Assembly: GCA_947584965.1 (NCBI GenBank)
Contig: CANPWQ010000015.1
Span: forward strand, 1-37,998
DNA length: 37,998 bases
DNA from: Candidatus Gastranaerophilales bacterium
GTDB taxonomy: Bacteria; Cyanobacteriota; Vampirovibrionia; Gastranaerophilales; Gastranaerophilaceae
Direction of reading: 5' to 3'
The first letter of the stretch is position 1. Every line of letters starts with the position of its first letter. The translations under genes and the position numbers were made by a program. Shown piece by piece: positions 1-37,998 of the stretch. The notes below the pieces were generated by a model. The model had not been told where the DNA came from, made no database searches, and saw only the letters and a list, made by a program, of their open reading frames with translations.

Positions 1-997
1 ATAAGCAATATGGATTGCATCTTCCGCCGTTTGCTGTTGCTGCTCTTAAACATCCGCCTTTACATACCGAAGAATATGCGCAGGTCTTACAGTAGCCCGT
101 TAACATTGAACAATCAAATTTACGATTATATGAGAATAAATTTTCATCATTCCATATTTCTTTTAGCGAACGCTCTCTGACATTAGCTTCCTTGTATTCA
201 TCACGTTGAAGAGATAAACAACCTCTAACTGTTCCGTCGCTGCCTAAACCAATACCGTTTATTCCGGCATGGCAGCCTATCCAGTATCCTTGAACGGCTT
301 TGCCTATTTCGCCCAAATATCCGATTACGTCGGCTCCTGAAACTTCTTCAAACTTATCTTTGTATTTTTTTCGGGTTTCCAATATGAATTTTGCTATTTC
401 AAAGAATTGTGCTTCCGTAATCATTGTTTCTTTAGACATACGCCCGATACTGTCACCATATTGAATTTGCCAGTATCTTATTTTATTTTTAATTAAGAAA
501 TCCCTTATTTTAGGCAGTTGTGAAAAGTTTAATTTGTGTATTGTTGTTACAACACTGGGAACAATGTTGTATTGATGCAGCAATTTGATTGCATTTTCTA
601 CGTGAGCAAAAACACCCTCTTTGCCCCTAATATAATCATGTAAATAATCGTCTGCTGCATCAATACTGATTCCGAAAGCTATTGGTCTTACCGCATCAAT
701 AATTTTTATAGTTTCTTCATTTACTAAATATCCGTTTGATATAAATCCTACTTGCATTTTGCAAGTTCTAATCATTGAAGCTATTGCCCCGATATCTTGA
801 CGCATTAACGGTTCTCCGCCTGATAAAATTACTGTTTTACATCCTAATTCAGCTAAGTCATTAATTACTTTATAGCATTCAGCCGTTGTTAATTGATGTT
901 CTTTTTCTACGCTTGTGCAATCTGAACCGCAGTGTATACAATTAACATTACATTTAAATGTTATTTCCCAAACCGCATTTTTAGGTTGATATATCAT
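1..997 (-). CDS. Radical SAM/SPASM peptide-modifying enzyme (3' end cut by window edge)
   Basis: The gene starts at 997 behind a strong ribosome site (AAGGAG, 6 nt before ATG) and runs off the left edge after about 332 residues. The radical SAM CX3CX2C cluster is visible as CNVNCIHC (Cys16, Cys20, Cys23), followed by the GGEP strand motif in ILSGGEPLMR. The C-terminal third has SPASM-type cysteines: CHAGINGIGLGSDGTVRGC, then several CxxC and C.GGC groups that would bind auxiliary Fe-S clusters. Such proteins mostly modify ribosomally made peptides. The divergently encoded neighbour at 1125 is a short peptide with a duplicated VYG motif, which makes it the likely substrate. Splicing (tyramine excision) is an inference from the motif. 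Another radical modification, or an unrelated peptide or protein substrate, is possible. A partner protein could lie beyond the edge. Confidence 0.85.
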   Translation of the reverse strand, partial: MIYQPKNAVWEITFKCNVNCIHCGSDCTSVEKEHQLTTAECYKVINDLAELGCKTVILSGGEPLMRQDIGAIASMIRTCKMQVGFISNGYLVNEETIKIIDAVRPIAFGISIDAADDYLHDYIRGKEGVFAHVENAIKLLHQYNIVPSVVTTIHKLNFSQLPKIRDFLIKNKIRYWQIQYGDSIGRMSKETMITEAQFFEIAKFILETRKKYKDKFEEVSGADVIGYLGEIGKAVQGYWIGCHAGINGIGLGSDGTVRGCLSLQRDEYKEANVRERSLKEIWNDENLFSYNRKFDCSMLTGYCKTCAYSSVCKGGCLRAATANGGRCNPYCL

Positions 998-1124
998 ACT
1001 AACTCCTTTTTTGTTATTGTAAACTTTTATTAATTTTTTGCAAAATTATTAAAGATTTGTAAAAAAAATGACGTAATTCTTTTTTATTATAGTTATATTA
1101 TTGTAAAAGAATGAGGTATTTATT

Positions 1125-1373
1125 ATGGGTAATGTTAATGAACCTAAAAGATTTAGTTTTGATGCATTAAATGCTAAAATGGTATATGGTATTTGTACTC
1201 CTAAAGGTAATAATGATCAGTTAAACAGTATTTTAAATGCTAAAATGGTCTATGGTATTCGTTCTCCTGAAGAAGATGTAGTTGATGTTAAAAAACCGGT
1301 GGAGAAAAAATTGTCATTAACTGATCGTTTAAGTAATTTTCTTTCCGGATTGTTTAAAAAAGAAGGAAAATAA
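1125..1373 (+). CDS. Candidate RiPP precursor with two LNAKMVYGI core repeats
   Basis: This 82-residue protein starts 127 bp from, and divergent to, the radical SAM gene; GAGG precedes the ATG. Residues 15-23 and 37-45 are the identical nonapeptide LNAKMVYGI, each followed by a C/R-T/S-P triplet, with a 22-residue period. The remaining parts are a short polar N-terminus (MGNVNEPKRFSFDA) and a C-terminal segment, residues 63-79 (LSLTDRLSNFLSGLFKK), that would form an amphipathic helix. Known cyanobacterial spliceotide precursors (PlpA/PcpA) carry X-Y-G motifs from which a radical SAM splicease removes tyramine to leave an alpha-keto-beta-amino acid. Here X would be Val20 and Val42. No Nif11- or nitrile-hydratase-type leader is present, unlike the classical precursors. 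The coding status is supported by the ribosome site and the exact repeat; the function is inferred. Confidence 0.7.
   Translation: MGNVNEPKRFSFDALNAKMVYGICTPKGNNDQLNSILNAKMVYGIRSPEEDVVDVKKPVEKKLSLTDRLSNFLSGLFKKEGK
1167..1259 (+). repeat. Tandem 27-bp core repeats in the peptide gene
   Basis: Copies at 1167-1193 and 1233-1259 are 66 bp (22 codons) apart and differ at one third-codon position (gta/gtc for Val). Together they encode LNAKMVYGI twice. The flanking sequence also shows weaker similarity (ATTTGTACTCC versus ATTCGTTCTCC), so the original duplicated unit was probably longer than the conserved core. Confidence 0.85.
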
Positions 1374-1449
1374 AATCTCCGATGCAAAATTTTTCGCATA
1401 ACTCAGATGTTTTTTTGCAATGTTGATTATCGCGAGATTTTCGCACAAC

Positions 1450-2439
1450 TTAAATTAAAGATATAATATTATCCGTATCAATATTCAAGCATTTTAGTTC
1501 GTTGCAGGTTGTTTGGCGTTTATCCCACAGGCATGGTCGGCAATCGCAATTATTTGTTATTGCAATGAATTTATCCGATTGAGGGAACAATTTTTTTTCA
1601 TTGGTAGGTCCAAATATTGCTATTGTTTTGGTATTAGTTGCAACGCCAATGTGCATTGGTGCAGAATCGGAACATATAAGAACTTGCGCACTTTTTACGA
1701 GTTTTGCAAAATCAAGCATATTTTTTGTTTTTCCGTACATATCTGTAAAATTACTTAAATCTGTTCCGTTCAATTCATTTCGTATTTGATTTATAACTTC
1801 TTCATCGTCGGGACCACCCGTTAAGATGACTTTTTTTCCGTTGTTTAAAAGTTTTTTTATAAGCTCTGCCCAAACTTTTGCTCCAAATATTTTTATTATT
1901 CCTTTTTGTACGCTTATTTTGCTTACTCCGGGATGAATAATAACCGTGTTTATTTCTCTTTCAACTTCATCAATATTGATTTTCGGTAATTCAAAATCGG
2001 TGTTTACAATCGGTCTGACCAAGTCAAAATACATATTTGCTGCATACTGATTTTGGTTTAAATGTATTGCATAAGTCAGTAACTTTTTACTTAAATTTGA
2101 TGTTTTATAGCCTATTCTCGTTTTTATTCCCGTAAAATACAGCAATAATGCAATTAAAGGATTTGCCCCTGAGGAAATAACAAGGTCATATCTGCATCTT
2201 CGTGCTTTAAAGTACAGCTTTAACATTTCAAAATATTTATTTTTTGTTTTGATGTCAATAAAAAAAGAGTTGTCAATTAAATTGGTAAGAGAAAGAAACC
2301 CCTTGCTTCTTCCCTCTAAACACAATGTAATTTTTGCCTCGGGATATGTTTTTTTTAAACTTTGAATAACAGGCAGAAAAAGAATTTCATCCCCAATTCC
2401 GCCAAAATTTATTAATAAAATATTTTTAAAAGATTGCAT
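1450..2439 (-). CDS. Family 9 glycosyltransferase (heptosyltransferase-like)
   Basis: The 329-residue protein has the GT9 layout: an N-terminal Rossmann half with the glycine motif GGIGD (residues 13-17), a linker strand with HPGVSK, and a C-terminal donor half with GGPDDEE and a SDSAPMHIGVA segment ending in FGPT. Members move sugars from nucleotide donors onto lipopolysaccharide-type acceptors at the inner face of the cytoplasmic membrane. A cluster of cysteines closes the protein (CDCRPC, then two more), as in many GT9 proteins. It starts one nucleotide after the stop of the 115-residue gene, so the two are probably co-transcribed. The exact sugar and acceptor cannot be read from sequence. 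Confidence 0.85.
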   Translation of the reverse strand: MQSFKNILLINFGGIGDEILFLPVIQSLKKTYPEAKITLCLEGRSKGFLSLTNLIDNSFFIDIKTKNKYFEMLKLYFKARRCRYDLVISSGANPLIALLLYFTGIKTRIGYKTSNLSKKLLTYAIHLNQNQYAANMYFDLVRPIVNTDFELPKINIDEVEREINTVIIHPGVSKISVQKGIIKIFGAKVWAELIKKLLNNGKKVILTGGPDDEEVINQIRNELNGTDLSNFTDMYGKTKNMLDFAKLVKSAQVLICSDSAPMHIGVATNTKTIAIFGPTNEKKLFPQSDKFIAITNNCDCRPCLWDKRQTTCNELKCLNIDTDNIISLI

Positions 2440-2440
2440 A

Positions 2441-2788
2441 TTAAAATGGTTTTGTTTGATTTAACTTTTTACGTAATTCACGAAAACGTGCAATATCTTC
2501 CTGTGCTTTGCCCGTTTCTCTGAATACAACTTGACTTGACGGGTGTACAAGCATAATACAGTCAATATGAATTTCAAGAAAATTATAACGTCTTGGAGGT
2601 GTATTAGAATTTCTTGCAATTATTTCCGCATTAGTGACAGCAAGAAAACGCTTTTCTTTATCATTTAATAAATCGGTTAATTCTCTGTTTGTTTTTGTAT
2701 ATTTTGAAACATGAACAGTACCTTTTATTTCATGGTCAGCTGTCAGTATAATAACTTCTATCGGAACAGTATCTAATTCTTTCGCCAT
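2441..2788 (-). CDS. Small conserved hypothetical protein upstream of GT9
   Basis: This is a 115-residue soluble protein with no signal peptide or membrane segment. The N-terminal half alternates short beta-like stretches (VPIEVIILTADHEIKGTVHV) and ends in a hydrophobic strand (LEIHIDCIMLVHPSS); the C-terminus is charged and helical. I do not recognise a characterised family. One nucleotide separates its stop codon from the start of the GT9 gene, so translation is probably coupled. A role alongside the glycosyltransferase is only a guess from context. Confidence 0.7.
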   Translation of the reverse strand: MAKELDTVPIEVIILTADHEIKGTVHVSKYTKTNRELTDLLNDKEKRFLAVTNAEIIARNSNTPPRRYNFLEIHIDCIMLVHPSSQVVFRETGKAQEDIARFRELRKKLNQTKPF

Positions 2789-2877
2789 TTTTCACCCGTT
2801 AAATATAATCTATATATTGATTATATTATTTGATTAATATTTTTTCAACTTTTTTAAATACATGTTTATAAATAAAA

Positions 2878-2951
2878 TGCGCCCGATGGGAGTTGAACCC
2901 ACATCTAAAGACTTCGGAGATCTTTGCTCTATCCTGTTAAGCTACGGACAC
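2878..2951 (-). tRNA. tRNA-Arg (anticodon CCG)
   Basis: The reverse strand folds as a complete 74-nt cloverleaf. The acceptor arms are GTGTCCG and CGGGCGC with G-T pairs. The D stem is GCTT/GAGC. The anticodon stem is AAGAT/GTCTT around loop CTCCGAA, giving anticodon CCG. The T arm is GTGGG-TTCAACT-CCCAT. The discriminator base is A. CCA is not encoded, so it must be added after transcription. It decodes the arginine codon CGG, which is rare in this AT-rich sequence. Confidence 0.93.
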
Positions 2952-2979
2952 TTTTTTATATTATATTACAAAATAATCT

Positions 2980-3954
2980 CTATATCTTAAGTCCGGATGA
3001 TACAAATGTATTCATATTTTGAAATACATTTGTATGACCTTGTTGTCCTTTATTTATATTTTGTGAATTATTAATCATAAATTCACTAAATATATTTTTG
3101 TCAGATTTATCAATACTAACCATCATTAAATCATTATATCTTTTTTTTAATTTTAAACTTTCTGGAGTTTCTCCCATTTTTTCCAGTTGTTTTTTATATG
3201 AATAGTTTGCTATTGAATTTTTAATAATCGGCATAACTATACTGCTGACAATAATTGAATATAATAATGTGGATATAATTGTAGCTCCGTTTATTTTGTT
3301 AACCAAACTTTTATATGAGTTTTGGTTATATACTTGTTGAAGTTTTTCTTCTAAGAGGGCAGATTCTGCTGTTTTAACCTTTTGTCCTATTTTTTCGGCG
3401 GGGTTTATATCTTGTACATTTATTAAATTCCATAATTTTTTCGGTTTATTTTTCATAATGGTTTTCAGTTTTAAAAATATAGAATTTAAAGATTGTTTCA
3501 TTGTTTGAAAGTAAGATTTTGGTGAATTAGTTTTTAATATATCTTCAGGTAAAACTCCGGCTTCTTCAGCCATTCTTATTACCTCTTTTTTTACGCTTTT
3601 TGTAATGATTTCCCCTGATTCAAGTTTTCTTTTTAAATGATAATTTAACATTGCAGGCGGTATGGTTGATAATATTAAATCTAAAACTAAGTCTATACGC
3701 TCTTGTGATATTAGATAGTCTTTATTTTCACGGTTACTTTTTTTTAATCCTCTGATTTGAGCTAAGTGACTGTTTAACATTGAAACGGCATTGCCGACAA
3801 GCATTACTAATGCAATATCCGTGCCTTTTCCGAATAAAAAACTTGATATCTTTTGGTAAGTTTTATGGCGTGCGCTTTTACTTATATAATTTTCATAAAC
3901 ATTATATAATGGTGATATAACTTTATTTCTTAATATGTCTGCCGGCTTGGACAT
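2980..3954 (-). CDS. Hypothetical protein, paired with the 237-residue gene upstream
   Basis: The 324-residue protein has two hydrophobic stretches in its N-terminal part (around GTDIALVMLVGNAVSML and LVLDLILSTIPPAML) and a stronger one near residues 225-245 (TIISTLLYSIIVSSIVMPII). The regions between are lysine-rich and helical, and the C-terminus is polar and Gln/Asn-rich. No known domain is recognised. It overlaps the preceding gene by one base (TAATG), so the two products are probably made together, perhaps as a membrane complex. The style resembles the many uncharacterised membrane proteins of Gastranaerophilales. Confidence 0.7.
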   Translation of the reverse strand: MSKPADILRNKVISPLYNVYENYISKSARHKTYQKISSFLFGKGTDIALVMLVGNAVSMLNSHLAQIRGLKKSNRENKDYLISQERIDLVLDLILSTIPPAMLNYHLKRKLESGEIITKSVKKEVIRMAEEAGVLPEDILKTNSPKSYFQTMKQSLNSIFLKLKTIMKNKPKKLWNLINVQDINPAEKIGQKVKTAESALLEEKLQQVYNQNSYKSLVNKINGATIISTLLYSIIVSSIVMPIIKNSIANYSYKKQLEKMGETPESLKLKKRYNDLMMVSIDKSDKNIFSEFMINNSQNINKGQQGHTNVFQNMNTFVSSGLKI

Positions 3955-4667
3955 TATGAATCGCCTCCGGCATTGTTAAATCGTTCTTCTTTTATTTCTT
4001 TATATATTTGTATTACTTTTGATTTAATATTGTTAAACAATGCTTCTCTTTTGCTTATAGTATTTTTTATCTTTTTTAATCTGTTATTTGTAACATCTGT
4101 TATTGATTGTTTAAAACTCTTATTTTGTTTTACAATGCCTGATATTAAATCTTGCAAATCGCCTGTTAACGGTACATCTATATTTGCATTTGAATATAAT
4201 ATCATAAACAGCATAGCAACTATTGTGCCAAGCGTCGTATTATACTGTTTAAGCAGTTTTGTTGCTTTTGGTAAATCTTTTTTACTCATTTCAAGTAATT
4301 CTTTTGGCATAAAATTGTTTTTAATTAAGTTGTTTTTATTAAAATTGATTGTTTTATTTGCAAGTTCAATGAATACTTTTCTTATTAAAACTCCCGTAAA
4401 ACCGCATGCAATAGGCTTTGCCGTGGATTTTATTGCTGCATCAATTTTTTTATCCTCGTGGGCAAATTTTAAATCTATCATCGGTAAAAAAAGTACCGCT
4501 GCCAGCGACATTAATAGTTTTTGCTCCGGAATACTTATGTATTTTTCGGCAGCCTCGGCTGCTTTACCCATACATTCGGGTAAATAAATAGGGTTAGCAG
4601 GAAGTCCTTTAAATGTTTGGCAGGTCCTGTTTTTTATTTTACTTTCGAAAGATGAACAAATTTTCAT
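3954..4667 (-). CDS. Hypothetical membrane protein with N-terminal TFKG motif
   Basis: The 237-residue protein begins MKICSSFESKI and has TFKG at residues 19-22, the same short N-terminal pattern seen in other window proteins. It has several hydrophobic segments (LLMSLAAVLFLPMIDL, PIACGFTGVLI, LGTIVAMLFMILYS) and a basic, helical C-terminus. No catalytic motif or known family is recognised. It is the first gene of a two-gene unit with the 324-residue protein, with start and stop overlapping. The antisense open frame over it on the other strand has no ribosome site and is ignored. Confidence 0.7.
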   Translation of the reverse strand: MKICSSFESKIKNRTCQTFKGLPANPIYLPECMGKAAEAAEKYISIPEQKLLMSLAAVLFLPMIDLKFAHEDKKIDAAIKSTAKPIACGFTGVLIRKVFIELANKTINFNKNNLIKNNFMPKELLEMSKKDLPKATKLLKQYNTTLGTIVAMLFMILYSNANIDVPLTGDLQDLISGIVKQNKSFKQSITDVTNNRLKKIKNTISKREALFNNIKSKVIQIYKEIKEERFNNAGGDS

Positions 4668-4813
4668 TTTTTTATACCGTCGGCTGCTTGTTTTAAAAAT
4701 TCTACAAGTATTTTTTGTTATTATTATTACTAATTGTTAATTTTTTTTTACATCTGTTAATTCTTACGCAAATTTTTGTTTTCCGTTTTTTGTAACTTCT
4801 GTAAGGAGTGTTT

Positions 4814-5719
4814 ATGAAAATTTCACCTGTCTTTGCTTCAAACTATACTTCTAAAATTAACCGAAACAGTCAGGATGTTTTATCTAAACGTAATAGTTTT
4901 AAAGGCATATATGTTGATTATGATACGGATATAGGTAATGAAAAGGAGGATGTTTATCCTGCAACTTTTAAAAACAGTGATGCCGTTTTATTAAATGAAA
5001 TTGCCAGAAGATATCCTAATCAGGATTGTTTTATTTGCAAAGGGGCTAATGGTAAACCTCGACTGGAATTTAGAGAACGCGCCAATGATGTTCAAGTATT
5101 TAGAACAAATACATTTAATCAATATATGATTGAGGTTAATCCTAAAAATAAAGAGAATCCCTGTGTGCCGTTAATTATTCATGAAAATTCAGATATAAAT
5201 TCAATTATCGGTATTCCGTCAAGATTTTCTCATAATCCTTCACTGACCTTTACTATTCTACTGGGTTTTGAGCTTAATAAAAAACTTATTGAAAAAAAAT
5301 ATCAAATCTTAGATGTTATGGGTGAAAACGAAAGTATTGATTTGGGCGGTGAAACCCCTACGGATAAAGCATATAATGGAATTAAAGAACTTGAAATTGC
5401 AGTTACAAGATACCTTGTTGAATGTGCCTTTGCCGCAATAAATGATACTTCATCCGCTTCTGGTCTTTCTTCGTTTAACTTGTCCAAAGTTCAAGATGAT
5501 TTAATCGAAAAAAGAAAAAATAATTTAATGAGCGGTGATGCGGTTGTTTCCGATATTGATTTGTTAGACGGTAAGGATGTATTATCCGTTATCATGGAAC
5601 GGTATCCTAATGTGGATGAAAACAAAAAACGTATTGAAGAGATTGCGGAATATATTAGAATAATGGGTATTTCGCTTGATTATCCCGATGTTGATATAAA
5701 AAGTGAGAGCATACCGTAA
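4814..5719 (+). CDS. Hypothetical protein with N-terminal NSFKG motif
   Basis: The start at 4814 is chosen because AAGGAG lies five bases upstream; the in-frame GTG at 4808 sits inside that ribosome site. The 301-residue product begins MKISPVFASNYTSKI and has SFKG at about residues 27-30. It then becomes a mostly soluble alpha/beta protein without signal peptide or membrane segment. No known domain is recognised. Its last five codons overlap the 3' end of the RNase P RNA gene on the other strand. Proteins with this MKISP...SFKG start are common in Gastranaerophilales; their role is not known to me. Confidence 0.75.
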   Translation: MKISPVFASNYTSKINRNSQDVLSKRNSFKGIYVDYDTDIGNEKEDVYPATFKNSDAVLLNEIARRYPNQDCFICKGANGKPRLEFRERANDVQVFRTNTFNQYMIEVNPKNKENPCVPLIIHENSDINSIIGIPSRFSHNPSLTFTILLGFELNKKLIEKKYQILDVMGENESIDLGGETPTDKAYNGIKELEIAVTRYLVECAFAAINDTSSASGLSSFNLSKVQDDLIEKRKNNLMSGDAVVSDIDLLDGKDVLSVIMERYPNVDENKKRIEEIAEYIRIMGISLDYPDVDIKSESIP

Positions 5720-6036
5720 GCCGAATTCTGTTTTTAACAATCATCTGTCTTGGCTGAAAGTTACCTTACAGCTCCAGCGATTTCTCAAAGACGGCGGGTC
5801 ACCTTAACCTTTGTTCAATCTTGCACCCGAACGGAGTTTACCCGGCAGGTATTTCTCAATACCTCCGGTAGTCTTTTACACTACCGTTGCACCTGAACCT
5901 TAATATAAAGGTTGTTTACTTTTCTGTGGCACTGTTCCTAAAGTCACCTTTGGCGGATGTTATCCGTCGTTCTGCCCTTGGGTGTTCGGACTTTCCTCAT
6001 ATAAGTTAACTTATACGCGATTGTTCGTATACTCTC
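5705..6036 (-). ncRNA. rnpB: RNase P RNA
   Basis: On the reverse strand the conserved blocks appear in order: GAGGAAAGTCCGAAC (start of P4), CAAGGGCAGAACGACGG, ACAGTGCCACAGAAA, GGGTAAACTCCGTTCGGGTG, and the closing ACAGAATTCGGCTTAC. The ends pair to form P1: GAGAGTATAC (6036-6027) with GTATGCTCTC (5714-5705), ten base pairs with one G-T. The RNA is the catalytic subunit of RNase P and trims tRNA 5' leaders. Its 3' P1 strand lies inside the last codons of the convergent gene ending at 5719. It appears to have its own promoter in the end of the protease gene upstream. Confidence 0.95.
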
Positions 6037-6042
6037 TTTTTT

Positions 6043-6071
6043 ATTATACTAAAAACTTATCTTTTTTTAAA
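6043..6071 (-). promoter_or_regulatory. Promoter of RNase P RNA
   Basis: Reading the reverse strand, TTTAAA (6071-6066) and a perfect TATAAT (6048-6043) are separated by 17 bases. The first base of the P1 helix (G at 6036) is seven bases after the -10 box, as expected for a start site. Part of the promoter lies inside the last codons of the metalloprotease gene, so rnpB can be transcribed separately from the operon upstream. Confidence 0.65.
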
Positions 6072-6836
6072 TTTATCAGCCATATCTTTTGGAAGTTTTA
6101 CATTTTGTATGGACATTTGAAATTTTTTTATTTCCGCCAGCTTTTTTTGTTCATCCTCAAGATTTCTTTTGGGATTTTTTATTGATTTTAATGTTTTTTC
6201 AAACTCAGATTCCGCTCCGCCTGAAATGATGTGCATTATGATATCGTCTATATTGCCGTATGTGGTTGAATAAGTTGCATTTAAACTTTCTATTGATGTG
6301 CCGTAAGGAAGCGAGTATAACCACCTTATGGAGTTTATATCACGTTCGGAGAGGCTTACTACTCCGTATTGGTGAGGTGTGTACATTATGTCGCCAGTAT
6401 TTGTTGAATGTCCTAAGCCTAAAGCATGCCCGATTTCATGCAATATTGTGTGATATACTTCATTTTCATCCATATACTGCCTGTGTATAATTCCGTCTGA
6501 TATACCTATTGATACTTCGGCAGAATATAACCTTGAATTTTCATCATAATTAAAAGAGCAATTTCCCAGTGATTTTCGGTCAACTCTGCGCCATTCAACA
6601 TTTACCTGAGATTCATTTAGTGTATTTACAAGGAAAAAAGATACTTTACCTGCTGATACGTTTTCCCAAGTATTTAATGCTTCTATTACCATATTGGCAT
6701 AAAAATATTTATCATTATCGCTTAACGAATACCAGCTGCAAGGTGCTATATATACGGGCAGGGGAAAACACTGCGACGGCCACCTTATCAGTTTCCCTTT
6801 TTTTAAATGTTGGTTTAAGTAAGTTAATCTGTGCAT
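6057..6836 (-). CDS. Matrixin-like zinc metalloprotease (M10A type)
   Basis: The zinc-binding motif HEIGHALGLGH is complete (His133, Glu134, His137, Gly140, His143), followed by the Met-turn DIMY with Met151, as in metzincin peptidases. The 259-residue protein lacks a recognisable signal peptide and a cysteine-switch propeptide. The region before the catalytic core (RWPSQCFPLPVYI onward, then NTWENVS) matches the start of a matrixin catalytic domain. A charged helical tail of about 60 residues follows. Its start codon directly follows the stop of the zinc-finger gene. Substrate and location are unknown; a non-classical export route or an intracellular role would be needed given the missing signal. 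Confidence 0.85.
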   Translation of the reverse strand: MHRLTYLNQHLKKGKLIRWPSQCFPLPVYIAPCSWYSLSDNDKYFYANMVIEALNTWENVSAGKVSFFLVNTLNESQVNVEWRRVDRKSLGNCSFNYDENSRLYSAEVSIGISDGIIHRQYMDENEVYHTILHEIGHALGLGHSTNTGDIMYTPHQYGVVSLSERDINSIRWLYSLPYGTSIESLNATYSTTYGNIDDIIMHIISGGAESEFEKTLKSIKNPKRNLEDEQKKLAEIKKFQMSIQNVKLPKDMADKFKKR

Positions 6837-7157
6837 TTAGTTGTTTTCTCTTTTTTCTTCCTGTTTTATAAATTCGCACATTTCTTCAAGCCGCGTATCT
6901 TCCATCGCTTTTATAAGTTCATCCGCATTTTTAAATTTACCTATGGCAAAACCTGTTTCCGCTAATAATACACAATCGTTGCAAAGTCTGTATTTGCCGT
7001 ATTGTATTGAACCTGCCGGCGGTTTTGTTTTTCCGCAGCAGGAGCATTCAAATACTTCATCGGCAAGCGAGGGGTCTTCTTCTAAATCATCCAGCCTCAT
7101 TTGCTCAACTACTGCCTGCATATCCTCTATTATTTTAAGTTTTTCTTCTTTATTCAT
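6837..7157 (-). CDS. Small four-cysteine zinc-finger protein
   Basis: The 106-residue acidic protein has a central C4 zinc finger: Cys38-x2-Cys41 and Cys59-x2-Cys62, with an extra Cys40. The spacing and the GKYRLCNDC segment resemble the zinc-binding domain of ClpX-type proteins, but no ATPase follows. Both flanks are predicted helical and highly charged. It lies between the GT-C gene (17-base gap) and the metalloprotease (zero gap) in one operon. An adaptor or regulator role is possible but not shown. Confidence 0.75.
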   Translation of the reverse strand: MNKEEKLKIIEDMQAVVEQMRLDDLEEDPSLADEVFECSCCGKTKPPAGSIQYGKYRLCNDCVLLAETGFAIGKFKNADELIKAMEDTRLEEMCEFIKQEEKRENN

Positions 7158-7174
7158 ATTATTCCCGTTTCTTT

Positions 7175-8686
7175 TTATATTATAGCACGCCTGTAAACAT
7201 AAAATTGAACGCTGCTTCCGATGATTTTTTCAAGTTTATACGTTTCATCTATATATTTACATATATTATGCCCCCATGTTTTTGAAAATGAGCCTTGATT
7301 ATACCAGTTATATCTTAAGTTTGATATTAATATTACATCGGGCGGGTTTGTTTTTAATTCGTTTATTATAAATTTATCCGTTAATAACTCGTTATTTGGA
7401 GGAATCAGATAATAAAGTTTATTATTGGATTGCCTTTGTGTTAAGAAATTTAGTATTGCGCTTTCAGGTATAACAAGAATTGTATCATCCTTTTTTGTTG
7501 ATGTATTTATATAATTTAAAGTTTTATTTGTTACTTCATAAAATATTTCAGGGATTTTTATTGTTCCGTTATCCGTATTTATTGAGGTTAATTTGTTTTG
7601 ATTTATGTCATAACTGGTATAAGAAATAAATAAAGCTAAACATATAATAATTACGATTAGCGATTTTTCTTTTAATAATTTTTTGTATATAAATGTCATT
7701 AAACAAATCAGCATTAAAGGCAGAAAGTAAGTTCCGTATATTTCAAGCGAGATATTGCCGATAACTTTTAATACAGAAAGAAAAGAGGTTAAGCATAATA
7801 TAAAAAACGAAAAATCCCTTTTATATTCTTTTATATTAAATATAAATATTAATAATATAAAATATCCGAGCGATTGAAAGAGTGAAGTGAAATGGGGATG
7901 AAATAATGATAAACAAGCATTCTTTATTGAGCCTATTGTCGGTATTATTCCCGAATAAATGTAGAAAAAACGAACACTATCCGTATATGCAAGTCTTAAA
8001 GGCAGTTTTACACAGTTTATTAAATCTGCAATTGTACATTTTTGTATAAGTAAAATTAAAATACAAAGAACAGGAAATATAAAAATATACAATATGTGTT
8101 TTAAAGAAGTTTTGTTTTTTATAGCGCATAGTAAAATAACAATTATAAATGCAGAAAATTCGTATTTGCAGACTACAGACAGTCCGTAAAATAAGGAACT
8201 AAGCACAATATATTTATCTTTTGAGGTGTTAAGGTATTTTATTAGAAAATAAAAACTCCATAAAAATGCACATAGTGCGTATATTATTGAATACGAGTAA
8301 GGCGTTATCCAATTTGAAATTGAGGGAAAATAAACGCAAACGGGGATTAAAGCGCAGGTCAATATTAGAGCAGTTTTTTTATCCGTATATTTTCCGCTTA
8401 TTAAATAACAAGCAATTAATGATAGTAATGAGATTACAAAACCAATTATTGTAAAAACGAATAATTTTGCTCCGAATATTTTTACAATAAACCCGTTAAT
8501 TAAGTATCCCATAGGCGGATAAATACAAAAAATATCTTTATATAATACTTTCCCCTGCGCAATCTGCCAGGGAATATATAATTCTCTGCCTATATCGGAA
8601 TAAGGAGAGTAAATATTATTTCCGAATAATAAAAACCCGATAACACATAAAATAAATATTATAATAATTGCAACTTTATTATTCAT
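7175..8686 (-). CDS. Polytopic GT-C glycosyltransferase (family 39-like)
   Basis: The 503-residue protein has about ten hydrophobic spans. It carries the first-loop signature of lipid-dependent GT-C enzymes: SPYSDIGRELYIPWQIA, with a likely catalytic Asp31, followed by LYKDIF and YPPMGYLI. Such enzymes use polyprenyl-phosphate sugars to glycosylate lipids or proteins on the outer face of the cytoplasmic membrane. The C-terminal 130 residues form a soluble domain. The ATG lies only seven bases after a TATAAT and has no ribosome site, so the mRNA may be leaderless. It is the first gene of the unit with the zinc-finger and protease genes. Confidence 0.8.
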   Translation of the reverse strand: MNNKVAIIIIFILCVIGFLLFGNNIYSPYSDIGRELYIPWQIAQGKVLYKDIFCIYPPMGYLINGFIVKIFGAKLFVFTIIGFVISLLSLIACYLISGKYTDKKTALILTCALIPVCVYFPSISNWITPYSYSIIYALCAFLWSFYFLIKYLNTSKDKYIVLSSLFYGLSVVCKYEFSAFIIVILLCAIKNKTSLKHILYIFIFPVLCILILLIQKCTIADLINCVKLPLRLAYTDSVRFFYIYSGIIPTIGSIKNACLSLFHPHFTSLFQSLGYFILLIFIFNIKEYKRDFSFFILCLTSFLSVLKVIGNISLEIYGTYFLPLMLICLMTFIYKKLLKEKSLIVIIICLALFISYTSYDINQNKLTSINTDNGTIKIPEIFYEVTNKTLNYINTSTKKDDTILVIPESAILNFLTQRQSNNKLYYLIPPNNELLTDKFIINELKTNPPDVILISNLRYNWYNQGSFSKTWGHNICKYIDETYKLEKIIGSSVQFYVYRRAII

Positions 8687-8731
8687 TTTATAATTATAAC
8701 AAAATAAATATTTTTAAACTAAAATATAAAT

Positions 8732-9868
8732 ATGAAGTTTCAAAGAATATCAAGTATTAATACAAAACGTGACGCGTGGGTTGAAATAAATCTCGACGCT
8801 ATAGAAAAAAACATTCTTGAGCTGAAAAAAAAAGTAAAGCCCGAGAGTAAAGTCCTTGCCGTAGTTAAAGCAGACGCATACGGACACGGAAGCTCTATGA
8901 TAGCACCGACATTGCTTGCTTCGGGAGTCGATTGGCTCGGGGTCGCTTCTATTGATGAGGGCATGGAGCTTCGCAATAACAAATTTGATTGTCCGATTTT
9001 GGTGCTTGGGGCTGCTCCTGTCTGGGCATTTGATTATGCCGCAAAAAATAATATTTCGCTTTCAATGTTTTTGGATGAGCATATTGAAGCGGCTCAATTA
9101 ACTTATAAAAAAACAGGGCTTAAAACAAAGGCTCATATTAAACTTGATACGGGCATGAACAGAATAGGTGTGCGAAAAGAAAACGCACTTGAGTTTATAA
9201 AAAAAGTACAAAACTCTCCTGCTGTTGAACTTCAGGGAATATTTACTCATTTTGCGTGCGCGGAGAATGAAGAAAAAACAAAAAAACAGCTTGAAATATG
9301 GAATAATATAATTTCTTCAACAGATACAAAAGGATTAATACTTCACTGTTTTAATACGGCAGCCGTAATAGCAGGTTACAAAGAAAAAAAATATAATATG
9401 GTAAGATTAGGTCTTGCACTTTACGGATTAATTCCCGATTTGCCTGATTTTTGCAAATCAACGCCAAAACTATATCCCGCAATGAGTTTAAAGGGAAGAA
9501 TCACAAATATCCATACGGCAAAAGACGGCGAAGGAGTCAGTTATTCTCATAAATTTATATCAAAAGGCGATACTAAAATAGCTACAATCCCTATCGGCTA
9601 CGCCGACGGTGTAGATAGAAAATTGTCAAATAAAATATACGGAATTTTAAACGGTAAAAAAGTGCCTCAAATCGGTAATATTACAATGGATCAGATGATG
9701 TTTGATATCACGGGAATTGAAGCGGAGGAGGGTGATATAATTACTCTGCTGGGGAAAGACGGCACTGAAGAAATAAGTATTAACAAATGGGCTGAAATAT
9801 TAGATACTATTAACTATGAACTTATCTGCCGTTTGAAGGTAAGACTTTCAAGAGTTTATACACGATAA
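8732..9868 (+). CDS. alr: Alanine racemase
   Basis: The protein is a fold-type III PLP enzyme of 378 residues, the usual length. The PLP lysine is Lys46 in AVVKADAYGHG. The opposing catalytic tyrosine is Tyr271 in GEGVSYSHKF, and the phosphate-binding IGYADG follows. It interconverts L- and D-alanine for peptidoglycan synthesis in the cytoplasm. The usual H-x-S-N-S-A-A segment reads HCFNTAA, a mild variation. It is transcribed divergently from the GT-C gene with only 45 bp between, and no clear ribosome site is visible. Confidence 0.95.
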   Translation: MKFQRISSINTKRDAWVEINLDAIEKNILELKKKVKPESKVLAVVKADAYGHGSSMIAPTLLASGVDWLGVASIDEGMELRNNKFDCPILVLGAAPVWAFDYAAKNNISLSMFLDEHIEAAQLTYKKTGLKTKAHIKLDTGMNRIGVRKENALEFIKKVQNSPAVELQGIFTHFACAENEEKTKKQLEIWNNIISSTDTKGLILHCFNTAAVIAGYKEKKYNMVRLGLALYGLIPDLPDFCKSTPKLYPAMSLKGRITNIHTAKDGEGVSYSHKFISKGDTKIATIPIGYADGVDRKLSNKIYGILNGKKVPQIGNITMDQMMFDITGIEAEEGDIITLLGKDGTEEISINKWAEILDTINYELICRLKVRLSRVYTR

Positions 9869-10014
9869 TAATAAAAATGTGTATTTTTTGGAGTAAATTC
9901 TATCTGTTTTTTTTAAAAATTTACAAAAATGAATATATTTTTGTCTAAAATATATTTTTTGTTATTAAAAATCTAAAAAACTTGATGTTAAAAATTCAAT
10001 TTTAAAAAAATAAA

Positions 10015-10075
10015 TATTAAAATTTTGAAATTTTAATAAAAAGATATAGACAAATACTCCAAAATGGAGTATTAT
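10015..10075 (+). promoter_or_regulatory. Promoter with operator-like palindromes
   Basis: TAGACA (10047-10052) and TATTAT (10070-10075) form -35 and -10 boxes with a 17-base spacer. The spacer and the start of the -10 are filled by the inverted repeat ATACTCCA-aaa-TGGAGTAT (10054-10072). Nine bases upstream of the -35 is a second perfect palindrome, TATTAAAATTT-tg-AAATTTTAATA (10015-10038). A palindrome centred in the spacer is typical of MerR-type activation or of a repressor operator. No regulator gene is adjacent. Confidence 0.55.
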
Positions 10076-10099
10076 ATAAGTATGGAATGTGAGGATTTT

Positions 10100-10510
10100 A
10101 TGAGAGTTTCTGCAGTCGGTTTTTTATTTCAAAATAAAATAAAAACAAAGGATTTAAAAGGAAATAACTATACTTGTATAATACATAAAATGGTACCGAA
10201 CGGCAGAGTTTCCAAAAATGTTATAAGTTCTCCGCTTATTAAAGAATCAACCCTGACAACTATAACACCCTTTCAAGCATCTGATGAAATAGAAGATCAA
10301 TTGTATTCCATAACTGACAGAAAACCGGGTGTAAAATTCGTAGGCGCAACTATTAAAGACGGAATTAAAGAAACAGAGATACATTCAATATTCTCGGATA
10401 AACTTTTCGGTGTTAGAACTAAAGATGAACGCGGCAGAAATCATTTTAGAGTCGCCGGAAGAAAAAAGACTCAAAAAGTTTTAGCGCATAATCTTAATGT
10501 ATCTATATAA
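10100..10510 (+). CDS. Hypothetical protein, MRVSAVG start
   Basis: The start at 10100 is chosen over the in-frame ATG at 10064 for two reasons: GTGAGG lies just upstream, and the predicted promoter would begin transcription near 10082. The 136-residue product begins MRVSAVGFLFQNK and has DLKG about 20 residues in, a variant of the MKI...FKG pattern of other proteins here. It has no signal peptide or membrane span. It contains charged beta-rich stretches and a basic C-terminus (GRNHFRVAGRKKTQK). No known domain is recognised. It converges on ccdA with one base between the genes. Confidence 0.7.
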   Translation: MRVSAVGFLFQNKIKTKDLKGNNYTCIIHKMVPNGRVSKNVISSPLIKESTLTTITPFQASDEIEDQLYSITDRKPGVKFVGATIKDGIKETEIHSIFSDKLFGVRTKDERGRNHFRVAGRKKTQKVLAHNLNVSI

Positions 10511-10511
10511 T

Positions 10512-11222
10512 TTAAATACTGCTGAATATTGAATAATATATAAACAAACCTGCAAGAACTAATATAACTCCGCTTATTTTCATTAAGATTTCGGAGTATT
10601 TTGCAACTTTTCCTCTATGTTTTAATGTTGATGTAAATAGTGCAAATACAATAATTATTATGCACTGTCCGAGCGCAAAGGCAAATAACAGTGCAATAGA
10701 AAATAATATATTTGTTGAAATTGCTGCTATAGCCATTATGCTGGCAAGTATCGGCGATGAGCAGGGGCTTGAAGCCAGAGCAAAAAATGCACCCGTTAAA
10801 AATGGAAATATAAATAAACTTCCCGATTTATTTTGGGGCATTTTTTTTACTATTGCAGGAAATTGTATATCCACTAAACCTAAAAGATTTAATCCCATAA
10901 TAACTATGACGGAAGCAAACAGTAGTATTACAACAGGTGAGGTAAAACTTGTGAAAGCTCTCCCTGTTATTGCACATATAACTCCGATTATACTTAAAAC
11001 CGCAGATAATCCTACGGAAAAAGACAGCATTTGTATAAATAATTTTTTGTTACTCTCTTTTGAGTATCCGCCTACATATCCTATTATTAAAGGTAATATA
11101 CCTAATGAACACGGCGAAAGTGACGCAAGAATTCCTGCGAAGAATGCGATTATTATTAAAATCGGCATAATCACTCCGCCGCCTGCCGAATATTGAGAAA
11201 ACACCTGAAGCAAATTATCCAT
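10512..11222 (-). CDS. ccdA: CcdA/DsbD-type thiol-disulfide transporter
   Basis: The 236-residue membrane protein has about six spans and the two conserved cysteines of the CcdA/DsbD transmembrane family: Cys38 in SLSPCSLGILP and Cys154 in SSPCSSPIL. These proteins carry reducing equivalents from cytoplasmic thioredoxin across the membrane to periplasmic thiol proteins. It overlaps by eight bases the gene for a membrane-anchored thioredoxin, its likely partner. No cytochrome c assembly genes are near, so the pair may serve general periplasmic reduction instead. Confidence 0.9.
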   Translation of the reverse strand: MDNLLQVFSQYSAGGGVIMPILIIIAFFAGILASLSPCSLGILPLIIGYVGGYSKESNKKLFIQMLSFSVGLSAVLSIIGVICAITGRAFTSFTSPVVILLFASVIVIMGLNLLGLVDIQFPAIVKKMPQNKSGSLFIFPFLTGAFFALASSPCSSPILASIMAIAAISTNILFSIALLFAFALGQCIIIIVFALFTSTLKHRGKVAKYSEILMKISGVILVLAGLFIYYSIFSSI

Positions 11223-11607
11223 TAATTGTTTCCTCTAATTCATTTATTAATTGTTCTTTCGTTATTGCACCTTCTATTTTATTTAATTCGTTTCCGTTTT
11301 CATCCAAAAATATCATTGTAGGAACAAGCACAACATGATATCTTTTTATTGCTTCTTTTATTTTTCGGTCTTTATCTAAAGCATTTACCGTTATAAAATT
11401 TATCTTGCCGTTGTAGTTTGGTTCTACTTCTTTAATTAATGCTTTCATTTTCTGGCAGTCCATACACATTGATGAGGTAAAAGTCATTAATGCAGGTATA
11501 TTTTTTTCTTTCGCATTTGCCATTATATCTGTTGAATTTTTGTTCATTAATATGTACGCACATACGGGTACTATTAATATTAATAAAATAGTAATAATGT
11601 TTTTCAT
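11215..11607 (-). CDS. Membrane-anchored thioredoxin-like protein
   Basis: The 130-residue protein has an N-terminal hydrophobic anchor (residues 3-21) and a thioredoxin fold with active site Cys48-Met-Asp-Cys51 and the cis-proline strand LVPTMIF. The CMDC active site differs from the usual CGPC. A strong ribosome site (GGGAGG) lies before the ATG. It would face the periplasm and pass electrons received from the adjoining CcdA homologue. The two genes overlap by eight bases. The frame-shifted reading at 11432-11635 lacks the motif and is rejected. Confidence 0.88.
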   Translation of the reverse strand: MKNIITILLILIVPVCAYILMNKNSTDIMANAKEKNIPALMTFTSSMCMDCQKMKALIKEVEPNYNGKINFITVNALDKDRKIKEAIKRYHVVLVPTMIFLDENGNELNKIEGAITKEQLINELEETING

Positions 11608-11699
11608 ATTTATTCCTCCCTGTGTGAATAAACATTACACTAAATTAGTATAAACCATATTCTCTACCAGGATATATATATTAATATATTTTGTAAATA

Positions 11700-11870
11700 T
11701 TAAATGTCCTCAGGAATAAAAATTTGATTTTTACATAAAAGAAATCTTTTGTCCGAATAGCTTTCAGCCCCGATAGTTATATTTTGGTATTCTCTAACTA
11801 TACTTATAACATCATCAGCCGAAAGTAGAATTTTTCGTCTTCCTGTTTCATTTTCAATAATGTATGCCAT
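11700..11870 (-). CDS. 56-residue protein divergent from a radical SAM gene
   Basis: The start at 11870 is set by AGGAGG about six bases before the ATG; the earlier in-frame ATG would lie upstream of that site. The product begins MAYIIENETGRRKILLSADD and contains DVISIVREYQ and a single cysteine near the C-terminus (FLLCKNQ), ending in FIPEDI. It has no membrane span. I do not recognise a family. It lies upstream of the thioredoxin and ccdA genes on the same strand and is divergent (165 bp) from the radical SAM gene at 12036. It could be a small regulator or a peptide substrate. Confidence 0.65.
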   Translation of the reverse strand: MAYIIENETGRRKILLSADDVISIVREYQNITIGAESYSDKRFLLCKNQIFIPEDI

Positions 11871-12035
11871 ATACTTTCCTCCTGGAATTTTAATCGGCAT
11901 ATAAAGAAAAAACTTAAATTAAATACTCCTTTCAGGCTATTAATTACAATTTTAATTTTATACAACTGTCTAATTTATACTAAAAAAAATAGGTGTTAAA
12001 AAAATATTGAAAATCAGACTGAAATGAGGAAAATT

Positions 12036-12890
12036 ATGAGTAATATTATTGTAAAAGCTCCTTGTGTGAATTTAAGCGCATTGGAAACATTATTTATTGA
12101 AATGACTGCACAAAATTGTAATCTCAGATGTAAACACTGCTATATTAACTTTGGTGATAAAAAAGTAAAAGATTTTATTCCTATTGATAAAATAAAACAA
12201 ACTTTAATTAATATTGATAAAAAAGATTTAAAATATATAACATTAACCGGTGCAGAACCGATGATGCATCCTGATTTTAATCAAATATTAAGGTTATGTT
12301 TAAAATATTCTTCTGTTGTTATTCAAACCAATGCCTTAAATATTAATGATAAAAAAGCAAGATTTTTAAGAAAAGTAGAAGAGGAAAATAATCTTGGTAA
12401 TGAAATAATATTTATGATTAGTATTGACCACTATATAGAAAAAGAAAATGATATGTTAAGAGGCAGAGGTTCATTCAGAAAAGCTATTCACGCAATTCAA
12501 AGTCTTGTTAAGTATGATTTTAATCCTATTTTATCTATTGTAAATTATTTAGATATAAATGAAACCGAGCTTAAAAATAAATTTAGCGAATTATGTGCTT
12601 CGTTTAATTTTGAAACAACAGATATTAATTTTAAAATTATTCCGTTAATACAGAAAGATAAACAATGGGAAATTCCAAATAATACCGATTTTGATAAATT
12701 AAATACGGATTGTACTAAAAGCAGAACATTAACTCTAAACGGGATATTTTCATGTCCGCTTTTATCCTGTGATAATCGCGGAAAATGCGGCGGAGATATA
12801 AATGATTTTTCAACAAAAAATTATCTTGAAACTTCATATTGTAGCCAGTGTGCCGCATATAATAAAAAATTATTTTCTTTAGAATTGTAA
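12036..12890 (+). CDS. Radical SAM protein with C-terminal cysteine cluster
   Basis: The start at 12036 follows TGAGGA by five bases; the ATG at 12024 overlaps that site. The 284-residue product has the cluster motif CNLRCKHCY (Cys28, Cys32, Cys35) and a GGEP-like strand reading TGAEPMMHPDF. The C-terminus has six cysteines (CPLLSC, CDNRGKC counted with the preceding one, and CSQC), which could bind an auxiliary Fe-S cluster in SPASM style. It is not a recognised biosynthetic enzyme such as MoaA or QueE. Peptide or protein modification is plausible. The closest small genes are the divergent 56-residue protein and the downstream MGYALFA protein. Confidence 0.8.
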   Translation: MSNIIVKAPCVNLSALETLFIEMTAQNCNLRCKHCYINFGDKKVKDFIPIDKIKQTLINIDKKDLKYITLTGAEPMMHPDFNQILRLCLKYSSVVIQTNALNINDKKARFLRKVEEENNLGNEIIFMISIDHYIEKENDMLRGRGSFRKAIHAIQSLVKYDFNPILSIVNYLDINETELKNKFSELCASFNFETTDINFKIIPLIQKDKQWEIPNNTDFDKLNTDCTKSRTLTLNGIFSCPLLSCDNRGKCGGDINDFSTKNYLETSYCSQCAAYNKKLFSLEL

Positions 12891-12976
12891 CAAATTGTAA
12901 ACATTAATGCACTAAATGGCATGAATTAATTATAAAAATTTTTTATGTATATAGAGAAAATGGCACGAGGGGAAAA

Positions 12977-13420
12977 ATGGGATACGCATTATTCGCACAA
13001 AGAAAAATTGTATTGGATGGACAGTTAAATGCCCTTCAACTTCAACAGACTCAAAGGTCAAATGAACAGTATAATTTAGCTACTCAGACATTAAGCCTAC
13101 AGCAGCAATTGGCAAGTATGCAGGCATCTCAATCAACTGAATTAGCAGGTAAATATGAAGAATTAGCAAAGGCGTCAGGAGAAGAGGCCAGAGCAAGTAT
13201 AAATGCTGAAATAAAAGCAATGGAAGAAGAATTTCAAGCAGAAATAGATGATATAAACAGACAAATATATCAAGTATCAGTAAAAGAAAATACAGTAGAA
13301 ATGCAGGTAAAAAGATTAGATACAATGGTATCGGCTATAGAAAAAGAACTTGAGGCTGTCGAAGATGCCGAAGATGATGGCATCGGCAGGGCAACTCCTC
13401 ATTACAGTGCTCAAGGTTAA
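12977..13420 (+). CDS. MGYALFA-family coiled-coil protein A
   Basis: The 147-residue protein begins MGYALFAQRK and ends in ATPHYSAQG. The middle (about residues 15-130) is Gln/Glu-rich and strongly coiled-coil in character. A second protein in this window (23512-24033) has the same N-terminal MGYALFA.RK and C-terminal AVEDAE...ATP.YS.G elements around a different coiled-coil middle, so this is a family with constant ends. There is no signal peptide or membrane span. The ribosome site GAGGGG precedes the ATG. The gene ends at an intrinsic terminator. The conserved ends might serve export or assembly; no function is established. Confidence 0.8.
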   Translation: MGYALFAQRKIVLDGQLNALQLQQTQRSNEQYNLATQTLSLQQQLASMQASQSTELAGKYEELAKASGEEARASINAEIKAMEEEFQAEIDDINRQIYQVSVKENTVEMQVKRLDTMVSAIEKELEAVEDAEDDGIGRATPHYSAQG

Positions 13421-13440
13421 TAATAAAAATAAAAAACAAA

Positions 13441-13469
13441 AAAGAGGAAACATTGTTTCCTCTTTTTTT
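13441..13469 (+). terminator. Intrinsic terminator after MGYALFA protein A
   Basis: The arms AAAGAGGAAAC and GTTTCCTCTTT pair around a three-base loop and run into a T tract. The upstream reading frame that starts inside this hairpin (13453) is therefore not the real start of the next gene. Confidence 0.85.
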
Positions 13470-13506
13470 ATATGTTAAAATTTTTATTGACAGATCTTGG
13501 TATGAT

Positions 13507-15369
13507 ATGAGATTGAGATATAAACAGTTATTAGCGAGTGTAATAGTTATAAGTGCAATGTCAGTACAGTTGCACGGTGCTTCTTATGCGGAAGATGAAC
13601 AAACCGTAGATATATCTGAGAGTTCTAAGATAACCAAAATAGAATTTGAGGGAAATCACTTAATAAATGATTCGGATATTGTAAAAGTAATGAATATGCA
13701 GTTAGGTGATATATACAGTAAAGATTTGGTACAGCAAAATTTAAAAGCTATATATAAAACGGGATATTTTTCCGAAAAAATGAAAGCAATACCTATTCCG
13801 AATAATGAAGATTCATTAACCTTAAGAATTTATTTGGAAGAAAACGTTCCGATAACGGATTTTGCAATAGACGGAAATACGGTAGTATCAACGGGAGAAA
13901 TATTGAGCAAACTTAGTCCGCTGGAAGGACAACCTCAAAACTTAAAAACATTGGGTGAAGCAGTAACTCAAATTGAAGATTTATATGCTCAAAAAGGATA
14001 TGTACTCGCCCGTGTTGCTGATGTTAAAGATGATCCCGACGGCTGTGTTAACATTAAAATGGAAGAAGGAATAATTAATTCTATTGCATTTGAGGGTAAT
14101 AAAAAGACAAAAGATTTTGTAATTGAGCGTAATATTTTATCAACTCCGGGCAGTGTGTATAATGAAAATACACTTAAGGCAGATTTAACAAGATTATATG
14201 CAACGCAAGCATTTAGGGACGTAAACAGAAAAATAGAAAAAACTCCCGATAATGATAATTTATATGATATAACAATAGTACTGGAAGAACAAAGAACAGG
14301 TACAATATCATTAGGCGGCGGCTTGGATACGGCTACAGGTCTGTTTGGTCAGGCGGGATTTGTTGAAAATAACTTTATGGGTAACGGACAAAGAGTCGGA
14401 ATAAACTTTATGGCAGGTACCGGTGTTATAATGTCTGACAGTTCAACTCTTGACCACGCTAATTTGCAGGCAGAAGTCAGTTTCTTCGAACCGCGTTTAA
14501 AAGGAACTGATAATTCACTGTTAGTCAAGGCATTCGGACGTGATTTCGGCAGCTATCAGGTGCCGTTAGCTGTTGAGCAGAGATTTGGCGCTGAGGCTGT
14601 TTTATCAAGACCCTTTAAAACATATAAAAATTTAACCGGAGCAATAAAAATAGGCGGTGAACATATAAAAGTAAAAGAGGGTGATTCATATAAAATTGCC
14701 TCATTATACCGTCAGCACAACATTCCTATTTCAGAACGTGCAAAACAGTTGCAGGGAGGAACATATTTTTCTATTGGTCCCAGTTTAATATATGACACAC
14801 GTGATACAGTCTTAAATCCGAGAAGAGGTGTTCTTGCCACTTTACGACTTAATGAAAATATAAACTTTACTGATTTGGATTATACGCATGCAACATTATC
14901 GGCAGGTATAAAGAGATATTTCCCTGTTATGAGGAAGTCATCATTCTCCTTAATGGCACGTGCAGCAGGAAAATTGCACGGAGATATGCCTGAAGTTATG
15001 GCGTATAGCTTAGGTGGTCCTTATACCGTAAGAGGTTACAGAATGAGTACAATCGGTACAGGAGAAGGCTTTATGATGGGCAGCGCGGAATTAACAACTC
15101 CGTTCTTCTTCCTTGATAGAATTGATAAAGCGCAATTCCTTGATAATATTAAATTTTCAATGTTTGTGGATGCAGGTCAATTGTATAGCGGAAGTATTAC
15201 AAATAAATTATATAACAGGCCGGAATACGGTATTGCAGGCGGTGTCGGAATTAAATTATTTATTCCCGGTGTAGGTCCTTTATCTATTGATTACGGTATA
15301 CCGTTTACAAATGTCGGAAGCGGTAACAGAAAAGGCGCATTCTCCTTTGGCGTCGGAGATATATTCTAA
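13507..15369 (+). CDS. bamA: Outer membrane assembly protein, Omp85/BamA family
   Basis: The start at 13507 gives a classical signal peptide (MRLRYKQLLASVIVISAM...ASYA); the longer frame begins inside a terminator. The 620-residue protein has POTRA-type repeats through about residue 285 (IEFEGNHLINDSDI, FAIDGNTVVSTGEI, IAFEGNKKTKDFVI each open one). A surface-antigen beta-barrel follows, beginning near GTISLGGGLDTATGLFG, with the conserved VRGY in PYTVRGYRM. It inserts beta-barrel proteins into the outer membrane, so the cell is diderm. It overlaps tsaE by one base. No clear ribosome site is seen. A TamA-like member is a less likely alternative. Confidence 0.92.
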   Translation: MRLRYKQLLASVIVISAMSVQLHGASYAEDEQTVDISESSKITKIEFEGNHLINDSDIVKVMNMQLGDIYSKDLVQQNLKAIYKTGYFSEKMKAIPIPNNEDSLTLRIYLEENVPITDFAIDGNTVVSTGEILSKLSPLEGQPQNLKTLGEAVTQIEDLYAQKGYVLARVADVKDDPDGCVNIKMEEGIINSIAFEGNKKTKDFVIERNILSTPGSVYNENTLKADLTRLYATQAFRDVNRKIEKTPDNDNLYDITIVLEEQRTGTISLGGGLDTATGLFGQAGFVENNFMGNGQRVGINFMAGTGVIMSDSSTLDHANLQAEVSFFEPRLKGTDNSLLVKAFGRDFGSYQVPLAVEQRFGAEAVLSRPFKTYKNLTGAIKIGGEHIKVKEGDSYKIASLYRQHNIPISERAKQLQGGTYFSIGPSLIYDTRDTVLNPRRGVLATLRLNENINFTDLDYTHATLSAGIKRYFPVMRKSSFSLMARAAGKLHGDMPEVMAYSLGGPYTVRGYRMSTIGTGEGFMMGSAELTTPFFFLDRIDKAQFLDNIKFSMFVDAGQLYSGSITNKLYNRPEYGIAGGVGIKLFIPGVGPLSIDYGIPFTNVGSGNRKGAFSFGVGDIF

Positions 15370-15830
15370 TGCCGTTTATATATAATTGTTACAGCTTGGA
15401 AGAAACTGAAAATCTGGCTGAAAAATTTGCAAATGCCGTAAAAGAAACAGGTGCGTTTGTATGTTTATTCGGCGAGGTCGGTGCAGGTAAAACTGCTTTT
15501 GTTAAGTTCGTATGTAAATATTTGCAGGTAAAAGAAAAAGTTACCAGTCCAAGTTTCGTAATTTTAAATGAATATAAAAGCGGAGTAATTCCCGTATATC
15601 ATTTTGATTTGTATCGTTTGGAAAAAGAGGGTGTTTCAACAATATCGAGTGAATTGGAAGAGTATAGTGAGGGGAAACTGCTTACTTTTGTTGAATGGGC
15701 AGAATTTTCTGAAAATGTTCTTCCTTTTGACCGAATTGAAATTAATATTAAATATATAGACGAAAATAAACGTATATTTGAGTTTTCTGCGTTCGGTAAA
15801 AAAAGTGAAAGTATATTAAAAAGGTTGTAA
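15369..15830 (+). CDS. tsaE: tRNA t6A synthesis ATPase TsaE
   Basis: The 153-residue P-loop protein has Walker A GEVGAGKT (residues 35-42), TSPSFVILNEY, and FVEWAEF near the C-terminus, matching the TsaE family in motifs and length. TsaE works with TsaB, TsaC and TsaD to form threonylcarbamoyl-adenosine at position 37 of tRNAs reading ANN codons. It overlaps the bamA stop by one base (TAATG) and is followed one base later by tsaB, forming a coupled operon. Confidence 0.95.
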   Translation: MPFIYNCYSLEETENLAEKFANAVKETGAFVCLFGEVGAGKTAFVKFVCKYLQVKEKVTSPSFVILNEYKSGVIPVYHFDLYRLEKEGVSTISSELEEYSEGKLLTFVEWAEFSENVLPFDRIEINIKYIDENKRIFEFSAFGKKSESILKRL

Positions 15831-15831
15831 A

Positions 15832-16509
15832 ATGTTAATTTTGGTTTTTGATACTTGTTTTAATAAGACATATATCGCATTAAAAAAAGATAATGAAATG
15901 ATATATGCTGATGTTATTGAAAGTGATGATAAAAATTATCACAGTGCATATTTAATACCAAAATTAAGGGATATTTTAAAAAATACTAATATATTAATCA
16001 AAGATATTGATGTTATAGGTGTAAATATAGGCCCCGGCAGTTTTACGGGAATTAGAGCAGGACTTACTATCGCAAGAGTACTTGCTCAGCAGTATAATAT
16101 AAAACTCTGCGCGGTAAATTCATTAAAAATATTGTCCAAATTAAATAAAACGGATAAAAGAACCGTAACAATTCTTGATGCCAGAAAAAATAAAGTATAT
16201 TTTGCTATATTTAAAGGTGATAATACAATAGTTGAACCCTCTTTAATTTTAAAAGAGGATATTATTAAAAATATAAATAGGGATGATTTTATAATAACGG
16301 ATAATTCAATTGAGGAATATTTAAATGAATTATCAATTCCGTCATTTATTTATGAAAAATCTGATGAGAATATGGCATGCAATTTAATTGAAATTACTGA
16401 AAAAGAAGCTGTAAGTTCGGATTGTAACTGGGCAAAGGTAAAACCGTTATATATTCAGCCTCCATCAATAACACTTCCGAAAAAAATTAATAATGAGGTA
16501 AAAAAATAA
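15832..16509 (+). CDS. tsaB: tRNA t6A synthesis protein TsaB
   Basis: The 225-residue ASKHA-fold protein contains the family signature GPGSFTGIRAGLT (residues 67-79) and begins with LVFDTCFNKTYIAL, the degenerate nucleotide-binding strand of TsaB. It forms a dimer with TsaD in the t6A complex and has no activity alone. The position directly after tsaE supports the call. A membrane zinc-ribbon gene begins at the base after its stop codon. Confidence 0.95.
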   Translation: MLILVFDTCFNKTYIALKKDNEMIYADVIESDDKNYHSAYLIPKLRDILKNTNILIKDIDVIGVNIGPGSFTGIRAGLTIARVLAQQYNIKLCAVNSLKILSKLNKTDKRTVTILDARKNKVYFAIFKGDNTIVEPSLILKEDIIKNINRDDFIITDNSIEEYLNELSIPSFIYEKSDENMACNLIEITEKEAVSSDCNWAKVKPLYIQPPSITLPKKINNEVKK

Positions 16510-16794
16510 ATGTATAGAATAGAATATACCGGATGTTTGACAAGTATTTTAATATTTTTATTAATACTTTTTCTTGTAAAAGAATTGTGGTGGGTAATTG
16601 TCGGCATAGCGTTAATATTAATTATCGGATATTATGCGAATATGATATACCGATTATTTGCCGATAAAAAAGCAGAGTCTGAAAAAAATTACACTCCGCA
16701 AATGGGTGAGGTCTATAAAATTTGTCCTTATTGTAATTCAAAGGTAAAAGTAACAGCCATGACATGCCCAAATTGTAATCATGCTTTAAATTAA
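16510..16794 (+). CDS. Small membrane protein with C-terminal zinc ribbon
   Basis: The 94-residue protein has two adjacent hydrophobic spans (about residues 11-50) and a cytosolic-type zinc ribbon at its C-terminus (CPYCNSKVKVTAMTCPNCNH, two CxxC pairs). Zinc ribbons of this type are common at the ends of small bacterial membrane proteins and usually lack a defined role. Its start immediately follows the tsaB stop, so it is the last gene of the bamA-tsaE-tsaB unit. The unit ends at the terminator beyond. Confidence 0.8.
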   Translation: MYRIEYTGCLTSILIFLLILFLVKELWWVIVGIALILIIGYYANMIYRLFADKKAESEKNYTPQMGEVYKICPYCNSKVKVTAMTCPNCNHALN

Positions 16795-16810
16795 AAAAAG
16801 ATATAAAAAA

Positions 16811-16838
16811 AACGCTTGATTGCTCAAGCGTTTTTTTA
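16811..16838. terminator. Bidirectional terminator between the zinc-ribbon gene and HU
   Basis: AACGCTTGA and TCAAGCGTT pair around a four-base loop, with an A tract on one side and a T tract on the other. The hairpin can end the rightward bamA unit and the leftward HU gene. Confidence 0.9.
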
Positions 16839-16854
16839 TGTAAACAGTAATTAA

Positions 16855-17127
16855 CTATTTTACAGCATCTTTGAATTTTTTACCAGCTGAGAAAGCAGGA
16901 ACTGTTTTGGCAGCAATTTTAATAGCTGCGCCTGTTTGAGGGTTACGACCTGTTCTAGCTTTTCTTTTTCTAGCTTCAAAAGTACCAAAACCAACTAAAG
17001 TAACTTTCTTGCCTTTAGCAACTGTTTTTTGTACTGTGTCAATTGTAGCACTTAAAACATCTGCTGCTGCTTTTTGTGAAACTTTTGCTTTTTTAGCAAC
17101 TTCTTTTACTAATTCTTCTTTGTTCAT
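16855..17127 (-). CDS. hup: HU family DNA-binding protein
   Basis: The protein has the standard 90 residues and the full HU pattern: an N-terminal helical dimer region (MNKEELVKEVAKKAKVS), VGFGTFEARKRKARTGRNP with the intercalating proline in GRNPQTG, and the closing PAFSAGKKFKDAVK. It is a nucleoid-associated protein that bends DNA. A strong AGAGGAGG ribosome site lies before the ATG and a consensus promoter further upstream. It stands alone between two terminator/convergent boundaries. Confidence 0.97.
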   Translation of the reverse strand: MNKEELVKEVAKKAKVSQKAAADVLSATIDTVQKTVAKGKKVTLVGFGTFEARKRKARTGRNPQTGAAIKIAAKTVPAFSAGKKFKDAVK

Positions 17128-17137
17128 AAGAACCTCC

Positions 17138-17183
17138 TCTTGTATTACAAGAAATATTATACTTATATTTCAAGTTTTGGCAA
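17138..17183 (-). promoter_or_regulatory. HU promoter with palindrome at the transcript start
   Basis: On the reverse strand TTGCCA (17183-17178) and a perfect TATAAT (17161-17156) are separated by 16 bases. The 15-base palindrome TCTTGTAATACAAGA (17152-17138) spans the likely start site and ends next to the AGGAGG ribosome site. It could be an operator or an mRNA hairpin that controls translation. Confidence 0.65.
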
Positions 17184-17236
17184 TAGTTTTAACAAAAGTT
17201 TATATGAAAATCCCTTAAATGATTTAAATTTATAAA

Positions 17237-18769
17237 TTATTCTATAGTAAATACGACTATGGAAGCAGGTTTCATTTTGCCTGTATACTTGGATTTATTA
17301 AGCTGTGTGGCGGTATCTTGTTTTATAAAATTAATTTTAGATTTTATTTTTATATTTTTGATATTTACATTAACATTTTCGCTATTAACTAAATTTCTGT
17401 TAATAATTACAACTACTGATTTTTTATTAAGCATGCGTTGATATGCAAAAATTTTACTATTATCGGAATTAAGCGGAATGAATTTGCCCGAAGTAATAAC
17501 ATCATTAAATTGTCTTCTCAATTCCATAGCAATTTTTTGTTCATCTATAAGAATATTAGTGTCACTACCCGGTTTGCGTGAGAAATTAAATATATCAATT
17601 TGCCCTTGGTGAACGTAATAATATTCGTCATCCGTATATGTTTCAGCTGCTTTTTTATTGGAATAATCATAAATATAGTCATCGGCTTGCAGAAAACCGT
17701 CAACGTAATACGGATTTAGAGGCAGTGTTGCATTGAGCCATATAATTATTTTAGAAAAGTTTTCTCCGCCCGTTAACAGAGGACTTACAACGTCATGTGT
17801 TTCAAAACTGCCGATTACGGATTTTTTTTCGGGGTATTTTTTTAAAACATTTTGATGTGATAAAACGCTTTCCGTAAGTTTTTCCATTGTATCCCAATTT
17901 TTAAGTTCGAAGTAATTTCCGTAATAACCGTCAAACCCTGCTTCCAATAATTTTTTATAATCGGTAAAATAACCTTTTTCTGATGCTGGAGTTGTCCAGC
18001 TTTCGGAGGCTTCTGCCAGAAAGAAAAAATTAGGATTTTTTTCGCGTGCAAACTTTATTAATTCTTTCCAGAAAATAAAAGGTTTAATTGTAGCCACATC
18101 AGCTCTTATTCCGTCGGCCCCGATAGATATCATATAGCTTACAAAAAATTTGTGAAGTGAAAATATATCCGAATTTAACAGCCTTGGGCTGTTATCAATA
18201 CTGAACAGTCTTACATCAAACCAATCAGCAGGAACATAAGGAGTTCCGTCCTCATTTTGTACAAATAAATCGGGTCTGTTAATAAATAAGTCATACGCAC
18301 CGCAGCTGGGCAGATCTACAATTACCTTAATATTTCGTTTATGACATTCATCTATAAAAAATTTAGCTTGTTCTTTCGGAGATAAGTCACTGTTCGGGTC
18401 AAGCAGCTGCGGGTTTACAGTCGTAAAATCGGATAAAGCATATAATGAGCCTGCCGTTCCCAGTGCTTTTATTTTCCCGACAGGTGTAATCGGCAGCAAA
18501 TGAATTGTATTTATTCCGAGTGCTTTTAATTCATCCAGACGTTCAACCGCATTAATAAAAGAACCTGATGTTTCTCCGTTTGAAAACTCTATAATTCCGT
18601 TTCCGTTTTTATCATCGGCATTAAATGTTCTTAAGTTAACCGAATATATAACAGCCTCGTTATTTTGAAACATTTCTCTTAATGATTTTGTTGTTTCATC
18701 AGCGGAATAAACCATGCCCGAGCAGAGAAAAAATAAAATTAAGGAAATAAATAATTTTTTAACCGCCAT
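17237..18769 (-). CDS. Secreted GH13 alpha-glucan-acting enzyme (alpha-amylase family)
   Basis: The 510-residue protein has a cleavable signal peptide (MAVKKLFISLILFFLCSGMVYSAD) and a GH13 barrel. The nucleophile is Asp224 in GADGIRADVA, the acid/base Glu253 in FFLAEASE, and the third carboxylate Asp326 in SFETHD. Region I reads VDLPSCGAYD instead of the usual D-V-V-x-N-H, and region IV has THD instead of NHD, so the substrate site departs from classical amylases. A beta-sandwich-like C-terminal domain follows. It probably hydrolyses or rearranges alpha-glucans in the periplasm or outside the cell. Specificity cannot be read here. Confidence 0.85.
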   Translation of the reverse strand: MAVKKLFISLILFFLCSGMVYSADETTKSLREMFQNNEAVIYSVNLRTFNADDKNGNGIIEFSNGETSGSFINAVERLDELKALGINTIHLLPITPVGKIKALGTAGSLYALSDFTTVNPQLLDPNSDLSPKEQAKFFIDECHKRNIKVIVDLPSCGAYDLFINRPDLFVQNEDGTPYVPADWFDVRLFSIDNSPRLLNSDIFSLHKFFVSYMISIGADGIRADVATIKPFIFWKELIKFAREKNPNFFFLAEASESWTTPASEKGYFTDYKKLLEAGFDGYYGNYFELKNWDTMEKLTESVLSHQNVLKKYPEKKSVIGSFETHDVVSPLLTGGENFSKIIIWLNATLPLNPYYVDGFLQADDYIYDYSNKKAAETYTDDEYYYVHQGQIDIFNFSRKPGSDTNILIDEQKIAMELRRQFNDVITSGKFIPLNSDNSKIFAYQRMLNKKSVVVIINRNLVNSENVNVNIKNIKIKSKINFIKQDTATQLNKSKYTGKMKPASIVVFTIE

Positions 18770-18848
18770 AAGCTATCTCCAATAATAAGATTATAGCATG
18801 AATAATAATTATGTTTGTCTTATAATTATATGGAATATAGAGGAAAAT

Positions 18849-19883
18849 ATGAAAGAAAAACTTGAATTAATATTAAAAGGTGCGGAAGAAGAAATTGAAA
18901 AGGCAATAACTCTTCAAGATTTAGATGAAGTAAAATTAAAGTATTTAAGCAGAAAAGGCGAATTAAATTCAATAAAGAAGAATTTAAAAGATTTATCAGT
19001 TGAAGATAAAAGAATAATAGGTTCATTGGCAAACAGTGTATATAATCAGCTTGATGAAGCTATTAATAAAAAGAATGATGAATTATATAAAATAGAATTA
19101 AATAAAAAGTTAAACGAGGAAAAATTAGATATAACGCTTCCGTCGGATATTACACCGCAGGGGAAGGTTCATCCGTTAACACAGACTATAAATGAAATTA
19201 CTCAAATATTTCAAGGGCTTGGGTTCTCCGTAATGGCGTCAGAGAACAGTCCTGAAGTAGAAACTGAATATATAAATTTTGATATGTTAAATTTCCCTCC
19301 AAATCATCCGGCAAAAGATATGCAGGATACATTTTATACAAAAACTGCGCCGAATGTAATATTAAGAAGCCAAACCTCGGGCGCTCAAATAAGACAGATG
19401 CTTTATCAAAGTCCGCCTGTTAGGGTTATTTCCCCGGGGAGAGTATACAGATGTGAATCCGTTAGTGCAAGAAAAAATAATCTTTTTCATCAAATAGAGG
19501 GATTATTGGTAGATAAAGATATAACTTTTGCTGATTTAAAAGGAATATTAAACGAATTTGTAAGAATATATTTTGGAGCGTCGCGCCCTACAAGATTTAG
19601 GGCAAGTTATTTTCCCTTTACAGAACCGAGCGCGGAAGTTGATGTTCAATGTATAATGTGCGGCGGCAAAGGCTGCAGAACATGCTCGGGTACCGGTTGG
19701 CTTGAAGTTCTTGGCGCCGGCATGGTGCATGCCAACGTATTAAGAAATGTAGGTATTGATCCTGAAATATATTCGGGGTTCGCTTTCGGCATGGGTGTTG
19801 AAAGACTTACAATGCTTAAATATGCAATAAATGATATTCGTTTATTCTTTAATAATGACGTAAGATTTTTAAATCAATTCTAA
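18849..19883 (+). CDS. pheS: Phenylalanyl-tRNA synthetase alpha subunit
   Basis: The start at 18849 follows GAGGA by four bases; the longer frame from 18798 adds 17 residues that are not homologous-looking. The 344-residue protein has the N-terminal coiled-coil tRNA-binding arm and the class II core: HPLTQTINEI, the R-SQTSGAQIRQ loop, RVYRCESVSARKNNLFHQIEG, FPFTEPSAEVDV, the four-cysteine segment CIMCGGKGCRTC, and GFAFGMGVERL. It charges tRNA-Phe as part of an alpha2-beta2 enzyme. The beta gene pheT is not adjacent, as in cyanobacteria. Confidence 0.97.
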   Translation: MKEKLELILKGAEEEIEKAITLQDLDEVKLKYLSRKGELNSIKKNLKDLSVEDKRIIGSLANSVYNQLDEAINKKNDELYKIELNKKLNEEKLDITLPSDITPQGKVHPLTQTINEITQIFQGLGFSVMASENSPEVETEYINFDMLNFPPNHPAKDMQDTFYTKTAPNVILRSQTSGAQIRQMLYQSPPVRVISPGRVYRCESVSARKNNLFHQIEGLLVDKDITFADLKGILNEFVRIYFGASRPTRFRASYFPFTEPSAEVDVQCIMCGGKGCRTCSGTGWLEVLGAGMVHANVLRNVGIDPEIYSGFAFGMGVERLTMLKYAINDIRLFFNNDVRFLNQF

Positions 19884-19894
19884 GGCGGTTAAAT

Positions 19895-20482
19895 ATGAAA
19901 GATACTGTAAAATTTGACCCCGGAATGGGTGAATATGTTGTCAATTTTAATGAATATGTAAATAATGTATATTCTAAAATGATGTCGTTAAGGACAATAC
20001 ACCAAAAACGCGCAGGTTTTAAAATATATGTTAATAAAATATATGCCTATATGAAGAATAATATATCATTTTATATGGGATGTCTGTTTTGGGCATATTA
20101 TTTATCAAAAGAGTTTAAGGATAATCCTAAAAAAATAGAAGGTAATCCTTTTAGTGAAATGACGGAGAAAGAAGCTGAAGAATATGATTATTTAATACAA
20201 ATTAACTTTATGGAAAACTATTTTGAAAACTTTGAACGCGACAGTCTTTATTACACGGGGAAAAAAATTGAAATTCCCGCGCAGTGGAAAAATATTTTAA
20301 ATCAATACAGTGAATTATTAACCTTAAACAAAGGGTTTATAGGAACAAAAACAACATCAGATATTGTTCTGCCTGAAATGTTAAAAAATATGAAAATTGA
20401 TATAAATATTGAGGATTTAATAAATAAAGCAATATCAAATAAGTCCTTAGACTCTTTGACAGACGTGGTTATTTTAGGTTAA
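19895..20482 (+). CDS. Hypothetical protein downstream of pheS
   Basis: The 195-residue protein begins eleven bases after the pheS stop, with AAGGCGG as a ribosome site. It is predicted mostly helical, with aromatic-rich stretches (YMKNNISFYMGCLFWAYYLS) and acidic segments. One hydrophobic patch might be a buried helix. No motif or family is recognised. A weak terminator follows, so it appears to end a pheS two-gene unit. Confidence 0.7.
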   Translation: MKDTVKFDPGMGEYVVNFNEYVNNVYSKMMSLRTIHQKRAGFKIYVNKIYAYMKNNISFYMGCLFWAYYLSKEFKDNPKKIEGNPFSEMTEKEAEEYDYLIQINFMENYFENFERDSLYYTGKKIEIPAQWKNILNQYSELLTLNKGFIGTKTTSDIVLPEMLKNMKIDINIEDLINKAISNKSLDSLTDVVILG

Positions 20483-20505
20483 AAGTATTGATATACTTTC
20501 GTTTT
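20482..20505 (+). terminator. Weak intrinsic terminator
   Basis: AAAGTAT and ATACTTT pair around TGAT directly after the stop codon, followed by CGTTTTT. The stem is short and AT-rich, so termination is likely partial. Confidence 0.45.
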
Positions 20506-20543
20506 TCGTATATTCTATAATTGTATATTAACAAAAGTGGAAT

Positions 20544-21521
20544 ATGGAAGATAATATTAACTTACCTTTTGATAAACTGGTTTCGGATTGTGAAGTTATA
20601 GACACTCAAAATCCTAAAGATTCAATTGCAAAAATATCTGCATTAAGTAAAGATTATCCGAGTGAACATTTAGTGTTAATATATAATTATTTTTTTGAAC
20701 AATCCAATTCTTATGAAATTTTGATGTATTTACTGCAAAGAATAGATAAATTCAAAGATAAATCAAGCCGTGCTATTTTAATTGATTCATTAATAATGAA
20801 AGATAAATTGTCGCAAAGAATAAGCGACAGTGATAATTTAACAAGAATAAGAGTAAATATAACAAAAGTGCTTGCAAATACAAAAGATTCACAGGCAGTT
20901 TACCCGCTTTTGTACTGTTTAAACAGTAAAGATGAAAATTATAAAGTAAAATTATCATGCGCGGAGGCATTAGGTAAAATAGGTGATAAATATGCAGTAT
21001 TACCGTTAATGAATATTGTTGAAGATGAGTCTGAATCTTCCGTGTATGTAAAAGAGTCTGCAGTATCCGCACTCGGTATGATTGGTGACTCAAAAGCAGT
21101 AGATTCTCTTGTTTCAATATTGGAAAGCAAAAAAGGTTTTCTTGATAAATTTACTTTTTTAAAAGAACGTGCGCTTGAAGCATTAAATAAACTTAGTTTT
21201 AAAGGTGAAAGAGTCTTTAATGCACTTGTAAAATCGTTAAGAGATGAGTCGCCTCAAGTAAGAATAAATGCAATAGAAGTACTAATGAATTCAGAAGATT
21301 CAAGAGCAAATGACTTAATAAGAGAAATGCTTAAAGATACAAACAGTGATGTTGTTCAAAATGCTGTTATTGCTTTGTATAATCTGGAGGGTGATGAGGT
21401 TTTAAATGAAATTTTAAATGATGAAAATCAAACAGATACAGCAAAAACAGAAGCCTTAAAATTAATGGATGATTTAAGAGAAGAAGAGGAAGAAGAAAAT
21501 AAGGCGGAGTCTGATGAGTAA
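20544..21521 (+). CDS. HEAT-repeat protein
   Basis: The 325-residue acidic protein contains about five HEAT-type helical repeats between roughly residues 90 and 300. Recurrent phrases include CAEALGKIGDKYAVLPLM, SAVSALGMIGDSKAVDSL, VRINAIEVLMNSEDSRAND and VQNAVIALYNLEGDEVL. This matches the PBS-lyase HEAT-like class common in cyanobacterial lineages. Such solenoids usually act as protein-binding scaffolds, and no catalytic residues are seen. The tail is strongly acidic. It overlaps queC by eight bases, so the two are translated together. Confidence 0.85.
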   Translation: MEDNINLPFDKLVSDCEVIDTQNPKDSIAKISALSKDYPSEHLVLIYNYFFEQSNSYEILMYLLQRIDKFKDKSSRAILIDSLIMKDKLSQRISDSDNLTRIRVNITKVLANTKDSQAVYPLLYCLNSKDENYKVKLSCAEALGKIGDKYAVLPLMNIVEDESESSVYVKESAVSALGMIGDSKAVDSLVSILESKKGFLDKFTFLKERALEALNKLSFKGERVFNALVKSLRDESPQVRINAIEVLMNSEDSRANDLIREMLKDTNSDVVQNAVIALYNLEGDEVLNEILNDENQTDTAKTEALKLMDDLREEEEEENKAESDE

Positions 21522-22200
21522 TAAATCGATTGTACTGTTGTCGGGCGGATTGGATTCTGTTGTAAGTTTGGCATCGGCAGCGGATATGAATTATAATCCG
21601 AACCTTGCTTTAACATTTGATTACGGACAAAAATCTTTTGAACAAGAATATAAATCGTCAAAGTTGCTGGCTGATTATTACAAACTTGAGCATAAAGCAA
21701 TAAAACTTGATTGGCTGAAAGAAATATCAAACTCTGCGCTTACAAACGGGACGGATATACCTGTTGTTGAAGAAAATCAACTAGATGACAAAGAAAAATC
21801 GGATAAAAGCGCTCAAGCAGTATGGGTAGCAAACAGAAACGGACTTTTTGTCAATATAGCCGCTTCAATAGCTGAGGCTAAGGGATATTCACATATAATA
21901 ATCGGAGCTAACAGAGAAGAGGGAGCTACTTTTAAAGATAATACAAAAGAATTTATTGATTTTGAAAACAGGGCTTTGGAATACTCTACAAACTCTTGCG
22001 TGCAAGTCATTGCCCCGATGATTGATAAAAATAAAGAAGAAATTGTTAAAATCGGAATAAAACTTAATGTTCCTTTTAAATATTTGTACAGTTGTTATAA
22101 TAACGGAGAAAAACACTGCGGAGTATGTGAATCTTGCTTAAGACTTAAAAGAGCATTAAAATTAAATAACAGAAATGATATAATTGAGGAGTTATTTTAA
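21514..22200 (+). CDS. queC: 7-cyano-7-deazaguanine synthase
   Basis: The 228-residue protein has the ATP pyrophosphatase loop SGGLDS (residues 10-15), DYGQKS, and the C-terminal zinc site Cys194, Cys202, Cys205 and Cys208 (CYNNGEKHCGVCESC). QueC converts 7-carboxy-7-deazaguanine to preQ0 in queuosine synthesis. It is preceded by the HEAT-repeat gene (overlapping) and followed by a DUF366 gene after eight bases. QueD, QueE and QueF are not in this window. Confidence 0.96.
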   Translation: MSNKSIVLLSGGLDSVVSLASAADMNYNPNLALTFDYGQKSFEQEYKSSKLLADYYKLEHKAIKLDWLKEISNSALTNGTDIPVVEENQLDDKEKSDKSAQAVWVANRNGLFVNIAASIAEAKGYSHIIIGANREEGATFKDNTKEFIDFENRALEYSTNSCVQVIAPMIDKNKEEIVKIGIKLNVPFKYLYSCYNNGEKHCGVCESCLRLKRALKLNNRNDIIEELF

Positions 22201-22208
22201 TAAGAATT

Positions 22209-22778
22209 ATGCAGACTTTATTTATAAATGAAGAAATTAAATATACCGGTGAACAGCTTTCTCCCCATTGGATATATAGAAATTATAATATAATGGGAAA
22301 TGCAATAATTGCATTTATCGGAGAATGTGAGGTTAATCTTAATCATATGGTTGATATAGAAGATGTGATTAACAATGAACCTATATACAGTAAAAAAATG
22401 CTTAATATAATTGAAGAAAATTTTAATTCAACACTTGTTGAAACTGTTTATAAACAAAGACTTCTGGTGACTATAACCAAAGAGCTGATTGAAAAAAATA
22501 ATAATAAAATTAATATTAAAAGAAGCGGAGATGATTTATATATAGGGGATAAAAAACTCTCTGTATCTATTGCAACAAAATCAATAACATCAACTTTAAT
22601 ACATTTCGGATTGAATATAGATGCCTCAGGCGCTCCTGTTAATGCCGCAGAGTTGACAAAAGATGCAGGTATAATTGATATTAAAAAATTTGCACTTGAA
22701 CTGATTAATAAATATAAAGAAGAAACAGAAGATATAAGTCTTTCTGCCTGTAAAGTCAGGGGAGTTTTTAATGAGTAA
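22209..22778 (+). CDS. DUF366 family protein
   Basis: The 189-residue protein starts MQTLFINEEIKYTGEQLSPH and contains FIGECEVNLNHMVDIED and SVSIATKSITSTLIHFGLNI, which match the DUF366 family as I recall it. No biochemical function is established to my knowledge. It sits eight bases after queC and overlaps the SPOR gene by eight bases. The queC neighbour suggests a link to deazapurine metabolism, which is an inference. Confidence 0.75.
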   Translation: MQTLFINEEIKYTGEQLSPHWIYRNYNIMGNAIIAFIGECEVNLNHMVDIEDVINNEPIYSKKMLNIIEENFNSTLVETVYKQRLLVTITKELIEKNNNKINIKRSGDDLYIGDKKLSVSIATKSITSTLIHFGLNIDASGAPVNAAELTKDAGIIDIKKFALELINKYKEETEDISLSACKVRGVFNE

Positions 22779-23448
22779 TGAAGTAAAATTAAAACGTAAA
22801 AAAAAGAAAAAAGGAATTATGGGATACATATACCTTTTTATATTCGTTTTTGTTTGTGCATTATTCGGAATGACATATTTTATAAATTCATATTCTCCCG
22901 ATATAGATGTGGAAATTGGTAATAAATCGGAATTAACATTAAATGACGATGATATAGGAATGGAAGTAAAAACAATTGATGAACGATTGAAATGGATACA
23001 ACAAGAAGATGAATTGCCATCAGTTGCAATAAGAGAAAATAAAAATTCATCTGATACAAATAAAGATAATATTGCAGATGCACCTAAGATGGAAATAGAA
23101 AAAGTTAAAGAAATAATACCTATGCCAAAAAAGCCTGAGCAGGAAGAAAATATGCAGGTACTAAAAAAAGATTTAAATGTGGTAAACAGCAAATCTACAC
23201 GTACAGTAATTCCTGCCCCTTTACCTGCATTAATAAAAGTTTATATCGGTTCATATTCATCTTTAGAAGAAGCAATGGCAATGCAGCAAAAAATCAGCAG
23301 TGATTCAAAAGAGGCAATGCCTTTTATAAAATCAGTAAACGGAAAATATATTGTACAGCTGGGTTCATTTTCAAAACAAGAAACAGCAGACGCGTTTATA
23401 GCTAAAATGAAAGCAAAAGGGTATAATCCTAAAATTCTGCAACAATAA
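22771..23448 (+). CDS. Membrane-anchored SPOR-domain protein
   Basis: The 225-residue protein has a lysine-rich cytosolic start (KLKRKKKKKG), one membrane span (about residues 16-38), a charged linker, and a C-terminal SPOR domain from about residue 150 (IKVYIGSYSSLEEAMAM, then YIVQLGSFSKQETADAF). SPOR domains bind peptidoglycan stripped of stem peptides and often direct proteins to the division site. It is the last gene of the HEAT-queC-DUF366 unit, ending at a strong terminator. Confidence 0.88.
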   Translation: MSNEVKLKRKKKKKGIMGYIYLFIFVFVCALFGMTYFINSYSPDIDVEIGNKSELTLNDDDIGMEVKTIDERLKWIQQEDELPSVAIRENKNSSDTNKDNIADAPKMEIEKVKEIIPMPKKPEQEENMQVLKKDLNVVNSKSTRTVIPAPLPALIKVYIGSYSSLEEAMAMQQKISSDSKEAMPFIKSVNGKYIVQLGSFSKQETADAFIAKMKAKGYNPKILQQ

Positions 23449-23451
23449 TAT

Positions 23452-23480
23452 AAAAGGAGTGATGAAAATCACTCCTTTTA
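23452..23480 (+). terminator. Intrinsic terminator after the SPOR gene
   Basis: Twelve-base arms AAAAGGAGTGAT and ATCACTCCTTTT pair around a GAAA tetraloop, with T-rich sequence following. The A-rich 5' flank lets it serve the convergent MGYALFA gene as well. Confidence 0.88.
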
Positions 23481-23511
23481 TTTATTGGTTAGTTACTTGT
23501 TTTCCGTTTTA

Positions 23512-24033
23512 TTAGTTACCTACGCCTGAATATTTTGGTGTTGCTTGTTCTATTGCCCTACCTTCAGCATCTTCAACTGCCTGCATTTCATTTTGTACTG
23601 CTGTTAATTGTGTTTCGATTTTCTTTTTTTCCATTTCTAAACGTTGTTGTTCTGCTTCTACTTTCTTGCATTCTTGCTGAGCGTATATTTCACCTACGGA
23701 AGTATCAAGCAGATTTGCCATGGCTGCTAAATATGCTTCACTTTGGTCTGTTTCATAAGCCATATTTCCAATTTCAGATACGGTTGTTCCCATACCGCCA
23801 TCTTCATCTGCCATTTCTTTAAATGCGTCAGAACCTTCTAAGAATGTCATATAATTATAAAAGTTTTGAGGATCATCAGCTAATTCTTCAATGGTAACTT
23901 TTCCGTCAGTAATATTTGCAGAAAATGTTAACATACTCTGTTCTGCCCTCATAATACTATCCATTTTTTGCTGCAAAATAAATTCCATATTGTGCAAAAA
24001 TAATTTGCGGTTTGCAAATAATGCGTACCCCAT
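23512..24033 (-). CDS. MGYALFA-family coiled-coil protein B
   Basis: The start at 24033 is the ATG of MGYALFANRK; two codons earlier lies only a TTG. AGGTTGG lies a few bases upstream. The 173-residue protein shares its first ten residues and its C-terminal AVEDAEGRAIEQATPKYSG pattern with protein A at 12977. The middle differs in length and includes acidic glycine-containing stretches (DEDGGMGTTVSE) and a Gln/Glu coiled coil (VEAEQQRLEMEKKKIETQL). It has no signal peptide or membrane span. It lies downstream of the lptF/G gene on the same strand after a 260-bp AT-rich gap. Function is unknown. Confidence 0.8.
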   Translation of the reverse strand: MGYALFANRKLFLHNMEFILQQKMDSIMRAEQSMLTFSANITDGKVTIEELADDPQNFYNYMTFLEGSDAFKEMADEDGGMGTTVSEIGNMAYETDQSEAYLAAMANLLDTSVGEIYAQQECKKVEAEQQRLEMEKKKIETQLTAVQNEMQAVEDAEGRAIEQATPKYSGVGN

Positions 24034-24277
24034 AACCAACCTACCGTTTCTAAATTTATTTTATAACTAACCCACATTTATATAAAAAATTTTTTTATTT
24101 CCAAATTGCTCAAAGATTACTAATTCCATAAAATTTGGCAAAAAATTGTCTTAAACTAAGTTGGTGAGTGCAATACGCCATTTTTGCTTATAATTTTTTA
24201 AATAAAAATTATATTTTAAGTCTATTATCAATATCTAATATTTATATATTAAATATATAAAATATTTTTTTTGTAAA

Positions 24278-24296
24278 TTTACAATTTGTTACAATT
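24278..24296 (-). repeat. 19-bp motif shared with 12883-12901
   Basis: The sequence AATTGTAACAAATTGTAAA occurs here on the reverse strand and on the forward strand at 12883-12901. Each copy overlaps the stop codon of the gene before a MGYALFA gene (lptF/G here, the radical SAM gene there). It contains TTGTAA twice with a four-base gap. In this copy it extends into the palindrome TTGTAAATTTACAA (24271-24284). Confidence 0.6.
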
Positions 24297-25410
24297 AAAT
24301 ATTTTCTGATTTAAGTTTATAAAGATAATATCCGATAATACCAAGAATAATATTGGGGAAATTAGCTGCCAGTATAGGTATTAGCGTTTGATTGTACCCT
24401 AATGACATAGAAAAAGCTCTTATAATATAGTAACAAAAAATTATTGCAATACTGAATAAAAAGCCTCTGTTATGTCTGACTCTGGGAGGAGTAATTGCCA
24501 GCGGGATTCCAATTAAGACAAATACAAAAGTTGTGAGAGGCAAAGCAATTTTTTCCCAAAAACACATTCTGTATTTAGCAATTGTAGCGGAAGGTAAATT
24601 TTTGTAATTAGACATTAAGTAAGGTAATAATTGAATAAAATTAAAATCCGAACCGTCATTTTTCTTTTCAAGCTGAGATTGAATATCACTGCCAAAGTCA
24701 ACTATTGTTTTTTCAATCCAAGAAGTATTAAGAGCTTTACCTGTTCTTGATATGGTATAAACGGAAGCGTTATCGAATTGCCATCCCTCAATTACGGATG
24801 TTCCGGTCTTTGCTTGTAATATTTGTATTTTATCGGAATCTGAAACATCTAATATTGAAACGTTAGTAAAATGTTTATCCTCGCATTTTTCAACATAGAA
24901 AAGTCTTTTAAGATAATTTCCGTTTTTTAATTCTTTCATGGAAAAGTTTCTTTTACCTTCGGGAATGTTGCGCTGAACAAGTGCATACAGTGCAAGAGTT
25001 TTAGATTGTGAAGCAGTTATCGGAACTATTGTTTCATTAATAACAAATGTTAAAATTGCCATAATTGTTGCAAATAAAAAAATCGGTTTAGCTATACGTT
25101 TTATTCCTATTCCGCAGGCTTTCATTACTGTTATTTCAGATTGAAGGCATAATTTATTTACTGTCATAACGGTTGAAAACAAAACGCTCATAGGAATTGT
25201 CATAACAATTACCGACGGCAGATTTAAAATAATTATCATAAAAGCTATTTTGACGGGCATTCCGTAAGCTGATATTTGTTTTATCAAAGAAATAAATGTA
25301 TCAGAAGCAAATATTATTGATGTAAAAACGACGACACCAAGAACAAATACTTCAAAAATTTGTTTTAATATATATTTATCTAATTTTGTGAAATTTTTTA
25401 AATAATCCAT
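24295..25410 (-). CDS. LptF/LptG family lipopolysaccharide export permease
   Basis: The 371-residue protein has the YjgP/YjgQ layout. Three N-terminal membrane spans cover residues 14-110 (LNLPSVIVMTIPMSVLFSTV is typical). A periplasmic beta-jellyroll region follows, and three spans close the protein (LPLTTFVFVLIGIPLAITPP). LptF/G pulls lipopolysaccharide from the inner membrane with LptB and passes it to LptC/A. A single LptF/G-type gene rather than a pair is seen here; cyanobacterial-type genomes often show this. It supports a lipopolysaccharide-bearing outer membrane. Confidence 0.9.
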   Translation of the reverse strand: MDYLKNFTKLDKYILKQIFEVFVLGVVVFTSIIFASDTFISLIKQISAYGMPVKIAFMIIILNLPSVIVMTIPMSVLFSTVMTVNKLCLQSEITVMKACGIGIKRIAKPIFLFATIMAILTFVINETIVPITASQSKTLALYALVQRNIPEGKRNFSMKELKNGNYLKRLFYVEKCEDKHFTNVSILDVSDSDKIQILQAKTGTSVIEGWQFDNASVYTISRTGKALNTSWIEKTIVDFGSDIQSQLEKKNDGSDFNFIQLLPYLMSNYKNLPSATIAKYRMCFWEKIALPLTTFVFVLIGIPLAITPPRVRHNRGFLFSIAIIFCYYIIRAFSMSLGYNQTLIPILAANFPNIILGIIGYYLYKLKSENI

Positions 25411-25445
25411 AAGTTAATTTTAAAACAAAAAACAGGTTTTTCCAA

Positions 25446-26645
25446 TTAAAGTTTCTCCCAATCGGTGGCAAATTTATCAAGAGACTGTTTAATGTGTGCA
25501 TTTTTAATTAATATTTCTTGAATACAGTTAGCGCTTAAAGTATTAAGTTCTTTTTTATTTTTTACGGGCGGTAATGGCGGCTGAAGATTGTATAGCTGGT
25601 TTGCACTTGTAATTCTTGCCTTAGAGGCAAGGTCATTTTCTGTTGCCATTTTAAAATAATCATCCGTAAGCGCTTCTTTATTTACGGGCAAAATGGGTGT
25701 CATTTTGGCAAATTCAAGTTGATTTGTTTTATTTGTAAAGTAAAGTGCAAAATCCAAAGCAATTTGCGGATGTTTTGATTTTAATGGAATGATAAAATTC
25801 ATTAATGAATAGTCATAAAATCCTGTATCTCCGGTTAATTGCGGGATTACCTTTGTGTTTTTACAGACTTCTGGGGCATTTTCTTTAATCATATTAATAA
25901 AATTTGCACCTGTTACAAGGTATTCAAGTTGTCCCGACATATATTTTTCAAGTGCGTCGCGGTGAGTCTGGGTTATACTTTCTTTAGGTACAAGGTTATC
26001 GTCATAAAGTCTTTTAAATTCAGAAAATAATCGCACGCTTTTTTCGCTGTTTATTGTTTCAGGTGAATTTATATTATATTTATTTAATATTTTGAGCAGT
26101 GTATCATTTTCCGCAAAATTAATCATTGTTAAATAAGCTCCATTCGGCGCCGATAATTTAAATAATTCATCATAAGTTTTAGGTCCATAATTTGTTAAAG
26201 CGGAATTATACAAAGTCACTGCAGAAGTTGCATAAAAAGGTATTCCGAAATATTTGTCGTCATATTTTAGCATTTCCGTTAAAGAGGGTAAAAATTGGCT
26301 TAATTTCTCTTTATCAAACGTATATAAAGCATTTTTTTGAGCCAGAAGAAGCGAGAAATCAGGAGTTAAATTAACAAGGTCCGGCGGATTATCGGTTAGA
26401 ATTGAAGCTAAGGTCCTTTTTTCTCCCTCGCTATATGGAACATCTATCCATTTTATTTTTACATTTTTATGTGATGTTTCGTATTCATTTATTATATTAT
26501 TTATATATTTGTCAAAAGTACCTAATTGAAGTGTCCAGAAGGTGATTGTTACATTTTGGGCATTTTGGTTATTTGAAGACATTGAAAAGAAAATAATAAT
26601 AATTATTATAAGTACGGTTAAAATTATTTGAGTAATGCGCTTCAT
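25446..26645 (-). CDS. ABC transporter sugar-type solute-binding protein
   Basis: The 399-residue protein matches the family 1 extracellular solute-binding fold: ITFWTLQLGTFDKYINNIINEYE at the start, NPPDLVNLTPDF, YFGIPFYATSAVTLYN, and a C-terminal ALDFALYFTNKTNQLEFAK segment. The N-terminus is a long hydrophobic anchor (residues 5-22) without a lipobox cysteine, so it is probably a membrane-anchored or cleaved periplasmic protein rather than a lipoprotein. A matching permease lies 9 kb away at 36006. No ATPase is adjacent. Oligosaccharide uptake is likely. Confidence 0.87.
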   Translation of the reverse strand: MKRITQIILTVLIIIIIIFFSMSSNNQNAQNVTITFWTLQLGTFDKYINNIINEYETSHKNVKIKWIDVPYSEGEKRTLASILTDNPPDLVNLTPDFSLLLAQKNALYTFDKEKLSQFLPSLTEMLKYDDKYFGIPFYATSAVTLYNSALTNYGPKTYDELFKLSAPNGAYLTMINFAENDTLLKILNKYNINSPETINSEKSVRLFSEFKRLYDDNLVPKESITQTHRDALEKYMSGQLEYLVTGANFINMIKENAPEVCKNTKVIPQLTGDTGFYDYSLMNFIIPLKSKHPQIALDFALYFTNKTNQLEFAKMTPILPVNKEALTDDYFKMATENDLASKARITSANQLYNLQPPLPPVKNKKELNTLSANCIQEILIKNAHIKQSLDKFATDWEKL

Positions 26646-26753
26646 TAATACAACTCCGATTAGATCATTATTTATTATAATATAAATTATCGGTTAATGT
26701 ATTTATTTAATTCCGTAGTAAAATAAAATTAAAAGAGGTAAAGGAGATAAATC

Positions 26754-27263
26754 ATGATTAGTGAAAAATTAGAAAAAGCAATCAACGACCAGATTAATGC
26801 GGAATTTTATTCGGAGTATTTTTATCTTTCGATGTATGCATATTTTGAAAGAATGAATTTACAAGGATTTAAAAATTGGATGAATGTTCAAATGCAGGAA
26901 GAACATGCACATGCAATGGGTTTATTTGAATACCTGCAAGAACGCGGCGGAAAAGTAGTGCTTGAAGCTATTGAAAAACCCAAAACAGATTGGTCAAGCC
27001 CTCGTGAAGTTTTTGAAGATGTATTAAAACATGAACAGTTAGTTACTTCAAAAATTAATGCATTATTAGATGTAGCAGAAGAAGTTCATGACCGCGCAGC
27101 TGTATCATTTTTGGATTGGTACTTAAAAGAACAGGTAGAAGAAGAAGCAAATGTTGGCAACGTATTAAAGACATTAAACCTTGTATGTGATGACAGACAA
27201 TGTTTATTTATGCTTGATAAAGAGCTTGCTTCAAGAACATTTACGGCACCTGCAATCGGTTAA
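26754..27263 (+). CDS. ftnA: Non-haem ferritin
   Basis: The 169-residue protein has the ferroxidase-centre residues at the positions known for bacterial FtnA: Glu17, Glu50, His53, Glu94 and Gln127, in a four-helix bundle (NAEFYSEYFYL, MQEEHAHAMGLFEY, FLDWYLKEQVEEE). It stores iron as ferric mineral and limits iron-driven oxidative damage in the cytoplasm. A strong AAGGAGAT ribosome site precedes the ATG. A hairpin with a T tract separates it from the flavin reductase gene. Confidence 0.96.
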   Translation: MISEKLEKAINDQINAEFYSEYFYLSMYAYFERMNLQGFKNWMNVQMQEEHAHAMGLFEYLQERGGKVVLEAIEKPKTDWSSPREVFEDVLKHEQLVTSKINALLDVAEEVHDRAAVSFLDWYLKEQVEEEANVGNVLKTLNLVCDDRQCLFMLDKELASRTFTAPAIG

Positions 27264-27275
27264 TTTTATTATTAT

Positions 27276-27303
27276 GAGAGAGGTTTTAAACCTCTCTCTT
27301 TTT
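27276..27303 (+). terminator. Intrinsic terminator/attenuator between ferritin and flavin reductase
   Basis: GAGAGAGGTT and AACCTCTCTC pair around a short loop, followed by TTTTT. The next gene starts only 15 bases further, so read-through may give lower expression of the flavin reductase. Confidence 0.8.
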
Positions 27304-27317
27304 AAAAAGGAAATTAT

Positions 27318-27818
27318 ATGAATAATAATGTGTTTAGAAATTTATCTTACGGGGTTTATATTGTAGGCTGCTGTGTTGACGGAAAATATACAGGCTGCAC
27401 CGTAAACAGTATTATGCAAATTACATCATCTCCTGCAACGATTGCCCTAAGCGTAAATCATGGTAATTATACGCACGAGTGTTTGGAAAAAACAAAAGAA
27501 TTTTCTGTTTCTATATTGTCAGAGCATTCCAATCCTTTAGCTATCGGTACATTCGGGTTTAGAAGCGGACGTGATTGTGAGAAATTTGAGATAATCCCTT
27601 ATGAATTAAAAAACAATCTTCCGGTAGTTAAAGACGCTTGCGCGTATTTAATATGCAAAATTACGGGACAGGTTGAAACCTCAACACATACTCTTTTTAT
27701 AGCTGATGTTATAGACGGAGATATTTTAAGCACTCATCAACCGATGACGTATACATATTACCATAATGTAATAAAAGGAAAAAGTCCAAAAACTGCACCT
27801 ACTTATATTGAAGAATAA
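27318..27818 (+). CDS. Flavin reductase-like FMN-binding protein
   Basis: The 166-residue protein has the split-barrel flavin reductase fold: GVYIVGCCVDGKYTGCTVNS, the ALSVNHGNYTH segment, FSVSILSE, and FGFRSGRDCEKF. These features resemble the N-terminal domain of clostridial high-molecular-weight rubredoxin (Hrb) and flavoredoxins. The C-terminal rubredoxin domain of Hrb is absent. It would transfer electrons from NAD(P)H or a partner through FMN. Its place 55 bases after ferritin, behind an attenuator, suggests a part in oxygen defence or iron release. Confidence 0.85.
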   Translation: MNNNVFRNLSYGVYIVGCCVDGKYTGCTVNSIMQITSSPATIALSVNHGNYTHECLEKTKEFSVSILSEHSNPLAIGTFGFRSGRDCEKFEIIPYELKNNLPVVKDACAYLICKITGQVETSTHTLFIADVIDGDILSTHQPMTYTYYHNVIKGKSPKTAPTYIEE

Positions 27819-27926
27819 TATTAAGATTCCATAAGAAAATAGTTTATATGGGCAATTTATTCTTTTCATATATTTTATGCAATTATTAAAATCAAGGTAA
27901 TTAGTGTAAAAAGAAAGGAAGTATAT

Positions 27927-28367
27927 ATGCCAATAGGCGCTTATGGAACTCTGCCACACATTTTAACAAACAAAAAATTAGACAGTAAAAAAGCAACTTT
28001 AGTTGATTGTTTTAAAGAAAGTTTAAAAGGTGCAGGAAAAACATATTTGGCAGCAGGTGCAACAGTAGGAGCAGGGGCAGGTGTTGCTGTCGCTGTTAAA
28101 AAGTTTTTACCGAATTTAGTAAACAATGCAAAAACAAAACTATCCAATATCTTGGGATGTATTAATATTTCTGATGTTGAAGGAAATGTTTCCAATTTAA
28201 AAGAAGTATTAAAGAGTTCCGATATAGTTAAAAATTTAAGAGCACTGCCTACTGCTGCAAAGGGTGCATTGGCTTCAATAATTATACTTCCATTGGTTGG
28301 TTTATATATGTATGGAAAAAACAAAGGAAATTTAGCAGCTGTTGAAGCTAAAAATGAATTTAAATAA
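27927..28367 (+). CDS. Small Gly/Ala-rich membrane protein
   Basis: The 146-residue protein has two hydrophobic segments, one Gly/Ala-rich (TYLAAGATVGAGAGVAVAV, about residues 38-56) and one near the C-terminus (ALASIIILPLVGLYMYG), with a lysine-rich polar middle. No signal peptide or domain is recognised. AGGAAG precedes the ATG. Its layout is similar to that of the 216-residue protein at 31321. Such proteins look typical of Gastranaerophilales. Function is unknown. Confidence 0.7.
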   Translation: MPIGAYGTLPHILTNKKLDSKKATLVDCFKESLKGAGKTYLAAGATVGAGAGVAVAVKKFLPNLVNNAKTKLSNILGCINISDVEGNVSNLKEVLKSSDIVKNLRALPTAAKGALASIIILPLVGLYMYGKNKGNLAAVEAKNEFK

Positions 28368-28386
28368 CAAAGTTTATAAAAAAAGA

Positions 28387-28409
28387 CCTCTCAATTGAGA
28401 GGCTTTTTT
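28387..28409. terminator. Bidirectional terminator between the membrane protein gene and serA
   Basis: CCTCTCAATTGAGAGG is a perfect 16-base palindrome flanked by an A tract on one side and a T tract on the other. It can end both converging transcripts. Confidence 0.85.
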
Positions 28410-28417
28410 TGTCTTTT

Positions 28418-30010
28418 TTATGCGTTTAATTTTATATATTCTGCATTTTTTACGCCGTCTATTTGATTAATTATATTCATTACGGAACTGTTAACATCTT
28501 TATCAATTGTAATAATCATTATTGATACGTTATCTTTTTGATTTGATTTTTGAGCAACCTGCATTCTGTTAATGTTTATATTGTTTTCACCTATAACAGC
28601 TGCAACTTTAGCGACCATGGATGGTTTATTTTCGTGCGGAACTATTAACATGTGTTCTTCCGCTTCAATACTCATATTGTAATCGTTAATTCTTACAATC
28701 CTTGGCATATTCTTTGCAACTAAAGCTCCCGTTACAGTATTTTCTTCGGTATCAGTTGTAAGAGTTACAGATATTGAGCCTATAAATGTGCAATCTTTTT
28801 GAGATTTTGAAGTAATAATATTTATTCCTCTGTTTTTTGCAATAATCGGGGCATTAACAAAGTTAACGCCCTCAAGAGTAGATGAAAAAATACCCTTTTG
28901 AACGGCAACTTCCAGCGGTGATACGTTTAATTCCGCAAGATTTCCGTTAACTGTTATGTTGATGTTTTTTAAATTCCCTTTAGATAATTGTCTAACCAGT
29001 TCACCTAAATTTTCTGCAAGCTGCATATATTCTTTAACAGGTTCTAATATTGCAGATTTTAATGCCGGAATATTTATTGCGGCTTTTGCGCTGCCTCCTG
29101 TTAATACATCTCTTATTTGTTCCGCTACATCTATTGCGACATTGTATTGAGCTTCTGCCGTGCTTGCTCCCAAATGAGGAGTCATTATAACATTACAATC
29201 ACAGTTGTATAAAGGTGAAGCGGTAATATCAGGCTCAGTTTCAAATACATCAATAGCCGCAGCACTTACCTGCCCCGACAGCAGTGCGTCTTTTAATGCT
29301 GCCTCGTCAATTATTCCGCCTCTTGCACAGTTTATAATTCTTACGCCTTTTTTCATTCTGTTTAATGTGTTTTTATTTATAAGCGCTGTTGTTTCTTTTG
29401 TTTTAGGCGTATGTATAGTAATATAATCGCATTGAGCCCAGAATTCATCAAGGCTTGTTATATATTTTGCTCCGATTTTTTCAACGGCTTCTTTAGTTGT
29501 GTAGGGGTCTGAAACAATAACTTTCATTCCCATTGCAATAGCTGCGTTAGCTACGTGCTGACCGATTTTTCCAAAGCCTATAATGCCTAATGTCTTACCG
29601 AAAACTTCAACACCCGTAAATTTAGAACGCTCCCATTTGCCCTCTTTTGTTGACATAACGGCGGCAGGTATATTCCTTGACATTGCAAGCATCATTGCTA
29701 AAGTGTGTTCAGCTGCGGCATTTGTATTTCCGTCGGGTGAATTTACAACTATTATTCCGTTTTGTGTAGCTGATTCTATATCAACATTATCTACCCCAAC
29801 ACCTGCTCTGCCTACTATTTTTAAATTTTTACCGGCTTCAAGTATCTTTTTGGTTACTTTTGTTTGGCTTCTAATCATTAAAGCGTCATAATCTTGTATT
29901 TTTTGAGCAAGTTCATCTTCACTCATTGTTGGCAGAAAATCTACTTCGGCAATGCCGTCTAATATCTTTCCTGCTGCTTCATTTATTTTATCAGTTATTA
30001 ATACTTTCAT
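28418..30010 (-). CDS. serA: D-3-phosphoglycerate dehydrogenase
   Basis: The 530-residue protein is the long form of SerA. It has an NAD-binding Rossmann domain (GFGKIG, residues 145-150), catalytic Arg230, Glu259 (VFETEP) and His279 (PHLGAS), an intervening ASB domain, and a C-terminal ACT domain (about residues 455-528) that senses serine. It oxidises 3-phosphoglycerate to 3-phosphohydroxypyruvate, the first step of serine synthesis. The aminotransferase gene precedes it with one base between, so the two form an operon. Confidence 0.97.
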   Translation of the reverse strand: MKVLITDKINEAAGKILDGIAEVDFLPTMSEDELAQKIQDYDALMIRSQTKVTKKILEAGKNLKIVGRAGVGVDNVDIESATQNGIIVVNSPDGNTNAAAEHTLAMMLAMSRNIPAAVMSTKEGKWERSKFTGVEVFGKTLGIIGFGKIGQHVANAAIAMGMKVIVSDPYTTKEAVEKIGAKYITSLDEFWAQCDYITIHTPKTKETTALINKNTLNRMKKGVRIINCARGGIIDEAALKDALLSGQVSAAAIDVFETEPDITASPLYNCDCNVIMTPHLGASTAEAQYNVAIDVAEQIRDVLTGGSAKAAINIPALKSAILEPVKEYMQLAENLGELVRQLSKGNLKNINITVNGNLAELNVSPLEVAVQKGIFSSTLEGVNFVNAPIIAKNRGINIITSKSQKDCTFIGSISVTLTTDTEENTVTGALVAKNMPRIVRINDYNMSIEAEEHMLIVPHENKPSMVAKVAAVIGENNININRMQVAQKSNQKDNVSIMIITIDKDVNSSVMNIINQIDGVKNAEYIKLNA

Positions 30011-30011
30011 T

Positions 30012-31166
30012 TTAACCTCTGTTTAGTTCTTTTATAAGTGCCGCAACTCCTGCACCTAATTCAAATTTGTGTCCGAGTTTATGCATTGTTGCTTCTAATG
30101 AGCCTATTGCAGTTATAGCGTCACGCTCTGATACAAAACCTAATGTTCCCATTCTGAAGATTTTATCTTTTAGCGCATTTTGCCCGTTTGCAACAACTAT
30201 ATCATAATCATTTTTTAATACTTTTCTTATCTCGGGAACACTTATGCCGTCGGGCGGAAGTATTGCCGTTATTGATGTTGACGCAATAGAATCATCTTCT
30301 ACAAAAAGTTTTAATCCGATTGCTCTTATTGCACTTCTCAGTGCCTTAGCAATTTTTGTATGGCGTTTAATGATATTTTCAAGTCCCTCTTCTTTCATCA
30401 TTTCTAACGCAACTTTTAATCCGCAAATTAAACTTACATTAGGTGTAAATGCCGTTGAGTTTTCCAATACGGATTTCCTGTTTGTTGTCCAGTTAAAATA
30501 AAAATCGGGACGCTTGCACTGTTTATGTACTTCCCATGCTCTTTCATTTGCTACAAGAAATGAAAGCCCCGGCGGTATCATAAATCCTTTTTGAGAGCCC
30601 GATATTAATACATCAATACCCCATTCATCAGGTTTGCATTCCATTGCACCTAAAGATGTTACACCGTCTACAACGGAAAGAGCTCCGTGTTCTCTTATTA
30701 TTTTTACAAGAGTTTTTACATCATTAGTTACTCCTGTTGATGTTTCATTTTGAGTAAGTGTTACTATTTTTATTTTCTTTTCGTTATCCTGATTAAGTTT
30801 AGCTCTTAAGTCTTCGGGATTTATAGCTTGACCTGCTTCAACTTCAATTTTATCCACATCAGCACCGAGCGCTGCAGCTATCTTCGCCCAACGTGAACCA
30901 AAATTCCCTATGACTAAGGAAAGCACCTTATCGCCCTCATTTATTAAATTTGAAAGAGCTGCATCCATTGCGCCGGTTCCGCTTGCCGTATATACTATAA
31001 CATCATTTTTGGTTTGAAATACATATTTTAAGTCTTGATAAACAGCCTCAAGAATTTTGGAAAATTCGCTGCTTCTATGCCCCATAGGATGTTTTGCTGT
31101 TTCTAAAAGTACTCTTTCCGGAACAGGTGTGGGGCCCGGTATCATTAAAAATGTTTTATCTTTCAT
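30012..31166 (-). CDS. Class V aminotransferase, serine-glyoxylate/alanine-glyoxylate type
   Basis: The 384-residue protein has the class V fold with the PLP lysine at Lys193 (SGSQKGFMIPPG). It opens with MIPGPTPVPERV and has HPMGHRSSEF, both typical of serine-glyoxylate or alanine-glyoxylate aminotransferases. It lies one base upstream of serA. In many bacteria and archaea this family takes the place of SerC in making phosphoserine. Here the operon with serA supports that role, although glyoxylate transamination cannot be excluded. An open region with no divergent regulator precedes it. Confidence 0.88.
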   Translation of the reverse strand: MKDKTFLMIPGPTPVPERVLLETAKHPMGHRSSEFSKILEAVYQDLKYVFQTKNDVIVYTASGTGAMDAALSNLINEGDKVLSLVIGNFGSRWAKIAAALGADVDKIEVEAGQAINPEDLRAKLNQDNEKKIKIVTLTQNETSTGVTNDVKTLVKIIREHGALSVVDGVTSLGAMECKPDEWGIDVLISGSQKGFMIPPGLSFLVANERAWEVHKQCKRPDFYFNWTTNRKSVLENSTAFTPNVSLICGLKVALEMMKEEGLENIIKRHTKIAKALRSAIRAIGLKLFVEDDSIASTSITAILPPDGISVPEIRKVLKNDYDIVVANGQNALKDKIFRMGTLGFVSERDAITAIGSLEATMHKLGHKFELGAGVAALIKELNRG

Positions 31167-31320
31167 CTGTTCAACTCTCCCTTTTCTTATTTATTGTTAC
31201 ACAAATCAGTTGTTAAATTAAGTATATGTTAAATTTGTTAATAATTGTTTGGTATAAGTAAATTTTGCCTATCTAATTGTTTTTATATATATAAGGTAAA
31301 TTATGTAAGTAAGGCGAAAT

Positions 31321-31971
31321 ATGGCAAACGGTGTTTCATGTGCATTTTTTGCGGCTAAAAACATTGTTAACGGTACAAAAGAAAAGAATATTTTTAAAGA
31401 AGGTATCGGAATAGCGCAGACTATAAGAACGGCCGATGCTGCTTTTATGGCTGCAACTAATACGGCGAATGCTGCAAATAAGGCGGTTGCGGAAGCAGCA
31501 ATTTCATCAGTAGAAGGTGCTGCCGCTGTTGCAAAAGTTTCTCCAATTGCAAATCTTCTAAGCAAGGGTGCTGCCATTGCTAAAAAATTGCTTTATCCTT
31601 TAATTTGTTTGTCGGCCGCTTATAATACGTTCAAATCCAAAGATAAGGTTAAAACAGGTGTATCTCAATCTTCGGCTATCGGTACTATGTATATGTTTGA
31701 AAAATTAACAGAAAAAAATATTATTAAAAATATTGAGCAAAAATATGCTCCTACATTTAAAAATAATAAAAAAGCTGCTGTTTTATGGTACATTGCGCGC
31801 GGTTTAATATTTGCAACTACATCTATGACCGGTTATACTTTAGGTTCAAAAGCAGGTGAAATATCTGTAGATGCAATTCGCACTATATTCGGTATTAAAA
31901 AAGGTGATAGTTTTAATTCATCAACTAAATCAGATGAATCCAATGTTTTTGATGAAATAGAATTACAGTAA
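31321..31971 (+). CDS. Hypothetical Ala-rich membrane-associated protein
   Basis: The 216-residue protein has an alanine-rich helical first half (AAFMAATNTANAANKAVAEA) and two hydrophobic segments (LLYPLICLSAAYNTF and AAVLWYIARGLIFATTSMTG). The C-terminus is polar and acidic. No signal peptide or known domain is recognised. AAGGCG is a weak ribosome site. Its last nine bases overlap the end of the convergent repeat-protein gene. It resembles the 146-residue protein at 27927 in layout and may be related. Confidence 0.7.
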   Translation: MANGVSCAFFAAKNIVNGTKEKNIFKEGIGIAQTIRTADAAFMAATNTANAANKAVAEAAISSVEGAAAVAKVSPIANLLSKGAAIAKKLLYPLICLSAAYNTFKSKDKVKTGVSQSSAIGTMYMFEKLTEKNIIKNIEQKYAPTFKNNKKAAVLWYIARGLIFATTSMTGYTLGSKAGEISVDAIRTIFGIKKGDSFNSSTKSDESNVFDEIELQ

Positions 31972-32871
31972 TATGGCAAGAATCATTAAAAGAATACCAC
32001 CAAGCTGAGTTGCAGCCGCAAGATTTTGCATTTTTCTGTTGTTTTCATATTTATAACTGTTTTTCTTTGCGTCATAAGCTACCATTATTCTTTGTAGTCT
32101 GGTTATATCTGTATCTGTGGCAAATGAGCGCTTGAATAATTTCTGTTCAAGTCGGTTTAGTCTGTTTGCCGTATTATCGGTTGAATATTCATTATTTAAT
32201 AAATCTTGTTCAAGTACTGCCAGTTGGAAAGGAATTGAACTGTCATTGACCGGCTCAAGTCCGCTTGTTCTGTAATAATTATCCATATCTTCACTGTTAA
32301 AGTTTGTATTTCCAAACGGTTCACGTTTTTGTGAATTTTTCGGACGAATAACAGCCGAGAGTTTATCTACTCTCTCATTTAATGCTTCATCGCTTGTTTT
32401 GTTAAATACTTGCTGTTCCAATCTGTTTAAACGTGCATATATATTTTCATTTTTATATGTTGTTTTAAAAAGTTCCTGTTCCATTTTATCAACCATCGGA
32501 TATTCAACGGTGGCATCTTCTTTTACTGTTAATAAATCTTTTTCGCGTGCTTTTTTTTCTTCCTGCTGAGCTTTTATTAATTGTTTTTGTTTTATTTCCG
32601 TTTCCTGTTGAATTTTTTCTTGTTCTGATACATAGCCAATATCATTTTGTATAGTTTCTAAGCGTCTTGTCGTATTTCCGCTTTTTTTAGCTCCGTACAA
32701 ATATTCTTCAATGCGTTCAATTCTTTTTGATTCGTTTTCATTAGGATAATCATACCCGAATATACTTGTTTCAATAGCGCTTATATTTGAATTAGCACTT
32801 TGATGTGCCGCAGTGTATCCTGCTGTTTGTATTATTAATATTAAAAATATTGTTACTATCACTCGTTTCAT
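31963..32871 (-). CDS. Signal-peptide protein with LEQ.LF repeats and C-terminal anchor
   Basis: The 302-residue protein has a signal peptide (MKRVIVTIFLILIIQTAGY) and a C-terminal hydrophobic segment (LGGILLMILAILL). Between them is a degenerate repeat of about 25 residues, seen roughly six times: AIETSIFGYDYPNENESKRI, RIEEYLYG, KMEQELFKTTYKNENIYARL, RLEQQVFNK, VLEQDLLNNEYSTDNTANRL and RLEQKLFKR. A Gln/Lys-rich coiled coil lies after the first pair. Similar repeat proteins occur in cyanobacterial lineages; I know of no function. It is the last gene of the unit with Yip1, sppA and the mutase. Confidence 0.75.
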   Translation of the reverse strand: MKRVIVTIFLILIIQTAGYTAAHQSANSNISAIETSIFGYDYPNENESKRIERIEEYLYGAKKSGNTTRRLETIQNDIGYVSEQEKIQQETEIKQKQLIKAQQEEKKAREKDLLTVKEDATVEYPMVDKMEQELFKTTYKNENIYARLNRLEQQVFNKTSDEALNERVDKLSAVIRPKNSQKREPFGNTNFNSEDMDNYYRTSGLEPVNDSSIPFQLAVLEQDLLNNEYSTDNTANRLNRLEQKLFKRSFATDTDITRLQRIMVAYDAKKNSYKYENNRKMQNLAAATQLGGILLMILAILL

Positions 32872-32881
32872 AATTTTTTCT

Positions 32882-33457
32882 CTACATTGAGAATATATAC
32901 CAGATTTTGTTGTTAAATGACATTATCCAATAAATTGCAAAAATTTGCGCAATAAATGGTAAAAACATCAGCATAAATGACCTTGCTAAAGTTATTTTAT
33001 ATACGGCTCTAAGGGCAAAGACATATAAAATTATTATCCATAAGTATAACAAAAATTCAATTGATACTGCAAAAAAATAACCAATTTGTCCTATTGTTTT
33101 TACAAGCTCTAAAGGAGCAAAAAAGATATATGGAATACCTGCAAATGCCGTGTAGAAAAGAATTTGTTTTAGGTTCCCTCCTTTATCAAAAATTTTTGCC
33201 GTATATTCAAAAAATAATCCTGTTAAAAACCACATTAACAGCGTTATTAAAGCGGCAAACGGTATTGTAAAAAATAATATAAATGATATTTCACCTGAAA
33301 ATACGGTTGTTATAATTGACGTAAATACAGATATAAATACAACCGTACCTACTGCTAACCTTGTCGAAACGGTTATATTTTCACTGCTAAAAAATTCTTT
33401 AGGAGAAAATATAACATTATATATATTTTCAAAAAAGTTATTTACCGTTATTCCCAT
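32882..33457 (-). CDS. Yip1-domain-like membrane protein
   Basis: The 191-residue protein has about five membrane spans and the N-terminal pattern of bacterial Yip1 proteins (ENIYNVIFSPKEFFS, then STRLAVGTVVFISVFTS). It overlaps the sppA stop region by ten bases, so it is translationally coupled to sppA. The bacterial members are of unknown function. It may assist membrane or envelope handling alongside SppA, which is an inference. Confidence 0.75.
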   Translation of the reverse strand: MGITVNNFFENIYNVIFSPKEFFSSENITVSTRLAVGTVVFISVFTSIITTVFSGEISFILFFTIPFAALITLLMWFLTGLFFEYTAKIFDKGGNLKQILFYTAFAGIPYIFFAPLELVKTIGQIGYFFAVSIEFLLYLWIIILYVFALRAVYKITLARSFMLMFLPFIAQIFAIYWIMSFNNKIWYIFSM

Positions 33458-34440
33458 AAATACAAAGGCCTTTTACTTAATATCATACTTAACGGCATAA
33501 AATCAGTCAATTTTATGTTACTTTTGGCTCCATATTCGCTTACATCATTGAATAAATCTCCAAGTGTCGTTTTTCTGTTATAATTAACTAATTTTGCTTT
33601 TAATTTATTATTAAATTTTTGTTGAGCCATAGGTTCAATTACTGCTTTTGCAGTATCCATATCACCGATTATGTCAACAAAACCGAGCGCTTTTGCTTTT
33701 TTACCCGTAAATACTCTTCCGTCGGCGTAATTTTTTAAATTATTTATTGTAAGTTTACTTATTTCAACCTGATAATTGTCTTTTCTGTCTATTCTTCCCC
33801 GTTTTATTGCCGTTAGAAACTGATAATAGGAATCATTAATTATATCCTGCATCATGTCACGTTCTTCTTGAGTCATTTCACGCATGCCCGAACCTATATC
33901 TTTAAATTTACCGCTTTTTATTACAACCGGATTAATAGCAAGTTTTTGCTGCAACAGGTTATGGTAATCCATAAAAGACATAATTACGCCGATACTTCCC
34001 GTTAAAGAGCCCTCTTGAGCAATTATTCTGTCTGCGGCACAGGCGATATAATATCCGCCGCTTGCTGCTACATCATCTATCGAAACAACAACAGGTTTAT
34101 TTTCTCTGAGTTTCATTATTTGATTATATATATTTTGTGACATTCCGACAGTTCCGCCGGGAGAATTTATCTTTATTATTATTCCTTTAATATCTTTATC
34201 TGTTTGAGCGCTGATAAGTGATTTTAATAAATTTGGTGCACTCTTTTCGTTAGAAAATAAACTGCCATCGGATTCTGATGTAATAGCCCCCTCAAGCTCA
34301 ATTACACCAATTCTGTTAGCATTTGTTAAAATATTATCCTTTTCAAAATATGCATCGTATTTATCGGTTTTTATAAAGCCTGCTATTAAGCATAAAATAC
34401 ATATTACAATGATTATTTTTGATACTAAAGATGCTTTCAT
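33448..34440 (-). CDS. sppA: Signal peptide peptidase SppA (short form)
   Basis: The 330-residue protein has an N-terminal membrane anchor (residues 7-22) and one S49 peptidase domain. The nucleophile is Ser127 in DVAASGGYY and the general base Lys180 in KSGKFKDIGS. INSPGGTVGMS and TGSIGVIM are also present. It is the single-domain (Bacillus-type) form and cuts leftover signal peptides in the membrane. It overlaps the upstream mutase gene by one base (TAATG) and the Yip1-like gene by ten. Confidence 0.95.
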   Translation of the reverse strand: MKASLVSKIIIVICILCLIAGFIKTDKYDAYFEKDNILTNANRIGVIELEGAITSESDGSLFSNEKSAPNLLKSLISAQTDKDIKGIIIKINSPGGTVGMSQNIYNQIMKLRENKPVVVSIDDVAASGGYYIACAADRIIAQEGSLTGSIGVIMSFMDYHNLLQQKLAINPVVIKSGKFKDIGSGMREMTQEERDMMQDIINDSYYQFLTAIKRGRIDRKDNYQVEISKLTINNLKNYADGRVFTGKKAKALGFVDIIGDMDTAKAVIEPMAQQKFNNKLKAKLVNYNRKTTLGDLFNDVSEYGAKSNIKLTDFMPLSMILSKRPLYLWE

Positions 34441-35939
34441 TATTTAGTTTTCTCCGATATTTCTTTTATTGCTTTATCAAGTATGTCAATCATTACATTT
34501 TTATAATGAAGAGCTTGTTTTTTCTTTTTTGCCTCAAATCTTAAAGTAAAAACAGGTTCAGTATTACTTTGTCTAATAAGCGCAAAACCGTCGGGAAATA
34601 TTATTCTTAGCCCGTCAAGTTTTACTATATCAGTTATTTCACTTTCAAAAATATTTTTATCTTTTTTTATTTCCGCTTCTACTTTTTTTAATACGTCTTT
34701 TTTATATTCATTTTTGCAGGAGTATCTGACTTCATCCAGAGTGCATACTTTATCAAACGGAGTTAAAAGCTGTGATAATTTAAAATCTTTGTTTATTTTT
34801 TTATTTTTAGCAACGATTTCAATAATTCTGCAGCCTGCATAAATAGCGTCGTCAAATCCGTAGTATCTGTCTTTAAAAAACATGTGCCCCGACATTTCTC
34901 CCGCCAAAATTGCATTAACTTCTTTCATTTTAGACTTAATATATCCGTGACCGGTCTTAGCCATGACGGCTATTCCGCCTTGCGCATTTATTTCGTCGAA
35001 AAGAACTTGAGAACATTTAACTTCCGAAACTATAACGGGTTTTTCACCGCGAATAACAAGATTTTTAATAATATCTTGAGCATATATATATAATAATTTA
35101 TCTCCTGTAAGAGAATTCCAGTCGGAGTCAATAACCCCGAGCCTGTCAGAATCTCCGTCAAAGGCAATACCTAAATCGGCATTAGTTTCTTTAACTTTCT
35201 TTTTTATATCATCCAAAGTGCTTAAATCACTCGGATTTGGGTGATGATTAGGAAAATCTCCGTCAGGTTCCGAGTACAATTCAATAACCTCACATCCTAA
35301 ATCACTGTATAGCTTAGGTGCAACAACTCCTGCCGTACCGTTAGCACTGTCAATAACTACTTTTATTCCCTCTCCGACTCTTGCAAATTTTGATACCATT
35401 GAATCTATATACTGCGGAATAATATTATATAACCTGCTTTCTCCGTGTTTAACAGATGTAATATCATTAGACATTTGTTCAAGGGTAAGTTCTTTAACTT
35501 TTTTTATCTCGTTTTCATCCAGTGAAACTTTATTATATGTTAATTTTAGCCCATTATATTCCGGCGGGTTATGGCTTGCTGTAACAATTAAAGCTCCGTT
35601 TATTTGGATATTTTTACTTATATTCTCAGGGTAGGAAGTAAATTCGGAATAATATCCCAAAGGTGTTGGAACTAAATCCAGATTTATAACATTTGCACCC
35701 ACGTGAACAATTCCTTTTGCTAAGACTTTTGCGAGCGGATCTGAATGCTTGCGTGCGTCTTTTGCTATTGTAATCCATATATCACAAGGATTTAATCCTG
35801 ATTTTTCTTCAATATATTTAACAAATCCTTTACCTGTATAGTAAAAAAGTTCTTCAGTAATATCTTCACCGTATATTCCGCGAATATCGTTTTTACCGAA
35901 TGCTTCCAAATTTAATGTATTAGTCATTTCCGTTGCCAA
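34440..35939 (-). CDS. Phosphoglucomutase/phosphomannomutase
   Basis: The 499-residue protein is of the alpha-D-phosphohexomutase family. It has the phosphoserine Ser122 in TASHNPPEYNG, the metal loop DGDSDR, the sugar-binding GEMSGHMFF, and a C-terminal phosphate-binding SNTEPVFTLRFEA. It interconverts hexose 6- and 1-phosphates for glycogen or nucleotide-sugar synthesis. Glucose or mannose preference is not decided from sequence. It opens the operon with sppA, the Yip1-like gene and the repeat protein, and is divergent from the sugar permease. Confidence 0.92.
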   Translation of the reverse strand: MATEMTNTLNLEAFGKNDIRGIYGEDITEELFYYTGKGFVKYIEEKSGLNPCDIWITIAKDARKHSDPLAKVLAKGIVHVGANVINLDLVPTPLGYYSEFTSYPENISKNIQINGALIVTASHNPPEYNGLKLTYNKVSLDENEIKKVKELTLEQMSNDITSVKHGESRLYNIIPQYIDSMVSKFARVGEGIKVVIDSANGTAGVVAPKLYSDLGCEVIELYSEPDGDFPNHHPNPSDLSTLDDIKKKVKETNADLGIAFDGDSDRLGVIDSDWNSLTGDKLLYIYAQDIIKNLVIRGEKPVIVSEVKCSQVLFDEINAQGGIAVMAKTGHGYIKSKMKEVNAILAGEMSGHMFFKDRYYGFDDAIYAGCRIIEIVAKNKKINKDFKLSQLLTPFDKVCTLDEVRYSCKNEYKKDVLKKVEAEIKKDKNIFESEITDIVKLDGLRIIFPDGFALIRQSNTEPVFTLRFEAKKKKQALHYKNVMIDILDKAIKEISEKTK

Positions 35940-36005
35940 GCTCCGAATTTTTATAGTATATTTGTTAAGTATTACTTTTACTTTTTATTATAAGCTAAAC
36001 TTGTT

Positions 36006-36875
36006 ATGAAAAATAGATTTTTACAAAAAAATTTACTTGCGCTTTTTTTACTGCCCTCAATAGCAGGATGTATAATATTTATTTTTCTGCCCTCAATCGG
36101 GTCTTTAATGTTAAGTTTATGTGATTGGAACTTAATTAATAAAATAAAATTTATAGGAATTGATAATTATATAAGTTTATTGACTTCGGATGAGTTTAAG
36201 CTGATATTTAAAAATACGATAATTTATGCAGTTTCCGTGACATTATTTGCTGCAATAATCCCTTTGGTATTAGCTTCAATTTTAAATTCTAAAATCAGAT
36301 GTAAAGAATTATATAAAACGGCGTATTTTCTGCCTTTTATTACTCCGATGATAGTTATTGCAATGGTGTGGCAGTGGATTTTCGATCCGAATATAGGAAT
36401 AGTAAATACATTATTAAAAATGAATGTTCAATGGCTTTATAATACGCAAACCGCCATGCCTGTTTTAATAATAATTTCAGTGTGGAAATTAATCGGATAC
36501 AATATGGTAATATATTTATCGGGGTTTTCAGGAATAAGTTCGCAGGTATATGAGGCGTCGAAAATAGACGGAGCTTCGCCAATAAAGACATTTTTTCATA
36601 TAACACTGCCGATGTTGAGTCCTACAATATTTTTTGTGTTAATAATAACAACAATAAGTTCATTTCAAATATTTGATTTAATATATTTGATGACGCAGGG
36701 CGGACCTGAAAATTCAACAAATGTAATTGTATATTGGATATACAAAAGTGCTTTTGAAACGTTTGAAATAGGAAAATCCTCAGCGGGAGCATATATTTTA
36801 TTTATATTTATACTAATTTTGACAATGATACAATGGAAGTTGAGAACGAAATGGGTGTTAAATGAACACTATTAA
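36006..36875 (+). CDS. ABC sugar transporter permease (MalF/UgpA type)
   Basis: The 289-residue protein has six membrane spans and the EAA loop that contacts the ATPase (EASKIDGASPIKTFFHITLP, residues 183-202). The sequence around FLPSIGSLMLSLCDWN is typical of the first sugar permease of a pair. The second permease (MalG type) does not follow; the next gene is convergent. The solute-binding protein at 25446 is a possible partner at a distance. No ribosome site is obvious. Its last four bases overlap the next gene's stop. Confidence 0.87.
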   Translation: MKNRFLQKNLLALFLLPSIAGCIIFIFLPSIGSLMLSLCDWNLINKIKFIGIDNYISLLTSDEFKLIFKNTIIYAVSVTLFAAIIPLVLASILNSKIRCKELYKTAYFLPFITPMIVIAMVWQWIFDPNIGIVNTLLKMNVQWLYNTQTAMPVLIIISVWKLIGYNMVIYLSGFSGISSQVYEASKIDGASPIKTFFHITLPMLSPTIFFVLIITTISSFQIFDLIYLMTQGGPENSTNVIVYWIYKSAFETFEIGKSSAGAYILFIFILILTMIQWKLRTKWVLNEHY

Positions 36876-37117
36876 GCCAAGACAGAAAGCAGCTGCTTTT
36901 TAGGATTAGGAGTTCCGTTATATGTATTATCAATAACAGTTTTAATTCTCTGAGCTTCTTTATTAACTTTAGGATTAAAGAGTTTTGATATTTTATCAAA
37001 AATTGATTTATCTTCAGTTATATAAATATATGCTTTTTCGTATTCCGGATAAGGAACAGCAGTATGTTTAAAACTTTGTTTAGAATATGTAATATTGTTA
37101 ATCGGATTTATTTTCAT
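36872..37117 (-). CDS. Short protein with MKINP...SFK N-terminus
   Basis: The 81-residue protein begins MKINPINNITYSKQSFKHTA, followed by PYPEYEKAY, fitting the short N-terminal pattern seen in three other proteins here. The rest is soluble and lysine-rich. GAGG precedes the ATG. It converges on the permease gene, sharing the four bases TTAA. Function is unknown; the N-terminal motif may be a lineage-wide sorting element. Confidence 0.7.
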   Translation of the reverse strand: MKINPINNITYSKQSFKHTAVPYPEYEKAYIYITEDKSIFDKISKLFNPKVNKEAQRIKTVIDNTYNGTPNPKKQLLSVLA

Positions 37118-37253
37118 TTTTACCTCGCTCTAAAAGTGTTTTAATTACACTTTATTTTATATACTTATTATGAATTAGAAAAAATATTTTGTCAATACTT
37201 TAATTTTCATATTTCTTAATAATTAAAAAATGTGATTATGATTGAAGATTGAC

Positions 37254-37278
37254 ATTAAGTGTATTATAGGCACTTAAT
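37254..37278. repeat. Inverted repeat ATTAAGTG/CACTTAAT
   Basis: Perfect eight-base arms flank a nine-base AT-rich loop (tattatagg), followed by AAACAAAAAAAT. It could be an operator or a weak hairpin. No gene start lies next to it. Confidence 0.45.
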
Positions 37279-37405
37279 AAACAAAAAAATATTAGCCAAT
37301 GGCATTATTTTTTTTTGCCCAAGTGGTGAATTGTATAACAACCATTTATTTCGTTATATATAAGTATCTTTTTCATACTTCCAACTATTCTTAATTCCAG
37401 ACAGT

Positions 37406-37429
37406 AGGGCAATATTGCCCTCTTTTTTT
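37406..37429 (+). terminator. Terminator-like hairpin without an upstream gene
   Basis: AGGGCAATATTGCCCT is a perfect 16-base palindrome followed by C and seven T. It has the form of a strong intrinsic terminator on the forward strand, yet no forward gene lies before it within 500 bp. It might end a small RNA or stop transcription from outside. The central AATATT would form the loop. Confidence 0.6.
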
Positions 37430-37795
37430 GCGAAATTTCCGTAAAACGAAGAGAGCGGAGCGAGCGAGTTTGATTAAGTAAGGGCAAGCCGAACGACAAG
37501 CGATAGCGAAGTGAAGCACTTGCCCGAGAGAAAGGAAATTTTAAGAAGCGAATTTCGCGTAGGCTGAAAGCCGAAGAACGTAAGAACCGAAGTGACGACA
37601 ACGAAGTGAAGGAACGGCAGGTTCAAAGTGAGCGAAATTTAAGAAGCGAAATTTCCGTAAAACGAAGAGAGCGAAGCGAGCGAGTTTGATTAAGTGAGGG
37701 CAAGCTGAACGACAAGCGGTAGCGAAGTGAAGCACTTGCCCGAGAGAAAGGAATTTTTAAGAAGCGGATTTCGCGTAGGCTAAAAGCCGAAGAAC
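37430..37795. repeat. Two 150-bp copies of a nested inverted-repeat element
   Basis: Copies at 37430-37579 and 37646-37795 are both exactly 150 bp, with seven substitutions (six transitions) and no indels; the period is 216 bp. Each has internal inverted repeats: GGGCAAG/CTTGCCC (37482-37488 with 37519-37525 in copy 1), GCGAAATT/AATTTCGC (37430-37437 with 37551-37558 in copy 1) and a short GGCTGAAAGCC hairpin. The element is purine-rich on the forward strand, with GCGAGCGAG-like strings, and clearly less AT-rich than its surroundings. Confidence 0.85.
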
Positions 37796-37800
37796 TTTTC

Positions 37801-37998
37801 TTAATTGTATTTATTCTGAACTTTCGTTAAATCACTTGTATCACAGTAATATAGAAATGCCTCTACACACTTTGTTATGGTTTCATTTAATATTTTAAAT
37901 TCTTCGTCATTAAAATTTTGCAAAACATAATCTTCTGATTTCATATATGACGGTTGAGGACCTATACCGATTTTCAACCTGTTAAAAATATCGGAGCC
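37801..37998 (-). CDS. pth: Peptidyl-tRNA hydrolase (C-terminal part; start beyond window)
   Basis: The last 65 codons are visible and end at the stop 37803-37801. They read GSDIFNRLKIGIGPQPSYMK, then SEDYVLQNFNDEEFKIL, which match the C-terminal helix and the R-L-x-I-G-I-G motif of bacterial Pth. Pth releases peptides from stalled peptidyl-tRNA. The catalytic histidine and aspartate lie in the missing N-terminal part, so activity cannot be judged. The structured repeats lie immediately downstream of its stop. Confidence 0.88.
   Translation of the reverse strand, partial: GSDIFNRLKIGIGPQPSYMKSEDYVLQNFNDEEFKILNETITKCVEAFLYYCDTSDLTKVQNKYN

Follow-up and report, generated by a model that had tools for sequence, protein, structure and literature searches.

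Organization of the locus

The window (the whole stretch of DNA that was analysed, 37,998 nt) constitutes the entire contig G000:C15. An ORF with Pfam matches to Radical_SAM (PF04055, 3.3e-24) and SPASM (PF13186, 3.6e-7) lies at its left end, head to head with the ORF of a small peptide. The Pfam matches and ORF coordinates thereby confirmed the divergent arrangement of a radical SAM/SPASM enzyme and an 82-residue peptide that had been put forward in the original prediction. The features of the locus are listed below (G and L numbers denote genomes and loci).

2..997, minus strand: radical SAM/SPASM enzyme, first 332 residues (Pfam matches, clade alignment, 96% identity to the G037 enzyme)
998..1124, no strand: intergenic stretch between the divergent genes, presumably with both promoters (gene order)
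1125..1373, plus strand: leaderless precursor-like peptide, 82 residues, two VYG cores (homologues in G037, G039 and G007)
1167..1206, plus strand: core repeat 1, LNAKMVYGICTPK; VYG codons 1182-1190
1233..1272, plus strand: core repeat 2, LNAKMVYGIRSPE; VYG codons 1248-1256
1311..1370, plus strand: C-terminal stretch LSLTDRLSNFLSGLFKKEGK, possible helical follower (helical moment, suggestive only)
1450..2439, minus strand: glycosyltransferase family 9 gene, syntenic neighbour (family match; order as in G037 and G039)
2441..2788, minus strand: DUF6812 gene, syntenic neighbour (family match; order as in G037 and G039)

Since the window is the whole contig and the enzyme gene runs off its end, this gene is incomplete. 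An intact relative of 373 aa, encoded in G037, is 96% identical to the window enzyme, of which about 41 C-terminal residues are missing. The CxxxCxxC motif is invariant in the clade alignment (14 rows), and so is the SPASM pattern C242, G255xxxxC260, C303xxC306x5C312x3C316, C331 in the same alignment. Among the species compared, the dN/dS of the enzyme is 0.02-0.06. A structure model (mean pLDDT 70) was mostly good in the barrel, fell below 50 over much of the SPASM part and added nothing, and a PDB sequence search returned distant relatives only, with SkfB on top (1.8e-14).

The divergent peptide/enzyme order is conserved in G037 and G039, where the genes follow as DUF6812, glycosyltransferase 9, peptide, enzyme and, about 60 bases further, leucyl-tRNA synthetase. 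The glycosyltransferase family 9 and DUF6812 genes are probably outside the system. Past these two genes in G037 lies a frame of 450 aa whose cysteine motif is of the radical SAM type (L008 146-1498).

A leaderless peptide with a duplicated VYG core

The duplication of LNAKMVYGI at a spacing of 22 residues, as originally described, was found at peptide residues 15 and 37. At the DNA level the repeat covers 40 nt with 90% identity between 1167-1206 and 1233-1272. In 100,000 shuffles of the peptide, the longest repeat was at most 6 residues, against the exact repeat of 9 observed, and of 210 window frames of at least 40 aa a single other one carried an exact repeat of at least 7 (length 7). The duplication exceeds chance.

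A sequence search of 41 genomes with the peptide matched seven, the window's own included. Homologues were accepted in G037 (79% identity), G039 and G007, while the weak matches in G005, G017 and G033 (E 0.015-0.30) were not accepted as real. In G007 the peptide is located at the end of a contig, and that assembly yielded no enzyme at 1e-40. Both VYG sites are retained in all three species compared for dN/dS; the linkers and the residue preceding the valine vary. With a dN/dS of 0.33-0.39 (three species), the peptide is under purifying selection.

None of the Pfam and NCBIfam models fitted the peptide, the sole sub-threshold Pfam match being SHE3 (E 0.024). The reading frame is open for just 6 codons upstream of the ATG (1107-1370), so that there is no long leader and hence no Nif11/NHLP-type leader, as had been predicted. 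A phage origin of the peptide was rejected, as no match was obtained in the phage collection.

The helical moment was computed for nine peptides, among which the window peptide is not outstanding; in this and some other peptides, the 18-mer with the highest moment among the last 40 residues is not at the end. By eye, the C-terminal ends are alike in several partner peptides. That the partner peptides share an amphipathic helix at the C-terminus as their follower is weakly supported.

Recurrence of the enzyme-peptide pair

Searches for the enzyme covered 191 family genomes (matches at 1e-40 in 24), 41 genomes of the genus (matches in 12) and a wider contig collection, from which 79 loci were kept; the scan patterns in the latter were [YW][ML]HDYIRG and [NK]C[IM]HCGSD. 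Close relatives account for 25 of the 79 loci (L064-L088), labelled as Candidatus Gastranaerophilales (15), Cyanobacteria bacterium (2), unspecified bacteria (6), Muribaculaceae (L070) and Acinetobacter (L083); the last two are taken to be mislabelled bins. These relatives, mostly Candidatus Gastranaerophilales, bear out the expectation that the host is a relative of the cyanobacteria.

A locus was scored as positive when an ORF shorter than 450 aa, located no more than 1 kb from the enzyme, had at least two Y[GAM] sites that agreed in 5 of 8 context letters. Under this rule, 20 of the 26 distinct loci of clade A (the enzyme's Gastranaerophilales clade) were positive, as were 5/7 of clade B and 0/11 of the sister clade C. 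The 133 far ORFs from these loci yielded no positive; among 71 control frames, taken from the window and from four further loci, there were two positives, both being the peptide itself (window and G039). The enzyme-peptide pairing, whose recurrence in related genomes was a check proposed at the outset, is well supported.

The 26 clade A loci include the window, and L065 and L066, which are mutually close, were each counted. Loci that repeated counted ones, as judged by their neighbours, were dropped (L009, L013-L016, L018-L020, L035, L036, L064, L082, L153-L157 and L163), and so was L017/L073, a near-copy of L074 with the peptide truncated by the contig end. In the six clade A misses, no partner was seen for L067, L076 and L080, where only the available flank could be searched, L084 has a single LYGVP site, and the enzymes of L075 and L083 lie near a contig end. 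The clade B misses are L021 and L161, the latter with KYAPP repeats by eye.

Within the genus, G013 and G018 encode enzymes of 71-72% identity beside a peptide with three AMYGI cores, whereas no partner was seen near the enzymes of G020 and G002. In G020 (L035/L076) two clade A enzymes stand in tandem, and no X-Y-G partner was seen in the available flank. In G002 (L080, L157, L163) the enzyme is followed downstream by a 308-aa relative which has lost CxxxCxxC and kept SPASM-like cysteines, a pseudo-radical-SAM partner.

Partner proteins and core consensus

Apart from their cores, the clade A partners are mutually unlike and comprise small peptides of 79-134 residues, LysM proteins and proline-rich repeat proteins. 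The four LysM partners scanned (L087, L072, L070 and L085) all matched PF01476, and the partners of L071, L079, L068 and L081 had no match when scanned against Pfam. The core types are VYGI (2-3 copies), KYGAN-like (6-7), TKYGIN (3), LYGV-like (3-4), MYA[AV] (3), YAYxPP (3-5) and KYMPP (3); two partners of 239 and 249 residues carry 7 and 6 KYGAN-like cores, respectively. In the consensus of 64 cores from 19 loci, weighted per locus, X is L, V, K or M, position +1 is G in 15 of the 19 loci, A in three and M in one, position +2 is mostly I or V, and P is commonest at +5.

Placement of the enzyme

The best NCBIfam model for the enzyme was TIGR04103 (nif11-class peptide radical SAM maturase 3), which we take to be the same family as IPR026482, with 184.8 bits for the window and 188.4 for G037 at a cut-off of 725. 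PlpX has been assigned to IPR026482 (PMC11002830). TIGR04133 (rSAM_w_lipo) gave 173.5 and 176.7 bits, respectively, at a cut-off of 425, and TIGR03913, the model of GDL-motif maturases, 171.6 and 177 at a cut-off of 591.75; among the 14 members of the clade, the lowest single E-value was obtained with TIGR03913. The mycofactocin model matched the enzymes at 117-118 bits. Membership in TIGR04103, TIGR04133 or TIGR03913 was rejected, the scores lying far under the curated cut-offs.

Trees of 78 and 54 rows were constructed, with L057, a TIGR04103 match with stops, excluded from both and from the motif count below. In both trees clade A is sister to B plus C, followed by archaeal enzymes and TIGR04133. 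The PlpX and GDL enzymes form a clade separate from A (support 100/99 in the second tree); a constraint grouping A, B and C with PlpX/GDL was rejected (AU p 0.023), for a group that was named after the first tree, and the two deepest forks on the clade A side have SH-aLRT values of 39 and 28 only. As the scores are below the cut-off and the branch falls outside the PlpX/GDL clade, the sequences place the enzyme as a branch of the superclade that includes PlpX and not as a member of the PlpX family. Of the proposed affiliation with PlpX-like spliceases, family membership thus fell, and a common superclade and X-Y-G peptides as neighbours stood.

Following CxxxCxxC, a G-S pair is present in 27/27 clade A and 3/3 clade B enzymes, in four further clade B enzymes (L158-L161), in 21/21 PlpX-family enzymes, in 5/5 of their sub-cut-off relatives and in 4/4 GDL-like enzymes. 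It is present in 0/10 clade C enzymes, most of which have I-I. The TIGR04133-type and archaeal enzymes likewise carry G-S. In the rows from the contig scan (48 Bacteroidota-type, five archaeal and part of clade A), however, HCGS is partly there by construction because the scan pattern contained it; what counts for the argument are the rows of PlpX-type, GDL-like, clade B and clade C enzymes, plus the clade A rows from the family-genome search, all of which were found by other means.

Of 22 loci with TIGR04103 enzymes, 21 encode next to the enzyme a peptide that contains GG and, after it, YG cores (52 in total). In these cores X is mostly L, M or I, the tyrosine is followed by G, V and V/I, and P is most frequent at +5 and +6. 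The core IQPLYGIISPP of L068 (Gastranaerophilales) is nearly the same as the cyanobacterial IQPLYGVVWPP of L044.

Search for PlpY and PqqD

In 14 TIGR04103 loci the enzyme is followed by a frame of 56-118 codons with an LPR..W motif and then a K..LD helix-like stretch. The Nostoc copy, annotated as a hypothetical protein of 71 aa, overlaps the end of the enzyme and has no NCBIfam match. By position and size, this frame is taken to be PlpY. With the Nostoc copy as query, tblastn detected it in 21/21 other over-cut-off TIGR04103 loci (E 3e-4 or better) and in 0/5 sub-cut-off loci; matches elsewhere had E values of 5.8 or worse. A profile of the candidate PlpY found it in all six positive-control genomes with an over-cut-off TIGR04103 enzyme, in 0/15 Gastranaerophilaceae genomes and in 0/2 genomes with sub-cut-off TIGR04103 relatives.

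The original prediction called for a search for a PlpY-like partner on the side of the enzyme that is missing from the window. In G037 and G039, the leucyl-tRNA synthetase gene beginning some 60 bases past the enzyme leaves no space for such a gene. That PlpY or PqqD might be encoded elsewhere in the genome was likewise rejected, on the 15 genomes above for PlpY and on 12 genomes for PqqD, which was found in none of them. Two loci of the same phylum with a sub-cut-off TIGR04103 enzyme and no PlpY found (L058 and L059) have repeated QPKYGLPMPI or APMYGMPVRPP cores beside the enzyme, with no Nif11 leader seen.

Comparison with known systems

Like the PlpX-type spliceases (TIGR04103), the system in the window combines a radical SAM/SPASM enzyme with neighbouring X-Y-G cores followed by V/I and P, has HCGS after the cluster motif, and retains CxxxCxxC and the SPASM cysteines throughout its clade (14 rows). 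It differs from the PlpX system in lacking a Nif11/NHLP leader, in that PlpY was not found, in its separate branch and in its enzyme of 373 aa, which reaches 188 of 725 bits against the 412-position TIGR04103 model. The peptide carries, as two VYG sites, the X-Y-G motif by which spliceotide precursors are recognised, whereas the Nif11/nitrile-hydratase-like leader of the plp cluster is absent.

The GDL-motif maturases with DUF1843 peptides are similar in another way: they too have HCGS, and their small peptides are leaderless with X-Y-[GAM] near the N-terminus (eight peptides, three records), the motifs being IRMLYGG, KPYGVA, RPMYMA or LPMYAAS. Unlike the window enzyme, these enzymes group with PlpX and are longer (516 and 518 aa for the two with an annotation), and each peptide has one core. 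The peptide of the window is indeed leaderless, but the claim that it represents a new architecture is weakened, because leaderless peptides with an early core exist beside GDL-type maturases as well as beside many relatives. Among the matches listed in the literature search, no title or abstract opening named a Gastranaerophilales system of this kind; Scott et al. 2022 is outside that scope and may list the group.

The window's genome encodes a second enzyme, of clade C, 37% identical to the first (G000:C2:72070-73068). A frame beside it (L037 993-1277) contains four PLSGNVIPKFPVKPSEKPSR repeats, and other clade C loci have PLAGLIAPP-like (GLIAPP) or SGNVIP-like repeats, with no tyrosine core. 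This enzyme, the one of clade C that was scanned, matched NirJ2 best (170 bits) and TIGR04103 at 125 bits; clade C is therefore also the more divergent in its enzyme.

Proposed modification of the VYG cores

The 82-residue peptide is almost certainly the substrate of the enzyme beside it, and the tyrosine of each core would very probably be the site of modification. As a whole, the locus is probably a splicease-type modification system of a separate branch, leaderless, PlpY-free and multi-core. The enzyme would recognise the core X-Y-G-(I/V)-x-x-P and need neither a leader peptide nor PlpY. A tyramine equivalent (C8H9NO, 135.07 Da) would be removed at each V-Y-G site and the backbone rejoined, giving a product with two valine-derived alpha-keto-beta-residues and a summed loss of about 270.14 Da. 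Tyramine excision is a fairly likely reaction, judging by the likeness of the cores and the common superclade. A protease-directed or surface role for the product is a guess based on what has been published on spliceotides.

PlpXY excises C8H9NO (tyramine) at X-Y-G, with several sites per precursor possible, and is described as active without a leader on a ten-residue tag (PMC10533398, PMC10373908). By analogy with this multi-site and leader-independent action, the enzyme of the window would act at each of its two VYG sites. The recurrence of the pair, the similar cores beside PlpX-family enzymes, TIGR04103 as the best NCBIfam model and the common G-S pair count for the splicease-type reading. 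Against it count the failure to find PlpY, the protein that acts together with PlpX in the published system, in 15 genomes, the sub-cut-off scores, the separate branch, the six clade A misses and the acceptance by PlpXY of 2 out of 16 tag constructs in FtsZ (PMC10533398). Tyrosine is absent in the close sister clade C and several sister systems have Y-A or Y-M, so the chemistry may have drifted nearby.

Part of the same evidence bears on other ways in which the enzyme could act on the X-Y-G tyrosine, such as crosslinking it through a carbon-carbon or carbon-oxygen bond, oxidizing it or carrying out a mycofactocin-type oxidative decarboxylation. Branching outside the PlpX/GDL clade, the PlpY-negative result in 15 genomes and the variation of +1 between G, A and M would all agree with such a reaction; the mycofactocin model matches too, and the tyrosine-free repeats beside sister clade C mean that reactions may differ within the group. 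However, the cores resemble PlpX cores down to the V/I and P after YG, and the G-S pair is common to the PlpX-family enzymes; the variability of X (L, V, K, M) would further speak against a crosslink to this residue. We consider other tyrosine chemistry unlikely, although it is a serious competitor.

It is highly improbable that the repeats are merely structural elements of small or surface proteins, with the enzyme modifying another target and the pairing kept by descent only. Four partners with LysM domains, several proline-rich ones and the 3 of 26 loci (L067, L076, L080) with no partner seen in the available flank would fit this, but partners that are mostly unlike in sequence share the core, the core occurs in 0/133 far ORFs, and clade C lost the partner tyrosine along with the enzyme G-S. 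A sactipeptide- or ranthipeptide-like system can hardly apply: the enzyme has SPASM clusters and a cysteine follows the first core (VYGICTP), but the second core (VYGIRSP) and most relatives' cores have none, and the conserved core cysteine of those classes is thus lacking. Chemistry at this cysteine was rejected accordingly, as it occurs in core 1 only and is not conserved across the relatives' cores.

If splicing takes place as proposed, this would be a splicease independent of leader and PlpY that accepts short cores inside unlike proteins, which could aid the placing of reactive ketoamides in proteins, and beta-residue proteins would extend to non-photosynthetic gut relatives of the cyanobacteria. 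Tentatively, spliceases that do without leader and PlpY may have radiated within the Gastranaerophilales, each enzyme paired with a repeat protein of its own (a small peptide, a LysM or a proline-rich protein; up to seven cores in clade A and up to eight in clade B), which would yield proteins with several backbone beta-residues. In clade C, the tyrosine of an X-Y-A-P-P-like core has apparently been swapped for I/V (GLIAPP, SGNVIP), which on the same tentative view could mean excision at an aliphatic residue; with both the enzyme motif and the tyrosine gone, this clade offers a ready contrast.

For the wider superclade, HCGS in the enzyme together with X-Y-[GAM]-(I/V) in the partner provides a testable signature. 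Systems of TIGR04133 enzymes and TIGR04134 lipoproteins (mostly Bacteroidota) are like the window in having YGxP in a nearby small ORF, and unlike it in their lipoprotein-like partners, their mostly single YGxP site and an enzyme identity of about 30%; the family labels were checked by scan for four enzymes and one lipoprotein partner, all over the cut-off. In L095-L142 (Bacteroidota and a few others), 45 of 47 loci have a small ORF with YGxP no more than 700 bp upstream, the 48th having given no enzyme call, compared with 5 of 204 other ORFs, and these pairs may therefore be X-Y-G modifying systems too. Their partners often have CxxxxEYGTPSAKF, resembling the start of a mature lipoprotein. 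For the woesearchaeal (L089) and Lachnospiral (L147) relatives no clear partner was seen. In the Lokiarchaeota (L090-L092), small membrane proteins, from one to several per locus, come after the enzyme; inspection by eye showed [ALFK]Y[GS][ST][VI] in the second half of these proteins.
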